Below are positions 1 to 64,000 of a stretch of DNA of 64,000 nt, piece by piece. How positions within the stretch are numbered: position 1 is the first letter of the stretch; each line of letters begins with the position of its first letter. The stretch covers positions 1 through 64,000 of the forward strand of contig JAKVCU010000054.1 in assembly GCA_022448955.1 (NCBI GenBank). The letters are read 5' to 3'. A program made the translations under genes and the position numbers. The notes beneath the pieces are model-generated. The model was given only the letters and a program-made list of their open reading frames with translations. It ran no database searches and was not told the origin of the DNA. This DNA is from Saprospiraceae bacterium. GTDB taxonomy: Bacteria; Bacteroidota; Bacteroidia; Chitinophagales; Saprospiraceae.

Positions 1-404
1 TTAATATAAATATTATAAAATCCAAAATTTAATACTTGCACTATGTCCTATTTTTTCTGCAATACTCATCAGAATAATCTTTTTTAATATCAATCGCCGA
101 CCGCCTGAGGCGGTTTGAATAAAACATGAGTCATCCATTTTTTATTGACAAAAAACAAAGTCAAAATACAACCTACCTACGGCTGAAAGTCAAGGCAGTA
201 TTGGTTTTGACTAAAAATGAGCTTTGTTAAACGCTCACATTTAGAGCCGCTCCTTCGTCGCTCGCTAAATGCTCTTCCACCAAGCCTAAACCTCATTTTT
301 TTAACATCAAAATCAATAAGGCCAAATTTTGACGACGAGTTATCAATTATTTATAATTGTATATTGACACCCTTGGAAGCATTGAAAATTCGGGATAACT
401 CATG
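1..404. other. Intergenic stretch with hairpins
   Basis: No convincing gene. A short hairpin CCGCC-tga-GGCGG lies near 100-112. An imperfect inverted repeat joins about 203-225 (TTGGTTTTGACTAAAAATGAG) to about 292-318, enclosing a segment with CGTCGCTCGC. A 63-codon open frame (217-408) runs through the palindrome, has no recognisable domain and is not called. This looks like a repeat-type intergenic element rather than coding DNA. Confidence 0.4.
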
Positions 405-1448
405 TTAATTATTCCATGGATCAATAACGACCACTCCTCTATTGGAAAAGCTATTCATATGAGTTAAAGCATCTGCTGCTTCCGCTAAATTAATTGTCTT
501 TTTAATGAGTTGCTGTGGTTGAAGTTTTCCAAGCTTTATCATTTCCAACATTTCTGGATAGCGGTGCGCTTGCATGCCATGGCTCCCTATAATTTCCAAT
601 TCATTCGCTAATACCTTATCCATTGGAATTTTTGGATGCTGATGATTTCCAGTCATTAGACCTACCTGAATATGCTTTCCTCGCTTCCGCAAATTGGCAA
701 TCGAGTTGAAACAAGTGGCTTGGCTTCCTAATGCGTCAATAGAAACGTGTGCGCCTCTTTTGGTAAAAGATTTTACACTCCCTACTACATCTTCTTCCTT
801 CGCATTGATCGTATGTACTGCACCCAATTGTTTGGCGAAAGCCAGCGTATCATCATTGATATCTATAGCAATCACATTTGCGCCAAGCGCATTGGCGATC
901 ATAATGGCAGAAAGCCCGACACCTCCGCAAGCATGCACCGCTACAAACTGCCCCGCACTCACTTTACCTTGATCAACAACTGCTCGAAAGGAAGTAATAA
1001 AACGACAACCTAAAATAGCCGCAGTGCTATCATCCACCTCTTCCGGTAATTTCACCAAATTATCATCTGCATAATGGATGGCGACATACTCAGCAAACGA
1101 GCCCCAATGTGTAAATCCCGGTTGGAATTGATAATCACATACTTGTTGATTACCCGACTGACACTCAGGGCAAGTCCCACAAGCTCCCACAAATGGTACC
1201 GTTACTCGATCACCTGCTCGAAATTTTTTCACATCACGACCAACTGCCACAATAACTCCTGCCAATTCATGCCCAGGTACATGGGGTAAACGGACGTCCG
1301 CATCATGTCCCATCCAAGCATGCCAATCACTTCTACAAAGGCCTGTGGCAGTCACTTTTAAGACCACTCCTCCTTTCGGAGGACTTGGGTCAGCTAGCTC
1401 TTCTACACGAATAGCCTCCCCGAAGGATTCATAGATTAATGCTTTCAC
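405..1448 (-). CDS. Zinc-dependent medium-chain alcohol dehydrogenase
   Basis: A 347-residue medium-chain dehydrogenase/reductase, the usual length for the family. The catalytic zinc site is visible as C38, H60-E61 and C148. A structural zinc site is indicated by C90, C93, C96 and C104. The nucleotide-binding motif GGVGLS is at about 175-180, and D196 after the following strand suggests NAD(H) rather than NADP(H). There is no signal peptide, so the enzyme is cytosolic. Family members interconvert alcohols and aldehydes or ketones; the substrate cannot be read from the sequence. The gene is transcribed alone toward the left edge. The ATG at 1448 gives a typical N-terminus ([11 protein letters not shown]). 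Confidence 0.9.
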
Positions 1449-1526
1449 TTTTATCTTTTTCCTAATTTACTGCATTTTATCTTTTTTGTATACCCCCTTA
1501 CCTCTTTTCTCTCTTTAGACTAATGA

Positions 1527-1595
1527 ATAGTTCGGTAATGGATCAAAAATATGCGTAACTTTAATATCATCAGTTTCTTATGATTTTCGAAGAAC
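1527..1595 (-). repeat. Partial copy of intergenic repeat family A
   Basis: The stretch GCGTAACTTTAATATCATCA followed by GTTTCTTATGATTTTCGAAG resembles the corresponding part of the family A copy at 34755-34873 (same orientation) and the complement of the copy at 21511-21712. Only about half of the element is recognisable. Assignment is by eye. Confidence 0.35.
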
Positions 1596-1718
1596 CCATT
1601 TTATTATATAAGCAATTTTGACTAGCCGATTATATCCAATAAAAAGTCATGAAATCAAGCTGGCATACCTATTTCTATTTATATTTACCATCACCACAAC
1701 CCCTTAAAATGAAAAGCC

Positions 1719-2741
1719 ATGAATGCTCTATCGAGAGACAACTTACAGTTGATTCATTCAACATTAATACTCTTTCCGGATCAAACAGAGTTTGGGATTA
1801 CTATAATAAAGAATAAGGAGACAAATTTCGTTGGGGTTCGAAAGGAAGATGGAATGGTCGTATCCGTAGACAACAAGACTTCAGCATTTGAAATTGGTTC
1901 CATTACCAAAATTTTCACCTCTCATCTCTTGATCAATACCTTAAAAAAAGGCTTGATTAATAGCTTAAATCAGGATTTTTTTAGCGTCATTTCTTCTCCA
2001 ATAAAAAAAGGAATTCCACCCATTTCTTTTTTAGTCTTAGCCAATCATACTTCAGGTCTACCTCATAATCCAACAAATTGGAAAGCAAATCTTTCCGAGA
2101 ACAAAAAAAACTACAGAACTTACAAAGAGGAAGATCTATTAGAATACTTGGCAGAAGAAATGATACTATTAGATACCCCTGGGGAAGATTATCAATATTC
2201 CAATCTTGGGATGGGTATTTTAGGTTATTCCCTTACTTCATTATATCAAAAAAACTACGAATCATTATTAAAAGAGCAAATCTTTCTTCCTCTAGCTATG
2301 AAGAACTCGACCAGCCTGCGAAAAAACCTAGACACCTTTATGGTCAAATCTTTGAATCCTAATGGCAAGCCAATGTCAAATGATGACTTTGACGTTTTAG
2401 CTCCAGCTGGTGCAATTATCTCTACACCAAAAGATATGTCTCGATATATGAAGTGGGCATTAGATTCCCTAAAAAATGACTATAAAACTCTTATCCAGAA
2501 AAGTCATAGAATAAGTAAAAATGAATATATGGGCTTAGGTTGGCATATGATCAATAACAGAATAGAAAAACAGATTGCCTGGCATAATGGGCAAACGAAA
2601 GCTTATAAATCCTGTATGACATTACAGATTGATGCTGAGACTGCAGTGCTGATTATGTCAAATATTTCCTCTAGTCAGGATAATAGGCGTGTTGTAGATC
2701 AACTGTGTTTTAGCTTATTAAAATCCATGAATAAAAATTGA
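1719..2741 (+). CDS. Serine hydrolase, beta-lactamase/PBP-like family
   Basis: A 340-residue protein of the class C beta-lactamase / penicillin-binding-protein-like serine hydrolase fold. The three active-site motifs are present: S61-I-T-K64 (nucleophile and base), Y160-S-N162 and H289-N-G291. Relatives include AmpC-type beta-lactamases, D-aminopeptidases and esterases; the substrate is unknown. Most exported relatives have a signal peptide, but none is visible here. An in-frame stop lies just upstream of the ATG at 1719, so the start cannot be moved back. The protein is therefore either cytosolic or has lost its leader. It stands alone, with repeat D downstream. Confidence 0.85.
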   Translation: MNALSRDNLQLIHSTLILFPDQTEFGITIIKNKETNFVGVRKEDGMVVSVDNKTSAFEIGSITKIFTSHLLINTLKKGLINSLNQDFFSVISSPIKKGIPPISFLVLANHTSGLPHNPTNWKANLSENKKNYRTYKEEDLLEYLAEEMILLDTPGEDYQYSNLGMGILGYSLTSLYQKNYESLLKEQIFLPLAMKNSTSLRKNLDTFMVKSLNPNGKPMSNDDFDVLAPAGAIISTPKDMSRYMKWALDSLKNDYKTLIQKSHRISKNEYMGLGWHMINNRIEKQIAWHNGQTKAYKSCMTLQIDAETAVLIMSNISSSQDNRRVVDQLCFSLLKSMNKN

Positions 2742-2900
2742 TTTTTAATACGCTCAATATTGGGCTAACAAAAGTTATTTTTTATGGGATGGATTATACT
2801 TTAGCTAATCTGAAAAATATGATGGTGTTTAAAGCTTGGGTAAGAAGATAATCATTCCTAAATACTTAGAGATATGAATAATGTTTATTTACTTTAGGTT

Positions 2901-3064
2901 AGAACTTGTTTGGGATTTATTAATTGGTTTTATTTCGCCACTAATTAGCTTATACTGCGTTCAAAGAACACTCATTTAGCTACGGCTAAAATCGCAACCT
3001 TTGGCCTTATCTAATCTAATTACTGACAAAACCATCTCAAAGAATAAATTCCCCAACAAGTTCT
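2901..3064. repeat. Repeat family D, MITE-like with terminal inverted repeats
   Basis: Ends are imperfect inverted repeats: AGAACTTGTTTGGGATTTAT at 2901 and the complement of AATAAATTCCCCAACAAGTT at the right end (3043-3064). It is about 164 bp with no coding capacity, and fills most of the 347-bp gap between 2741 and 3089. A shorter copy lies at 57866-57955. A lone end may lie near 9694-9717. Confidence 0.55.
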
Positions 3065-3088
3065 TAGTTATTCATACTCTAAGTATTT

Positions 3089-3988
3089 ATGCGATATTTC
3101 GTCCTAGTATTATTTTTCATTTCTACTTCTATCCTATTAAAAGGTCAAGACTTTTGGTTTAGAGGTCAAGTAATTGATTCCGCAAATGTGGCTATTGCAT
3201 TTGCAACCATTACAGATAAAGATTATCAAATGGGCACCTATACTGATGAGAATGGATTCTTTGAAATACAACTTCAACAGCAGCAAGCACTCCATCTTTC
3301 AGCAGTTGGTTATGAATCCATTGATTTTAATGCTCAGAAAGTAGATTCTACTGTTCTCTTCGTCCTAAAAGAGAAAACTTATCGTCTCTCTAGTATTGAA
3401 ATTAAACCTAACGTTTTTCGCAAAGAAGTTGTTAAATGGAAATCGGGCAAAAAGAAGAAAATAACGCTATCTACTGCACCTCAATTTGCTTACCAAGCTG
3501 GTGTTTACTTCCCAAACCTAGATAAAATTGAAGGAGAACTCGAGACCATTACGCTCTATTTTAAAAATGAATCAGTAGATACTGCTAGTTGTCGTTTACA
3601 CTTGTACGAGTGGCAAGGAAATACCGTATCCAGTTTCGACCTATTAACTCAACCAACATTTATTAGAATCCCAAAGCGCCATGGATCACAAAAAATAAAA
3701 ATCAACCTTTTAGAAAATAGAATCCATATACCAAATAATGGATTCTTTCTTGCTATTGAATGGATAAAAACAGAACAAAATATCTATCTTGATACAATCA
3801 ACTATCAAGGAATAAAATCGCAAAAACTATCCGTAGCTCCTATGCTCATTATGGGTATCCCTAAAGATAATCCAGTAAGAATGTGGCATAAAAATAAAGA
3901 TAAATGGTTTCCAGCTAGCCTTTATACTTCTTCCAATAAAAAGCTTATTGCTCCATATTGTCAAATATCCATTAAAGCATATCAATAG
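3089..3988 (+). CDS. Exported carboxypeptidase-regulatory-like domain protein
   Basis: A 299-residue protein with a clear signal peptide (MRYFVLVLFFISTSILLKGQ, cleavage after about residue 20). Residues about 24-95 form a carboxypeptidase-D regulatory-like beta-sandwich: GQVIDS at the start, then TDENGFFEI and AVGYESI. This domain is common on Bacteroidota surface proteins. The remaining 200 residues are beta-rich and not recognised. There is no lipobox and no clear T9SS sorting domain, so a periplasmic or outer-membrane-associated location is likely. The role is unknown. It is followed after 57 bp by a membrane protein and may be co-transcribed with it. Confidence 0.75.
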   Translation: MRYFVLVLFFISTSILLKGQDFWFRGQVIDSANVAIAFATITDKDYQMGTYTDENGFFEIQLQQQQALHLSAVGYESIDFNAQKVDSTVLFVLKEKTYRLSSIEIKPNVFRKEVVKWKSGKKKKITLSTAPQFAYQAGVYFPNLDKIEGELETITLYFKNESVDTASCRLHLYEWQGNTVSSFDLLTQPTFIRIPKRHGSQKIKINLLENRIHIPNNGFFLAIEWIKTEQNIYLDTINYQGIKSQKLSVAPMLIMGIPKDNPVRMWHKNKDKWFPASLYTSSNKKLIAPYCQISIKAYQ

Positions 3989-4045
3989 TCGAAAAGGCTA
4001 TAACACATTCAACAAATTGATTATTTTGATCTGAAATATATACTT

Positions 4046-4513
4046 ATGGAAAGAGTTTACCGATATGTCATCTTTAATAAGTTTGGAGAGCTACTGAAGT
4101 ATATGGCCTTGGCTTTGGTTGTCAATATCATTATCCAATGGGGGGATATGGATATTTCTGGAACGCTTAAAGGAATGGTGCTTATGACTTTAATCCTTTT
4201 TGCTGGTAGAAGTTTCCTACGGTGGATAGAATACTATAAGCTAGATCATGAAAACTTACATGTGATCTATCTCTACCGCAAAAAACAAAGCATTCCTTTT
4301 GATCAAATCAATCGTGTTATTGTCAAAGAAGAAGTGCATTACATCTTTGGCCCACAAACCAAAATGTCCATTATTTTAAAAAATGGCAACAAAAAGTATA
4401 TTACTGTTTCTGACCTTCACCAATCGGCATCTTTTATCCTCGCTATTAAAAAACAAGCACATCAATTCCGCTTTATCCAGCAGGATATAAAAGGCGAGCT
4501 TATTCCTTCTTGA
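4046..4513 (+). CDS. Small membrane protein with PH-like domain
   Basis: A 155-residue protein. Two hydrophobic helices lie at about 17-35 and 43-58. A soluble C-terminal domain follows, with the pattern of bacterial PH-like (bPH/YdbT-type) domains: a strand around LHVIYLYRKKQSIPFDQINR, then KMSIILKNGNKKYITV and a terminal helix. Such proteins are membrane-anchored and mostly of unknown function. It lies 57 bp downstream of the carboxypeptidase-regulatory protein on the same strand. The family assignment rests on pattern only. Confidence 0.6.
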   Translation: MERVYRYVIFNKFGELLKYMALALVVNIIIQWGDMDISGTLKGMVLMTLILFAGRSFLRWIEYYKLDHENLHVIYLYRKKQSIPFDQINRVIVKEEVHYIFGPQTKMSIILKNGNKKYITVSDLHQSASFILAIKKQAHQFRFIQQDIKGELIPS

Positions 4514-4820
4514 AAATTGTTTTCCAGTAGATTCATTAGATGAGCTTAATGAGCCATAGTGCCATTCAGCTAGGTTACAGTTCTTGAGCACTATTCGTAT
4601 ATCATTAAGAGGAAGTGATGAGGCTATGACCAAAATAGACATAGAGCATAGCAGAAAACCTCAGATCGTAGCTGTTAATTATTTCACCAGCTGCAAATGG
4701 TAAGATTCCCTTCAGCATATATCTATTAAAATCTAGTATTACGATATGATTCTAGCATGTCCACAACTTAGAATTGCTATTTTAGGAGCTTCAAGCAACT
4801 TAAAAGAATAAAATTTTACC
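4514..4820. other. Gene-free gap
   Basis: 307 bp between the PH-like membrane protein and the GH130 gene. No gene, repeat copy or clear terminator was recognised. Confidence 0.5.
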
Positions 4821-5783
4821 ATGATTACAACAATTCCTTGGGAGGATCGCCCAAACAATAGTAAAGACATCCTCTGGCGTTATTCTAAAAACCCTATCAT
4901 AGATCGATATCAAATCCCATCTTCTAATAGTATTTTTAATAGTGCAGTTGTACCTTTCGAAGACGGTTTTGCAGGCGTGTTTCGCTGTGACGACAAAGCT
5001 GTTCGCATGAATATTCATGCTGGTTTTAGTAAAGATGCTATCCATTGGGATATTGAATATGATCCAATCGTGATGCAAGCAGGCAATACGGAGATGATAC
5101 ACTCCGATTATAAGTATGATCCAAGAGTAACTAAAATTGAGGACACTTATTGGGTGACTTGGTGCAATGGTTATTATGGTCCTACTATTGGTATTGCTTA
5201 CACCAAAGATTTCAAAACTTTTCACCAGTGTGAAAATGCCTTCCTTCCATTTAATAGAAATGGTGTATTATTTCCTGAAAAGATAAATGGCAAATATGCA
5301 ATGCTTAGCAGGCCTAGTGATAATGGTCATACCCCTTTCGGCGATATCTACATCAGTTATAGCCCTGATATGAAGTATTGGGGAGAACATCGAGTGGTAT
5401 TGCAAACGCCACCTTTTATGGAAAGTGCTTGGCAGTGCACAAAGATTGGTGCAGGTCCTGTTCCTATTCGCACAAAAGAAGGTTGGTTGATGATTTATCA
5501 CGGAGTAATAAATACTTGTAATGGATTTAGATATTCTATGGGAGCTGCATTGTTGGATTTGGATAACCCTAGCAAAGTATTATATAAAAGCAGGCAATAT
5601 CTCTTAGGTCCAGCTGTAGATTATGAAATGATAGGGGATGTGCCTAATGTGGTATTCCCCTGTGCTGCCTTACATCAAGATAATAAAATTGCTATTTATT
5701 ATGGTGCCGCAGATACCTGCGTAGCAGTGGCATTTGGTTATATGGATGAAATCATTGATTTTATAAAAGAACATCATTTTTAA
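4821..5783 (+). CDS. Glycoside hydrolase family 130 (beta-mannoside phosphorylase type)
   Basis: A 320-residue five-bladed beta-propeller enzyme of family GH130, normal in length. Visible signatures are [20 protein letters not shown] (39-58), the DPR motif at 100-102 carrying the proposed catalytic acid, [19 protein letters not shown], and [19 protein letters not shown] near the C-terminus. Family members phosphorolyse beta-1,2- or beta-1,4-mannosides to mannose-1-phosphate; some act as hydrolases. No signal peptide, so it should act on imported oligosaccharides in the cytosol. No SusC/SusD pair or mannanase is nearby, so the precise substrate is unresolved. Confidence 0.9.
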
Positions 5784-5895
5784 TGGGCTCCGTTTTCGTT
5801 CCGAAAGTCAGGTGATCGTAACTATAGTCAATGACTATAAATAGTCAGATTAAATGATATGAACTTCTTTTTACGCCAACTTAAATTGAATCAAA

Positions 5896-7347
5896 ATGCA
5901 ACTAAAAAATCCAAATCTATTTAAAACTGATGCATATATAAATGGCCAGTGGACTTCAGCCGAAGCTGATCGAAGATTTTCAGTTATTAATCCATATAAT
6001 CAAGAAGCAATAACCCAAGTTCCAGATATGGGGGCTAAAGAGACAAAAAAAGCCATCGAAGCAGCCCAAGAAGCCTTACCTCGATGGAGAGCCATGACCA
6101 GCACGAAAAGGAGTCGAATTTTACGTAAGTGGCATGACCTCATCAGAACTAATACGGATGATCTTGCTCAAATCCTAACCATCGAACAGGGAAAACCATT
6201 TGCAGAAGCAAAAGGAGAAATTAAATACGGCGCGACTTTCGTCGAATGGTTTGCAGAAGAAGCTAAAAGAATCTACGGTGATGTTATTCCTCCGCACATG
6301 AGCAGCGCTAGAATTATAACGATAAAACAGCCTATAGGAGTCGTAGGTGCTATTACGCCTTGGAACTTTCCCAATGCTATGATTACGCGAAAAGTAGCCC
6401 CTGCTTTAGCAGCAGGCTGTACCGTAGTAATCAAACCAGCAGAAGCAACGCCACTCTCTGCATTGGCCTTAGCACAATTAGCTGAGGAAGCAGGATTCCC
6501 AGCAGGTGTCTTAAACATCATCACAGGACAAGATCCAAGTAAAATTGGAGAAGAGTTGACCTCCAACCCTATTGTTAGAAAGCTTTCCTTCACAGGTTCA
6601 ACTAGAGTAGGAAAACGCTTAATGAAACAATGTGCAGATACCGTGAAGAAAGTTTCACTAGAATTAGGAGGGAATGCACCTTTTATTGTTTTTGATGATG
6701 CAGATTTAGATTCAGCAGTAAAAGGCGCAATGGCTGCTAAATACAGAAATGCAGGCCAGACTTGTATCTGTGCAAACAGAATTTATGTACATACTTCTAT
6801 TTATGAGGAATTTACTCAAAAGTTAAGCGAGGCCACTCAGCAGTTAAAAGTAGGAAATGGATTAGAAAAAGGCACCGTAATTGGCCCATTGATCAATGAG
6901 CAAGCCGTAGCAAAAGTCAGTCGTTTACTAAGTAATGCCAAGGAAAAAGGCGCTGAAGTATTGACTGGAGGAAGTAATCATCAAGGTTTGTTTTTCCAAC
7001 CCACTGTTTTGAAAAACGTCCAAGCAGATATGGACTTGCATAAAGAAGAAATATTCGGTCCTATTGCAGCTGTGTACTCTTTCGATACAGAAGAGGAAGT
7101 CATCCAATTAGCAAATGATACCAACTATGGTCTTGCTGCTTATTTCTATGGAAAAGATTACGCGCGTATTTGGCGAGTAGCTGAAGCCTTGGAATATGGC
7201 ATGGTGGGTATCAATACAGGTGCCATCTCCACAACCCTAGCCCCGTTTGGAGGAATCAAAGAAAGTGGCATAGGCAGAGAAGGCTCCAAATATGGCATTG
7301 ATGAATACCTAGAAATAAAATATCTGTGCTACGGAGAAGTGGAATAA
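5896..7347 (+). CDS. gabD: NAD(P)-dependent succinate-semialdehyde dehydrogenase
   Basis: A 483-residue aldehyde dehydrogenase. It has the general base E256 in VSLELGGN and the nucleophile C290 in GQTCICANR. The cofactor motif FTGSTRVGK (232-240) and the IEQGKPFAEAKGEI stretch near residue 97 are typical of succinate-semialdehyde dehydrogenases. It oxidises succinate semialdehyde to succinate, feeding 4-aminobutyrate carbon into the TCA cycle; other aldehydes are possible. Cytosolic. No gabT (aminotransferase) is adjacent. It follows the GH130 gene by 112 bp on the same strand, without an obvious functional link. A long perfect inverted repeat follows the stop codon. Confidence 0.88.
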   Translation: MQLKNPNLFKTDAYINGQWTSAEADRRFSVINPYNQEAITQVPDMGAKETKKAIEAAQEALPRWRAMTSTKRSRILRKWHDLIRTNTDDLAQILTIEQGKPFAEAKGEIKYGATFVEWFAEEAKRIYGDVIPPHMSSARIITIKQPIGVVGAITPWNFPNAMITRKVAPALAAGCTVVIKPAEATPLSALALAQLAEEAGFPAGVLNIITGQDPSKIGEELTSNPIVRKLSFTGSTRVGKRLMKQCADTVKKVSLELGGNAPFIVFDDADLDSAVKGAMAAKYRNAGQTCICANRIYVHTSIYEEFTQKLSEATQQLKVGNGLEKGTVIGPLINEQAVAKVSRLLSNAKEKGAEVLTGGSNHQGLFFQPTVLKNVQADMDLHKEEIFGPIAAVYSFDTEEEVIQLANDTNYGLAAYFYGKDYARIWRVAEALEYGMVGINTGAISTTLAPFGGIKESGIGREGSKYGIDEYLEIKYLCYGEVE

Positions 7348-7365
7348 AATAAAAGCGATTCCAAG

Positions 7366-7415
7366 CAAATCATTTGACAACAATTGGACTTCGACCTTCT
7401 TTGTCAAATGATTTG
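7366..7415. repeat. Perfect 15-bp inverted repeat after gabD
   Basis: CAAATCATTTGACAA (7366-7380) and its exact complement (7401-7415) enclose a 20-nt spacer. No T-run follows on either side, so a rho-independent terminator is not obvious. It may be an mRNA-stabilising stem, a protein-binding palindrome or a repeat remnant. Confidence 0.6.
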
Positions 7416-7565
7416 TTAATGAATCATAATATGCTGTTAAAGCAATGCTTTAGGAAAGCTTCTTGATGATTTTTTCATCTATCTTACTGAACATCATTCA
7501 ATCACCATGGACACAGCTTATTGTAAATTTATATAATACGTTGGTGTCCGTTCTAAAACTATGTT

Positions 7566-8303
7566 ATGAAAACATTTTTTAAATGCTCTTTTCTACTGCC
7601 TTTTTTTGCTTTAACACTACTTACTTTTAGCGCAATTGGACAAGATCGCCCTGCAATGAACGACGTATATACACCTGCAGTGCCTACAGGACCTACAACT
7701 ACCGTTGAATTTGAGGAAGCTACACACGATTTTGGTACGATCAAAGAAGGAGAAATTGTAACACATGTGTTTACCTTTACGAATACCGGAGATGAAGTTT
7801 TAATTCTTACCAATGTAAAAGGAAGCTGTGGCTGTACAGTTCCACAATGGCCAAAAGATCCTATCGCTCCTGGCGAAACTGCATCCATTACGGTAAAATT
7901 CAACTCCAAGAATAAAAAAGGGAAGCGTAAGCAGAAAGTAACCATTTCTGCCAATACGAATCCAATACAATCCTTTTTATACTTGAAAGGAGAGGTTGAA
8001 CTCAGAGAAGGCGAAGAAGCTATCCCCGAAACCATCGCCAAGCTAAGCTCTGATTGTGTAGCCATTTACCCAAACCCAACTGCAGAAATTTTGAAATTAG
8101 ACATGCAGCCAGAGACCATTGGTCAAACTGCTATAATTTCTATCTTTTCGCAAACAGGCGCACTAATGGCTCAAAAAGAAATTGAATCAATCGAAGGTAC
8201 TATTGAGTTTAATGTCAACCACTACTCTGCTGGAACTTATTATGCCAAAATCCAAATCGGAGAACAGCAATTACCAGCACGTTGCTTCTTAGTCAATCGA
8301 TAA
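7566..8303 (+). CDS. DUF1573 protein with T9SS sorting domain
   Basis: A 245-residue secreted protein. Residues 1-25 are a signal peptide ending near FSAIGQ. A DUF1573 immunoglobulin-like domain spans about 45-140, with the typical HDFGTIKEGE, VFTFTNTGDEVLI and KGSCGCTVPQWPKDPIAPGE elements. Residues about 160-245 are a type A T9SS sorting domain, beginning YPNPTAEILKLD and including YSAGTYYAKIQ. It is expected to cross the outer membrane through the type IX system. The function of DUF1573 is unknown; it is widespread in Bacteroidota. The gene is monocistronic, with a hairpin just after the stop. Confidence 0.88.
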   Translation: MKTFFKCSFLLPFFALTLLTFSAIGQDRPAMNDVYTPAVPTGPTTTVEFEEATHDFGTIKEGEIVTHVFTFTNTGDEVLILTNVKGSCGCTVPQWPKDPIAPGETASITVKFNSKNKKGKRKQKVTISANTNPIQSFLYLKGEVELREGEEAIPETIAKLSSDCVAIYPNPTAEILKLDMQPETIGQTAIISIFSQTGALMAQKEIESIEGTIEFNVNHYSAGTYYAKIQIGEQQLPARCFLVNR

Positions 8304-8304
8304 A

Positions 8305-8335
8305 AAAGAGGCATCATCCTCAAAGGGGTGATGCC
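8305..8335. terminator. Bidirectional hairpin between convergent genes
   Basis: GGCATCATCC-tcaaa-GGGGTGATGCC, nearly perfect, preceded by AAAAAA on the plus strand. The T-run is therefore on the minus strand and would end transcripts of the formylglycine-generating-enzyme gene (8446-9465). It may also serve the DUF1573 gene. Confidence 0.6.
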
Positions 8336-8445
8336 ATCATTTCGTTTCAACTCAGCGCTAAATTTTAGCTTTTGCCGCTCAAAAAAGAGAAATTCAGTTT
8401 ATTTCTCATCTCTATATTGGCTAAAAGCTTTATTAAGATTTCTTT

Positions 8446-9465
8446 TTATTCGTCTTTCACACACCTAAAGCCAGTATGACTTAGGCCAGTATCAATGGTG
8501 GAGCCCATACGTCTGGCGTTTCGGTAGCCAGAGCAATATTGGTCATTGCATAAAAAAGAGCCGCCTCGAATGACTTTTTCTTGCTGGAAAGGCATCATTG
8601 GATTATAGCCCCTAGCTGGTCCTTTCGTATTGGCCTGACTAGCCGCTGATTGTCCGTAATAACTTACATCATACCAATCACTACACCATTCCCATACATT
8701 GCCAGCCATATCATACAAGCCATATTTATTCGGAGGAAAAGATTGTACAGGAGCAGTAGCAAAAAAGCCATCCTTCAAATGATTTTCATAAGGAAAAAGG
8801 CCTTGCCAAAAATTAGCTTTTGGTTTTCCCTCATCCACCTTTTCGTTTCCCCAAGGATAAATGGCATCTCTTTTGCCGCCTCTTGCCGCCCATTCCCATT
8901 CTGCCTCGGTGGGCAAACGTTTGCCGGCCCATTTGGCGTAAGCCACGGCATCTTCCCATGCTATGTGTACTACTGGATGATCCATTCGATCATCAATATT
9001 ACTACTAGGCCCTTCTGGATGCTGCCAATTAGCCCCTATTGTCCAGGCCCACCACTGCCCTGGGTTATCCAAACGAACGGGTTGATCCGTAGCTTGAAAA
9101 ACAAGCGCTCCTGCCTGTAGCAAGCTATCTGGTGGTTTGGGTGTATCAGGTGGAAGTTCCTTTTTCATTGCCTCCCAATTGATTGGCCTTTCGGCAATCG
9201 TTTGATAATTGGTTGCTTTCACAAATGTCATAAATTGTTGGTTGGTCACTTCTGTTTTATCCATCCAAAAAGCACTGATCTGAACCTCATGTTTTGGAAA
9301 TTCATTACGGTCTGCCTGCTCATTATCCCCACCCATATTTAAACGACCACTAGGGATTCTGATCATATTCTCCCTTTCGGGAAATGATGAGGTAGGCTTT
9401 TCAGATTGACAGGAAAAGAACAAAAAGGCCGTAACAAGAAGAAAAAAGATATGTATATACTTCAT
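8446..9465 (-). CDS. Formylglycine-generating enzyme family lipoprotein
   Basis: A 339-residue SUMF1/FGE-fold protein. The N-terminus is a lipoprotein signal peptide with lipobox LFFSC (acylated C19). Family landmarks are MDKTEVTNQQF, WEDAVAYAKWAGKRLPTEAE, YPWGNE, YDMAGNVWEWCSDWY and RGGSFLC. Unlike many FGE-fold proteins, which are structural, it keeps both cysteines of the copper-dependent active site in C306-x4-C311 spacing, matching my recollection of human FGE. True FGEs convert a sulfatase cysteine to formylglycine. A lipid-anchored copy would act on exported sulfatases, but no sulfatase is in the window. GldJ/GldK-type gliding proteins are relatives to exclude. Confidence 0.85.
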   Translation of the reverse strand: MKYIHIFFLLVTAFLFFSCQSEKPTSSFPERENMIRIPSGRLNMGGDNEQADRNEFPKHEVQISAFWMDKTEVTNQQFMTFVKATNYQTIAERPINWEAMKKELPPDTPKPPDSLLQAGALVFQATDQPVRLDNPGQWWAWTIGANWQHPEGPSSNIDDRMDHPVVHIAWEDAVAYAKWAGKRLPTEAEWEWAARGGKRDAIYPWGNEKVDEGKPKANFWQGLFPYENHLKDGFFATAPVQSFPPNKYGLYDMAGNVWEWCSDWYDVSYYGQSAASQANTKGPARGYNPMMPFQQEKVIRGGSFLCNDQYCSGYRNARRMGSTIDTGLSHTGFRCVKDE

Positions 9466-9520
9466 TATTCAATACTAAAAAACAGATGGTAAAAATTATA
9501 ATTTCTTACCCTAATTAAAT

Positions 9521-9660
9521 GCTAAGCAAAATTGCTTGTGCGATAAAATGGTCAGGCTAAAATAGTAATTTGCTGACAATAGGAAAGTAATGCAATTTTT
9601 TGGAAGGGCTCAAAGCTTTCAGCCTTTGGCTAAAATTTTATGGTACCAATATTTAAAGCT
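9521..9660 (+). repeat. Repeat family A copy
   Basis: Begins GCTAAGCAAAATTGCTTGTG, continues with a GACAATAGGAAAG segment and TTTTTGGAAGGG, and ends AAAATTTTATGGTACCAAT. This matches the order of blocks in the copy at 21511-21712. Little else lies in this intergenic stretch. Confidence 0.5.
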
Positions 9661-9727
9661 TACTACTGAAGTCATCTAGCAAATACTATATTAGTGTTCG
9701 TTTGGAATTTATTAATTACTATTGATT

Positions 9728-11371
9728 ATGTCAAAATATATTTTGCTTCTCCTAAGTTTATTCACATTTGCTGCATGTACAAATGAAAGCCAGCAAGCTG
9801 ACACATCAGAAAAACAAGCTTCTACTATGACTTCCTACACGGATCTAGAAGTATTATTTAACAATTGGCGAAAGTTTGAAAACCCACCACGGTTTGAAGG
9901 TGCTCCCGATTATCGAAAAAGTACTTTTGAAGCCAGAAGACCAAGCTTTGAAAACCTCCAAGCACAATTAATCGCTTTTGACACCAGTGCTTGGACTAGA
10001 GCCCAAAAAGTTGATTGGAAAATCATTTGGGCAGAGATGAATGGTTATGATTTCAACCAACGCATTTTAAAACCATGGGAACGAGATCCTGCCTTTTATA
10101 AATCTGTTTGGACACACCGAAGTGATGTACCTGCCCACGAAGGCCCTACCCATCACGCCACAACCGAGTTGTGGACCTATGAATTTCCGCTTTCTGATTC
10201 CGAAAAGAAAAGATTGATCGATGATTTGAAAGTTATTCCGGCACTCAATAAACAAGCGGAGTCCAACCTAACTGGAAATGCTAAAGATTTGTTCATCACT
10301 GGTATAAGAGATATCAAAAGCCAAAGTACCGTACTTCAAATATTGTTAAAAAGAGAAGGGGTAAGTGATGATCAAGAACTAAGTAAAGCAGTCAAAGATG
10401 CTATCCAGTCGACCAATACCTTTGTCAAATGGCTAGAAGAAGAGTCCAAAAAGAAAGATGGCCCATCAGGAATTGGCAAGGAAAATTACACTTGGTACTT
10501 AAAAAATGTTCACCTAGTACCATTAAGTTGGGAAGATGAGTTGATGATTCTCAAAAGAGAATTAGCTAGGGCATGGTCTTCTCTAAAACTAGAAGAACAT
10601 CGCAATAGGGCTTTACCGAAACTAGTTGCTGCAGATTCACCGGAAGCTTATAATCAGTTGGCAGAGATATCTGCACAGAGTATTATGAAGTTTCTGGAAG
10701 AAGAAGATATCGTTACTGTAAAGTCTTATTGGGATGCTGCTCTAAGAGAACATCTAGGAGCTTATGTACCTGAAGACATACGTAATTTTTTCTGGATTAC
10801 GGCACATTATGATCCCCGTCCATTGTATTCACATTTCTACCATTGGTTTGAATTGGCGCGCATGGATACAGAGCCCCATGCCAGTTTAATTAGGCGTGGG
10901 CCATTGTTGTATAATATTTTTGATTCTAGAAATGAAGGTGTTGCTACAGCAGTCGAAGAGTCCTTTATGCAAGCTGGATTGTATGACGATAATCCACGCG
11001 TCCGCGAAATTGTTTATATCATGATTGCACAACGAGCTGCTAGAGGTATTGGTTCACTTTATGCACATGCCAATGAAATGACGATGGAAGAAGCGGGAGG
11101 TATTCATTCTGAATATACCCCAAGAGGATGGATGAAAACAGAAAAGGAATTGCTCATTTTTGAACAACATCTGTATTTGCGTCAGCCTGGATATGGAACC
11201 AGTTATATCACAGGTAAATATCTTTTTGAAAATGCTATGGCTGAATATGCTAGAATGAAAGAAGCTCAAGGGGAAGAATTTACGACAAAGGAGTTTCTGG
11301 ATCGCTTAAATGCTATCGGCAATATTCCAATAGCCTTAGGTCATTATGAACTGACTGGAATAGAACAATAG
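9728..11371 (+). CDS. DUF885 family lipoprotein, probable metallopeptidase
   Basis: 547 residues from the ATG at 9728; a TTG two codons earlier is less likely because [17 protein letters not shown] is a complete lipoprotein leader (lipobox FAAC). The C-terminal two thirds has DUF885 features: [13 protein letters not shown], corresponding to the family's EGW-A-x-E region, and the [13 protein letters not shown] stretch. DUF885 proteins are thought to be zinc peptidases related to M32-like folds; the first metal histidine of the usual HEGW motif is N here, so activity is uncertain. It is likely tethered to the periplasmic or outer membrane. It is monocistronic and ends at a strong terminator. 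Confidence 0.8.
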
Positions 11372-11383
11372 TTTAAAAGTAGG

Positions 11384-11437
11384 AAGGATTATCCTATAAT
11401 TTGGCTACAACCAAATATAAGATAATCCTTTTTTTTA
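11384..11437 (+). terminator. Nested rho-independent terminator
   Basis: Outer stem AAGGATTATC (11384-11393) / GATAATCCTT (11421-11430) and an inner stem ATTTGG/CCAAAT, followed by an uninterrupted T-run. It ends the DUF885 gene just before the converging minus-strand adhesin gene. Confidence 0.85.
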
Positions 11438-11442
11438 TCCTT

Positions 11443-14400
11443 TTACCTCAAAAGCGTCAAATCCCCTCTTTCTATAATAATTTCTTGATTGATCATATCT
11501 CTGATTTCCATCTGAAAAATATAAACATCAGAGGGGACCGGCTTACCATTGTAGGTTCCATCCCAAGCATGCATATCATTGGAAGCGGCATGTATTTTTT
11601 GGCCCCAGCGATTAAAAATAATTAAAGATAATACTTCAAAGTTATCTCCATTCTGAACTAACTGAAAAACATCATTCATATTATCCCCATTAGGGGTAAA
11701 TACATTAGGAATAGCATAACTACAAGCACTTGATAAATCTTCAATGACTATTACAGAATCTATACTTACACAGGCTTCACCATTGACTATATTAATTACT
11801 TCAAGGAAATAAGTAGCCGCTCCACAGATAGTAGGGTTTAAAGTTGCTGCACCTTCTTCTATTTGTCCATTTCCTTCTACGGTCCAACTATAAGTAACAT
11901 TATCGCCAGTTGAAGAGTTCGTGGCATCTAAAGTGGTGCAAAAGTCTTCCTGACACTTAAGTGTCTCTGGCAATTCAATGATAGCATCCGTTACAATAAA
12001 CGCTAATTCCGTTTGTACAATACTATCACAAGCTTGAACAGAGACTAAGGTATCTATATAAATACCACTAGCAGTTTGTTCTTGGCCTTCTGCAAAATAG
12101 GTCTCCCCTTCACAGAGCTGGACAAAGAGGGAATCTATTGTAGGCATAATAAAATTGAGATCTGAGATAATAATGCTATCACAAGCTTGAGCAGAAAGTA
12201 AAGAGTCTATGTAAATGCCATTAGTCGTTTGCGCTGCCCCAGCAGCAAAGTAAGACTCCCCTTCACAAAGAGTAATCTCAAAAGTTTGGGAAGTAGATTC
12301 AATGAAGCCTAAGTTAGTCACAATGATACTATCACAGCCTTGAACGGAGCTTAAAGTATCTTGATAAAAACCAGTTTCAGTTTGGGCTGCTCCTCCAGCA
12401 AAGTACGATTCACCCTCGCAAATCAAGACGGCTAAGGTATCTAATGTAGCTGGAATAAGGGATAGTTCTGTAACAATAATACTATCACAGCCATTCAAAG
12501 CAGGAAAAACCTCTTCATAAATTCCAACTTCGGTCTGTTCTTCCCCATTGATGATATATGATTGACCTTCGCAAATTGCTACAAAAACTGAATCTATACT
12601 ATTGGTAGGATAAACATTATCTCCCGTACAAGCATATTGCAGATTAAAAGAACCTCCGGTTGAACCAGTAAAACCACAATAGGCTGTATTTAGGCCTTGA
12701 AAGCAGTTCTGGATGATGTCAAAAACACCTGTAATTTGAAGTACCCCATCAAAGAATATTTCGTAGGTATTAGTCGCTGGATTCCAATTGAAGGTGACTT
12801 CATGTTCTTGGCCATCTTCCAAATTGGGCATAATAGCAGGTCCTCCAATCGGATTGCTCATATCTCCATTGATATTTACAGCAATATGATCCTGAAAAGG
12901 GTCATTAAAGTTTGTATTTTGCCAAGTATCGAACTCTATAATGAAAGAATTATCAATTTCACTCGCACCAATGCCCCCTCCTGAAATTCCACAAGCATCC
13001 GACCCCATTATACTTTGATGATAAACCATACAAATTCCATCGGCACCACTATTATTATTCCCTAGATAAACAGTAATATTTTGACTAAATGGTTCTGAAA
13101 AGTCTACTAAATCGGCTGCCCATACGCAGCTTAATTGGGAAGTCTCTGCAGCGGTTAAATGGATACAGGAAAAGTCATAGTTTTGAGGCTCATAAAAAGC
13201 ATCCCCTATTAGGTGGTAGGTAGGAGATGTTAATGGCGTATCCTCTGGTAAACCATCAATGACTCCAGCAGAGGTAGGCGAAAAGTCCAAAAATAAGCCT
13301 GCATTACCTATATTACCATCAAAATCATTTAGAAAAACTAAGTAAATTTCTCCTTCCTGAACCTCTAAGGTACTCACAAAACCATCCCCGCCCTCTCCTT
13401 CACAAACATCGGCCACTAATTCATTATTGATAGGATTGATGTTAGTTAATCCTGTAAGTGTTGAATTGGTAGCTAAAGCTCCTGTACTGCGAATAGGTTG
13501 ATTGCTCTCGATATATTCGCACATAAGATCAAAGTTAGTTATCGGCCCCCAAACTTGAATATTGATATTAGACGCTTCCAGTTCATTCGCATTTTGGGCA
13601 ATAAAACCAAAATCCCCATCTGTCTGCGCCTGAAAAAAAAGCCAAGTATAATGTGCTTCGCCAACTCCTGGCCAACAAGCGTCGTTCATTCCTTCTTGAT
13701 AATAAGCTGGGTTAGCCAAAGATGATTGCGAAACGCCAAATAAATCAGGAAGCTCACCACAATTGTTTATTAACAAAGCATCTTCACATACCGGTCTGGC
13801 AGGTGCAGTAACTGGACAGTCTACGGTTTCAACGGATATATTATAATCTGTACAATTTTCATTGCTTACTAGGATGAAAATTTGTTCAAAAGGAGTCAAC
13901 TCAAGATTTGGAATGAATAAGGTGTCTGTGTTCGTATTTTGGGCGAAAGCCAAACAGTCTGTAGCAGATTCAGGGCAAGCATCATAAATAGAAAGGCCTG
14001 TATTCAAATCGGCCCCAGTGATCATAATAGCAATACACTCTTCACCAAATGCTGTATAAGTATAAACCACATCTTCTCCTGCTAATAGATCTTCATCCGG
14101 GATACAAGGGCCAGTCTGAACGTCATTTCCAGCACCACAGGTCGTTGTACCATTTGTAATAAATGGTAAATCAAAAATGTTAGACGTTTCTTCACAGGGG
14201 ATAAAGGTCGTTTCACATGCTTCTTGATCGCATTGCCATGACAATTCGAAACCGCCCTGAGTAACCGAAAAATCAGAAGAAAACTGGATAGTCACACAAT
14301 TAGTCCCTGCTTGAAAAGAAATATCACTTCCACTACTAGTCAAACTCCCCATCTGAGGCGCATTAGTATCTTCTCCTGCATAAAAAGTAAGGAAATCGTA

Positions 14401-15102
14401 GTTATTTTCAATTTGATAATCTGCTATTTCTAAACTAATACAATTGGTGAATACATCTGGACAAATGGTAAAAGTCAGATTTTCATTGTTCGAGTAATTA
14501 TTATCAGGGCCTCCTGAATCAAACAAAACCCCACTGCAGGCATCAGTGAAGTTTGTGGTTCCCATATTGTAAATAATATCTGGTTCTTTGATACATAATT
14601 CAAAATCTCCTGTATTCGAAGCAGCAGAAGCCGACCAGTCCTCTATTCTTAGATAGTAGGTAATACCTGGTGTTAAACCATTTATCACTAACTCAACATT
14701 TGTTTCTCCACTCATTGCAGAGGTACACGCTAATTCTTGCAGTTCATCTAAGGCACAAGCTCCTCGATATAAAGCAATTTGTGGTTGTAAGATAGAACCA
14801 TTAGGACCGTCTATACCATTTACTTGAATTTCAAAATCTGTAATTCCTCCTGCAAAAGGAACGAAAAATGAGAACCAAACATCGGTAGATGGCTGATTTC
14901 CATTAAAGCAAGTTGGAATATTGGAAGTAGCATTAGAAAATGGATTACTAGCTGTCGCTGTTACATTGGTAAATGTACCTATTACAGGGCAAATTGGTAC
15001 TACGCCCAAATCAATGGCAAATTCACACTCATCGTTAGCAGGTTGCGCAAAAAGGCTAGTACATACTCCTATTAGAAAAATAACTAAGCTTATTTTCTTC
15101 AT
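11443..15102 (-). CDS. Large secreted adhesin: CUB-like, L-type lectin-like, gliding C-terminal domain
   Basis: 1219 residues. A signal peptide (1-19) ends CTSLFAQ. Beta-rich segments follow, with a CUB-like domain at about 180-300 (CSGVLFDSGGPDNNYSNNEN, then CISLEIADYQI). Residues about 636-835 resemble an L-type (legume-type) lectin domain: CIHLTAAETSQLSCVWAADL, then FIIEFDTWQN and EHEVTFNWNPATNTYEIFFDG. Four near-identical modules of about 46 residues (834-1030) each read CEG-S-Y then CDSIIVT. A PKD-like domain (about 1035-1127) and a CHU_C gliding-associated C-terminal domain (YAIPNVFTPNGDNMNDVFQL onward) complete it. It is presumably exported by T9SS and surface-exposed; carbohydrate binding is inferred from the lectin-like part. 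Confidence 0.87.
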   Translation of the reverse strand: MKKISLVIFLIGVCTSLFAQPANDECEFAIDLGVVPICPVIGTFTNVTATASNPFSNATSNIPTCFNGNQPSTDVWFSFFVPFAGGITDFEIQVNGIDGPNGSILQPQIALYRGACALDELQELACTSAMSGETNVELVINGLTPGITYYLRIEDWSASAASNTGDFELCIKEPDIIYNMGTTNFTDACSGVLFDSGGPDNNYSNNENLTFTICPDVFTNCISLEIADYQIENNYDFLTFYAGEDTNAPQMGSLTSSGSDISFQAGTNCVTIQFSSDFSVTQGGFELSWQCDQEACETTFIPCEETSNIFDLPFITNGTTTCGAGNDVQTGPCIPDEDLLAGEDVVYTYTAFGEECIAIMITGADLNTGLSIYDACPESATDCLAFAQNTNTDTLFIPNLELTPFEQIFILVSNENCTDYNISVETVDCPVTAPARPVCEDALLINNCGELPDLFGVSQSSLANPAYYQEGMNDACWPGVGEAHYTWLFFQAQTDGDFGFIAQNANELEASNINIQVWGPITNFDLMCEYIESNQPIRSTGALATNSTLTGLTNINPINNELVADVCEGEGGDGFVSTLEVQEGEIYLVFLNDFDGNIGNAGLFLDFSPTSAGVIDGLPEDTPLTSPTYHLIGDAFYEPQNYDFSCIHLTAAETSQLSCVWAADLVDFSEPFSQNITVYLGNNNSGADGICMVYHQSIMGSDACGISGGGIGASEIDNSFIIEFDTWQNTNFNDPFQDHIAVNINGDMSNPIGGPAIMPNLEDGQEHEVTFNWNPATNTYEIFFDGVLQITGVFDIIQNCFQGLNTAYCGFTGSTGGSFNLQYACTGDNVYPTNSIDSVFVAICEGQSYIINGEEQTEVGIYEEVFPALNGCDSIIVTELSLIPATLDTLAVLICEGESYFAGGAAQTETGFYQDTLSSVQGCDSIIVTNLGFIESTSQTFEITLCEGESYFAAGAAQTTNGIYIDSLLSAQACDSIIISDLNFIMPTIDSLFVQLCEGETYFAEGQEQTASGIYIDTLVSVQACDSIVQTELAFIVTDAIIELPETLKCQEDFCTTLDATNSSTGDNVTYSWTVEGNGQIEEGAATLNPTICGAATYFLEVINIVNGEACVSIDSVIVIEDLSSACSYAIPNVFTPNGDNMNDVFQLVQNGDNFEVLSLIIFNRWGQKIHAASNDMHAWDGTYNGKPVPSDVYIFQMEIRDMINQEIIIERGDLTLLR

Positions 15103-16365
15103 AATGTTGGTTTTCGTAAAGCTTCTTCTAGAATAGCTTAGAATATATCTCTAAATATAAATAAGTATGACAACTAAAGCCATTCATCAATCAGCTAATT
15201 TTTTTCGACTAAGTTGGCTTGGATAGTAGCTATTTCTCAAAGTATTACTATAAGAATCTAGGAGGTCACCATTTGCTTGTAATACTTCTCCCTAAAGCAA
15301 AGTAGTATAACAGCATATACAAAAAATAAAGAGGTATAGCTGATTACCTTAGCAATATGGTAGTATCAGAAATAGAGCCTGGTACCCTCAAGAAAACATA
15401 TAAGATATTGGCAATCAACAATGAAGCTAAGAGCATGTGTAAATTCTCTACTGACTGAAAACCAATGCTTTGAAAACTATGGCATCCGATTGGATCAGCC
15501 ACTTAGCTCGCTAAGCTCCATCACGAAGCCTTAGTCAAAACCCTACCTTTGCTGGTAGGCAGGCTCGAATCATTAATTATCACTTTCTTTAGTAATGTTT
15601 AAAATCTACTAAGTTACTATTTTCGATCTGTGGGGAAATTTCTCCTACAATTAGGTAAAACTAAAAATCAGTGTTTAGGGAGTTTAACTAGTATTTAGAT
15701 TATTATCATATGTGTATTTTAACAGAATCGTAAGGCTTTATACTTTAGCAGTAATTCCTATCCGCCTAATGGGTGAAAGATCGCAGAACTAAACTCTGTA
15801 GTATCTTTCGGATTGGACTGGATCGCATTCGCCTTAATATTTTGAATCATCTAAGATTAGAAGCCGAAATCAGCATTTTGCCTTGTACTTAGGAGTAAAG
15901 TTATAGACGGATTTAAACTTAAAAAATAGTGGCTTGATACAGTAAAGGCTTATTGATCATTCTTTATAATTGTAAATAATGCTCAAAGATCAGAATAGAA
16001 TAAAACAAAAAATCATGGTGAATAAACTGTTATATTTTTTTTTGGGCATTTAATCAAAAAAAATATTGGTCCATCCTTTATAATTTATATTTTAGTATGG
16101 ATGCATTACTTTTTATTTGAATTAGCACAAAAACTACAGGGTTTTAATATCCCAAAACCAAACTCAACAATTAAAAACATATAAATCAGCTTAAACTTTT
16201 CTAATATCTAGGGTTCAGATGCATTGATATAGGTCCCTCCAATTGAATAAAAAAGTTTATAGCTTGTAATTTAGAATTAAACCCTTTATTTCTTAGACTA
16301 GAATTTAATCATTCACTTTTATAGTGGAGAAGTAATGGCGCTTTATAGATCCTAAACAAATAGTT
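15103..16365. other. Long gene-free gap
   Basis: 1.26 kb between divergent genes (adhesin and TPR kinase). It contains a family B repeat (15431-15575) and a GAAAGAT...ATCTTTC hairpin near 15775-15811. No supported gene. The last 300 bp are AT-rich and should hold the kinase promoter; TATAGCTTG near 16258 is a weak -7-like match. Confidence 0.5.
15431..15575 (+). repeat. Repeat family B copy
   Basis: Starts GAGCATGTGTAAATTCTCTA, then CTGAAAACCAATGCTTTGAA, a GGATCAG...AGCTCGCTAAG block, and ends with AACCCTACCTTTGCTGGTAG. It aligns almost end to end with the complement of 57700-57848. Shorter copies are at 18424-18550 and 21720-21835. Confidence 0.65.
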
Positions 16366-18411
16366 ATGCATAGAACTTCTTTCTTTAGGTTGGGGCTGTT
16401 GCCCATTTATCTGGTTTGCCTTTTTCTGAATTTTTTTTGGTTCAAAGAGGTTATTTTCTTTGAGCACACTCCTCCACTCATAAGTAAAAGTTTGCCAGAA
16501 CACTCTTCGAATTATTCATTAAAAAAGGGCGACAGTTCAGCATACTTGATATCATATGCGAAAATGCCAGAAAGATTCCCCTCTTACCATAAAAAATCAC
16601 AGCAAGCAGAATCAGAGGAGGCTTTCAAATTAGCGAAAGAGCAATACGAAAAGGGAAAGAGATATCAACTTGTAGGTAAGTTGGATAGTGCTAAGTACTA
16701 CATATACAGTGCTTTTAGTAAATCAAAAGATTTCAAATTCAAATACTTCAGCACACTAAACTGGATAATCGATCTAGGTATCATTTACCAAGAACAGGAC
16801 AGTATTCTATCAAGTATTGAATGCTATACAAAATCAATTGAAATAATTGAAAAAATTCCTACCTGTAAGGTTTCTACGTTCTTACAGAATTATCATCAAC
16901 CTTATTTAAACCTTGCTGAGATTTATAGCAATTTAGGGTTAAAACAAGAAGCTCAGTTTTACTCCAATCGTGCGCTGGTAAAAAGTGACGAAATAGGCCT
17001 AGCAAAACCCATCGTTCAATCCATTATCTCTGTCATTAACCAAAAACCTACTATTAATGGAACCAAACTCCATTTTGATAGAGGATATCATATTAGTCAA
17101 TATTTAGACGACCCTATGTTAAGATATCAGCTATTACGAACAATGAGTCAGATTTGTATCGATTCCTCAGAATTAAAATTAGCCCGAAAGAGTATTACTG
17201 AAAACTATGATTTGGCAAAAAAATTAAAAAATAAAGATGCTTTAAATTGGATAAAACTTCAGCAAGCATCGCTCCTATACATCGATAAATCCTTCGTGGA
17301 ATCATTTAAATTAGCGAAAGAGTTGCAAGAATACTATGAGGCTAACCATAACAATAAGTTTCTGGAGCTAATATACCATAACCTAAGTCTCAATTTCGAA
17401 TCTAAAGGCCAAATAGATAGCTCCCTTTATTTTGCCAACAAAGCATCTTATCACAGCAATTTACTTAAGAATGATCAATACATCCTGTCGACTATCAGTA
17501 GATATTTGGCTTCCAAGGACAAGCAAAGGTCTATTTTGAAAAAACTAGAACAGCAAAATTTAGAAAATTTAGCCTTTAAGGCAAAAGTTAAGGCGAAAAG
17601 AAGTTATTATATATCCATACTATCCGTAATATTTTCAACCATATTGCTAATATCTTTTGGATACATTTATCTGCAAAAAAACTGGTACACTTTAAGATTA
17701 AAAATATTAAATAAAGATTTGCAAAATGAAGAGAAAAAGCTGAATAGCACGAATAAAAAGTTAAAAAATTTCACCAATGTCATTTCTCATGATATTCTTT
17801 CTAATCTGTATATCGTACTTTCTGCTAGCAACATTTTTAAAGATACCAAGGACAGGGAAAATAATCTAGAACAATATTTCAATATAACCCAACAAACCAG
17901 TATTGAATTAACAGAGTATTGCGGAAATTTATTGAAAGAAACTCAATCTACATCTTTTCATAACTCCATAAGGGTTGATCCCAATCCAATATTAGAGAAA
18001 GTGCTCAATAGATTCAAGAGTATTTTAGTGAAGCATAACTTCAATATAGAAAAAAGTGCTCTATCTAATACTCATTTATCTGTGGCTACCCTAGAGCAAC
18101 TATTCCAAAACCTAATCTCTAACTCCATTCGGTATGCATCCTCACCTAGCATGCCGAAGATAAAGATTACTGAAAAGATCAATGATTCCAATTATTTAGA
18201 GTGGCATTTTAAAGATAATGGCCCTGGTATCAGAGATTCTGTTGCTAAACAGTTATTTCTATTAAAAAAGAAAGATATAAAGGTAAATGGTAGCCAACAA
18301 ATGGGGCTTGCTCTTTTGAAAGAATCATTAAATAATCAAGGAGCAAATATCTTGCTGAGTAATCATCATGAACAAGGGGCACATTTTATAATACAGATCC
18401 CTTATCATTAG
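16366..18411 (+). CDS. TPR-containing membrane sensor histidine kinase
   Basis: 681 residues. An N-terminal hydrophobic helix (about 9-28) exports a TPR-type helical region (about 75-390). A second transmembrane helix (about 418-440) leads to a short coiled coil. The dimerisation/phosphoacceptor helix has H475 in FTNVISHDILSN. The ATPase domain has an N-box (LFQNLISNSIRYA, about 580-592), G1 (DNGPGI, about 617) and G2 (GSQQMGLALLKES), and ends soon after. It autophosphorylates and passes phosphate to a response regulator; the LytTR regulator at 22.05 kb is the nearest candidate. The periplasmic TPRs probably sense a protein or envelope signal. Confidence 0.88.
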   Translation: MHRTSFFRLGLLPIYLVCLFLNFFWFKEVIFFEHTPPLISKSLPEHSSNYSLKKGDSSAYLISYAKMPERFPSYHKKSQQAESEEAFKLAKEQYEKGKRYQLVGKLDSAKYYIYSAFSKSKDFKFKYFSTLNWIIDLGIIYQEQDSILSSIECYTKSIEIIEKIPTCKVSTFLQNYHQPYLNLAEIYSNLGLKQEAQFYSNRALVKSDEIGLAKPIVQSIISVINQKPTINGTKLHFDRGYHISQYLDDPMLRYQLLRTMSQICIDSSELKLARKSITENYDLAKKLKNKDALNWIKLQQASLLYIDKSFVESFKLAKELQEYYEANHNNKFLELIYHNLSLNFESKGQIDSSLYFANKASYHSNLLKNDQYILSTISRYLASKDKQRSILKKLEQQNLENLAFKAKVKAKRSYYISILSVIFSTILLISFGYIYLQKNWYTLRLKILNKDLQNEEKKLNSTNKKLKNFTNVISHDILSNLYIVLSASNIFKDTKDRENNLEQYFNITQQTSIELTEYCGNLLKETQSTSFHNSIRVDPNPILEKVLNRFKSILVKHNFNIEKSALSNTHLSVATLEQLFQNLISNSIRYASSPSMPKIKITEKINDSNYLEWHFKDNGPGIRDSVAKQLFLLKKKDIKVNGSQQMGLALLKESLNNQGANILLSNHHEQGAHFIIQIPYH

Positions 18412-18423
18412 AATAACATAAAA

Positions 18424-18550
18424 GTATGTTTAAACTCTCTACTTCTTGAAAACGAAAGATTTAAAACGATAGCGTCCGATTGAATCAATTGATTAGTCCG
18501 CTAAATACCTTTATTAATGAATAGCTAGGACTTTAAAGGTTAATGGTCCT
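18424..18550 (+). repeat. Repeat family B copy (short)
   Basis: TATGTTTAAACTCTCTACTT, then TTGAAAACGAAAGATTTAAA and GCGTCCGATTGAATCAATTG, match the left two thirds of the full copies. The CCCTACC tail is absent. It separates the two kinase genes. Confidence 0.55.
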
Positions 18551-18607
18551 TTAAATAAAATTTTAACATACTCACATTGATCTGACCACCATAGAAAGAA
18601 AGGTTAT

Positions 18608-20341
18608 ATGAAAATACCACAAATAAAGAAAAGCTCAATTCTACTATTTTTTTGGAGTATATTCTTCTTCGGAAATATGTCAGATTTCTATGCTCAATCA
18701 GATACGCCTAGTATAGAAAAAGCATCTAACCTTTGGTATAACACCTCTGAAAATGATACTCTTTTTGCTGGTATTAAGAGAATGCGTGCCGGTATATCAA
18801 TAGCAAGTTACTATGCAAATAACCAACTTGACTCACTGATGAATATTGCACTAGAAATGAAAAGAATTGGAGAAAAGTTCAATAAAAAGAGGTGGTTATT
18901 CCATGCCAATCAAAAAATATCTAAATACTATTTTTTAAAAAATGAAGTTGATTCTTGCCTAATCTATTTAGAAAGGGCAAAAATAAATATAGAAAAAAAA
19001 TATCCTTACTTAAAGGCCTGGTACTTATCCAATATAGCCAGAGCTTACAGCACATTATTAAACGATATTGAGCAGGCAGAACACTACTATCTGGCATGTT
19101 TACAAGTCGCTGAAACTCATAATATAGATTATTTTAAACGTTTTGCCTATTTTGGCCTTGCAGATATATATCATAAAAAAAATGATTATTTAAAAGCACT
19201 AAATTATTGTTTTAAAACGGTTAAGCTAAAAGGTAAGAGGCTGGATAGACAAAAAATCGCATTGGCTCGAATAGCCTTAATTTATGAGGAGTTAGGCTTA
19301 AAAGAATATGCAAAAGATATATATTCATCAACGAATGAACTGTTTTACAAACCAAACAATGATGATGATCCTATTCAAAAAGTAAAAAACTATGAAATTC
19401 TATTAACTGGCCCCGCAAGCTTAAAAGAAGCAAAAGCATATTTCGATAAAGGAATATCCATCATTGATTCAATTTCACTAGCAGAATATTTTAGATTATC
19501 CTTTTTGCACAAATTAGGTCATAAGTACCAAGAAAATAATAACTATGATGAAGCTCTAAAATATTTTAAAGAATGTCTTAATCGCGCTCAGAAAAATGGA
19601 AATATACCTTACCAACAAACTACATATTTACCTTTAGCACAGATCTACCTTAAGAAAGGAGAATTTACCCTTTCCCTCAAAAACTGTCGTCAAGCTGAGC
19701 AATTTTTTGGAAAAACGAAAAAGTCAGATGGATACAACCAATGCTCCTATGAATTATACAAAACCTTTAGCAAAAATTTTGAAAACTTAGGGCAATTAGA
19801 TAGCGCCTTGCATTACCTGAGGAAAAGTGAAGTCTTATTAAATTTTTCAAATCATGCTGAACTAACGAAAGCTGTTATTTCACAATATTTAAAATTTAAA
19901 GAAGAGCAAATAAACGAAATTATAAAAATTAAAAAACGCAATGCACAAAAGACAGCTAAAATGGCAGCAATCAATAGACAGAAATTTAATTATATAATAG
20001 GCTTAATACTCTTATTCACCATTATTTTTTCTAGTATATTTGTTACCCACCTCAGACAAAAAAATAATTTTAACAAACAATTAGAAAACAATAACCAAGA
20101 ATTAAAACTTAAGAAAGATAACTTAAAAAGACTAAACGAAGATCTTAATAATAAAAGCTATGTTGTTTCTCATAGGATCCACACAGAGTTGATCAGCATT
20201 ATTAGTCTTGGTAAAGAAATAAGTTCGAAAGGACTTAAAATAAGTGAAAAAGATCTACTGAATTATTACCAACTTTCAAGCACCAAATTCCGAATTTTAA
20301 AAGATTATTGTAAAGATATCCTAACCCAAAAGCACGATTAA
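18608..20341 (+). CDS. TPR sensor kinase truncated after the phosphoacceptor helix
   Basis: 577 residues with the same plan as the upstream kinase: signal or anchor helix at about 8-30, TPR-like helical repeats (about 60-420), a transmembrane helix (about 463-482), a coiled coil, and a dimerisation-like helix with H in YVVSHRIHTELIS (about residue 521). The protein ends 50 residues later at CKDILTQKHD, where the upstream paralogue continues CGNLLKETQS into its ATPase domain. There is no ATPase domain here or downstream. A decayed IS701-type element begins within about 15 bp of the stop, so insertion may have cut off the 3' part. Alternatively it is a natural kinase-less partner of its neighbour. 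Confidence 0.82.
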   Translation: MKIPQIKKSSILLFFWSIFFFGNMSDFYAQSDTPSIEKASNLWYNTSENDTLFAGIKRMRAGISIASYYANNQLDSLMNIALEMKRIGEKFNKKRWLFHANQKISKYYFLKNEVDSCLIYLERAKINIEKKYPYLKAWYLSNIARAYSTLLNDIEQAEHYYLACLQVAETHNIDYFKRFAYFGLADIYHKKNDYLKALNYCFKTVKLKGKRLDRQKIALARIALIYEELGLKEYAKDIYSSTNELFYKPNNDDDPIQKVKNYEILLTGPASLKEAKAYFDKGISIIDSISLAEYFRLSFLHKLGHKYQENNNYDEALKYFKECLNRAQKNGNIPYQQTTYLPLAQIYLKKGEFTLSLKNCRQAEQFFGKTKKSDGYNQCSYELYKTFSKNFENLGQLDSALHYLRKSEVLLNFSNHAELTKAVISQYLKFKEEQINEIIKIKKRNAQKTAKMAAINRQKFNYIIGLILLFTIIFSSIFVTHLRQKNNFNKQLENNNQELKLKKDNLKRLNEDLNNKSYVVSHRIHTELISIISLGKEISSKGLKISEKDLLNYYQLSSTKFRILKDYCKDILTQKHD

Positions 20342-21509
20342 TTGTTTAATAAACTATGATATATTCACTAGGACTAAACAATTATCTAAATCGTTATGAG
20401 TCTCTATTTCGAGTTTATCAACGCCAAAATAAGGAAAAAGCAGTACAGTATATCACGGAACTTTTTCATGAAGGGAAGCATAATATAGAGTGGATGAACG
20501 AACGGATAGCCAAAATCAATTACCAGCAATTAAACCATTTTATTATTGTATCACCTTGGGATCACGATCCAGCGATTCGTGCAGTTCGCAAAGACATAAG
20601 CGTCTTGTTTGAGGGATGTGGAGAATATAAGGGCTTAATACTGGATGAAAGCGGTCATCGTAATATAGTAAAGAAGTCAGTTGGAGTGGCTCGTCAATAC
20701 TTGGGCAGTATTGGGAAAGTAGATAATGGACAGGTATCGGTATTTGCAGCATTAAGCCAAGGAGATGATGTAGGTAAGGTGGATATAAGATTATATCTTC
20801 CTAAGAGATGGAGCGAAGACAATAGGAGATGCAAAAAAGCTGGGATTCCCAAAAAGGATCAGGCTCATAAATCTAAAGCTGGACTAGCTCTACAGATGAT
20901 ACAGCAAATGAGAGGAGAAGTGAAGTATGATTGGGTTGAAGGAGATAGTATCTATGGAAATAGTAAGAATTTATGGCAAGGCTTACAACAACTTGAATAG
21001 CAATTTATAATAGATGTAGGAGAAAACCTATTGGTTTACACTCAAGCCCCGGCACCTTATATTCCATTATTGAAGCCAAGAAAAGGTAGAAAAAAGGGTA
21101 GTTATGTGAGTGATTTAGAACCCGTAAAGGCTAAGGATTTAGATGAACAGATAACAGATTTTCAGTGGAAAACATATACAATAAGACAAGGTACTAAAGG
21201 TCCTTTCATCCGAAAGGTAGTTGTTCTTGAAGTGTATGTGTGAAGTGCTAAGCGCCCTAGCAGTTCAAAGCTAAAAAACTAAGATTGATCATAAGCTGTA
21301 ATGAGGATGGCTCAGAAATTAAATACAGCTTGACCAATGACATTAGTTTAATGGAGACACCGCAGTTATCAGACTGGGGAGCCTTATATAGACAAATGCA
21401 AAGCTACTGGATAGAAAGAGGAATACAAAACTGTAAAGACAGTCTTGGAATGACCGATTATCAAGTTAGAGAATGGCGAGCATGGTATCACCAGATGACA
21501 AAGTAGTAT
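20342..21509 (+). mobile_element. Decayed IS701-family insertion sequence
   Basis: The region is occupied by one broken transposase gene. The left end lies between the kinase stop (20341) and the transposase start (20356). On the right, the transposase breaks off where repeat A begins (about 21511). Weak similarity between TTTAATAAACTATGATAT on the left and the complement of ATGACAAAGTAGTATTAAG on the right could be remnant terminal inverted repeats. No target-site duplication was found. The element should be immobile. Confidence 0.7.
20356..21506 (+). pseudogene. IS701-family DDE transposase, broken
   Basis: The first part (20356-21000, 214 codons) has the IS701 signature: LILDESGHRN with the first catalytic D, KKSVGVARQYLGSIGKVDNG, RLYLPKRW, AGIPKKDQAHKSKAGLAL and the second D in EGDSIYGN. 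A TAG at 20998-21000 interrupts the frame, which reopens in the same phase to 21243 (PLLKPRKGRKKG then GPFIRKVVVLEV). A stop and a frameshift around 21243-21285 move the reading to another phase, which continues GSEIKYSLTND to WRAWYHQMTK at 21506. Intact relatives continue for several dozen residues past the WHHHM-like motif. Nonsense, frameshift and 3' loss make it nonfunctional. Confidence 0.85.
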
Positions 21510-21510
21510 T

Positions 21511-21712
21511 AAGCGGCTAGACAAAATTGCTTGTATAATAAATTCCTGCCAGCCGGCAGGCACGGCGTCAGCTCATAAATCGTAAGTAACTGGCGATAGG
21601 AAATTTACGCATGATTTTTGAAGAGACGCTAAAACCTGCCTGCCTATGGCTGAATTTTATTGTACCAATTTGTGGCTGCTGGCAGGCACAGTTTCGGGCA
21701 AACTACTTAAGC
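21511..21712 (+). repeat. Repeat family A, full-length copy
   Basis: Reference copy: TAAGCGGCTAGACAAAATTG at the left, AAATCGTAAGTAACTGGCGA in the middle, TATGGCTGAATTTTATTGTA and GGGCAAACTACTTAAGCG at the right. Its left part matches 23534-23650 and its right part (from TGTACCAAT at 21661) matches 30495-30543. It abuts the truncated transposase. Confidence 0.65.
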
Positions 21713-21719
21713 GTATATA

Positions 21720-21835
21720 TAAATTTATACTACTTGAAAACTAAAGATTTGAAACGATGGCGCCTGATTGAATCAATTGATTAGCTAGCTAAGCATCTTT
21801 CTAAATCGATAGCCAGAACTTCAGATCGTTGATTC
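21720..21835 (+). repeat. Repeat family B copy (short)
   Basis: TTATACTACTTGAAAACTAA, then AGATTTGAAACGATGGCGCC and TGATTGAATCAATTGATTAG, closely match the copy at 18424-18550. It directly follows the family A copy. The 200 bp after it contain TATTTTTG at 21975-21982, a possible -7 element for the LytTR gene. Confidence 0.55.
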
Positions 21836-22052
21836 TTCATTTGTATAGAACTTTAATATCCGCCTTAGAACAAAGTGACTTTCATAAAATTTGAAGGTAT
21901 AAACTATCGGGTTACTAAGAAAGGTTTCGTTCATTTAATTTAGCCCGATAACCTAAATATGATATTTCTAATATTATTTTTGTATGGACACCCCTTAATG
22001 CCTTAAATAAATATAATTGAGCAAATCCATTTTTTAATATAAGCTACTTTAC

Positions 22053-22841
22053 ATGAGTAATTTCAAATTCTCGGGTTTAAAAGTCTTAATAGTTGATGAT
22101 AATCTGACGTTCTTAAACTTGTTCGTACTTTTTTTAAAAGATCTAGAAATTAAACATATCCAAACTTCTTCTAACTTGGAAGAAGGGCTTAATATTTTTT
22201 TAAACTCTAATATAGATATCGTATTCTTAGATATTAACCTTGAAGACTCCAGTCAAACAGGTATTGATCTTGCCGAAAAAATTAGAATTAGAGATGCCAA
22301 GGTGCCAATCATATTTGTTACCGCAAATTTCCATGAAGAATATTATGTTAAATGTAGGCATGTTTATCCAAACGGCTTCCTAAGCAAGGAAGTTTCACGA
22401 TTCAAATTAGCTCAAACTATTGATATGGCCATATTGCAAAATATTTCTAAAAAAAGTGCTGATTCAAAAATAGAAAGATCACAGACTTTTGAAAAGCCTA
22501 ATGAAACTCCTATATTTTTTAAAGACGAAGTTTTTTTCTTCAAAATTGGCGATGTTTATAAATCTATAGATATAGAAAAAATATTTTTCTTTTTTGCAAA
22601 AGAAAAATTAACTTATGCTAAGGTTGGAAAACGCAACTATCCAACTAGTATTCAGTTAAAAAAACTTGAATTAGAACTCAATTCCATGTTTGTTAGAATT
22701 CATAAATCCTATCTGGTCAACAAAAAACTAATAGAATCTATTAATACGAAAGAGGGGAAAGTAGAGATAGCAGGTGAATCTTTACCTATCGGACACAAAT
22801 ACAAAAATAATCTGTACGAAACGATCCGTCTTTTAAAATAA
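22053..22841 (+). CDS. LytTR-family response regulator
   Basis: 262 residues. The receiver domain (about 8-130) has acidic residues D15-D16, the phosphoacceptor D60 (IVFLDINLED), T90 and K112. The LytTR DNA-binding domain (about 165-262) shows IEKIFFFFAKEKLTYAKV, MFVRIHKSYLVNKKLIESIN and LPIGHKYKN. It is expected to bind DNA as a dimer when phosphorylated. The nearest kinases are the two TPR proteins upstream, of which only the first (16366-18411) has an ATPase domain. The gap to them is filled by the IS remnant and repeats, so any former operon is broken. Targets are unknown. Confidence 0.9.
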   Translation: MSNFKFSGLKVLIVDDNLTFLNLFVLFLKDLEIKHIQTSSNLEEGLNIFLNSNIDIVFLDINLEDSSQTGIDLAEKIRIRDAKVPIIFVTANFHEEYYVKCRHVYPNGFLSKEVSRFKLAQTIDMAILQNISKKSADSKIERSQTFEKPNETPIFFKDEVFFFKIGDVYKSIDIEKIFFFFAKEKLTYAKVGKRNYPTSIQLKKLELELNSMFVRIHKSYLVNKKLIESINTKEGKVEIAGESLPIGHKYKNNLYETIRLLK

Positions 22842-22877
22842 GAATTTCTACCTCAAGCCCAATCAAACCATAACCTA

Positions 22878-22924
22878 TTTCTTCTTTTTTGTTCTTTACA
22901 TTTGAATAAACAAAAAAGAAGAAA
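22878..22924. repeat. 16-bp perfect inverted repeat downstream of LytTR gene
   Basis: TTTCTTCTTTTTTGTT (22878-22893) pairs exactly with AACAAAAAAGAAGAAA (22909-22924) across a 15-nt loop. The stem is almost purely A-T. It lies 37 bp after the LytTR stop and probably ends or stabilises that transcript, though no T-run follows. Confidence 0.55.
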
Positions 22925-23099
22925 CCTTTAATACCAAGATTTCTTCCTCAAATAAATACATCTTTAATCGATGTGGTTATCTGCACCATAACCAATTAGT
23001 TAGACTTAGCTGTATGCCTGAATTTTATATGCTATCATTTTCTCTGATACACTTTCCTGACCTCTCCAAAAAAGGGATGAAATGATCTTTATTGTTTTT

Positions 23100-23131
23100 A
23101 AAAAAAGAGCTTTAGCTATGTGCTAAAGCTC
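23100..23131 (-). terminator. Strong rho-independent terminator on the minus strand
   Basis: GAGCTTTAGC-tatgt-GCTAAAGCTC (23107-23131) is a perfect 10-bp stem. Read on the minus strand, it is followed at once by TTTTTTT. No minus-strand gene lies upstream of it within several kilobases in the present sequence. Confidence 0.7.
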
Positions 23132-23533
23132 TGCTTATTCTTTTCCATAATAATGGAATCTAGCATATCTAAATTGAAGTTTACAACAATTAATTGAAAC
23201 AAATTTTTATGCTATACATAAACTAAGAACTTTGATAAGATATCCTTATTAAACCATGGGTAAAATAGAATATATTCTAGTTTATGTAAATGACTTTCAG
23301 GACTAAGTTATGATATACAGGGATAAGAATCACTCCTAAATGTATAACAACATACTTACATTTTTTTTCTTTCCCTTCTCTTGATCGTAAATACTAATGA
23401 TTGATCTGAATAGTTAATCTATGTACCTATTTCCTGCAATGGCTATTTTGCAGATCATTCTCTAGACTATCAAAACAGAATGTATCTTCTTAGCCAAAAT
23501 TTCCTTGTTTGAATCCTTTTCAGAACTGCGGGA

Positions 23534-23650
23534 TAAGCGGCTAGTCAAAATTGCTTGTACATTAAAATTGTTCATTCGAAAATTAGAAGTAACTGACAAG
23601 AGGAAAGTGGCGCATGGTTTTTGAACGGACGTAAAGACCTATCTGCTATT
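23534..23650 (+). repeat. Repeat family A, left part only
   Basis: TAAGCGGCTAGTCAAAATTG, GAAGTAACTGACAAGAGGAA and GCGCATGGTTTTTGAACGGA follow the left three quarters of the full copy at 21511-21650. Similarity stops near 23650, where the open frame of the truncated CmlA-like gene begins. The missing right part is found at 30495-30543. Confidence 0.6.
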
Positions 23651-23673
23651 CTTTAGAAAGTGCCTACGAAAAA

Positions 23674-24978
23674 GTGCCGGATATTTTAAAAGGATACGTT
23701 GAGCTGGTATATGACCTGAATAATAACCCTTCTTATCGTTTTTTCGAGGCATTATTATATAACAGTGAATTCTACAACGACTCTCTTCAAAGTATCTCTA
23801 TGTGGATCACTGAAAACGACGATCGTCCTTTTGTGCTAAGTACTCCCAGGGTCGATGACGAAAACACATTGCATCTCGAAATCCCTTTCAGCCATAATTT
23901 TATTGACGCTGTGAGTCGTATGAAACGCGAAGGGGGATTCGTCAGTAAAGTTCGTTCTTTAATTGACCTAGACAAGAAGCAAGAGAAGGTTTTTAACACC
24001 TTTTTTACTGAAACCCCGCCCCCGCCCTATGAAAAATACGAGGGAGATAAAGTACGGATGCGTTACTTCGGCCACGCTTGCATACTGATCGAAACCAAAG
24101 ATGTCAGCGTCCTGGTAGATCCTTTAGTCAGTTACTACGGCTATCAGCACGAAGTTTCCCGTTTTTCCGATATGGATTTGCCGGACACGATTGATTATGT
24201 GCTCATCACACATAATCATCAGGACCATATTCTTTTTGAAACCTTATTACCACTGCGGCATAAGATCAAAAACGTCATCGTCCCCGGTTCAAATACCGGT
24301 TCTTTGCAAGACCCGAGTTTAAAACTGATGTTCAAGCAAATTGGTTTTAATCAGGTAATCGAGTTGAGAGAGATGGAAAGTGTGGAAATGACAGACGCAA
24401 TCATCACCGGTATCCCCTTCATAGGAGAACATAGTGATCTTAATATTCAATCCAAGTTGTGCTACCACATGCAAATAGGGGAATTTAAAATCCTCTTTGT
24501 AGCGGATTCCTGCAATATCGAATCTCGATTGTATGACCATATTCATAAAATTGTGGGCGATGTCGACTTGATATTTTTAGGGATGGAATGCGACGGAGCG
24601 CCATTAACCTGGCTATACGGGCCACTACTCACCGAGGACTTATCGAGAGAAAAGGATAGCTCCCGGCGGCTGGCGGGTTCCAATTACGAGCGAGGCAAAG
24701 CCCTGGTAAAGACTTTCCATCCGAAGGAAGTATACGTCTATGCGATGGGCATGGAACCATGGTTAAAATTCATCAGCAGTATCAAGTATACCGACGAGTC
24801 CAATCCGATTATTGCTTCAAATAAATTGGTGGCATATTGCGAAGATCAGGGACTCATTGCCGAACGCCTTTTCGGCGAAAAAGAATTGCTTTACAACAGT
24901 ACCTTGGACGAAGTCGATATAGAGCCAATCTTGAATAACAGGTTCGGACCATTCCTTACCAGTGATTTACATGTTTAA
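23674..24978 (+). CDS. CmlA-like diiron beta-hydroxylase, N-terminally truncated
   Basis: Metallo-beta-lactamase-fold protein. From the GTG at 23674 it has 434 residues; the frame stays open back to 23635 with no ATG. Metal ligands visible are H180-x-H182-x-D184-H185, E252 in IGEHSDL, D278 in FVADSC and probably H349. In CmlA of chloramphenicol biosynthesis I recall ligands H305, H307, D309, H310, E377 and D403; each equals the position here plus 125. The family uses a carboxylate-bridged diiron site to hydroxylate the beta-carbon of an amino acid tethered to an NRPS carrier domain. About 110-125 residues of the N-terminal dimerisation domain are missing, so function is doubtful. Repeat A abuts the cut end. 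Confidence 0.78.
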   Translation: MPDILKGYVELVYDLNNNPSYRFFEALLYNSEFYNDSLQSISMWITENDDRPFVLSTPRVDDENTLHLEIPFSHNFIDAVSRMKREGGFVSKVRSLIDLDKKQEKVFNTFFTETPPPPYEKYEGDKVRMRYFGHACILIETKDVSVLVDPLVSYYGYQHEVSRFSDMDLPDTIDYVLITHNHQDHILFETLLPLRHKIKNVIVPGSNTGSLQDPSLKLMFKQIGFNQVIELREMESVEMTDAIITGIPFIGEHSDLNIQSKLCYHMQIGEFKILFVADSCNIESRLYDHIHKIVGDVDLIFLGMECDGAPLTWLYGPLLTEDLSREKDSSRRLAGSNYERGKALVKTFHPKEVYVYAMGMEPWLKFISSIKYTDESNPIIASNKLVAYCEDQGLIAERLFGEKELLYNSTLDEVDIEPILNNRFGPFLTSDLHV

Positions 24979-25149
24979 ACTCGCTGCTAAGGAATTGTTT
25001 CCAATATTTTTTCACTTAAAAGGAAGCCAATTTTTGCCAAATAGGTCTTAAAACCACAAAATGAGACGTCTTAAAAGGCGATTTGAGGCGATAAGATTGA
25101 ATATAGGGCGCACTTTTACACCATTATAATAATTAAACAAGCCTTGATT

Positions 25150-27576
25150 ATGAAATATTTTAGACTTACTTTTTTTCTACTGGTGGCTGTACTGACCACC
25201 GGGTTTTCACAAAATTCTAACGGAAAGGTAACTGGTCGTGTACTAGAAAACCAAAGCAATCCCCTCCCTTACGCGGTGATTAAATTATTCGTGGTTTCTG
25301 ATTCGAACATGATACAGGGAACTATCGCTGGAGATCAAGGATTGTTTGAATTATCTCAGGTAGCTGATAATACTTATTATATAGAAGTTTCGAATTTGGG
25401 TTATGAACCTGCTCGAAGTGAAGTGTTCGAAGTTAAAAACGGAGCTACTGTACAACTTCCCGATATGGTCTTGTCGCTTCAGGATCAGTTACTGGAAACT
25501 GTAGTCATCACTTCTCAACGCCCCCTGCTCGAAGTCAAAACGGATATGACGGTGGTCAATGTCAACGAAAACATGACTTCCGCCGGAGAAGATGCGATGG
25601 ATCTGTTGCAAATGGTCCCGGGTGTATTGACAATCAATGACCGGATCAAGATGAACGGTAAATCGAACGTCAAGATTATGATAAACGGTAAGGTGACTAA
25701 GATGGATGCTCAGAGTTTAGCGATATTTTTGCGGTCTATTTCCGGTACTTCCATCCTAAAAATAGAGATGATTACGAATCCGTCGGCGCGCTACGACGCA
25801 GATGGTAATTCAGGAATTCTTAATATCGTTTTAAAAAAATCAGGGGCTTTAGGTACCAAAGCAAGTATCCTGACTAAATATAGCCGGGGCATCAATTATA
25901 TCTTCAACCCATCCTTCGACATTACCCACAGGGCCGAAAAAATGACGCTCTATGGAGCATTAGCCTACCACGACGGCAAATATCAGGAAGATACTGATAT
26001 GAAGCGGTTGGTAACGACCAGTGACGGAGTAAAGAATTTCGATCAGTCGAACAAAAATGTAACTGACTGGGGTAGTCCGAGCTTTAGGGCGGGAGCAGAT
26101 TTTTTCCTCAACCCTAAAAACACTATTGGTTTGCTGGCTTACGGTTCCTTGAGCGATTATGTACAAAACAATTTAACTCAGACCTCTATCAGTAATCAAG
26201 AAAACTTTATCGATTCCAGCCTTATCGCTACCAATCGAGGCCCTACTGATAAATTATGGGCGGATTTTAACTTCTATTATAATTACAAAGATACGCTTGG
26301 TACAGAATTCAAATTCGATACGGACTATTACGGTTATATCATGAACGGTATCAATACGGTCATGAACGATTTGTTCGATAGTCAAGGCGCCAAGTATAAC
26401 ACCATTGGCAATATTTACGATACCGAAACCACCATTGATATCTTCTCAGTAAAAGCCGATTATATCAAGGCGTTCAATGATGATTCAAAGTTTGAGGCGG
26501 GGCTGAAGGTAGCGCTTGTAAATGCAGATAACGACTTGATGGCTGATATCTTACAGGACGGTGTTCAGGAAACAGATTTCGGTCAGTCCAACAGATTTAT
26601 TTACAATGAGGATGTTTACGCCGGGTATTTAAATTATAGTACAAAATTCAATAAAGTAGGTATTCAGGTAGGTGTGCGTTCAGAATTCACCGATGTTAAA
26701 GGTTCATCTACCGACTTATTGGGTAATCAAATCAATAATCCGGATACTTCGTACCTCAATTTCTTCCCTTCTGCTTTTCTGACCTACGATCTGGCGCCAA
26801 AGCATATGTTGAAAGCTTCTTACAGCCGCCGTATCAACCGGCCGAATTACCAGGATATGAACCCTTTCGAATATCGATTGGATCAATATACGAGTGAAGT
26901 AGGAAATCCATTTTTGCGTCCGCAATACACCGACAATTTTGAATTTGGTTATGTATACCAAAGTGCTGCTTCCCTGACCTTTTCTTATACCAACACACAA
27001 GACTTTTTTGCTCCGATCACCACTCAGGAAGGACAAAGGACTTTCTTGACTACAGAGAATATCGAACAGATGGAGGATTATAGTATAAAGTTGAATTTAC
27101 CGCTTCCGATAAGCCAGGCGATCTACGGTTTTGCCTGGGTAGGGGTTTACAAGAGTGTATTTCAGGGAGAACTGGACGGTTTTCCTTTGGATGCCGGCCA
27201 GTGGAGCCTTAATGCTTATGCTGAAACCAGTTTCAAGTTTAAAGGTAACCTGAGGTTCAAACTCTCAGGCTGGTATAATGCGCCGAAAAGGAGTGTGATT
27301 TTTGAAGAATCAAGCACCGGCAGCGTCAGCACCTCAGTGAGTAAGAGCTTTTTCGAAAAACGCCTCTACGTGAGTCTTACTTACAGTGATATCTTCAATA
27401 CGCAGCGGTGGAAATCCGAGGTCAATTTCGGAGACATGCGTATTAATCTCCACCGAACTTGGGAGAGCAACCGGGTTGGAATCAATGTACGCTATGTATT
27501 TGGAAATACTAAACTTAAAAAGCAAGCGAAACGAAACGCTGCCAACGATGCAGAACAGAACCGGGTCAAATCTTAA
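25150..27576 (+). CDS. Outer-membrane beta-barrel receptor, TonB-dependent-receptor type
   Basis: 808 residues from the ATG at 25150; a TTG two codons earlier would add two residues before the signal peptide. The leader ends near TTGFSQ. A carboxypeptidase-regulatory-like domain (about 24-110, GKVTGRVLENQSNPLPYAVI) is followed by a plug-like domain (about 115-225, DAMDLLQMVPGVLTIND) and a large barrel of outer-membrane beta-barrel type (PKHMLKASYSRRINRPNYQD is typical). No TonB box was identified with confidence. Such receptors import siderophores, peptides or sugars. Within the island it may have served uptake of the cluster's product, but that is inference. It lies 171 bp after the CmlA-like gene. 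Confidence 0.85.
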   Translation: MKYFRLTFFLLVAVLTTGFSQNSNGKVTGRVLENQSNPLPYAVIKLFVVSDSNMIQGTIAGDQGLFELSQVADNTYYIEVSNLGYEPARSEVFEVKNGATVQLPDMVLSLQDQLLETVVITSQRPLLEVKTDMTVVNVNENMTSAGEDAMDLLQMVPGVLTINDRIKMNGKSNVKIMINGKVTKMDAQSLAIFLRSISGTSILKIEMITNPSARYDADGNSGILNIVLKKSGALGTKASILTKYSRGINYIFNPSFDITHRAEKMTLYGALAYHDGKYQEDTDMKRLVTTSDGVKNFDQSNKNVTDWGSPSFRAGADFFLNPKNTIGLLAYGSLSDYVQNNLTQTSISNQENFIDSSLIATNRGPTDKLWADFNFYYNYKDTLGTEFKFDTDYYGYIMNGINTVMNDLFDSQGAKYNTIGNIYDTETTIDIFSVKADYIKAFNDDSKFEAGLKVALVNADNDLMADILQDGVQETDFGQSNRFIYNEDVYAGYLNYSTKFNKVGIQVGVRSEFTDVKGSSTDLLGNQINNPDTSYLNFFPSAFLTYDLAPKHMLKASYSRRINRPNYQDMNPFEYRLDQYTSEVGNPFLRPQYTDNFEFGYVYQSAASLTFSYTNTQDFFAPITTQEGQRTFLTTENIEQMEDYSIKLNLPLPISQAIYGFAWVGVYKSVFQGELDGFPLDAGQWSLNAYAETSFKFKGNLRFKLSGWYNAPKRSVIFEESSTGSVSTSVSKSFFEKRLYVSLTYSDIFNTQRWKSEVNFGDMRINLHRTWESNRVGINVRYVFGNTKLKKQAKRNAANDAEQNRVKS

Positions 27577-27649
27577 AGAAGAGGCGAATTGCCCGGTATT
27601 CGTGGATGTTAAGAGGTTGTTTTAATTTTGCTTTTGAGCCGATGGCGAG

Positions 27650-27734
27650 CAAATATTGTTCTGAACGAGGCCGAAGGAGAGAACATAGCCTAAGCTACAT
27701 GACCGACGCACAACGAAGTGCAGAACAATATTTG
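27650..27734. repeat. Palindromic intergenic element inside the island
   Basis: CAAATATTGTTCTG (27650-27663) and its exact complement (27721-27734) bracket a 57-bp GC-richer spacer. GCCGATGG occurs beside both arms. It lies in the 247-bp gap between the receptor and DUF2807 genes. A 65-codon frame through it is probably not coding. No copy was noticed elsewhere in the window. Confidence 0.5.
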
Positions 27735-27823
27735 CCGATGGTAGGCCGAAGTGTAAAGTTTAAACAAGCTCTCAAGGATCGGGACAAAGAAAGCTTTATT
27801 TGAAATAGAAAAATAAAAATACC

Positions 27824-28741
27824 ATGACTCTAACAAAAATTCTTTTAGCCATCGGTTTATTCGCAGGGGTGGTGGCCCTCGTCGCTGGGCAGTCCAACGG
27901 AGCAGTATATGGCAACGGTACGATTGTCACCAAGGACCACGCTGTGAAAATGTTTACTTCTTTAACTGTAGAAACAGTGGCGCAAGTAGATGTTGAACTG
28001 CAAACCATGCCCTACGTTACGATTGTTGCTGACGAAAACCTTCTCCAATACCTAAAAGTAGAGGCGAATGGGAATCAGTTACGAATTTCTCCCACAACAT
28101 GGATAGAACCTTCTCGAAAAATTAGAATTAAAGTGGGGACTGCTTTTTTAAAATACCTGGAACCACACGGCTACGGGGAATATATCGTCCAGAAAATCAA
28201 CACGACTCCTTTTGAAGTTAATAACACAGTCTCAAGTGTATATTTGTATGGGGAGACGGATGATTTGATCTTAACGACCGGTAAGGGAAAAATTGACGCT
28301 TCCGAAGTGAAAGCACAAAACGTCATCGTAAAGATTGAAGGCAGGGCTAAAGTAACGGTAGATCCGCAGCAGTCACTCCAGGCAGAGATCAATGGCCGGG
28401 GTAAAGTCATTTACCTCAACGAGCCGGAATTGGTCAGTAAAACCATCGAAGGAGATGGGCAGGTAGTAAAAAAAGGAGAAATTCCCGTTAAAGCCCCCCC
28501 CACTCCCGTAGAATTTATAAAATGTAAAATCATCAATAATCGGATCTCCTTCACGAGTGTCTTAATAGAGGGGCCGGAAGAGCGGCAATTTAGTTACGGG
28601 TCTGATTTTGGGCCCTTCGAAGCAAAAAATAAAAACCTGCCTGCAGGGACTCGCATTTACAAGGTAGGAGCCGATGGAAAAAAGAAAGAACTGCTGCAAA
28701 TTAGTAGTTGGGATAAAGGAAGGCAGTTAAAATTATTCTAG
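27824..28741 (+). CDS. DUF2807 (GIN-domain) exported protein
   Basis: 305 residues. A signal peptide (1-22) ends VALVAGQ. Residues about 30-215 form a DUF2807/GIN-type beta-helix head: GNGTIVTKDHAVKMFTSLTV, VTIVADENLLQYLKVEANGN, LRISPTTW and later GKGKIDASEVKAQNV-like rungs. The last 70 residues are not recognised. DUF2807 proteins are periplasmic or surface proteins of unknown role in Bacteroidota and are often annotated as putative adhesin heads. It is 247 bp downstream of the receptor and on the same strand. Base use matches the island. Confidence 0.8.
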   Translation: MTLTKILLAIGLFAGVVALVAGQSNGAVYGNGTIVTKDHAVKMFTSLTVETVAQVDVELQTMPYVTIVADENLLQYLKVEANGNQLRISPTTWIEPSRKIRIKVGTAFLKYLEPHGYGEYIVQKINTTPFEVNNTVSSVYLYGETDDLILTTGKGKIDASEVKAQNVIVKIEGRAKVTVDPQQSLQAEINGRGKVIYLNEPELVSKTIEGDGQVVKKGEIPVKAPPTPVEFIKCKIINNRISFTSVLIEGPEERQFSYGSDFGPFEAKNKNLPAGTRIYKVGADGKKKELLQISSWDKGRQLKLF

Positions 28742-28977
28742 TGGCACAAGAGCTAAGCAGCTTATAGTTTAGGCGATGTTTTTAAAATTCAGTGCCTGTG
28801 CGATACTGGGTCAGGCTTTTGCATCTGCCATATCCGAGAACACCATATAGATACCATTTACCATCAGGAGTCCTCTCAACTGACATTTGAGGACTCCTTT
28901 TTTCTCACTGATATCTCCCTTTTGACAATAACCGTGTGTGGAGTTTGTTATCGATCCAGAAGATATTATATTGTAGA

Positions 28978-30132
28978 ATGCAAGTAGAGTTTAACATTTA
29001 TTCGGTACCATTGCTATTTGGTTTTTGGCATGGACTTTTGTTCACGACCTTGCTGTATATCAGAGGGTTCCGACAGGAGCGGTTGTCGGATTATTTATTG
29101 GCTACCTTGCTATTATTGGCCAGCATATATATCATGCCTTACATGCTGGGATTTATGAATGTGTCTGTCATGTGGGATGAATTATTATTCTTTCCCACTG
29201 ATCCGGGCCTGTTAATCGGACCGGTGATTTACTTCTATCTGATCACCCAGACCAACCAGGATTTTCAGTTTTCCCGGAAAGACTTCTGGCATCTGCTACT
29301 ATTTGCTATTTATTTTTTCTACCACTTGGTTATTTTTGTGCAAGGAAAGGATATGGTGCAGTGGTGGATTCACAATGTCGATTCACTTTATGTTGAACCT
29401 GCTATAAAAGTCATAACTTTAGCTGCCAATTATTATTATTTATACATTTCTATGCGATATTATCGACGCTATCGTTCTTGGGTAGAAAGCACTTATGCCG
29501 ATCCGGAACCAATCCAGTTTAGGTGGTACCGCAATTTTCTTTATTTGATGGGAGCCTCCATTACCTTGTCCTGGTCTTTTGCTGCGCTGAACGAATTGGG
29601 TGCTCAGTTAAGTTATACCCAGAATTGGTGGGAATATTTCTTTATCGCTATTTTGGTGTACTTATTAAGCTTGTTTGGTTTTACCCAGAACCAGAGGACT
29701 TTACTTTTTTTTGATAAAAATATTCAAAGCGAGGCTCAAGAAAAAAATAATATACAAGACAAAATAACCAACCAAGAATTGGCGACCTGGAGAGATAAAA
29801 TTCAGCAGTTTTTAACAGACGACAAAATCTATCTCCAACCGGAATTAAGCTTGATCGATATGGCAGATCGCCTGGAGATAAGCAGTAATATGTTGTCACA
29901 GTATATCAATCTTGGCTTTGGAATAAATTTTAAACAGCTAATCAATGATTTTCGGATCGGAGAGTTTAAAAAGGAGGTGGTTAAAGAAAGTAACAGCCAC
30001 ATGACATTATTGGCTATCGCCATGAATTGCGGATTTAATTCCAAAGCTACTTTTAACCGGGTTTTTAAAAAATCTACGGGCCTGTCTCCCCGGGAATACA
30101 TCGATCAGGCCAAATCGGATTCAACCTCTTAG
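28978..30132 (+). CDS. Membrane-bound AraC-family transcriptional regulator
   Basis: 384 residues from the ATG at 28978; a GTG 14 codons earlier is possible but adds a polar leader. The N-terminal 250 residues hold about seven hydrophobic helices (for example VPLLFGFWHGLLFTTLLYI and WWEYFFIAILVYLLSLFGF). The C-terminal 100 residues are an AraC-type double helix-turn-helix: LIDMADRLEISSNMLSQYIN and GFNSKATFNRVFKKSTGLSP. This 7TM-AraC arrangement is common in Bacteroidota, where such regulators sense an envelope or extracellular ligand. Immediately upstream of the NRPS start, it could control the lost synthetase genes. Targets are otherwise unknown. Confidence 0.85.
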   Translation: MQVEFNIYSVPLLFGFWHGLLFTTLLYIRGFRQERLSDYLLATLLLLASIYIMPYMLGFMNVSVMWDELLFFPTDPGLLIGPVIYFYLITQTNQDFQFSRKDFWHLLLFAIYFFYHLVIFVQGKDMVQWWIHNVDSLYVEPAIKVITLAANYYYLYISMRYYRRYRSWVESTYADPEPIQFRWYRNFLYLMGASITLSWSFAALNELGAQLSYTQNWWEYFFIAILVYLLSLFGFTQNQRTLLFFDKNIQSEAQEKNNIQDKITNQELATWRDKIQQFLTDDKIYLQPELSLIDMADRLEISSNMLSQYINLGFGINFKQLINDFRIGEFKKEVVKESNSHMTLLAIAMNCGFNSKATFNRVFKKSTGLSPREYIDQAKSDSTS

Positions 30133-30179
30133 CGCCTTCGCCACCAGGTATACTAATAACAAAATGAAGTCAACTAAAT

Positions 30180-30461
30180 ATGAGCAATAAAACCGACACA
30201 CCCCCCGATTTCCTTAGTGAAATCCCAAAGGTGTCCGACCAAGATAGTTATGAACTCTCTCCAGCGCAGATGGGGAATTGGCTGATGAATACTTACCTCA
30301 AGAACCCCGGCCCTTTCAATTCCTGTATCCTCTCGACAATTCCGGAACTACATGTAGGTATTTTTATGGAAGCCCTGGAAACGCTGATCAAGCGGCACGA
30401 GATATTACTGAATACCTTTACCCTGGAAGCCGGTACCCCCCGGGTGGTAACTACTTTGTAG
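30180..30461 (+). pseudogene. Nonribosomal peptide synthetase, N-terminal condensation-domain fragment
   Basis: 93 codons. YELSPAQMGNWLMNTYLKNP, then GPFNSCILSTI and FMEALETLIKRHEILLNTF, match the first beta-strand and helices of an NRPS condensation domain (the C1/C2 region). The catalytic HHxxxDG motif should follow but is absent: the frame ends at 30461 and repeat A starts about 34 bp later. The gene starts 48 bp after the AraC regulator, a spacing typical of a co-transcribed gene. It is a remnant of a much larger synthetase. Confidence 0.7.
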
Positions 30462-30494
30462 TCAGTCTTGTATCTCTTTTCAGGAAAGCCCTAG

Positions 30495-30543
30495 TGTACC
30501 AATCCCAGCCTGCCTCCATGCACGCTTTGGGCCAAACTACTTA
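30495..30543 (+). repeat. Repeat family A, right part only
   Basis: TGTACCAAT, then TGCACGCTTTGGGCCAAACT and ACTTAG, match 21661-21709 of the full copy (TGTACCAAT ... GGGCAAACTACTTAAG). This is the part missing from 23534-23650. The following 170 bp to the tRNA terminator show nothing else. Confidence 0.55.
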
Positions 30544-30712
30544 GAATACGGAAGATGACTTTATTTGGGTATTAAAATATTAAGATGTATCAACAATGAT
30601 GCAGTCGAACTAAAACGTAATACTTAATCTAGTCGTATAGAGCAGCAACCACATAAATTATCCCTACCCTATTTTAGAAATATTAATACAAACCTAAACG
30701 ACACATAATGAA

Positions 30713-30752
30713 AAAAGCCTATCATAAGTATTTGACTTACAATAGGCTTTTG
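30713..30752 (-). terminator. Terminator of tRNA-Pro
   Basis: On the minus strand AAAAGCCTATTGTAAG and CTTATGATAGGCTTTTTT form a long stem ending in a T-run, immediately 3' of tRNA-Pro. Confidence 0.8.
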
Positions 30753-30762
30753 ATTTAACTTG

Positions 30763-30837
30763 TCGGGGCGGCAGGATTCGAACCTGCGACCCCCTGCTCC
30801 CAAAGCAGGTGCGCTAACCGGACTGCGCTACGCCCCG
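30763..30837 (-). tRNA. tRNA-Pro (anticodon TGG)
   Basis: On the minus strand the acceptor stem CGGGGCG pairs with CGCCCCG. The anticodon arm is CCTGC-TTTGGGA-GCAGG, with TGG in the loop, and the T-arm contains GGTTCGAATCC. 75 nt including the discriminator A; the 3' CCA is not encoded. It is followed by a rho-independent terminator. Confidence 0.95.
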
Positions 30838-30974
30838 ATGTGCATTTTTAATTTTAATGCGCGGCGAAGATAAAAGTAGAATTTATTTTTTCAAAGAAAC
30901 TTTTACTTTTTTTTCAACTTTTTTTCAGTTGTGCTCGCCTTTAAAATCTAGAGTACTTTTTACCCTGAAAAAAA

Positions 30975-31066
30975 TGGCGGTGACGGCGGGATTCGAACCC
31001 GCGGTACCCCGATAAGAGTACGTCGGTTTAGCAAACCGGTGGTTTCAGCCACTCACCCACGTCACC
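30975..31066 (-). tRNA. tRNA-Ser (anticodon GCT)
   Basis: On the minus strand the acceptor stem is GGTGACG/CGTCACC. The anticodon arm is CCGGTTTGCTAAACCG with GCT. A long variable arm (CGTACTCTTATCGGGGTACCG) identifies a class II serine tRNA, and the T-arm contains GGTTCGAATCC. A 3' CCA appears to be encoded (30975-30977), unlike tRNA-Pro next to it. It reads A/U-third serine codons AGC/AGU. Confidence 0.95.
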
Positions 31067-31186
31067 ATGGATAACTACTAAATTTCAGAATAATTCTTTC
31101 ATTATCCTCCGCTCTGTTTAAAAGCGATTGCAAAAATATATAAGGAGAACTTTTTTTCCAAATGTTTTTGCATTATTTTTCATCTT

Positions 31187-31195
31187 TTATACACA
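31187..31195 (+). promoter_or_regulatory. Isolated DnaA-box-like site
   Basis: TTATACACA fits the general bacterial DnaA box TTATNCACA. It is a single site 43 bp beyond the 3' end of dnaA, and no cluster was seen on either side of the gene. It may be fortuitous in AT-rich DNA. Confidence 0.25.
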
Positions 31196-31237
31196 AAATG
31201 AAAAATCACTAAAAAAAGTTCCCCTTTCAAAAAATAA

Positions 31238-32674
31238 TTATTTGTCATTCAAGCTGAGCTTGATTTTCTTCTCTAGTTCTGTAACCGTATCTTTAAAAAT
31301 AGCATTTGTTTCCATTAAATCTTGAACCGTTCTACAAGAATAGATTACGGTACTATGATCACGGCCACCAAAATTCTCACCAATCGATTTTAAAGATTTA
31401 TCCGTTAAGTTTTTAGCTAGATACATCGATAATTGTCTAGCAATCACAATAGAACGTTTACGGGTCTTTCCTTGTAGCTTTTCCGGTTGAATGTCGAAGT
31501 GGTCTGCCACCAGTTTTTGGATAAAGTCAACAGTAATCTCCTTATTGATCTCAGTGACGAAATTTTTAACCACCTCCTTGGCCAAGTCTACATCCATCTC
31601 TCGGCGATTTAAAGAAGACTGAGCAATCAAGGACACCAACACCCCTTCTAATTCTCTGATATTATTTTGAATATTGAAACAAATAAACTCAACCACATCC
31701 TGGGATATCTCCACCCCTTCCCTATTCATCTTTGCCTCAAGGATAGCAATCCTAGTCTCCAAATCTGGTGCTTGTAAATCTGCAGATAATCCCCACTTAA
31801 AACGAGAGATCAGCCGCTCTTCCATTCCATCCAAATCTTTTGGCGCACGATCAGAAGTTAAGATGATTTGCTTACCATTTTGGTGTAACTGATTAAAAAT
31901 ATGAAAGAAGATCTCTTGCGTTTTTTGTTTGTTTGCTAAAAACTGAATATCATCAACGATAAGTACGTCAATCAATTGATAAAAGTTGACAAAATCGTTA
32001 ACGGCATTATTCTTTATGGATTGAATAATTTGATTCGTGAATTTTTCTGAAGAAACGTAAAGGACTGTTTTATCGGGAAACTTCTCTAATACATCATTCC
32101 CTATTGCTTGGGCTAAATGTGTTTTTCCTAGGCCTACCTCTCCAAATACTACAAGTGGATTGAAGGAAGTACCCCCTGGCTTTTTGGCTATAGCCAAACC
32201 AGCAGAACGTGCCAGACGATTACAATCACCCTCAATATAATTTTCAAAACGATAGTTTTGATTCAATTGTGGATCGATTTTCACCTTCCTAATTCCAGGA
32301 ATAATGAATGGATTTTTGATATTAGCTGTACTAACGGTACCTGGCCCCATACCATTACTCGATCCCTTGTTAGCTCCAACGCTTACACCTGCATCCTCCT
32401 TTTTTCTACGACTATTAGCGTTCGCCATTAATATCTGATACTCTAGGCGTCCTTTGTCACCTAGCTCAGTCCTTATGGTTCTCTTAAGAAGTGAAACATA
32501 ATGCTCTTCTAACCACTCGTAGAAAAATTTATTGGGTACTTGTATCGTCAGTGCATTATTCTCTAATCGAACCGGACGGATAGGTTCAAACCAAGTTCTA
32601 TAGCTCTGAGCAGGTACGTTTCTACGAATGGATTGAAGACAGTTATCCCATACTGTAGTACAATCGTTTACCAT
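31238..32674 (-). CDS. dnaA: Chromosomal replication initiator DnaA
   Basis: 478 residues, full length. Domain I (1-90) has the CLQSIRRNVPAQSYRTWFEP start. A variable linker follows (about 95-130). The AAA+ domain (about 140-345) carries Walker A GEVGLGKTHLAQ, Walker B VLIVDDIQFL and sensor/arginine-finger elements around ILTSDRAPKDLDGMEERLIS. Domain IV (about 370-478) ends with the DnaA-box-binding signature GGRDHSTVIYSCRTVQDLM. It binds DnaA boxes as ATP-DnaA and opens oriC. dnaN is not adjacent, and no DnaA-box cluster is evident near the gene, so oriC is probably elsewhere or unrecognised. Confidence 0.97.
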   Translation of the reverse strand: MVNDCTTVWDNCLQSIRRNVPAQSYRTWFEPIRPVRLENNALTIQVPNKFFYEWLEEHYVSLLKRTIRTELGDKGRLEYQILMANANSRRKKEDAGVSVGANKGSSNGMGPGTVSTANIKNPFIIPGIRKVKIDPQLNQNYRFENYIEGDCNRLARSAGLAIAKKPGGTSFNPLVVFGEVGLGKTHLAQAIGNDVLEKFPDKTVLYVSSEKFTNQIIQSIKNNAVNDFVNFYQLIDVLIVDDIQFLANKQKTQEIFFHIFNQLHQNGKQIILTSDRAPKDLDGMEERLISRFKWGLSADLQAPDLETRIAILEAKMNREGVEISQDVVEFICFNIQNNIRELEGVLVSLIAQSSLNRREMDVDLAKEVVKNFVTEINKEITVDFIQKLVADHFDIQPEKLQGKTRKRSIVIARQLSMYLAKNLTDKSLKSIGENFGGRDHSTVIYSCRTVQDLMETNAIFKDTVTELEKKIKLSLNDK

Positions 32675-33063
32675 TCTAAAAATGTGTTATTGTAGTTATA
32701 CAATAAAATTACCTAATCACTGAAAGTATCAGTAAGTTGGAGACAGGAATCTAATCTTGATAGTTTGTTAGTATCAGTTATCAGAGAAGGACTTATTGCT
32801 GCCTTAAAATTTGTATTTGCTGTTCGTTTGAATAGCGAAGGACTACAAAGATGGAGTTTTTTTCCCTTTCAGGAAAATAAAATCCATCTTTTTTTCTACC
32901 TTTTTTTTATATCAACAACTTGGTGAAACAACTAGCCATACACTCCATTTTCTATAAGCATTATAAATCAAGACTTAAGGAACGCAAAACCATTGTTATG
33001 GCATCTTAAAACAGTCACCTCCTTGCAAAATATTTCAAAATTTAAGCAAAAAGATACAACTCC
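32675..33063. other. Upstream region of dnaA
   Basis: 389 bp between dnaA and the metallophosphatase gene, both read leftwards. It contains the hairpin at 32849-32896 and AT-rich tracts. CATCTTTG on the minus strand near 32846-32853 is a near match to the Bacteroidota -7 element. No DnaA-box cluster was seen. Confidence 0.4.
32849..32896. terminator. Hairpin terminator between metallophosphatase and dnaA
   Basis: AGATGGA (32849-32855) pairs with TCCATCT (32883-32889), and the arms continue into T-rich/A-rich pairing up to TCC-ctttca-GGA. A T-run follows on the plus strand, and a shorter TTTG on the minus strand. It most likely ends transcription of the 5'-nucleotidase pair before dnaA. Confidence 0.6.
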
Positions 33064-33975
33064 TTATTCAATAAGCATTGGTCGGCAAGTATAGCACTTG
33101 TTTGGATTTCCTCGCTCAAAGTAGACCTCTAATCGACCAAGCATAATTCCAGCCCATCCAACTTGATTTATCAAAATGGCATTTCCATCCTTATTCTTTA
33201 AAATAGTAGGTTGATCCAGAAAGGTATGCGTATGACCTCCAATGATAATATCCACATTAGAAGTATTCATGCCTAATATATGATCAGATACCATATTCCC
33301 TTTATACTGATATCCCAGATGCGATAGAATAATAACTAAATCACATCCTTCCTCTTCTTTTAGGTAAAGCGCTACTTCATTTACCTTTGTGATGGGGTCC
33401 AAGTAACGAGTCTCTTTATATAGATCTTTTGGTACTAATCCATTCAGCTCAATCCCTACTCCTGAAACACCAATCTTTAAAGGCCCCTTACGGAAGACTT
33501 TAAATGGCTGAGTTTTCCCATTCATAATCGTATCAGAAAAATCATAATTGGCTACTAAAAAAGGAAAATTAGCGTGTGGTAATTGTTTATATAAACCATC
33601 AATACCTGCATCAAAATCATGATTACCAATAGTTGCAGCATCATATTGCATAGCACTCATGGCCTTCAATTCTATCTCTCCTCCAAAGAAATTAAAATAG
33701 GGGGTTCCCTGAAAAATGTCTCCTGCATCCAACAATAATACGTGTTCTTCTGATGCCCTCAGTTTTTTGATTAGACTTGCCCGAGCAGCAACGCCTCCTT
33801 TCCCTTTATATTTACCATCCTCAAAAGGATCTATTCTACTATGAAAATCATTAGTATGAAGAATATTCAGCTTTATCATATCCCGAGATCGTCCTTGGCC
33901 TATTAGCTCCGGCAAGCCTATTCCCATGAATAAACTTCCAATACCGATATCCTTTACAAATTTACGTCTATTCAT
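33064..33975 (-). CDS. Exported metallophosphatase, 5'-nucleotidase N-terminal domain
   Basis: 303 residues. The N-terminus has a twin-arginine-like leader (MNRRKFVKDIGIGSLFMGIG), suggesting Tat export. The calcineurin-like metallophosphatase motifs are all present: HTNDFHS, LLDAGDIFQG, TIGNHDFD, ILSHLG and GGHTHTF, providing ligands for two metals. This is the catalytic half of UshA-type 5'-nucleotidases. The C-terminal substrate-binding half is a separate gene just upstream, overlapping by 8 bp, so the two are co-translated and probably act together on periplasmic nucleotides. The start is fixed by that overlap and the leader. Confidence 0.9.
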   Translation of the reverse strand: MNRRKFVKDIGIGSLFMGIGLPELIGQGRSRDMIKLNILHTNDFHSRIDPFEDGKYKGKGGVAARASLIKKLRASEEHVLLLDAGDIFQGTPYFNFFGGEIELKAMSAMQYDAATIGNHDFDAGIDGLYKQLPHANFPFLVANYDFSDTIMNGKTQPFKVFRKGPLKIGVSGVGIELNGLVPKDLYKETRYLDPITKVNEVALYLKEEEGCDLVIILSHLGYQYKGNMVSDHILGMNTSNVDIIIGGHTHTFLDQPTILKNKDGNAILINQVGWAGIMLGRLEVYFERGNPNKCYTCRPMLIE

Positions 33976-34705
33976 TATTCCTCTTTTTTATCCTTATGCG
34001 ATTTTCATAAAAAATTTCTTCATTTTTTCTATCTGCGAAATAATCAAAAATAGCTTCTCGAATAGATTTACCAGTCTCTTTTCTCTCTATTATTTTCAAG
34101 CCACTACCATCCCCTCCATTAGCAATATAATCTGTAATAGCTACAGAATAAACTTGATCTGCTTGAATAGATTGATCATTTAACTGAATTTGTTCTGCCT
34201 TTCCGACATCCAATTTATATTGCAAACCTCTACTAACAGGCCATCCCCCCTTGTATGCCATGAATTGAATAAAATCTATTAAATCATTTCCTTTTAAATA
34301 TAACACGGTTAATCCATTCTCAAAGGGCATCAACTCGAATATTTTTCGACGTTTCACTTCTCCCTGTTCCAAACTACCTATTCGAATTCCACCACTATTC
34401 ATAACCCCCAAATCTACTTTTTCATCCAAATATATGGAAGCTTGATCAACTAATACGTCTGCTAACCAATTACCCAAACTACCCTCAGGCCGAGCTTTCT
34501 CAAGCTTTGTACCCAACCTTCCTATTACCTCATCCATTTCTTTATCCAATGCAGCCTTATATGGCGCTACTAGCTTTTGCACAGCTACATCCTCTTCTAA
34601 ATCAGAAACGTTTGTTGTTTGGCTTTGAATACTTGATAAGTGATTAACTTTACAAGACCATAACCCAATACATATTAGGATGATTATTTCCCATCTTAAT
34701 TTCAT
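33968..34705 (-). CDS. 5'-nucleotidase C-terminal domain lipoprotein
   Basis: 245 residues. Lipoprotein leader with lipobox GLWSC at about residue 18. The rest is a 5'-nucleotidase C-terminal domain: EGSLGNWLADVLVDQA, the substrate-loop NSGGIRIG, FELMPFENGLTVL and YSVAITDYIANGGDGS. In UshA this domain binds the nucleoside base and closes over the metallophosphatase domain. Here it stands alone as a lipid-anchored protein and is encoded before the catalytic partner. Such two-gene versions occur in other Bacteroidota, to my recollection. Confidence 0.9.
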   Translation of the reverse strand: MKLRWEIIILICIGLWSCKVNHLSSIQSQTTNVSDLEEDVAVQKLVAPYKAALDKEMDEVIGRLGTKLEKARPEGSLGNWLADVLVDQASIYLDEKVDLGVMNSGGIRIGSLEQGEVKRRKIFELMPFENGLTVLYLKGNDLIDFIQFMAYKGGWPVSRGLQYKLDVGKAEQIQLNDQSIQADQVYSVAITDYIANGGDGSGLKIIERKETGKSIREAIFDYFADRKNEEIFYENRIRIKKRNNE

Positions 34706-34754
34706 CTCTATACTTTTTATTTTTTAAACCAGCTCGTAAGTAGTAAATCTAGAA

Positions 34755-34873
34755 CCTGTTAGCCTCTGGCTGGAATTGGCAACACAAAATTTCAGCCAAT
34801 GGCTGAGAGGTTTACATCGGATAAAAGCCATGCTCAACTTTACTATCGTCAGCTTCTTACGATTTTTGAACTA
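34755..34873 (-). repeat. Repeat family A copy
   Basis: On the minus strand the blocks AAATCGTAAGAAGCTGACGA, GAGCATGGC, CATTGGCTGAAATTTTG and CCAATTCCAGCC follow the order seen at 21577-21680. The right-end AAACTACTTA block is not present. The element is intact through the position where the island interrupts the copy at 23.65 kb. Confidence 0.5.
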
Positions 34874-34874
34874 G

Positions 34875-35030
34875 CACACTATAATCTAAATTACTTAGCA
34901 TTTTGAAGGCGTCTTTTCACTCAGCTCTGCCTTGCGTACCCGCCTTAACAGCTATGCCTTAGGCTCCGCCGCACCTTTAGCTGAGCAAAATCAGCTGGTT
35001 CAAAATTACAATAAACTTAAATTACAGTTT
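34875..35030 (+). repeat. Repeat family C, long form
   Basis: ACACTATAATCTAAATTACT at the left and AATAAACTTAAATTACAG at the right are imperfect inverted repeats. Flanks match 57451-57545 nearly base for base (CATTTTGAAGGCGTCTTTTC; CAGCTGGTTCAAAATTACAA). This copy has about 70 extra internal bases containing CTCCGCCGCACC, bounded by CAGCT on both sides, which the other copy lacks. Confidence 0.65.
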
Positions 35031-35642
35031 TTATGTAATATGCAATTTTGTTAAGCACGTAAACTTATTAAAACACAAACTAGTCGTAACATAATTGACT
35101 TATTCGACTAAACCAAAATAAGGGTAAGGAATAAAATTTCATTCTGGATGAATTACGGAATAAGACATACCTTTTATGGTCAAATAAAACATTGATAGAA
35201 TAAGTCTAATATTTTTCGACAAAAGTCGGCTTGATTTAAGTTTTTTCAAAAAACACCATTAAATCTCAAAAACAGGATGTAACAAAGTAATCATTTTGCG
35301 TTAAGCTATGTAGAAGATTATGAAGAATTCTGTAATAAAATCAATTTACATATTGAATGTCCATAAATATTTCCATTCACTTAAAATATTTAGTACATGT
35401 ATGATAATTTGACTTACATCAGATACATCATAAAAAGGTAGATAGTCATCGTCGATTTTTAGGCGGTTATTTCATTTAGAAGTAATACAAGATGAATGCA
35501 GCAAAGAATCATCCAATCAATTATAAATGTTAATAAGCTTTTAAAATATTACTATCGACCATAGTTTTTTCTAATTTCACTTATAATTGAGCAAAAGTAT
35601 TTTTTCGGCTCTACTATAAGAAATCATTAAACCCTGACTACT

Positions 35643-37034
35643 ATGTCACCCTCAAAAGTAATCATTCCTACTGCAGTACTTACTGGACTGCTTGTTATCG
35701 CTTATTTTTTCTTACAACCTAATGAAAAGGTACAAGAAGATACTATTCTTGCCACTGTAAAAAAAGGTGAGTTTGTTATTAAGGTAACAGCCACTGGAGA
35801 ACTCAAAGCAAAACGATCAGAAAAAATAAGAGCTCCGCAGGGTATGCGCCCCGCAGGCATATTCGAAACCACCATTCAAAGCTTAGTCCCTGAAGGAACT
35901 ATTGTCAATGAAGGAGACTATGTAGCCTCGCTCGATCGAACGGAACTAGCCAGTAAAATGAGTAACGTTCAAACGGAAATCGAAAAGATCCAGACTCAAC
36001 TTGAACAAGCCAAAATCGATACCGCAATCGATATGCGCTCTATCCGTGATCAACTGATCAATCTGGGTTTTACAAAAAAAGAAAAACTACTTAATGTAGA
36101 ACAAAACAAGTTTGAACCACAATCGGTAATCCAGCAAACACAACTTGATCTTGAGCGTACAGAGCGAGACTATGGTCAATTGCTCAAAAACTATGAGTTA
36201 AAACAAAAGCAAGCTGTCGCTAAAATAGAAGAAATCAATACGCTACTCCGCCAAAACCAAAGACAACTGAAAATGCTGGCTGACCTTTCCGACAATTTCA
36301 ACATCAATGCACCCAAATCAGGGATGGTTATTTATGCTAGAAATTGGAATGGTAAAAAAGAACCCGGCTCCCGAGTATCTGCATGGAATCCCGTCGTGGC
36401 GGAATTACCAGACCTCAGTGATATGATCTCCAAAACCTACGTCAATGAGGTGGATATCAGTAAAGTAAAGGTGGGTCAAGATGTCAAATTGCAAGTAGAT
36501 GCTTTTCCCGATAACAAGTATTCAGGCCAAGTATTGCAAGTAGCCAATATTGGAGAACAGCTTCGCGGTTATGATGCTAAAGTTTTTGAAGTAGTTGTTC
36601 AAGTAAATGAAGTAGACTCTATTCTTCGACCTGCCATGACTACCTCCAATGAAATCGTAACAGAAACCCTTCAAAATGTAACCTTTATACCATTAGAAGC
36701 GCTTCAATCAGATAGCCTTACCTTTGTATATAAAAATGAGAATGGATCTATTGTACGTCAAGAGGTGATCACAGATTTAACGAATAATGATGAAGTTATT
36801 ATTTCATATGGCCTTCAAGAAGGAGATGACATCCACTTAATTGCACCAAGTGATCCAGAAAACTATCCCTTTAAGCCACTTGACCCAGCCATCAAAGAAA
36901 AAATTAGAAAAGCGCAAGAAGCTGCAGAAAAAGAGCGCCAGGCAAAGGCGGAAGCAAGAAAAAAGAAAATGGATAACGCACCTATCCCAAGCAGTAGTGG
37001 TGGTGGTGAAGACTTTTTCATCATTATGGACTAA
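35643..37034 (+). CDS. HlyD/MacA-type periplasmic adaptor of an efflux pump
   Basis: 463 residues. One N-terminal transmembrane anchor (about 6-25, VIIPTAVLTGLLVIAYFFL). Then the first half of a lipoyl-like domain (VKKGEFVIKVTATGELKAKR), a long coiled-coil hairpin (about 105-215) and the return strand (INAPKSGMVIYARNW). Beta-barrel (LSDMISKTYVNEVDISKVKV) and membrane-proximal domains follow. The C-terminal tail is Lys/Glu-rich and ends with a hydrophobic stretch. It links an inner-membrane permease to TolC. It is first in an operon with a MacB-like permease and a TolC-family gene. Confidence 0.9.
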   Translation: MSPSKVIIPTAVLTGLLVIAYFFLQPNEKVQEDTILATVKKGEFVIKVTATGELKAKRSEKIRAPQGMRPAGIFETTIQSLVPEGTIVNEGDYVASLDRTELASKMSNVQTEIEKIQTQLEQAKIDTAIDMRSIRDQLINLGFTKKEKLLNVEQNKFEPQSVIQQTQLDLERTERDYGQLLKNYELKQKQAVAKIEEINTLLRQNQRQLKMLADLSDNFNINAPKSGMVIYARNWNGKKEPGSRVSAWNPVVAELPDLSDMISKTYVNEVDISKVKVGQDVKLQVDAFPDNKYSGQVLQVANIGEQLRGYDAKVFEVVVQVNEVDSILRPAMTTSNEIVTETLQNVTFIPLEALQSDSLTFVYKNENGSIVRQEVITDLTNNDEVIISYGLQEGDDIHLIAPSDPENYPFKPLDPAIKEKIRKAQEAAEKERQAKAEARKKKMDNAPIPSSSGGGEDFFIIMD

Positions 37035-37076
37035 GCCAGTATTACTTTTTTCACTCTTATTCATGCAATTGATCTT

Positions 37077-38399
37077 ATGCAACGTATACTTTTTAATTTT
37101 ATCCTAGCATTAGAAGGCATTAATGCTAACAGGCTTCGGTCTATCCTTACCGCTCTAGGGATTGTTTTTGGCGTAGGTGCTGTTATTGCCATGTTGGCCA
37201 TTGGCAATGGTGCGCAGCAGGCCATTCTTGAGCAAATGAAACTCATCGGAACCAATAACATACTTATTGAGGCGGTATTACCCTCAGATAAAGAAGAGGA
37301 GGAATCTTCAGATGTCTCCTCTGCCAATAGTAATGAAGATAAAAAACCCCATTCTCCAGGACTTACTTTGGAAGATATTGAGGCAGTAAATAAGGTTTTA
37401 CCTACCGTCGAAATTATAAGCCCTGAGTTAGTGCTCTCTACTAATATCATACAATCTGCTAAATTGATAAAAGCAAAATGTGTTGGGGTCACCAACGCTT
37501 TCTTTGAGTTAAACCAGTTGGATCTTGGTAGTGGAAAACGCTTTCATGAAAAACATATGGATGGTGGAAAGCCAGTTTGTATCATCGGAAAAAACATTCA
37601 AACTAAGTTTTTTAGCCAGGAAAATCCAATTGGTCAAAAGATCAAATGTGGTAATACATGGCTAACTATCATTGGTGTCCTCAACGATAGAAATACCTCC
37701 AAAGAGAACCTAAAAAGTTTGGGTATTAGAGACTACAACTCTGATATTTATATTCCTATTCAAACAGCCTTACTACGCTTTAAAAATAGGTCAACAATTA
37801 ACAAATCAGATATTGGAAACAGAGGTGGTAATAATAAAGATGAGAACTATCATCAAATTGATAGAGCTGTAATTAGGGTTAATGACTCTAAAAAATTGCA
37901 AGCCAGTGCTGATGTTATTGCCCGATTGCTTAAACGACGTCACAAAGAACAAATCGACTTTGAAATTCAAGTGCCTGAGCTTTTGTTGGAGCAAGAACGA
38001 AAAACTCAAGATACCTTTAATATAGTATTGGCTGTAATTGCCAGCATTTCTCTCTTAGTTGGTGGAATTGGAATTATGAATATCATGTTAGCTTCTGTTT
38101 TAGAGCGGATTAAGGAAATCGGTGTTCGTCGTTCTTTAGGGGCCAACCGTCAAGATATCATCTTGCAATTCCTCTTTGAAGCTATTTTTATTAGTTTAAT
38201 TGGTGGTATTATTGGCGTTTTACTTGGTGTTTTTTCAGCAACTACGATTGCCAGTTATGCAGATATTCCAACTATCGTCTCTCCGTGGTCTATCATTCTT
38301 TCTTTTGGAGTAGCTGCCTCTGTAGGGCTCGTTTTTGGGATTTTCCCTGCACAGAAAGCAGCCCAACAAGATCCTATTAAAGCTTTACGATCTGATTAA
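37077..38399 (+). CDS. MacB-like ABC transporter permease
   Basis: 440 residues with four transmembrane helices: one at about 18-45 (SILTALGIVFGVGAVIAMLA) and three C-terminal ones (about 318-345, 362-390 and 400-425). A large periplasmic MacB core domain lies between them. The FtsX-type signature ERIKEIGVRRSLGA is present. The nucleotide-binding domain found fused in E. coli MacB is absent, and no separate ATPase gene lies in the operon. In this type, conformational changes of the periplasmic domain push substrates into TolC. It starts 42 bp after the adaptor. The ATPase must come from elsewhere. Confidence 0.9.
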   Translation: MQRILFNFILALEGINANRLRSILTALGIVFGVGAVIAMLAIGNGAQQAILEQMKLIGTNNILIEAVLPSDKEEEESSDVSSANSNEDKKPHSPGLTLEDIEAVNKVLPTVEIISPELVLSTNIIQSAKLIKAKCVGVTNAFFELNQLDLGSGKRFHEKHMDGGKPVCIIGKNIQTKFFSQENPIGQKIKCGNTWLTIIGVLNDRNTSKENLKSLGIRDYNSDIYIPIQTALLRFKNRSTINKSDIGNRGGNNKDENYHQIDRAVIRVNDSKKLQASADVIARLLKRRHKEQIDFEIQVPELLLEQERKTQDTFNIVLAVIASISLLVGGIGIMNIMLASVLERIKEIGVRRSLGANRQDIILQFLFEAIFISLIGGIIGVLLGVFSATTIASYADIPTIVSPWSIILSFGVAASVGLVFGIFPAQKAAQQDPIKALRSD

Positions 38400-38467
38400 T
38401 CTAATCCTATTTTAGGCCATATTTGCCGAAAGGCAAATAGCCAAATTAAACTGACAATACCTGACTA

Positions 38468-39946
38468 ATGAAATATATAATTACCACCCTTTTACTGACA
38501 CATTCTATTTTCACTTTTGCGCAATTACCAACTGTAGATACCTTATATCTTAACCTCCAGCAAACCATCGGTATGGCACAGGGCGAAGCCCCTGATGTAC
38601 AAATTGCCAAAACATCTTACAGCAATAACTTTTGGCGTTTTCGCTCCTATCAAGCAGATTTTAAACCACAGATATTGTTTGATGCTACCCTTCCGAATAT
38701 CAACCGTTCTATCGACCAAATTACAGCACCAGATGGTTTGGATGTATTTGTAAGCCGATCTTCAATGCTAAATTCAGCAGGCGTTTCGCTTTCGCAAAGA
38801 ATTGGCTTGACCGGTGGAGAGGTCAGCTTAAGTACTGGTATCCAGCGATTAGATATCTTTCCTTCAGGCGCGATTCCTAGACAAACCACTTATTTGTCTT
38901 CTCCAATATTCTTAAGTATTGATCAACCTTTATTCCAGTTTAATTCTTTTAAATGGGATAAAAAAATTGAGCCCATTATTTTTGATGAAGCGAAAAAAGG
39001 TTTTTCCGAAGATCTGGAAGCAGTTGCAGGTCAATCAGCACAGCTATTTTTTAGTGTCCTGATTGCCCAACTTAATTTAGAAGCATCTAAAAGAGATAAA
39101 TTAGAAGCAGATTCGTTACTTACCATTTCTAAAGGAAGATTTGAAGTTGGAAAGATTGCAGAAACAGAAGTTCTTCAAATAGAATTGAACGTAATGAATG
39201 CGAATGCCAATTTAGCGCAAAGCGAATTGAATCTTCAACGCTCTACAGAGCAGCTAAGAAACTTTTTAGGCATCAAAAAAGCCATTGCTTTTAAACTCAC
39301 TCCTCCCGCAAATATCCCAGACCTTGAAATAGATATTGATAAAGCTCTTGATTTTGCTAGAGAAAATAGAAGTCAAATTCTTTCATTTAGAAGACGAATT
39401 CTAGAGGCAGAAAGGAATTTGGCGCAAGCCATAGGTAATACTGGATTGAATATGAATCTGCGATTAGACTTTGGTCTTTCTCAAACAGGCATGGATTTTG
39501 GAGACGCTTATCGCGATCCATTAGATCAGGAAAGACTATTGCTCAACTTAAGGGTTCCAATTGCAGATTGGGGAAAAACCCAAGCTAGAAGAGAAATTGC
39601 TCAATCAAACCTTGAGTTAACACGACTTCAAGTAACACAGGATGAAGTGAATTTCGAGAGAGAAATTATTACAGCAGTACAACAATTTAGTCTTGTTAGA
39701 AATCAAGTAAACTTGTCGCTAAGAGCCTACGAAGTTGCACAGAAAAGATTGGATATTACCAGAAAAAGATACCGTATCGGAAAAATTGGGAGTACCGACC
39801 TCAATTTAGCCATCAGTGAAGAGGCCAATGCCCGTCGTAGCTACATGAATGCCCTACAATCTTTCTGGCTCGCTTATTATGAGCTTCGTGAGTTGACCTT
39901 ATATGATTTTGAAAATAATAGACCTCTACTACAGCAGATAGACTAA
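38468..39946 (+). CDS. TolC-family outer-membrane channel
   Basis: 492 residues. A signal peptide (1-18) ends IFTFAQ. Two outer-membrane-efflux-protein repeats are visible as long helices (LEASKRDKLEADSLLTISKG with VGKIAETEVLQIELNV; then LELTRLQVTQDEVNFEREII with YRIGKIGSTDLNLAISEEAN). It forms the trimeric outer-membrane duct for the adaptor and permease encoded just upstream (69 bp gap containing an ATTTGCC-gaaa-GGCAAAT hairpin). Its TAA stop overlaps the stop of the converging gene by 4 bp. Confidence 0.92.
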   Translation: MKYIITTLLLTHSIFTFAQLPTVDTLYLNLQQTIGMAQGEAPDVQIAKTSYSNNFWRFRSYQADFKPQILFDATLPNINRSIDQITAPDGLDVFVSRSSMLNSAGVSLSQRIGLTGGEVSLSTGIQRLDIFPSGAIPRQTTYLSSPIFLSIDQPLFQFNSFKWDKKIEPIIFDEAKKGFSEDLEAVAGQSAQLFFSVLIAQLNLEASKRDKLEADSLLTISKGRFEVGKIAETEVLQIELNVMNANANLAQSELNLQRSTEQLRNFLGIKKAIAFKLTPPANIPDLEIDIDKALDFARENRSQILSFRRRILEAERNLAQAIGNTGLNMNLRLDFGLSQTGMDFGDAYRDPLDQERLLLNLRVPIADWGKTQARREIAQSNLELTRLQVTQDEVNFEREIITAVQQFSLVRNQVNLSLRAYEVAQKRLDITRKRYRIGKIGSTDLNLAISEEANARRSYMNALQSFWLAYYELRELTLYDFENNRPLLQQID

Positions 39947-41349
39947 TCCTCTAGTTGTTGTAATAACCAAGATCGATCCGTTAAAGGAGCCGTTTGTTGA
40001 ATACTTTGTTTAAGTTTTTCAGACTGCTCCTTTCCTTTTTTAAATAGCTCATTAATTAAAGAAACAAAATTCAGATAGGTATTCTTGATGTTTTCTGATA
40101 AATGTTGATTTCTTTTCAAATAAATCCTAAAAGATTGAATTAAAGAAAGTAAGGCTTCTACTTCTGATTTCTCGTAATATATTTTTAGCAACATCACCTT
40201 TGCACCTAAAACATAGTATATATCAGAGAAATCTACTTGATTTAAATGTATAAGAGCTTTATCATAATCTTTTATATGGTAATATAAATCCGCTAAACTG
40301 AAGTATAATGATTCTTCTCTAAACTGATTAGGAAGACGTTTATAATTATTTGTTACAAAATCTCTTACATTGTCAAACTTGCTTAAGCCTAATCCTAGTT
40401 TCACATAGTTTTTAAAAGTAAATCTCGAAAGTACACCATCTTCTAGTAGTACTTCTTGTTCTAATCCTTTTTCATATAGCTTTAGCAATTGTTCTGCATA
40501 TTCTCTATTACCTGTCCTAATTTTACGGACACAATAATTTATTGCACCATAAAAGATTTCTTTCGTTTCTTTCTGAGAAAATTTTTCTTTGATATCATCC
40601 AATAAATACTTTAATTGATCAAAATACTGATCTTGCTCTTTATCAATAAATGTTAATAAAAGAGTATGATAAATATGGATAGGTGCAACTTCCTTAAAAT
40701 TTTGCTCGCTTATATAATTGATCACCTCATCCATAAAATTATGCTGGTATTTTTCTGATAATTGACTTTCCCGATCCAGCATTCCTACTAAAAATTTTAA
40801 CTTCAAGGAAAGGAAATATTTATCTAAAGCATCTGAAGCTCCTTGAAGACTTTCGTCAAATGTTCTAATATTTTTGGTACTATAAAATTGCTCCTGCACA
40901 TTAGCCAGAAGAAACTCCTGATAGTAGTATTGGGCATCGCGATGAGGATAACGGTATAATTTTTGTGCCGCTCTTCTTAGAATTTGATTATAGTTTTTTT
41001 CCAATCCTTTTTTCACATACCCCTTAAGAATATAATATTCTGGAATTACACCTTCTCCTTCAAATTCATTCAACCCAATAAACTGCTCTGCTAACTTTAG
41101 CAACTGGCTAATTAGGTGATTAAATCGCTTTTCATCATACTCCTCTTTTGGAAGAATGATTTGTGATACATAAGACTTTCTAAGTTTTTGCTCAGGATAA
41201 CCCTTAATAGCCATTTTCTTTAAAAAAAAATACAAATCGCTTATCTCTCGGTTCTTATTATAAAAAGGAGACAATACAAAATCACCAAAAGCTCGCAACT
41301 CCTTTGAATCAAAAGTCTTTAAAAGTTGTACCAATTTTGTTTTTTCCAT
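39943..41349 (-). CDS. Conserved helical protein of unknown function
   Basis: 468 residues, not recognised. There is no signal peptide or transmembrane segment. The sequence is almost entirely predicted helix, rich in Leu, Lys, Tyr and Glu, and resembles a helical-repeat (TPR-like) solenoid (for example EESLYFSLADLYYHIKDYDKALIHLN). The N-terminus MEKTKLVQLLKTFDSKELRA and FVLSPFYNKNREI recall a Bacteroidota-specific hypothetical family, but no function can be assigned. It is probably cytosolic. Its stop codon overlaps the TolC stop by 4 bp, and a candidate promoter lies 55 bp upstream. Confidence 0.75.
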   Translation of the reverse strand: MEKTKLVQLLKTFDSKELRAFGDFVLSPFYNKNREISDLYFFLKKMAIKGYPEQKLRKSYVSQIILPKEEYDEKRFNHLISQLLKLAEQFIGLNEFEGEGVIPEYYILKGYVKKGLEKNYNQILRRAAQKLYRYPHRDAQYYYQEFLLANVQEQFYSTKNIRTFDESLQGASDALDKYFLSLKLKFLVGMLDRESQLSEKYQHNFMDEVINYISEQNFKEVAPIHIYHTLLLTFIDKEQDQYFDQLKYLLDDIKEKFSQKETKEIFYGAINYCVRKIRTGNREYAEQLLKLYEKGLEQEVLLEDGVLSRFTFKNYVKLGLGLSKFDNVRDFVTNNYKRLPNQFREESLYFSLADLYYHIKDYDKALIHLNQVDFSDIYYVLGAKVMLLKIYYEKSEVEALLSLIQSFRIYLKRNQHLSENIKNTYLNFVSLINELFKKGKEQSEKLKQSIQQTAPLTDRSWLLQQLED

Positions 41350-41402
41350 GGATTATTTGTCAGTTGTTTAACATTAGTCCATTGCTAAAGAAAATAGACT
41401 TC

Positions 41403-41410
41403 CAAAGGTA
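41403..41410 (-). promoter_or_regulatory. Candidate -7 element TAccTTTG
   Basis: The minus strand reads TACCTTTG, an exact match to the Bacteroidota -7 consensus TAnnTTTG, about 55 bp upstream of the 41349 start. No good -33 TTTG/TTG was seen at the usual spacing. Confidence 0.35.
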
Positions 41411-41592
41411 ATACTTTTTTATTGATAAAAAATCTTTAAATAAAACACATAAATACTTCATAAACAATTGATTATAAATAAATAATCTTTACTTTTTAGC
41501 ATTTTTTTATTGATAAATTAATAAAAATGTAATTGTAAGGCGTCAAATGTTGTTCTACTTTTATAACGTCAAATGATTCCATTGGCCAATTT

Positions 41593-42735
41593 ATGCAACA
41601 ATCAACTATGAAATATTCTTATCTCAAAACTATTATCCTACTACTAGCGACTATGATTAGTTGCACAATTTATGCCCAAAATACTATTCATCCAGGGGAT
41701 GCTAATAATAATGGCCAAGTAGAAAAAACAGATTTTTTATACATCGCTTTTGCCTATGACGCAATCGGACCATCGCGTGTAGACCAAAGCACTAGTTTTT
41801 CTGAGATTGAGATACCTGTTTTATGGGATGAGTTCTTTGATGATGGAAATGACACCAATTTTGCACATGCTGATTGTGATGGGAATGGCTGGGTAAGCTG
41901 GCAAGATTTATTGGTAAGTGTAACGAACTATAGTGAAAGTGCAGACGAAGTTGAAGAGTTGAGTTTTCCAGATGGAAACCCTAATATTGACCCTCAAGTA
42001 AAGTTTCAATATAACCCAAATGGTGGTAATCAATTATTTCAAGGATCAACACTAAACTTCCCCATCTCTATTGCAAGTCAGAGCGATCCAGTTGACCATC
42101 TATTAGGATTCACCTTTACCATATCTTATGATCACAGTGTCATTAAGGATTTAAGAATTGATTATTATCCAGATTCATGGTTAACTGATGATGGCAATAC
42201 TTTCTTATTTCAAGATGAGCCATTTGGTTCAGAAGGGTTATTAGATGCCGCAACAGTAAGATATGGACAAGCAAATGCAATATCAGGTGGTGGAATCTTT
42301 GGAGAAGTGTCTGTAATTATTGAAGAGGATTTAGTCGGACTTCTTCCTGGAGACAGTATGTCTACCACAATATATATTACTGAAATATCCATGATTACAG
42401 ATGATTTTTCAAGTATCCCTGTAGCAACGGACAGCTTAAAGTTAATGGTTTACGATATAGATGCCATTACCAGTATCAATCAACCAAATTTAGAAGACCA
42501 GGTTCAGGTCTTTCCAAACCCAACAAATGAACACATTTACATCCACTCAAATATTGGAATCGAGTCTGTTGAAATTCTTGATTTATTAGGTAAACGAGTA
42601 GCATTTTACCCACTTAAGCAAGAATATCAAACGAAAATTAGTCTTTCAAAAGACTCTGCTAATAATGTGTACATAGCCAGAATTAATACAAGAGAAGGGG
42701 TGTTAAGCAAGCGTATAATAAGAAAACCCAAGTAA
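41593..42735 (+). CDS. Secreted dockerin/cohesin-like protein with T9SS domain
   Basis: 380 residues; ATG at 41593, with an alternative at 41608 that begins the signal peptide directly (MKYSYLKTIILLLATM, ending IYAQ). Two EF-hand-like calcium loops resemble a dockerin pair: GDANNNGQVEKTDFLYIAFA (about 35-54) and ADCDGNGWVSWQDLL (about 95-109). A cohesin-like beta-sandwich spans about 130-285. Residues about 298-380 are a T9SS sorting domain (VFPNPTNEHIYIHSN onward). Probably a surface or extracellular binding protein. It is followed by the PKD/Kazal-like protein on the same strand. Confidence 0.8.
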   Translation: MQQSTMKYSYLKTIILLLATMISCTIYAQNTIHPGDANNNGQVEKTDFLYIAFAYDAIGPSRVDQSTSFSEIEIPVLWDEFFDDGNDTNFAHADCDGNGWVSWQDLLVSVTNYSESADEVEELSFPDGNPNIDPQVKFQYNPNGGNQLFQGSTLNFPISIASQSDPVDHLLGFTFTISYDHSVIKDLRIDYYPDSWLTDDGNTFLFQDEPFGSEGLLDAATVRYGQANAISGGGIFGEVSVIIEEDLVGLLPGDSMSTTIYITEISMITDDFSSIPVATDSLKLMVYDIDAITSINQPNLEDQVQVFPNPTNEHIYIHSNIGIESVEILDLLGKRVAFYPLKQEYQTKISLSKDSANNVYIARINTREGVLSKRIIRKPK

Positions 42736-42800
42736 TGCAGCCGAGATGAAAACACCCCGACCACATTAGAAATCTATTGTTTCATAAACAAAAATACATA

Positions 42801-45734
42801 ATGAAAGCTTTTAAACATACATTTCTACTGCTTTTGTCATTCGGACTCCTTTGTTCGGCTGTCAATGCACAGCAATTTACCGTCAGCGGTACTGTATTTT
42901 TTGGTGACAACCAAGATCCGGCGCCTGATTATTTCGTCTTCATTTATGATGGAGATGAAGCGGTATCAGAAGAAGAAGTATATTATACAGATTTAAACGG
43001 CAACTATTCTGCAACACTTTCACCAGAAACAGATGGTCTACCCTATATCGTCAAAGTAGAAACTTTTGACTTTTGTACAGGTGAAAGTATCATTCAACAA
43101 GTAGAATTTACGGTAGACCCACAGACTGTTGAAGGTATAGACTTTGCCATTTGTACAGACTTTAATCCTCCACCTCCTCCTGAAGGTTGTGATGCATATT
43201 TCACTTACGAAACACCAGAGGATGAACCGCTAACGGTTACTTTCATTGATCTTTCTTACAGCGATTTAGATGAGATCACCTATGAGTGGGATTTTGGAGA
43301 TGGTAATACCAGTACAGATGTAAATCCAGTACATATATACGCGGAAGATGGACAGTATGACGTTACACTAACGATCAACTCAGGTGATTGCACTAGCACA
43401 GTGATTCAAACTGTATTCATCGGTGAGGATCCATGTGGGTGTGATGGTAATGATAACCTGGTTTGTCTTGAACTTTTCCCTGGTGCGGTTATCCAACTTT
43501 TAGAGTGTGAAGCTTTATGCCAAGGGTTCACTGAAGATCAATTTGTAGATGGTCCATGTGATGATCCAATCTTTGAAGAGTGTCATGCATATTTCGCTAT
43601 TGATTACGAAGCAAATGATAATCCATTAACAGTATCTTTTGATGACTTATCTTCAGCTCAAAGCGATACCAGTATCATTATTAGTTGGGAATGGGATTTT
43701 GGAGATGGTAATACCAGCACAGTGCAGAACCCAACACATACTTATAACCAAGTAGGAGTTTACGACGTTATATTGACGATTACTACCGATGATGGCTGTA
43801 CATCTACAACGATACAACACATCAGTATTGGTTTTGAAAATTGTGATTGTGAAGATGAAGAATTTGATCCGATTTGTGTAGTAATTAACAGTGGCTTTAT
43901 TTTTACTTTCAATAATCCATGTTTAGCAGAATGCGCTGGCTTTGGCGAAGATACTTGGGTAGATTGCGAAGACGACTGTTTATGTGAAGATATCTTAGAT
44001 CCAGTTTGTATTACTTTACAGGATGGTATAGAATTATTCTTCCCAAATGCCTGTTGGGCAGAGTGTGAAGGTTATACAGAAGATCAATTCGGCCAATGCG
44101 ATGGTTTTGAGGAGTGTCATGCATCATTCTACTACTCATTTGAAGATTCTTTAACTGTTGTATTTGAGGACTGGTCTTCTACATTTGATGGTGAGATCGT
44201 TTCATGGGCATGGAATTTTGGGGATGGCAATACTAGCACAGAACAAAATCCTACGCACACTTATGCAGAAGAGGGTGTATATGAAGTAATATTGACAATT
44301 ACAACAGATAGTGGCTGTACATCAACTTATTCACAACCCGTTTCTACTCAATTTGATGACTGTGATTGCGAAGATGAAGAATCTGATCCAGTATGTGTAG
44401 AATTATTCCCTGGCTTTACTTTTACTTTTGATAATCCATGTTTAGCGCAATGTGCTGGATATGGTGAAGATACTTGGGTAGAGTGTGACAATAGCGGAGG
44501 CTGCGAATGTCCAGACATCTATGATCCAGTTTGTGTATTCGATCCAGCATGGGGTGTTACATTAACCTTTGAAAATGCATGTTATGCAGAGTGTGAAGGT
44601 TATACAGAAGAAGATTTCGTTGACTGTGATGGCAATTCTGGATTCGATTGTTATGCAGACTTCTTTATGACTCCAACTGATAATGAATTAACCGTTTTAT
44701 TTGAAGATTTCTCATTTGCAAATATTGGCAATGTTGTAGCATGGGAATGGGACTTTGGGGATGGTAATACTAGCACAGAACAGCACCCAACACATACTTA
44801 TGCAGAAGAAGGTATCTACGAAGTAACACTTGCTATCACAACGGATGAAGGATGTACAAGTTCAATTACACTTCACGTCTGTTTGGGAGAAGGTGGCTAC
44901 TATGAAGGCCCTGATTGTCAAGCAATCTTCTACTTTACACAACACGATGATGACTTAAGCACATTTGACTTCATCAACCTTTCTTTCGGCGATAATATCG
45001 ACTCGTACTTCTGGGATTTTGGGGATGGCAATACTAGCACAGCGCAAAACCCTACTCATACTTATGCAGAAGAAGGCGTTTATACCATCACATTAACTAT
45101 ATCAGGTGGTGAAGGCGATGAGGTATGTGAAAGTTCGATTTCGGTAGTCTTATTTACGAATCCAAATGCATGGTACGAAACAGAATGTAATGCATTATTC
45201 GTTCCATTTATTGTATCTGAAACGAATGAGGTATTCTTTTTGAACCTTTCTTCTACAGATGCAGTAAGCTTTGCTTGGGATTTTGGGGATGGCATAACAA
45301 GTGAAGATCCACTTGCTTCACACCAGTATGCAGAATCAGGAACTTACGAAGTAAGCTTAACGATTACGACTGCTGATGGTTGTGAGAGCACTTACTTTGC
45401 AACCATCAACCTTGGAGATGCAGATTTTACAGGTAGTCAGCAATTCTCCTTGTCAAGCAGTACAGAAGATCAGTTAGCAATTAACAATAAACTGACTGCT
45501 CAACCGAATCCAACTTCTGGTGATATCTTAATTGATTTCACAGCTCAGAATAGTGATTTATATGAAATAAATATTATTTCAATGGAAGGGCAAATACTGA
45601 GAACCATACAAACGCGCGCTCAGGAAGGTAAAAATCAAGTCAACACTGACATTGATGACCTTCCAGCTGGATTATACCTCATCCAGTTACAAAGCAAACA
45701 AGGAATTCAAACCACAAAAGTTGTTAAGAAGTAG
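42801..45734 (+). CDS. Secreted protein alternating PKD and Kazal-like modules
   Basis: 977 residues from the ATG at 42801, which opens a clean signal peptide (ending SAVNAQ); an upstream TTG is unlikely. A carboxypeptidase-regulatory-like domain comes first (about 20-125). Six PKD domains follow, each with WDFGDGNTST-type cores. Five Cys-rich modules lie between the first four PKDs, of the form C-x-C-x(6-8)-VC-x(~14)-C-x3-C-x(~9)-C, for example DPVCITLQDGIELFFPNACW. Cysteine order and the DPVC and N-x-C-x-A-x-C elements resemble Kazal protease-inhibitor domains. A T9SS sorting domain ends the protein (AQPNPTSGDILIDF; AGLYLIQLQSKQG). Confidence 0.85.
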   Translation: MKAFKHTFLLLLSFGLLCSAVNAQQFTVSGTVFFGDNQDPAPDYFVFIYDGDEAVSEEEVYYTDLNGNYSATLSPETDGLPYIVKVETFDFCTGESIIQQVEFTVDPQTVEGIDFAICTDFNPPPPPEGCDAYFTYETPEDEPLTVTFIDLSYSDLDEITYEWDFGDGNTSTDVNPVHIYAEDGQYDVTLTINSGDCTSTVIQTVFIGEDPCGCDGNDNLVCLELFPGAVIQLLECEALCQGFTEDQFVDGPCDDPIFEECHAYFAIDYEANDNPLTVSFDDLSSAQSDTSIIISWEWDFGDGNTSTVQNPTHTYNQVGVYDVILTITTDDGCTSTTIQHISIGFENCDCEDEEFDPICVVINSGFIFTFNNPCLAECAGFGEDTWVDCEDDCLCEDILDPVCITLQDGIELFFPNACWAECEGYTEDQFGQCDGFEECHASFYYSFEDSLTVVFEDWSSTFDGEIVSWAWNFGDGNTSTEQNPTHTYAEEGVYEVILTITTDSGCTSTYSQPVSTQFDDCDCEDEESDPVCVELFPGFTFTFDNPCLAQCAGYGEDTWVECDNSGGCECPDIYDPVCVFDPAWGVTLTFENACYAECEGYTEEDFVDCDGNSGFDCYADFFMTPTDNELTVLFEDFSFANIGNVVAWEWDFGDGNTSTEQHPTHTYAEEGIYEVTLAITTDEGCTSSITLHVCLGEGGYYEGPDCQAIFYFTQHDDDLSTFDFINLSFGDNIDSYFWDFGDGNTSTAQNPTHTYAEEGVYTITLTISGGEGDEVCESSISVVLFTNPNAWYETECNALFVPFIVSETNEVFFLNLSSTDAVSFAWDFGDGITSEDPLASHQYAESGTYEVSLTITTADGCESTYFATINLGDADFTGSQQFSLSSSTEDQLAINNKLTAQPNPTSGDILIDFTAQNSDLYEINIISMEGQILRTIQTRAQEGKNQVNTDIDDLPAGLYLIQLQSKQGIQTTKVVKK

Positions 45735-45813
45735 CAGAACTTTACTGAAGTAGAAATATTTCAGTGCATCATTAGGTAGTTGAAAAACTACATTTTCAAG
45801 TAGGATAGATTTG

Positions 45814-45839
45814 GCCCCGATGGAATTCGGGGCTTTTTC
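45814..45839 (+). terminator. Rho-independent terminator
   Basis: GCCCCGA-tggaat-TCGGGGC followed by TTTTTCATTTTC. It ends the PKD protein gene; its T-run reaches the last codons of the converging ruvB. Confidence 0.85.
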
Positions 45840-46866
45840 ATTTTCCGAATAGGGTACCTTCTAAACCTGGGGGTACAATCCCTAGGTGCTGATAAGCTTT
45901 TTCAGTTACGGTTCTTCCTCTTGGTGTTCTTTGGATGTATCCTTCCATGATTAAAAATGGCTCATGTACCTCTTCTATAGTGCCTGCTTCTTCTGCTACG
46001 GCGGTGGCTATAGTTGATAAACCAACTGGGCCACCTTTAAACTTATTGATAATGGTATCCAAAATCTTATTGTCCATCTCATCTAATCCACTCTCATCCA
46101 CATTTAAAGCGCTAAGACCAAACTTTGCAATTTTGACATCAATGGTTCCATCCCCTTTGATTTGCGCAAAATCACGGATTCTTCTTAAAAGAGCATTAGC
46201 AATTCTTGGTGTTCCTCTACTTCTTCTTGCTATTTCGAGGGCTCCATCTGGCGTGATAGGCACTTTCAGTAAATAAGCGGATCGTTTAATGATCTTGGTT
46301 AGTGTTTCTAGATTGTAATAATCTAAATGACAAGTAATGCCAAATCGGGCACGCATGGGTGCGGTAAGTAATCCCATACGAGTAGTAGCGCCTACTAATG
46401 TAAAAGGATTTAAGGAGATCTGAATACTTCTTGCATTAGGGCCACTATCGATCATAATATCAATCCTGTAGTCTTCCATTGCAGAATACAAATATTCTTC
46501 TACGACGGTGTTTAGACGGTGGATTTCATCAATAAAGAGCACATCCCCTTCATCCAAATTAGTGAGTAAACCAGCCAAGTCTCCTGGTTTTTCTAAAACA
46601 GGACCAGAAGTTAGTTTCATATTCGTTTCAAGCTCATTGGCGATAATGTGGGAGAGTGTTGTTTTTCCCAAACCAGGAGGTCCATGCAATAACACATGAT
46701 CCAATGCCTCATCCCGCTGTTTGGTAGCCGCAATAAAGACACTTAAGTTTTCCACAATCTTTGGTTGCCCACTAAAATCCTGCAGGGATTTCGGACGTAA
46801 AGATTTTTCAATCTGTTGCTCTTCCGAGTCAAAATGATCTCCAGATGGATCTAAATTTGGATTCAT
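45838..46866 (-). CDS. ruvB: Holliday junction branch-migration helicase RuvB
   Basis: 342 residues, normal length. Walker A is [14 protein letters not shown], Walker B is [11 protein letters not shown], sensor 1 is [20 protein letters not shown], and the arginine-finger region is [20 protein letters not shown] winged-helix domain ends [17 protein letters not shown]. It forms hexameric ATP-driven rings with RuvA that move Holliday junctions. ruvA and ruvC are not adjacent, as is usual in Bacteroidota. A lipoprotein gene lies 49 bp upstream on the same strand. Confidence 0.97.
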
Positions 46867-46915
46867 TAATTATTGTATCGGTTAAAAGTTGATTCGTAAA
46901 GGTAGAAAAGATACA

Positions 46916-47512
46916 TTAATCATTCCTAAATTCACTTCTCCAAATCGTTTTCCCACCATTTGCTTTGATATCAGAAGATGGCAAGCATTCTTTTTTTGGG
47001 TTTCCCTCGCTTTCGCAAAGTAATGTACCTTGGCAATCATACAAATAGGAAGTTTTGCCTAAAAATAGATATGCCCAACCATCTGTGCGATAAGGATACT
47101 TAATGATCTCAGCAGTTTGGTGTTTGACTACCGCTTTTTCCATCCAAGATATCTTTTTAGGATCTTCTACATCAAGGCAGGCTTTTTTTTTTGGAAGCCC
47201 GTCTACTAGCTGCAAACAAGTTAATTCAACAATCTCACCTGCCATACAGATCCCCATCATATCTCTTCTTAGCTTATATTCGAATTTTATCCTTTGGTTA
47301 TCCTTTAGGGTAATTTCTCCAAAGGTATTGCTGGTGGGTATAAAGACTTTTCCATCCGGCGTATTAATCACCAGATCGCATCCATCTAGTTGAAGATTTT
47401 TTACTGTTCCTACCAAAGCACAGTTTGATTCTTCCTTAGATTTTTTAGTTGTATTACAGCTAAGTCCAAGCAACAATAAGCTTAATAAAGAAAAAACTTT
47501 AATGATTTTCAT
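46916..47512 (-). CDS. Lipoprotein of unknown function
   Basis: 198 residues. Leader MKIIKVFSLLSLLLLGLSC ends at lipobox C19. The mature part begins with a Lys/Ser/Glu linker and contains paired cysteines and beta-strand-like segments (VKNLQLDGCDLVINTPDGKV; TSYLYDCQGTLLCES). No domain was recognised with confidence. It lies just upstream of ruvB with 49 bp between them; co-transcription is possible but a functional link is not evident. Confidence 0.7.
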   Translation of the reverse strand: MKIIKVFSLLSLLLLGLSCNTTKKSKEESNCALVGTVKNLQLDGCDLVINTPDGKVFIPTSNTFGEITLKDNQRIKFEYKLRRDMMGICMAGEIVELTCLQLVDGLPKKKACLDVEDPKKISWMEKAVVKHQTAEIIKYPYRTDGWAYLFLGKTSYLYDCQGTLLCESEGNPKKECLPSSDIKANGGKTIWRSEFRND

Positions 47513-47962
47513 AGAAGAAAATTTAGAAGTTAAAAAATGTAGGGCTTGCTTAGAATTCTAGACCATTCCCGAATTAGGCTTAGCCAAACAGCCACAATGA
47601 ATGGTGCGTTGACACGCAAATTATGGTTACTTTCGTCTTAGATGAGAAGATATTCTTTTATAAATTCTCAAGGACAATTAGTAAAAGCAAATAGTTTTAG
47701 TAAAATACAAGTTTATCTTTCTGATTCCTACTTTTACCGTTTATTGGTTTCAAATAGGATTCAATTTAGATTCCGTGGTGATATTATTGTCATATTGTTC
47801 TAATGGTCTGCATAATTGCCTATTATAAAGGAAATAATTGCTTACATTTGCGCTGATTTACCGAAAGGTAAAAATTGAAGTTTATGCTTCGTTTCTATAA
47901 AGAGTTGATACCTTATGAAGAGGTATTACAATTCACCTCTATAAACAAAATACGACTTAAAC
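47513..47962. other. Gap between divergent lipoprotein and icd genes
   Basis: 450 bp. It holds the icd promoter candidate at 47843-47850 and an AGAGGT...ACCTCT stem near 47920-47941 in the icd leader. No gene was seen. Confidence 0.4.
47843..47850 (+). promoter_or_regulatory. Candidate icd promoter (-7 TAcaTTTG)
   Basis: TACATTTGCG matches the Bacteroidota -7 consensus TAnnTTTGCG. A TTG lies about 24 bp upstream, slightly beyond the usual -33 spacing. It would give a leader of about 100 nt before the icd ATG. Confidence 0.5.
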
Positions 47963-49228
47963 ATGAGTGGAACAAAAGTAACGATTCAAAACGGAAAATT
48001 AAACGTGCCTAACGATCCTATTATTCCATTCATCGAAGGTGATGGTATCGGTCCTGATATCTGGGCTGCGGCGGTACGCGTTTTGGATGCTGCTGTAGAA
48101 AAAGCCTACGGTGGAGAGAAAAAAATCGTTTGGAAAGAAGTATTGGCAGGTCAGAAAGCATTTGACCAAACAGGAGAATGGCTTCCTCAAGCAACTTTAG
48201 ATTCAATTGATGAATATTTAGTGGCTATCAAAGGTCCTTTGACAACACCTGTAGGTGGTGGTATTCGTTCATTGAACGTAGCTTTACGCCAAAAATTAGA
48301 TCTTTACGCATGTGTTCGTCCAGTGCGTTACTTCAATGGTGTACCTTCACCAGTTGTTCACCCAGAATATGTTGATATGGTAATTTTCCGTGAAAACACG
48401 GAAGATATCTACGCAGGTATTGAGTATTTGAATGGAACACCAGAATTAGAAAAAGTTAAGAAATTCTTGATCGAAGAAATGGGTGTTACGCAAATCCGTT
48501 TTCCAGAAAGTGTTTCTTTAGGTATCAAACCAGTATCTGTAGAAGGTACAGAACGTTTGGTTCGTTCTTCTATCGAATATGCAATTGACAATAACTTACC
48601 TTCTGTGACCCTTGTACACAAAGGTAACATCATGAAATTTACAGAGGGTAAATTCAAAGAGTGGGGTTATGAGTTAGCGGAGCGTGAGTACGGCGACAAA
48701 GTGTTTACCTGGGCACAGTACGATCGTATTGCAGCTACAGATGGTAAAGATGCTGCTAATAAAGCACAGAGTGAAGCCGAGGCTGCTGGCAAAATCATCG
48801 TTAAAGATGCTATTGCAGATGCATTCTTACAGCAAATCCTTACTCGTCCAAGAGATTATTCTGTTATCGCAACATTAAACCTAAACGGTGATTACGTTTC
48901 TGATGCCTTAGCGGCAAATGTGGGTGGTATTGGTATCGCACCAGGTGCAAACATCAACTATGTTACAGGAAAAGCCATCTTCGAAGCAACACACGGTACT
49001 GCACCTAAGTACGCTGGTTTGGATAAAGTGAATCCAAGTTCCGTAATCCTTTCTGGTGAAATGATGTTGCGTTATATGGGCTGGAAAGAAGCTGCTGATT
49101 TGATCATCAAAGGTGTAGAAGGAGCGATTACAGCTAAGCGTGTAACTTATGATTTCGAACGTTTGATGGACGGCGCTACACTATTGAAGTGTTCTGAATT
49201 CGGTACGGAGATCATCAATAATATGTAG
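47963..49228 (+). CDS. icd: NADP-dependent isocitrate dehydrogenase
   Basis: 421 residues, like E. coli Icd. Visible are GDGIGPDIW, the substrate loop [20 protein letters not shown] (with the serine that is phosphorylated in E. coli), [36 protein letters not shown] and the coenzyme loop [20 protein letters not shown]. The K-Y pair in that loop indicates NADP rather than NAD. It oxidatively decarboxylates isocitrate to 2-oxoglutarate in the TCA cycle. It is monocistronic, with a good -7 element 113 bp upstream and a strong terminator. Codon choice looks like that of a highly expressed gene. Confidence 0.97.
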
Positions 49229-49282
49229 AAGCTTATTCAGCTTTTCATGCCTTTTACGAAAAGTCAATAGGTATGATAAAAT

Positions 49283-49320
49283 AAAAGCTTCCTATGCCAT
49301 AGTGTAGGGAGCTTTTTATT
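49283..49320 (+). terminator. Terminator of icd
   Basis: AAAAGCTTCCTA-tgccatagtg-TAGGGAGCTTTTTATT. The stem is followed by a T-run, 55 bp after the icd stop. Confidence 0.8.
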
Positions 49321-49470
49321 TTCGTAAGCAGATGAATCATTTGTAGACCTCTTCTCGATTAAGCGAAACGCTTTCCTATTCCTATTTCTCTTACCTAACA
49401 AACACAAAAGGCCTGCCCAAATAAATGGACAGACCTTTCGATTTTATTTCAATTGTATATCAAATAATGA

Positions 49471-51324
49471 TTACTTGATTACAACGAATTTCTTAGTCTT
49501 AGTACCTTCTAAAGTAGAAATACGAATAACGTAAGTACCCGCTGGGTAGTTTGTTACATCGTATTCTAAGTTTTGATTTTGTACATTTTGGTACTCCTTA
49601 ACAGACATAATCTTACCACTGATATCAGCAACAACGAACAATGCATCTTGAGCATTTTCTAAATCAACAGATACATTTAATACGTCAGAAACTGGATTTG
49701 GATTTAATGTCAATGCATTGTCAGCTAAAGCAATGTCATCAGTCATTACGCCTAAATCAACAGTCATACGTACAACTGCTGCCTCTTCAGGACCGAAACC
49801 ACCTAAGAACCACTGTGTAGTAGCTACTACCGTAGAAATTTGGAAGTAGTTGATATCATCATCTACGGAGTGGAAAATATTGTTGTTAGCACCAGAGTAC
49901 TGAACAGTCAAGAAGTAACGAGCTCCTGCTTCTAATTCAACACCACCTTCAAATGTGTTGATATCAAGAATCTCAACTACTGCATCGTCATAGTTTTGAT
50001 AAGATTCAGGGAAGGTATAGGTGTTAAAACCTACAGGCTCTAAACTAGAAGAAGGAATGTTAGTATCAAAACCATCAAAATTAGGAGCTACAGTTGCATC
50101 ATCCACCTTCTGTAAGAATACAGAAGCTTCTGCACCAGCCATTGTGCCATCCGCAGCATTTCTTGCACCACCAAAAGTTGCATTTGTTGCTACAAATCCA
50201 TTAGCTAATGGGCTGATTAGGTAGAAGTTACCAAATTCCCAGTCACCACCGCCACCTGGACGAAGACCACCGATTCCTAAACCATTATCCTTCGCAAATA
50301 AAGAATCCGAAACGATAAATGGATCACCATTTGCGTTATCAGAATCATCAAAATCAGCTTCAGTTGCGCCTCTAGCAACTACTTCATAGTCGATACGGTA
50401 GCTTCCTACACCTAACTCAGGAGCATAAGTAGAAGCAATCTGAAGTGTTCTGGTTGAATCCACTTCAAGAATATCTAACACAGTAGAATCTTGGTAAAGG
50501 ATTGAACCATCAGCTTCATTAGAAACTGTTGCGATCAATGTTACATCAGTTTGGTCTTCACCACCAATGTTAGATACATCACCTTCGAATGCCATTGTAT
50601 CTGTATCAACTAAAGTAACAGGCTGAGCATAAGATGCCGCTGGATAGAAGAAATCACCAAGAGCAATATTGTGCTTAGGTGTTTCAACGATCTGTACATC
50701 ATCAATCAACCAGAAGTAGTAACGACCACTCCAAGTAAAACGGATTTTCACATCACTTTGGTTGCCAGCAACAGACGAGATATTTACAAGAAGTACATCA
50801 TCTGCTGTAGTACCACCATTACCTACAACTGATGGGTTGATAGGAAAATCAGTCCAGTTCGCGCCGCCATCATTAGAAATTTCTATTAAAGTAGACACAG
50901 CGTTAGCGTTTGCACGTGCAAACTGGTTGAATTTTACAGAAACAGCATCAAAACCTGTTAAGTCAATAGAAGGAGAAGTCAAAGTACCAGAGTGTACACC
51001 AGGGAAAGGACCAGCACCTACACCAATTCCGCCACCATCATATACATCAGAGTTGTACATAGCACAACCATTTGCTACGGATGGAGATTCAATTGGACCT
51101 CTAGTTCCCCAGAACAAAGCAGCTGTTTCAACACCATCCAAATCAGCTACATTCGCCTGGCCAGTTGCAGTCCACTGCCAGAGAGCACCTTCTGGGCTAC
51201 CAGGACCAACTTCCCATGTGTCAGGTATACCACCATCAAACTGCTCTTCCCAGATAACAGTCTGTGCTTGCATAGAAGCTGCAAAAAGTACAATTAAGGA
51301 GAAAAGTAGTAACGATCTTTTCAT
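49471..51324 (-). CDS. Large secreted T9SS protein, tandem paralogue 1
   Basis: 617 residues from the ATG at 51324 (MKRSLLLFSLIVLFAASMQA leader); the TTG at 51336 is less likely. Residues about 25-220 form a jelly-roll-like domain with WEEQFDGGIPDTWEVGPG, NGCAMYNSDVYDGGGIGVG, SGTLTSPSIDLTGF and RYYFWLIDDVQI. A CARDB-like segment follows (DVSNIGGEDQTDVTLIATVS). After an unassigned beta-rich region, a T9SS sorting domain starts LNPNPVSDVLNVSVD. It is probably surface-exposed; the function is unknown. A close paralogue is the next gene upstream on the same strand. Its smoother codon use suggests strong expression. Confidence 0.82.
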   Translation of the reverse strand: MKRSLLLFSLIVLFAASMQAQTVIWEEQFDGGIPDTWEVGPGSPEGALWQWTATGQANVADLDGVETAALFWGTRGPIESPSVANGCAMYNSDVYDGGGIGVGAGPFPGVHSGTLTSPSIDLTGFDAVSVKFNQFARANANAVSTLIEISNDGGANWTDFPINPSVVGNGGTTADDVLLVNISSVAGNQSDVKIRFTWSGRYYFWLIDDVQIVETPKHNIALGDFFYPAASYAQPVTLVDTDTMAFEGDVSNIGGEDQTDVTLIATVSNEADGSILYQDSTVLDILEVDSTRTLQIASTYAPELGVGSYRIDYEVVARGATEADFDDSDNANGDPFIVSDSLFAKDNGLGIGGLRPGGGGDWEFGNFYLISPLANGFVATNATFGGARNAADGTMAGAEASVFLQKVDDATVAPNFDGFDTNIPSSSLEPVGFNTYTFPESYQNYDDAVVEILDINTFEGGVELEAGARYFLTVQYSGANNNIFHSVDDDINYFQISTVVATTQWFLGGFGPEEAAVVRMTVDLGVMTDDIALADNALTLNPNPVSDVLNVSVDLENAQDALFVVADISGKIMSVKEYQNVQNQNLEYDVTNYPAGTYVIRISTLEGTKTKKFVVIK

Positions 51325-51728
51325 AAGAGAAAACAATTTTGTTAATGAATTACTTTTATTTCAATGAAAACTAAAAATCTCTATAAATCTAAGCAACCAC
51401 CTTTGCATTTCGACCACAAAAAGTCAAAAAATGTCTCTCGTACTGCTAATTTCGTGTGCGAGACTGCAACTTTACAAATTTTCTATCGTAAAAGGAACAA
51501 TTCTTCCAAAAAGAATTTTTGGAAATTCGGAAAGTTATTAGTCTTTTTGATCAATCGGGCGAATGTTGTATGCATTGATGTGGTTAAGATAGATGATTTA
51601 TTTCAGCAAGATAGACAAAAAGATTTAACTACCAAAAGTTGGATCAGACTTTAAGAACTATCCCCGCCCAATGTTCACTTTACTCATGATCATTTTATCT
51701 GGCCAATAAACCTCCTTGTACTCTTCAG
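51325..51728. other. Gap between tandem paralogues
   Basis: 404 bp. A 96-codon plus-strand frame (51364-51654) has no recognisable domain and is not called. On the minus strand TAAAGTTG (near 51470) is an imperfect -7 match that could drive paralogue 1. Confidence 0.35.
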
Positions 51729-53588
51729 CTACTTACTAATTACAAACTTTTTTGTTCGAGTCCCTTCTTTAGTCCCTACTCTTAACCAATAAGTCCCACT
51801 TGTATAGGATTGAATATCCAACTGAAAGCTATGTTGTTGAATATTCTCTAATTCAATCATATCTAATATCTTCCCATCCATTGATGCAATCGTAATGAGC
51901 GCATCTTCTGAAGTAGCCAAATCTAAGTCAACATTTAAGAAGTCTGAAGTAGGATTTGGCGAAAGCCGAAGAACATGCTCTGGTAATACTTCCTCTTCCG
52001 CATCCACTATGATCATTTCTGGATTTAACTGGATCACAGCTGCTTCACTTGGACCAAAACCACCCAAAAACCACTGGTCAGTTGCTAACACAGTAGAAAC
52101 TTGAAAGTAATTGATATCATCATCTACCCCATGGAAAACATTAGCATTCTCTCCAGAATACTGTACAGATAATATATATCTAGTGCCTGGTTCTAGCTGT
52201 ACTCCTGAATTAAAAGTATTAATATCCAACAAATTAACTGTTAAAAGATCGTAATTCTGATAACCTTCTGGAAATGTGACCGTATTAAAGCCTACTGCTT
52301 CTAAGCTTGTAGTAGGAAAATTAGTATCAAAACCATCAAAATTTGGAGCCACACTTGAATCATCAATTTTCTGTAAGAATACCGAAGCTTCCACACCATC
52401 CATTGGGCCATCAGCAGCATTCCTAGCAGCTCTTATACCTACAGAATAGCCATAAATCCACCATGCATTTGGACTTATTTCATAAAGATTGCCAATCTCC
52501 CACATCTCTGCACTCTGTGGTCGAATTCCTCCAATTCCTATCCCATCCTCTTTAGCAAACATTTGATTAGTACCATAAAATCTTTCAGCTGCAAAATTAT
52601 CACTTGGATCAAAATCTGGTTCATTAGCGTCTAATGAATAAACATCATAAGTAAAGCGATAAGTGTCGTGACTCTGTATATTATCAGGGATATAAGCTTC
52701 TGCTATGCTTAGGGTATAAGTAGAATCTACCTCAATAATATCTCTTATAACACTATCTTGATGGATGGTGATTCCTGTTTCTCCTTCTGAAACAATAACT
52801 TTCAATACTACATTGGTTTGGTCTTCACCACCAATATTAGAAACATCCGCAGAAAAATACATTGTATCTGTCTCCCAATGCAAAGCTGGCTGTGCAAAAG
52901 ATGAAGGTGGGTACTGATAATCACCAAGCGCTAAATTATATTTTGGAGTCTCTATAATTTGAACATCATCAATTAACCAAAAATAGTATCTACCATTCCA
53001 GGTAAAGCGTATTTTCACATCTGCTTGATTAGCGGCTACACTAGATATATTTAGAATGACCACGTCATCAGGCTCAGTACTGCCATTTCCAACAATCTCC
53101 TCATTAAAAGGAAAATCAGTCCATGTTTCTCCGCCATCATTTGAAACCTCAACTAGGGTAGAAACCATTGGTGCATTTGCTCGAGCATATTGATGAAAGA
53201 CTAAAGTCACAGCCTCCTGCCCCGTTAAATCAATAGACGGTGATGTCAAACTACCAGAATGAGTACCAGGATAAGGTCCTCCTCCTACGGTTATACCACC
53301 ACCATCATATACATCAGAATTGTACATCGCACAGCCGTTGGCTGCGGAGGGAGAATCTATTGGATCATTGGTTCCCCAAAATAAAGCGGCAATATTTTCT
53401 TCATTTACTAAGGCTGAATCAGCCATCCCTGTTGATGACCATTGCCAAACAGCACCCTCAGGCGCTCCAGGACCAATTTGCCATGTGATGGGGATTCCAC
53501 CATCGAATTGTTCTTCCCAAATTACATTTTGACTAAACAAAAAAGGGCTACTTAATAATAGCAATAGAAAGGCATTTAAGATTTTCAT
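51729..53588 (-). CDS. Large secreted T9SS protein, tandem paralogue 2
   Basis: 619 residues, colinear with paralogue 1 and clearly homologous throughout: WEEQFDGGIPITWQIGPG, NGCAMYNSDVYDGGGITVG, RYYFWLIDDVQIIETPKYN, DVSNIGGEDQTNV and FLGGFGPSEAAVIQL. The signal peptide ends SSPFLFSQ. The T9SS sorting domain begins LSPNPTSDFLNVDLD and ends GTRTKKFVISK. Codon use is less biased than in paralogue 1, suggesting lower expression. The pair arose by tandem duplication. No enzymatic motif was recognised; a surface-structure or adhesion role is a guess. Confidence 0.82.
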   Translation of the reverse strand: MKILNAFLLLLLSSPFLFSQNVIWEEQFDGGIPITWQIGPGAPEGAVWQWSSTGMADSALVNEENIAALFWGTNDPIDSPSAANGCAMYNSDVYDGGGITVGGGPYPGTHSGSLTSPSIDLTGQEAVTLVFHQYARANAPMVSTLVEVSNDGGETWTDFPFNEEIVGNGSTEPDDVVILNISSVAANQADVKIRFTWNGRYYFWLIDDVQIIETPKYNLALGDYQYPPSSFAQPALHWETDTMYFSADVSNIGGEDQTNVVLKVIVSEGETGITIHQDSVIRDIIEVDSTYTLSIAEAYIPDNIQSHDTYRFTYDVYSLDANEPDFDPSDNFAAERFYGTNQMFAKEDGIGIGGIRPQSAEMWEIGNLYEISPNAWWIYGYSVGIRAARNAADGPMDGVEASVFLQKIDDSSVAPNFDGFDTNFPTTSLEAVGFNTVTFPEGYQNYDLLTVNLLDINTFNSGVQLEPGTRYILSVQYSGENANVFHGVDDDINYFQVSTVLATDQWFLGGFGPSEAAVIQLNPEMIIVDAEEEVLPEHVLRLSPNPTSDFLNVDLDLATSEDALITIASMDGKILDMIELENIQQHSFQLDIQSYTSGTYWLRVGTKEGTRTKKFVISK

Positions 53589-53702
53589 AGCTATCAGTAG
53601 TTTTATTAATTCCTTAAAACTAGATAGTTATGAATTAAAAAACATTAATAGTTCGAAAATTGTCAGCTAAAAAACTAAAAAGGTAGGCAAACAAAACAAT
53701 AA

Positions 53703-53723
53703 GTGGATGAGCCTTAGCCCATC
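53703..53723 (-). terminator. Probable terminator of the iron-sulfur carrier gene
   Basis: On the minus strand TGGATGGGC-TAAG-GCTCATCCA forms a stem with one G-T pair, followed by CTTATTGTTTTG. It lies 11 bp after the stop at 53734. Confidence 0.55.
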
Positions 53724-53733
53724 CATTTATTGA

Positions 53734-54084
53734 TTATGCAGAAAAAGAAGTTCCACAACCACAGGTATCTGTAGCATTAGGATTATTAAAAATAAATCCA
53801 CGGTTATTTAATCCATCTAACCAATCAATCTCCATGCCTAAAAGATAAAGTCCATGCGATTTTTCCATGAAAACTTTTAAGCCATCTAGGTCATAAACTT
53901 GATCGCCTTCTTTTTGTAAATCAAACCCTAGAACATAAGAAAAGCCAGAACAACCACCACCTTTCACACCGATTCTCAAACCATGGTCGTTAGTAAGACT
54001 TTGAGCTTCTTTAATTTTATGCAATTGCTTTATTGCATTTTCTGTAATATTGATCGGTAATAATTTAGTTACACTATCACTCAT
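53734..54084 (-). CDS. A-type iron-sulfur cluster carrier (IscA/SufA/ErpA family)
   Basis: 116 residues. The three conserved cluster-binding cysteines are present: C45 in GGGCSGFSY, and C108 and C110 in DTCGCGTSFSA. Family landmarks VFMEKSHGLYLLGMEIDWLD and GFIFNNPNA are intact. It accepts iron-sulfur clusters from a scaffold and hands them to apoproteins in the cytosol. It is monocistronic here, without suf or isc neighbours, so the exact family member cannot be fixed. Confidence 0.93.
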   Translation of the reverse strand: MSDSVTKLLPINITENAIKQLHKIKEAQSLTNDHGLRIGVKGGGCSGFSYVLGFDLQKEGDQVYDLDGLKVFMEKSHGLYLLGMEIDWLDGLNNRGFIFNNPNATDTCGCGTSFSA

Positions 54085-54297
54085 ATTTTTTAGCTTTTAC
54101 GATCAGTCATTCGCGAATCAGAAAATCTATTCCATTTCACGAAATTATGTAAAAAAGCAACGCTTAGAAAGTTTTTTAGTTTCATTCCTTATAAAAATGT
54201 TTATTTTTTTGTCTTTTTGAACTTTTATTTGTTGCTATTTAGGCAAATTTGCGTTCCTGATATGTAAATATCATAATTTTCAAACTAAGAAAGATAT

Positions 54298-54834
54298 ATG
54301 GAATCTGCTTTTAGCGTTTTGTTAGAAATATTAAAACTGACCATTCCGGGTATGATTGTTTTCCTAACGGTTTATTATTTAGTGAAACAATACCTAGACG
54401 GACAAATACACCTCAAGACTCTTGAGCTGAAACAAAGTCAACAAGGAACAAGTCGTCCACTGCGTTTTCAAGCCTATGAAAGGCTTTCTCTGTTTTGCGA
54501 ACGCATTGCCTTATCTAATCTTTTATTAAGGACACCTAAAAATGAGCTCAATGCAGTTCAATATAAGGTCATTCTATTAATGGCTATCCAATCTGAATAT
54601 GAACACAATATCACTCAACAGGTATATGTTTCGGATCAGCTTTGGGAAATCATCAAAGTGGCCCGAGATGATACGGTCAGTATGATTAGCCTTGCAGCAG
54701 AACAAGTAGATCCTAAAGGACCTGCTGTTATGTTAGAAAGTGCTATTCTTAATATATTAGGCCAAAGAGAGGCAACAGGCTTGGATAAAGCATTGGTCGC
54801 CATAAAAAAAGAAGCGGCTTTACTGCTTTCTTAG
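54298..54834 (+). CDS. Conserved membrane-anchored protein (DUF7935-like)
   Basis: 178 residues. A single N-terminal transmembrane helix (about 9-30, LKLTIPGMIVFLTVYYLVK) is followed by a helical cytosolic domain (TSRPLRFQAYERLSLFCERI; LLMAIQSEYEHNITQQVYVS). This resembles a Bacteroidota-specific family of unknown function that I recall as DUF7935. It lies 66 bp upstream of a PLP-dependent enzyme on the same strand and may head that operon. Confidence 0.7.
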   Translation: MESAFSVLLEILKLTIPGMIVFLTVYYLVKQYLDGQIHLKTLELKQSQQGTSRPLRFQAYERLSLFCERIALSNLLLRTPKNELNAVQYKVILLMAIQSEYEHNITQQVYVSDQLWEIIKVARDDTVSMISLAAEQVDPKGPAVMLESAILNILGQREATGLDKALVAIKKEAALLLS

Positions 54835-54899
54835 CAAAAAGCAACTATCTTTAATCAACCACTTGCATTTTTTCCTATGAACCATTAAAATATAATCTC

Positions 54900-56186
54900 A
54901 TGTCTTTCAAACGAAGGCAATTTCTGCGTACAATCGCTAAATTAGGTGGTGCAAGTAGTCTGGTACCCTTTTTTAGCTCTGCACAAGGACAAAGACTCTT
55001 AAAAAAATTGGATAGCATTAAATCATTTGAACTTGATGAAGTCGTTCGAGATGAATCATTCTGGTATCAAATTAAGCATGCATATACGGTATCTCCTGCT
55101 ATCGTCAATCTCAACAATGGAGGAGTTAGCCCGCAGCCTAAGGTCGTTCAAGAAGCAGTAGAAAGATATAACCGCCTGAGTAATGAAGCCCCTTCCCTTT
55201 TCATGTGGCGTACGCTTGATAGTGGTAAAGAGCCTATACGAGAAAAATTAGCAGACCTAGGGGGCTGCTCCGCTGAAGAAATTGCCATCAATAGAAATAC
55301 TTCCGAAGCTCTAGAAACTATCATTTTTGGACTGCCACTCAAAGCTGGGGATGAGGTTGTTCTGACCAAGCAAGATTATCCTAATATGATCAATGCATGG
55401 AAACAAAAAGCGCATAGAGATGGCATTGTGCTAAAATGGTTAAACCTAGAACTTCCTGTTGAAGACAAACAACAACTCATTGATACATTCACTTCTGCCT
55501 TTACGGCAAAAACTAAAGTGGTTCATATTACTCATATGATCAACTGGGTAGGACAGATACTTCCAGTCAAAGAAATAGGCGCTATTGCACATGAAAGAGG
55601 CATTGAAGTTTTAGTAGACGGTGCCCACACTTTTGCACAGCTCGACTTCAATATCCCAGACCTCAATTGTGATTATTTTGGCGCCAGCCTTCACAAATGG
55701 TTAAGTGCACCTTTTGGAACGGGAATGCTCTGGGTAAAAAAAGAAAAAATTAAAAAAATTTATCCACTTTTTGCTGCACCTCAATTTGATAGTGATGACA
55801 TCCGCAAATTTGAACATCTGGGAACTAGATCTTTAGCTATTGAACAGGCTATTGGTCAGGCTGTAGACTTTCATCACATGATCGGTACTCAAATAAAAGA
55901 AGCTAGATTACGCTATTTGACCAATTATTGGATTTCGAGCGTAAAAAACTTGGCTTTTGTAAAAATACATTCCCCACAAAATCCACTACTTATCGGAGCC
56001 ATAGGTTCTTTTTCTATAGATGGAAGAAAGTCAAGAGATATATCTAGTCAGTTATACAAGGACTTTAAAATACATACCACTGGTATAAACTGGGAAAATA
56101 TTGATGTGGTCAGAGTTACGCCTAATGTATATACCGTAACAAAAGATTTGAATCGCCTGATAAAGGCTATTAAAAATTTTGGATAG
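54900..56186 (+). CDS. Exported aminotransferase class V-fold PLP enzyme
   Basis: 428 residues. The N-terminus MSFKRRQFLRTIAKLGGASS is twin-arginine-like and suggests Tat export. The rest is a class V aminotransferase / isopenicillin-N-epimerase-like fold. PLP contacts are D240 and H243 in VDGAHTFAQLDF, and the Schiff-base lysine K266 is in GASLHKWLSAPFGTG. AINRNTSEALETII binds the phosphate. Family members include epimerases, cysteine desulfurases and lyases; the reaction here is unknown. An SdiA-regulated-like lipoprotein gene follows with only 1 bp between stop and start, implying co-translation. Confidence 0.85.
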   Translation: MSFKRRQFLRTIAKLGGASSLVPFFSSAQGQRLLKKLDSIKSFELDEVVRDESFWYQIKHAYTVSPAIVNLNNGGVSPQPKVVQEAVERYNRLSNEAPSLFMWRTLDSGKEPIREKLADLGGCSAEEIAINRNTSEALETIIFGLPLKAGDEVVLTKQDYPNMINAWKQKAHRDGIVLKWLNLELPVEDKQQLIDTFTSAFTAKTKVVHITHMINWVGQILPVKEIGAIAHERGIEVLVDGAHTFAQLDFNIPDLNCDYFGASLHKWLSAPFGTGMLWVKKEKIKKIYPLFAAPQFDSDDIRKFEHLGTRSLAIEQAIGQAVDFHHMIGTQIKEARLRYLTNYWISSVKNLAFVKIHSPQNPLLIGAIGSFSIDGRKSRDISSQLYKDFKIHTTGINWENIDVVRVTPNVYTVTKDLNRLIKAIKNFG

Positions 56187-56187
56187 T

Positions 56188-57108
56188 ATGATTATGAAAA
56201 GGATATTTGGATTACTCATTCTAAGCTTTATTCTAAATGCTTGTGAAGGAAATCAAAAAATGAAGGCTAATAAAAAAGATAAAGCCATAACACCTGGTCC
56301 GATAGGCGCAGCCTATTCGGATTATATTTTTCCATTCTTTCTTCAAAAACCAGAAAGGCAAATGGAATTACCAAAGCAGTTGAAAGAAATTTCAGGTTTA
56401 TCACTCTACAAAAATGGACAATTCCTCCTTGCAAATAATGATGAAAATGGAATCATTTTTTTCTTAAATCCCGAAAACGGAGAAATCCAAAAAGAAATTG
56501 ATCTTAGAATCAAAGGTGATTTTGAAGGCATTGAAATGGTAGATGATATCGTTTATATGGTAAAAAGTAATGGTGAGCTATTCTCCAATAAAATACTAGA
56601 GAACGGTGAGCTAGATATTACTCCCTACAAGACTAATCTAAAGAAAAAAGCAGATGTGGAAGGCCTCGCTTACCTCGAAATAAAAAATATGCTTATTCTT
56701 GCATGCAAGGGAAAAAGTGGCAAAAAATCAGAAAAAAACTTTTATGGTTTCGATATCGAAGCAAGTGCTTTACTTCCCCAACCTCTAATCACGATTAGCG
56801 AAGACGACATCAAAAATTTTCTTGCTAAACACTCTAAGCTCCAAGAAGACGAAATAAAGAAAATTAGCAAAGATTTTTCTCCTTCTGGTATTGCCGTTCA
56901 TCCCATTACAAGTGATTGGTATATCCTTTCATCGGTTGGAAAATTGTTGTTTGTCCTCGCCCCAACTGGTGATATTCTTTACATCGAAAAGCTTGATCCG
57001 AATACTTATTTACAACCAGAGGGTATCGTTTTTAGCAAAGATGGAACCCAATTGTATATATCCTCCGAAGCAAAAGATCAAACTGCTTCACTGTTCATTC
57101 TCAAATAA
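56188..57108 (+). CDS. SdiA-regulated-like beta-propeller lipoprotein
   Basis: 306 residues from the ATG at 56188; an ATG at 56194 is equally possible, and a TTG further upstream overlaps the preceding gene. Lipobox ILNAC follows a hydrophobic leader. Propeller-like repeats match the SdiA-regulated domain: LPKQLKEISGLSLYKNGQFL, KGDFEGIEMVDDIVYMV, KADVEGLAYLEIKNMLILAC, DFSPSGIAVHPITSDWYILS and QPEGIVFSKDGTQLYISSE. The function of the family is unknown; some relatives are phytase-like or esterase-like. It forms an operon with the upstream PLP enzyme. Confidence 0.8.
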   Translation: MIMKRIFGLLILSFILNACEGNQKMKANKKDKAITPGPIGAAYSDYIFPFFLQKPERQMELPKQLKEISGLSLYKNGQFLLANNDENGIIFFLNPENGEIQKEIDLRIKGDFEGIEMVDDIVYMVKSNGELFSNKILENGELDITPYKTNLKKKADVEGLAYLEIKNMLILACKGKSGKKSEKNFYGFDIEASALLPQPLITISEDDIKNFLAKHSKLQEDEIKKISKDFSPSGIAVHPITSDWYILSSVGKLLFVLAPTGDILYIEKLDPNTYLQPEGIVFSKDGTQLYISSEAKDQTASLFILK

Positions 57109-57297
57109 GGCGTGGTTATATTATTCGTGACATAGAATGGTGCTTACCCTATACTACTATCAGCTTCTATTACAGCTGAGGGTAAATGGCCACCCAAAAA
57201 TACTACATCCCTCTTCTAATCAGCTAGTGGAACATAAAAAGTAATAAAGACAATATCACAATAATACCACAGATAGAACCCCTTGCATTAGCGATCC

Positions 57298-57438
57298 CTA
57301 ATCCCTTATATTACTGGGGTTACTTCTCGATTTCACCAATGAAATGGTATTTTTTACTCGCTTTTTTGATGCATGTACGACTACTCCCAGTACATTTGTA
57401 ATAATGAGCAAAACGACAAGGGTAATTATTGTTTCCAT
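57298..57438 (-). CDS. Possible 46-residue single-pass membrane protein
   Basis: A short frame with ATG at 57438 and TAG at 57298-57300. It encodes METIITLVVLLIITNVLGVV, a clean hydrophobic helix, and then a basic tail rich in Lys, Arg and Ser (HASKKRVKN, LVKSRS). The composition is that of real bacterial small membrane proteins rather than random frames. Repeat C (57451-57545) lies directly upstream, so its promoter would be in or beyond that element. No homologue is recognised. Confidence 0.4.
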   Translation of the reverse strand: METIITLVVLLIITNVLGVVVHASKKRVKNTISLVKSRSNPSNIRD

Positions 57439-57450
57439 CTTTAAAACAAT

Positions 57451-57545
57451 TCAATACACTGTAATCTAAATTACTTACCATTTTAAAGGCGTCTTTTTAC
57501 TCAGCTGGTTCAAAATTCCAATAAACTTAAATTATAGTGTATTGA
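57451..57545 (+). repeat. Repeat family C, short form with perfect terminal inverted repeats
   Basis: TCAATACACT at 57451-57460 and AGTGTATTGA at 57536-57545 are exact complements. The interior (CATTTTAAAGGCGTCTTTTT; CAGCTGGTTCAAAATTCCAA) matches 34875-35030 minus its 70-bp insert. MITE-like. Confidence 0.65.
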
Positions 57546-57699
57546 ATAAGGGACCATTTCCTTATGCTTGCCTAAAAGTATTTTGATTCAAAGGGCTGTT
57601 ATATTTACTTATTATTGCAAACAAATAAATATTTATTCAAATTACGGTTTGAAACCAATGTTCTATTAAGAGTGTAGTTAAATTTTATTCAAAGGGAAA

Positions 57700-57848
57700 A
57701 TCAACGATTTGAGCTTGCCTACCGGTAAAGGTAGGGTTTTGGCAAAGGCTTTGTGAAGGCGTTTAGCAAGCTAAATAACTGATCCAATAGGAACGCCATA
57801 GTCCTCAAAGCTCTGGTTTTCAGGCAGTAAAAAGTTTAAACATGCTCT
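57700..57848 (-). repeat. Repeat family B, full-length copy
   Basis: The complement starts GAGCATGTTTAAACTTTTTA and contains TGCCTGAAAACCAGAGCTTT, GGATCAGTTATTTAGCTTGC and AAAACCCTACCTTTACCGGT, colinear with 15431-15575. Confidence 0.65.
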
Positions 57849-57865
57849 AAATCTTCTTAACCCAT

Positions 57866-57955
57866 AAGACTTTTTGGGGAATTTATTCTTCGAGTCGGTT
57901 TTGGCAATATTTCATTTCATACCGATAACCGATGGATAAATTCCGTAGTAGTTCT
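57866..57955 (-). repeat. Repeat family D, short copy
   Basis: AAGACTTTTTGGGGAATTTA at the left, and GGATAAATTCCGTAGTAGTT running into GTTCT at the right, form imperfect terminal inverted repeats like those at 2901-3064. The segment GGGGAATTTATTCTTCGAG next to GTCGGTTTTGGCA matches the complement of 3018-3055. Confidence 0.55.
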
Positions 57956-58017
57956 CAAAACAAATTCGCGTGCTTCTAACTGAAATTAGCGATATTTACA
58001 AAAAATCATAGCACTAA

Positions 58018-59499
58018 ATGGATCGCAAATTAAATATTATAATGATGGCTTCTGAATGTGTGCCTTACGCTAAGACAGGCGGTCTAGCAGATGTAGTAGG
58101 TGCATTGCCAAAAGAGTTGAAAAAAATGGGTCATGATGTAAAAATTATCATGCCTAAATATAGTTCTATTGATCCTGATAAATTTAAGCTCCAACGAGTT
58201 CAAGATACTATGGGCGTTTGGATGGGGGGTGTACAAGAGTGGTGCGCAGTAGATTATACCATGATGGAAGGAGATGTCCCCGTATTCTTTATCGAATCAT
58301 GGAATTACTTTGGTAGAGATGGTATCTATAACGACACTAATAATCGCGATTTCCCAGATAATCCAAAGCGGTTTGCCTTCTTCACGCGCGCTGCATTGCA
58401 ACTTTGCATTGATCGCAATTTCCAACCAGATATCCTTCACTTACATGATTGGCAAACAGCGCTAGGCGCGGCTTATCAAAAAGTATGGCATTGGAACGAA
58501 GAAAGATTAAATAAAGCTGCAACTGTGCTTACGATACACAATATGGCGCATCAAGGTCACTATAGTAAGGAGTCTTACGAATATATCGGACTAGGCAGGG
58601 AAAGATTCACTTCAAATCAATTAGAAGATAATGGTGGTGTAAACTTCTTAAAGGGAGGTATTCAATTTGCAGATATAGTCAATACAGTAAGTCCAACTTA
58701 TGCCCATGAGACAAGAAGCAGCAGACTAGGCCATGGTATGGAGTCTTATTTATTTTATAAAGGGAAAGCCTATGTTGGGATCCTTAATGGAGTAGATTAT
58801 GAAAACTGGGATCCCGCAATTGATCCACACATACCAGCTAATTATTCACTTGATGATCGTTCGGGTAAAGCGAAATGTAAAGAAGCTTTACAAAGAATGT
58901 TTAACCTAGAAGTCGATCCATCCATTCCTATTGTTGGTGTGGTTAGTCGTTTTGCTGATCAGAAAGGCTTAGATCTATTCTATGATGCGATTCATCAATC
59001 TATGCGCAATATGCGCGTTCAGTTTGTTGTACTTGGTTCAGGTGATAAAAAACTAGAGACCAATTATATGCAGCTTCCTGCTCAATATCCTGGCAGAGTA
59101 GGCACTTTTGTAGGCTATGATAACCCCAAAGCACACTTAATTGAGGCTGGCTCTGACTTTTTTGCCATGCCTTCTCGATTTGAACCTTGTGGTCTAAATC
59201 AATTATATTCTCTTAAGTATGGTACATTACCAATTGTTAGGGATACCGGTGGTTTGGCAGACACAGTTGACCAATATGACGAAGCAACTGGTCATGGAAC
59301 TGGATTTAAGTTTACAGATAACACACCACAAGCCATAAGCAATACTATAGGTTGGGCAGTGAGTACATTCTATGATCGCCCTCATCATATTGAGGTTATG
59401 ATTCAGAGGGCTATGCAAAAAAATTACAGTTGGGAACAAAGTGCTTTAAAATACGAAGAAATGTATCATACCGTGCTTTCTTGGAGGGGCCTTTCCTAG
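58018..59499 (+). CDS. glgA: Glycogen/starch synthase (GT5)
   Basis: 493 residues. The N-terminal GT-B domain has the ADP-glucose-binding K19-T-G-G-L motif (YAKTGGLADVVGALPKEL) and HLHDWQTALGA. The C-terminal domain has GVVSRFADQKGLDLFYDAI and the catalytic glutamate region SRFEPCGLNQLYSLKYGTLP with VRDTGGLADTV. It elongates alpha-1,4-glucan from ADP-glucose (or possibly UDP-glucose) for glycogen storage. No glgB, glgC or glgP lies nearby. It is monocistronic and read from its own promoter downstream of three repeat elements. Confidence 0.94.
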   Translation: MDRKLNIIMMASECVPYAKTGGLADVVGALPKELKKMGHDVKIIMPKYSSIDPDKFKLQRVQDTMGVWMGGVQEWCAVDYTMMEGDVPVFFIESWNYFGRDGIYNDTNNRDFPDNPKRFAFFTRAALQLCIDRNFQPDILHLHDWQTALGAAYQKVWHWNEERLNKAATVLTIHNMAHQGHYSKESYEYIGLGRERFTSNQLEDNGGVNFLKGGIQFADIVNTVSPTYAHETRSSRLGHGMESYLFYKGKAYVGILNGVDYENWDPAIDPHIPANYSLDDRSGKAKCKEALQRMFNLEVDPSIPIVGVVSRFADQKGLDLFYDAIHQSMRNMRVQFVVLGSGDKKLETNYMQLPAQYPGRVGTFVGYDNPKAHLIEAGSDFFAMPSRFEPCGLNQLYSLKYGTLPIVRDTGGLADTVDQYDEATGHGTGFKFTDNTPQAISNTIGWAVSTFYDRPHHIEVMIQRAMQKNYSWEQSALKYEEMYHTVLSWRGLS

Positions 59500-59629
59500 C
59501 TCAAAAACATCTAGGCTTTTTTTTTATATAAAATTTAGCAATAATATGCAACTTATAGTGAACTGCAACCGTAAACTTTCTTAGAATTTTTTTCACTAAA
59601 CAAACACCAGTTTTCGGTTACTTTTCTTA

Positions 59630-62600
59630 ATGAGAGGATTAATACAATTTTTTTTTCTATTGTCGAGTTTTTCATTTACGAATGCCCAATCTTTACTCCC
59701 GATTAGACAGGTGAAGTCCATTCTATTAGAAGAACTTAAAGGCCATCATATGGAGCATGCTAATATGATACTTAAAAGTCAGTCATTTAGCAAAAAAAGT
59801 GGTGTTGCTCATTATTATTTTCAACAACTAGCATACGATATACCTATCCACAGGGCTTACTTAGACCTCCACCTAGATAAGAAGCAAAAAGTTGTTCGAT
59901 TACATCATTCCTTTATTAAAAAGGTAGAAGAGAAAATCCAAAATCAACATTTTCAAATTGGTGCGGAAAAAGCTTTATACACAGCTATTGACCATTTAAA
60001 GCTTTCGCTAAATGAAGCACCGCAACTGCTCAAAAAAGAAAACCACCAATATACTTTCACCGCCAAGTCGATTGCCTTAGAAGATATACAGCTCCTTGCT
60101 ATTTGGTATCATAAGGGCGAAGAAGAACTGATACCTGCATGGAAACTTTCCATCCTCGAATTATCTGCAAAACATCGTTGGGATTTCATTATTGATGCGT
60201 CAAGTGCAAAAATTTTAGAAAAAAGAGATGGTGTTCTTCATTGTTCTTTTGGACATCAAAGATCGGAGCACTGCCATCAATCCCATGTATCTAGCAAAAA
60301 ACAAAAAGTAACCTACCATAGCTCCCTAACTGAAGAAGGGGAATGTCAATATAGAGTTTTTCCTCATCCTGTAGAAAATCCTAATGATGGAGCAAGAGTA
60401 TTAATTAGTGATCCTTTTGATTCGAACGCTTCCCCCTTTGGGTGGCATGATATCAATGGAATAGATGGGCATGAATATAGCATTACAAAGGGCAACAATG
60501 TGTTTGCTAAAACGGATGATTCTGGTTTTAATGGAAATGGATTTAGTCCAGATGGAGGAGAAGAAATGTTATTCGACTTCCCGCTTAATTTGGACGAAAG
60601 TCCAGAAAGCTATCAGGCGGCAGCTGTCACTAATTTATTCTACTGGTGTAACTTCATGCATGATCTCGCCTACGAACATGGTTTTGATGAAGACTCAGGT
60701 AATTTTCAGCATAACAACTACGGCAAAGGAGGAATCCAAGAAGATTTTATCATTGCTGATGCACAAGACCAAGGAGATCGGAATAACGCTAACTTTAGCT
60801 GTGGACCCGATGGCAGTAAAGGAAGAATTCAAATGTATTTATGGGATAATCCAGCAGCAGGTCTGCAATTTTACGTAAGTGATCAAGATAGTCAAAGCTT
60901 CTATAATGCAGTAGAGGCACAATTTGGAGCAGCGCTAAGCCCCAATTCGGTAGAAGGGACTATTGCGCTAAGTAGCACGGACACCAACCTAGCCTGTGAT
61001 CCTATCGATAACGATCTAAGTGGAAAAATAGCGCTAATAGAAAGAGGAAGTTGTTTGTTTGTAGATAAGGTGTATCATGCACAAAGTGCGGGTGCTATTG
61101 CCTGTATTATTTGCCAGAATAGTGCAGACGATCCATTCGCTATGGGTGGCGAAAATGATGCTATCCAAATTCCATCCATTATGATTTCCAAATCAGACTG
61201 TGAAATCATCAAACAACAACTTGAGCAATCAGCACTAAATGCTCAAATATCTCATGACCCCAATGAACATTCCATTGATAGTGATCTAGATAATGCCGTC
61301 ATCGCTCATGAATATGCTCATGGAATTTCAATTAGGCTCGTCGGTGGTGCTGAGATGGTAAACTGCTTAAATAATGCAGAACAAATGGGAGAAGGTTGGA
61401 GTGATTTCTTCGGTCTTATTACCACTATTAAAGAAGAGGACCTTCCTCATACACCACGAACGATTGGTCAATTTTTATTAGTGCAAACTATGGGCGGGAA
61501 TGGCCTTCGGCCAACGCCCTATTCAACTGATTTGAATATTAACCCTGCAACTTATGCAGACATAAATGCAAGTAGTAGTGTTCACCATATTGGATATATC
61601 TGGGCAAGTATCTTATGGGATATTTGCTGGGCTTTTATCAAAGAATATGGTTTGGAAGAAGGAAAATCAATGGTTTTAGACTTAGTTATTGAAGGAATGA
61701 AATTCCTGCCTTGTTATCCAGGTTTTGTCGAAGCACGAGATGCCATATTCGATGCAGATCAAACACTTTTTAATGGCCAACACGAAACGATTCTGTGGAG
61801 GGCTTTCGCCAAACGCGGCTTGGGTTATAGTGCTGACCAAGGTAGTAGTCATAACAAATCAGACGGTGTAGCTGCTTTTGATTATCCTCCTTGTATGTTT
61901 CCAAATGCTTATTGCCAGAATAAAGCTGTTTACTTAAGTACAGTAGGAGGTGCATTCTTATCTGCTAATAGCTTAAATAATAATAGTACTGATTGTAATG
62001 GCGAACTTAACTTTAGTATTAACGACCAAGCTTTTATTTACATAGATTGCGCTGATATCGGAATAAAAGAAGTAACATTAGAAGTGGAGAATACTCTTGG
62101 CGCCGTATCCACTTGTAACAGTCAGATTACAGTACTCGATACCATAGCACCTATGGCAATTTGCTTCCCCTTGGAAGTTGATCTTTCTTCTCCCACCATA
62201 AGGGCAGACCAGCTTGCTGGTTATTCTATCGATAATTGTACACCTAAAGAAGACTTGAGCTATAATTTTGAAAGTATAACATTTTCCGAGGATGATTTGG
62301 GTAAGAATCAATTAAAAATCATGGTAGAAGATGCTTCAGGAAATATGGATTCCTGCCTTGCTGTTGTGCATGTGGTGCAACAAATACCAGCCAGCTTTAC
62401 ATCCAATAATACGGAAAAAAGTATTCAAAAAAGCTTACGCTTTTCTCCCAAAATGGATATGGAAGTTTTTCCTAATCCAGCAGATGAATGGCTACAAGTT
62501 TATCTTCCATCTCTTATCAAAAATGGATCCCTAATGATTTATAATATGAATGGTGAGATAGTGTTCCAGTCCAAGACATCTAGTAATACACATTTTCAGC

Positions 62601-62692
62601 GGCTAAATATACGGCACTTATCTTCCGGAATTTATGTTCTAAAGCTTCAATATGACCACGCTCAGCTTACTCAAAAAGTAGTGATTCACTAA
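59630..62692 (+). CDS. Secreted M36 (fungalysin) metallopeptidase with PA and T9SS domains
   Basis: 1020 residues. Signal peptide (1-20, ending FTNAQ). An FTP-type propeptide spans about 25-210. The catalytic part is interrupted by a protease-associated domain (about 400-535, SGKIALIERGSCLFVDKVYH and IPSIMISKSDCEII). The zinc site is H560-E-Y-A-H564 with the third ligand E588 in GEGWSDFFGL. An HYR-like segment with VLDTIAPMAICFPLEVD follows, then a T9SS sorting domain (VFPNPADEWLQVYL; SSGIYVLKLQ). It should be secreted as a zymogen and degrade proteins extracellularly. It is monocistronic. Confidence 0.93.
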   Translation: MRGLIQFFFLLSSFSFTNAQSLLPIRQVKSILLEELKGHHMEHANMILKSQSFSKKSGVAHYYFQQLAYDIPIHRAYLDLHLDKKQKVVRLHHSFIKKVEEKIQNQHFQIGAEKALYTAIDHLKLSLNEAPQLLKKENHQYTFTAKSIALEDIQLLAIWYHKGEEELIPAWKLSILELSAKHRWDFIIDASSAKILEKRDGVLHCSFGHQRSEHCHQSHVSSKKQKVTYHSSLTEEGECQYRVFPHPVENPNDGARVLISDPFDSNASPFGWHDINGIDGHEYSITKGNNVFAKTDDSGFNGNGFSPDGGEEMLFDFPLNLDESPESYQAAAVTNLFYWCNFMHDLAYEHGFDEDSGNFQHNNYGKGGIQEDFIIADAQDQGDRNNANFSCGPDGSKGRIQMYLWDNPAAGLQFYVSDQDSQSFYNAVEAQFGAALSPNSVEGTIALSSTDTNLACDPIDNDLSGKIALIERGSCLFVDKVYHAQSAGAIACIICQNSADDPFAMGGENDAIQIPSIMISKSDCEIIKQQLEQSALNAQISHDPNEHSIDSDLDNAVIAHEYAHGISIRLVGGAEMVNCLNNAEQMGEGWSDFFGLITTIKEEDLPHTPRTIGQFLLVQTMGGNGLRPTPYSTDLNINPATYADINASSSVHHIGYIWASILWDICWAFIKEYGLEEGKSMVLDLVIEGMKFLPCYPGFVEARDAIFDADQTLFNGQHETILWRAFAKRGLGYSADQGSSHNKSDGVAAFDYPPCMFPNAYCQNKAVYLSTVGGAFLSANSLNNNSTDCNGELNFSINDQAFIYIDCADIGIKEVTLEVENTLGAVSTCNSQITVLDTIAPMAICFPLEVDLSSPTIRADQLAGYSIDNCTPKEDLSYNFESITFSEDDLGKNQLKIMVEDASGNMDSCLAVVHVVQQIPASFTSNNTEKSIQKSLRFSPKMDMEVFPNPADEWLQVYLPSLIKNGSLMIYNMNGEIVFQSKTSSNTHFQRLNIRHLSSGIYVLKLQYDHAQLTQKVVIH

Positions 62693-62794
62693 ATGCTTTA
62701 TTTCTGGCTATAGTTTTTGTTCCGCAATACTACACAAAGCTATAAGTCCTCAAATAAAAGGACCAAATATTAATTATCAGCCAAAGATCTCAAT

Positions 62795-62827
62795 AAAAAA
62801 GCTACCCCTTTCGAAAAGAGATAGCTC
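62795..62827 (-). terminator. Rho-independent terminator on the minus strand
   Basis: On the minus strand GCTATCTCTTT-TCGA-AAGGGGTAGC, fully paired when two G-U pairs are allowed, then TTTTTT. The T-run is on the minus side only. Confidence 0.65.
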
Positions 62828-63030
62828 ATTATTTATTCTAGGTGTTTGGCACAAAAGCTTTTAATGAGCTTATGTGCGTTTGTTGTTCTGCTGTAGCAGA
62901 TCGTATTTGATATAAATATGAGAATAAGCAGCCTAAGCTTAACATAATGTAATCACAAAAGATGCCTCAGGCAACCTTCATCATTTATGACAAGCTTCAT
63001 CAAATTCTTCAACTCATCATTTGACTTTCT

Positions 63031-63055
63031 AAAAAGCCGACTCTTTCGAGTCGGC
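63031..63055 (-). terminator. Rho-independent terminator on the minus strand
   Basis: GCCGACTC-tttc-GAGTCGGC, a perfect 8-bp stem (63036-63055). On the minus strand it is followed by TTTTTAG. It may end the kinase transcript 430 bp after its stop, or a separate small RNA. Confidence 0.65.
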
Positions 63056-63193
63056 GGAATTAACGTCTCCTATATACTCGTAAAAGTTTCTTCCTTTTAG
63101 CTGTTTTGCATATTTTCTTTCTTAAAGCAATTAGCAATCAGCGAAAAAATAATCGTTAGCATTTGGCAATCAGTTTTTTTTTAGGAAAAACAT

Positions 63194-63218
63194 GTTTTCC
63201 CGCCTAAGGCGGGAAAAC
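63194..63218. repeat. Perfect 11-bp hairpin
   Basis: GTTTTCCCGCC-taa-GGCGGGAAAAC, perfectly symmetric, with A-rich sequence to the left. It could act as a terminator of the kinase transcript (minus strand) or be a short palindromic repeat. Its CCGCC-t-a-GGCGG core resembles the hairpin at 100-112. Confidence 0.55.
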
Positions 63219-63486
63219 AGCAATTATTCATTAATCCTCCTAAAATTTCTTCTTTATTTGGGGTTTGTTTATCATCTGGAATCAAAAGGTATCGACTTCA
63301 AAAATAGAAGAACAATGCCTTATTGATCATTTAACAATTTGAAATTAGGCCCTAGTTTTTTCACTTGCCCGATGACTTCAAATTGAAGTCTTATCGTTTC
63401 CGATTAATTACATTACAAAGATGGGGAGATTTTAAGAGGGGTATTCGCAGTATTGTTCCAAATAAGTGGACTATTGTTTCAAAGGC

Positions 63487-64000
63487 CTAAATAGGGAGAA
63501 AAATATAAAAAATAGTGTACTGCTTAGCTTCACTTTCTACCTCCAGTCTTCCATTATGGCCTTTAACAATCAGATCATAACTAATAGATAGGCCAAGTCC
63601 AGTATTCCCTGTACCCGTTGGCTTAGTGGTAAAGAATGGGGTAAAAATCTTTTCTTTTACTTTTGGAGGAATACCTGCACCATTATCATGGACGGTGATT
63701 TTAATACACCTATCATCTAATTCACTCCTAATTATAATTTTGGGAGAATAATCAACACTTTCTATTGTTAATCTTTTATGAACAGCGTAACAAGCATTAT
63801 TTAGTAAATTAAGTAAAACTCTTCCTATATCTTGTTGAACGACTTTAATCGGAGGTAAATCAGGATTAAGATGTTTCTCTATTTGGACATGGAAAGATGG
63901 AACAGTTGCTCTATAGCCATGATAGGCTAGATTGATATTTTCTTCAATAATTTCATTTATACTACTGATACTTTTCTGATCATTTCTTCCCCTTGCATGT
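63487..64000 (-). CDS. Sensor histidine kinase, C-terminal part (cut by window edge)
   Basis: The minus strand is open from the window edge to a TAG at 63487-63489, giving the last 170 residues. They form a HATPase domain: [20 protein letters not shown] (end of the dimerisation region), the N-box [15 protein letters not shown]1 [10 protein letters not shown], the F-box region [10 protein letters not shown] and G2 [16 protein letters not shown]. The protein ends TIFYIFLPI. It is the catalytic end of a two-component kinase of the kind often fused to TPR or 7TM sensor domains in Bacteroidota. The sensor, phosphoacceptor and start lie outside the window. Confidence 0.88.

Follow-up and report, generated by a model that had tools for sequence, protein, structure and literature searches.

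Biosynthetic clusters acquired from other organisms often come with the machinery that moves them, or have decayed until they can no longer be read. The locus presented here appears to be a capture without mobility genes that can be dissected base by base, since its junctions, truncations and a foreign-type palindrome are still legible. Among the described systems, homology-facilitated illegitimate recombination (HFIR) of transformable bacteria is close to it: foreign linear DNA becomes joined to a chromosome, a junction shows scarcely any homology or none, and some host DNA is lost. In the HFIR events described in PMC3240628, there is one homologous anchor, the deletion is generally about the size of the insert (on average about 1 kb each) and the junctions mostly carry 3-10 bp of microhomology. 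In contrast to the events of that account, the locus presented here combines a 6.8 kb insert with a loss of about 8-12 nt, which was measured within a repeat, and no anchor was found: apart from the repeat itself, the compared host DNA (31% of the genome) showed no homology to either end. In the cases of IS insertion into REP described in PMC1525189, a dispersed intergenic palindrome is likewise the interrupted target; unlike those cases, our locus shows neither an IS or transposase nor a target duplication, and the cargo is a truncated biosynthetic fragment. In addition, NRPS clusters with a CmlA-type beta-hydroxylase are found in other Bacteroidota with the same five genes in the same order, whereas here the piece is cut at both ends. 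The event is of a known kind and this is a new example of it.

In the present study, we analysed a window of 64,000 nucleotides from the draft genome of a Saprospiraceae bacterium (GCA_022448955.1, contig JAKVCU010000054.1, positions 1 to 64,000), in which a dispersed repeat, family A, is interrupted by 6.84 kb of gene-bearing DNA (Table 1). A reading made from the sequence alone had placed the end of the left repeat part near 23650 and the start of the right part near 30495. A family-A profile of 200 positions, built from 52 full host copies, matched 23535-23647 and 30492-30543 on the same strand, and it is confirmed that the two are parts of one dispersed palindromic repeat copy. When the joined parts were aligned with 81 full copies, the best four had 83-84% identity with net 8 nt missing, or about 12 nt if three Cs beside the right part are counted as filler, in agreement with the earlier estimate of at most about 10 bp. 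The sequence-only reading had also held that the join rebuilds the copy seen at 21511-21712. The joined halves do give a full copy, but the one at 21511 has extra modules and copies of 178 nt, the length of the template for the 84% join, fit better. Of 19 full copies whose left part is of the GTTCATTCG type, 13 had the right-end type of the split copy, against 26 of all 66; this linkage of subtypes is only moderate and gives mild support for one original copy. In the predicted fold of nine copies of 176-179 nt, the break falls, as placed by eye, within the third hairpin, in its distal stem and its loop. Dating of the event by the divergence of the two halves was also tried and was uninformative, as both lie within the range of ordinary copies (left half at the 45th percentile of full copies, right half at the 12.5th).

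Table 1. Positions of the split repeat copy, the genes between its halves and the neighbouring features in the window
Feature	Position	Strand	Detail
Intact family-A copy, long version with extra GC-rich modules (reference)	21511-21712	+	Profile positions 1-200, 201.6 bits
Family-A repeat, left part of split copy	23535-23649	+	Profile positions 1-134 of 200, 94.9 bits; right edge 23647/23649
cmlA-type diiron beta-hydroxylase (metallo-beta-lactamase fold), 5'-truncated	23650-24978	+	CmlA_N from position 109/112 of 232; 71-75% to nearest uncut relatives
TonB-dependent-receptor-like outer-membrane protein, open ORF	25150-27576	+	OMP_b-brl_3, E 1.7e-93; 43% to L177 and L184, same order
Long imperfect palindrome, 167 nt, unrelated to family A	27609-27775		Between receptor and DUF2807 genes; inverted arms 71% complementary
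DUF2807 (head GIN domain) protein, open ORF	27824-28741	+	E 1.5e-22; same position in L177 and L184
AraC-family regulator, open ORF	28936-30132	+	HTH_18, E 3.8e-15; 53% to L177, 50% to L184
NRPS condensation-domain gene, first ~90 codons	30180-30447	+	Condensation positions 2-72 of 456; frame stops at 30459-30461
Unassigned junction sequence, about 40 nt	30448-30488		No match >13 nt in 2.0 Mb host DNA, nor 10 nt in L086/L087/L177
Family-A repeat, right part of split copy	30489-30543	+	Profile positions 149-200, 19.9 bits; left edge 30489/30492
tRNA-Pro and tRNA-Ser genes	30762-31066	-	Downstream of right junction; junction outside tRNA gene

Family A is an abundant, almost wholly intergenic repeat of this host. 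A 25-base pattern from the repeat start gave 255 matches (up to 3 mismatches) in the 6.4 Mb genome against none for the reversed control, and the copy at 21511-21712 used as query gave at least 68 matches including itself (best 40 of 395 candidates scored). The 2.0 Mb of host DNA analysed (31% of the genome) contained 150 pieces, of which 81 were full copies, 40 left parts, 24 right parts and 5 middle parts; the density of about 75 per Mb extrapolates to about 480 pieces genome-wide. A subset of 1.65 Mb held 122 of them (66 full, 33 left, 20 right, 3 middle), and only 0.9% of the repeat bases were inside ORFs of at least 120 aa, whereas such ORFs cover 84.6% of the sampled sequence. In structure, family A is an imperfect palindrome whose GC-rich modules, optional or swappable, are predicted to form hairpins; some units stand in tandem 136 bp apart, and a further copy in the window lies at 34737-34878. 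High copy number, extragenic position and palindromic structure make the family REP/MITE-like. The mobilising enzyme of REP is RAYT, and that of a MITE is the parent IS. Covariation for the repeat fold was weak (two-sided change in 3 of 43 pairs, covariation term +0.62), so no functional RNA is claimed. A DNA search did not find family A in a congener (G001, 89% complete, 660 contigs). Among 398 genomes of the family, with two candidates scored per genome, three others had a match of 29-36 nt at E 1e-5; one of them (L063, from G223) is by eye a diverged full-length relative, and family A is therefore not strictly confined to the host species. Neither the repeat family nor the locus was named among the matches listed in a literature search.

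The sequence-only reading would have been weakened by repeat halves that occur alone, and isolated halves do exist, which counts against it. Many of the partial pieces are diverged variants, have internal deletions or lie at contig ends, but on visual inspection about six to nine of the left and five to nine of the right pieces in the 1.65 Mb look like true orphans. These orphans allow another history, in which a whole NRPS island was once present together with two separate copies of family A; two deletions, each with one end in a repeat copy, would then have left only the middle piece between two halves. The missing parts of the cluster must have stayed behind somewhere, and the roughly 40 nt unassigned at the right edge may be the scar of a deletion. 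However, this history needs two independent breaks on one strand, at repeat positions (134 and 149) that complement each other, and the genome has no other CmlA_N or condensation match. Among the 150 pieces in 2.0 Mb, no other left and right piece lay on the same strand within 20 kb of each other with cuts that are complementary (0-20 profile positions apart). When 15 left and 9 right partial pieces were placed uniformly at random in 1.65 Mb, a complementary same-strand pair within 0.2-7 kb arose in 7% of cases and any same-strand left-right pair, whatever the cuts, in 23%; both figures are generous to chance, as the observed pair and variants with internal deletions are counted in the set. 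Furthermore, both halves coincide with the cut frames of one foreign cluster, and a single event would therefore be more likely still. Overall, we regard the two-deletion history as unlikely. Before overlaps were resolved, six left-right pairs lay within 15 kb; two of them, on C188 (profile 62 to 117, 228 nt apart) and on C185 (154 to 18, 8.1 kb apart), were not complementary, and both disappeared once antisense overlaps were removed.

The genes between the halves had been read as cut at both ends, and the domain searches agree with this. The cmlA frame begins abruptly at SLESAY, where the relatives mostly have GYSLE..Y or similar, and with a metallo-beta-lactamase domain but an incomplete CmlA_N the protein is a truncated member of the CmlA type (PF18456). 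The condensation match (26.4 and 23.8 bits) is short and under the Pfam cut-off of 30.6; its identification rests on the 51-53% identity of the piece to the stand-alone condensation genes of two collinear clusters (L177 and L184). By eye, the similarity extends up to about GTPRVV and is followed by a few codons to the stop. An NRPS cluster has condensation, adenylation and carrier modules; the block has one partial condensation domain, and no adenylation or carrier domain was seen in its five proteins by Pfam. The block is a fragment of an NRPS cluster and not a cluster. None of the four long frames is interrupted by a stop. In a simulation of neutral drift, 1% change gave 2.7 expected new stops (probability of no stop 0.05), and 5% change gave 13 expected stops, with none of 300 runs free of a stop. 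Either the event would therefore be recent or the genes would be in use, with the receptor and regulator under selection.

The same five genes in the same order were found uncut in an uncultured Cytophagales MAG (L177; identities of 75, 43, 31, 53 and 52%) and likewise in a Lewinella MAG, also uncultured (L184, the contig of G024/L086; 71, 43, 35, 50 and 51%), and only in these two among the best 80 of 453 relatives. In both clusters, NRPS modules lie upstream. With the AraC protein as query (E 1e-50) in 396 genomes of the order, only G024 exceeded 40% identity, the host itself aside. The best protein identities among the matches listed (75, 43, 31, 53 and 52%) do not mark a donor, and the GC of the two closest cluster loci is 53-61% versus about 42% in the block. 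We infer that the donor was another Bacteroidota, probably another Saprospiraceae. A relative with the same cluster complete beside dnaA would have spoken against a capture at this place; no dnaA match was present in 88 cluster loci, partly overlapping and 3.8-21 kb each. As to the layout of the two uncut clusters, the gap from the AraC to the condensation gene is only about 0.4 kb in the Cytophagales MAG, and in the Lewinella MAG (L086) a starch-synthase-like gene (6839-8647) and an alpha-amylase-like gene (8365-10338) stand between the two.

The block also contains a palindrome of a non-host type. The predicted DNA fold of 27600-27790 has -27.3 kcal/mol (z -2.85). In a search that scored two candidates per genome, and so reports presence and not copy number, 67 other genomes among the 398 searched had a match to the palindrome; in 16 of these genomes it extended over at least 100 nt, and the best had 86% identity over 163 bp (G195). 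This palindrome family is common to many genera of the host family. In 1.65 Mb of host DNA, there was one strong copy plus one weak match of 54 nt. As the palindrome is common in the family and the host has one strong copy, a donor in the same family is indicated; this pointer from sequence would hold although the closest protein relative found is the Cytophagales MAG. The loci around the palindromes of relatives (L268-L278, 2.2-3.2 kb) contained none of the genes of the block, and six contigs of G195 sampled without knowledge of the hit (C1-C6, 77 kb) contained no copy.

The sequence-only reading had called the block more GC-rich and foreign. The GC part stands in comparison with the 9 kb to the left (0.39-0.44 per kb against 0.29-0.37), but values up to 0.42 also occur in kilobases elsewhere in the window, so that GC alone is weak. 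The overall GC of the AraC gene, 0.387, is at the 57th percentile and ordinary for the host. Third-position GC and codon usage are stronger evidence. Among 1031 ORFs of 450 nt or more, with the block's own included, the GC3 of the four long genes (0.44-0.49 versus a median of 0.31) was at the 99.6-99.9th percentile, and in codon-usage distance they ranked at the 96-99th percentile when compared with ORFs of like length. These findings bear out the check by codon usage and GC suggested with that reading: the codon usage of the block is foreign. A recent duplication from elsewhere in the same genome was considered and rejected. With the block as DNA query, no second match was found in the genome except the repeat (best 40 of 336 candidates scored). 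CmlA_N and the condensation domain (here partial) were likewise matched only once each in the genome, in the block.

At the left junction, the sequence reads TCTGC|TATTCT. A donor with GGC-TAT-TCT, as in several relatives, joined to the repeat end TCTGC would give the observed TCTGCTATTCT with an overlap of 2 nt; with these presumed donor bases, at most 2-4 nt of microhomology would be possible. There is no target duplication, as bases of the repeat were lost and not duplicated, and there is no inverted match between the ends of the block beyond 7 nt. No transposase or integrase domain was found in its five proteins by Pfam. Ku is absent, which makes classical Ku end joining unlikely. Taken together, the missing mobility domain, the ends without inverted match, the lost target bases, the small overlap and the absence of Ku make up the anatomy of illegitimate joining. 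The earlier claim of a clean capture without an integrase stands in so far as there is no mobility domain, the codon usage is foreign and collinear uncut clusters exist, but it is not clean in the strict sense: about 8-12 nt of the repeat are lost and about 40 nt are extra at the right. The sequence 30448-30488 begins with TAACTACTT; perhaps by chance, many family-A copies have the same letters close to their 3' end.

An insertion by a mobile element whose own genes have since been lost, either an integrase island beside tRNA-Pro or the cargo of a transposon or IS, would fit the tRNA-Pro gene about 220 bp from the right junction, and palindromic repeats are known as IS targets in the cases of PMC1525189. 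Nevertheless, for an integrase-type island there is no integrase domain in the five proteins, and the junction lies outside the tRNA gene at that distance. For transposon or IS cargo, no transposase domain in the five proteins, no terminal inverted repeat and no target duplication was found. Both ends also cut reading frames, and we judge such an insertion very improbable.

An assembly chimera at a repeat was weighed as well, as the genome is a draft of 230 contigs with 1.47% estimated contamination and many contigs begin inside family A. Against it, the halves share exactly no more than 29 nt (left) and 20 nt (right) with other host DNA (1.65 Mb and single loci), so that only very short overlaps would be available for a false path through the repeat, and the repeat/cmlA and filler/repeat joins are themselves unique in the same DNA. 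We consider a chimera extremely improbable. Regarding the draft as a whole, many contigs start within 100 bases of a family-A copy (at least C10, C15, C25, C36, C72, C95, C103, C123, C180 and C188), and the repeat is therefore probably behind many of its assembly breaks.

The collinear uncut clusters, the sole CmlA_N and condensation matches, the foreign codon usage and the missing mobility domain best support a foreign capture in one repeat, and we consider it likely that a fragment of a foreign NRPS cluster was inserted illegitimately into one family-A copy. A linear cluster fragment from another Bacteroidota would have entered the cell and been joined into one dispersed palindromic repeat between a response-regulator gene and the tRNA-Pro/dnaA region (dnaA at 31238-32674, beyond the tRNA genes). 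The joining would have been illegitimate, with no integrase or transposase, no target duplication and no more than 2-4 nt of possible microhomology at the left; it would have cost about 8-12 nt of the repeat and left filler of about 40 nt on the right side. The DNA may be supposed to have arrived in one event as a single fragment, with break repair or transformation without homology as the route. No empty site was found, and for this reason the mechanism and the order, insertion and not later deletion, are what we infer. In the congener G001, the dnaA contig (L085) ends just beyond dnaA, and the tRNA-Pro contig (L158) was without clear synteny, with only a 37% match to one protein of the window.

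The combination of open genes for receptor and regulator with biosynthetic ends that are dead makes it testable whether a non-producer can keep a peptide receptor. It is conceivable, though quite improbable, that the palindromic repeats of the host serve as weak landing sites for incoming DNA, where hairpins extruded by the repeat are cut near a loop and foreign ends are joined, and that the receptor, DUF2807 and AraC genes are kept as an orphan system for uptake or sensing. If this were true, a genome with several hundred such repeats would gain neutral intergenic docking points, and the trio would serve a peptide that the cell cannot make. Elsewhere in the window, a 101-nt direct repeat (79%; 18433-18533 and 21721-21821) brackets a TPR-protein gene, a DDE_5 transposase-like fragment and the intact family-A copy of Table 1; the coordinates 20356-21000 belong with this region, which bears the DDE_5 fragment and the TPR-protein gene.
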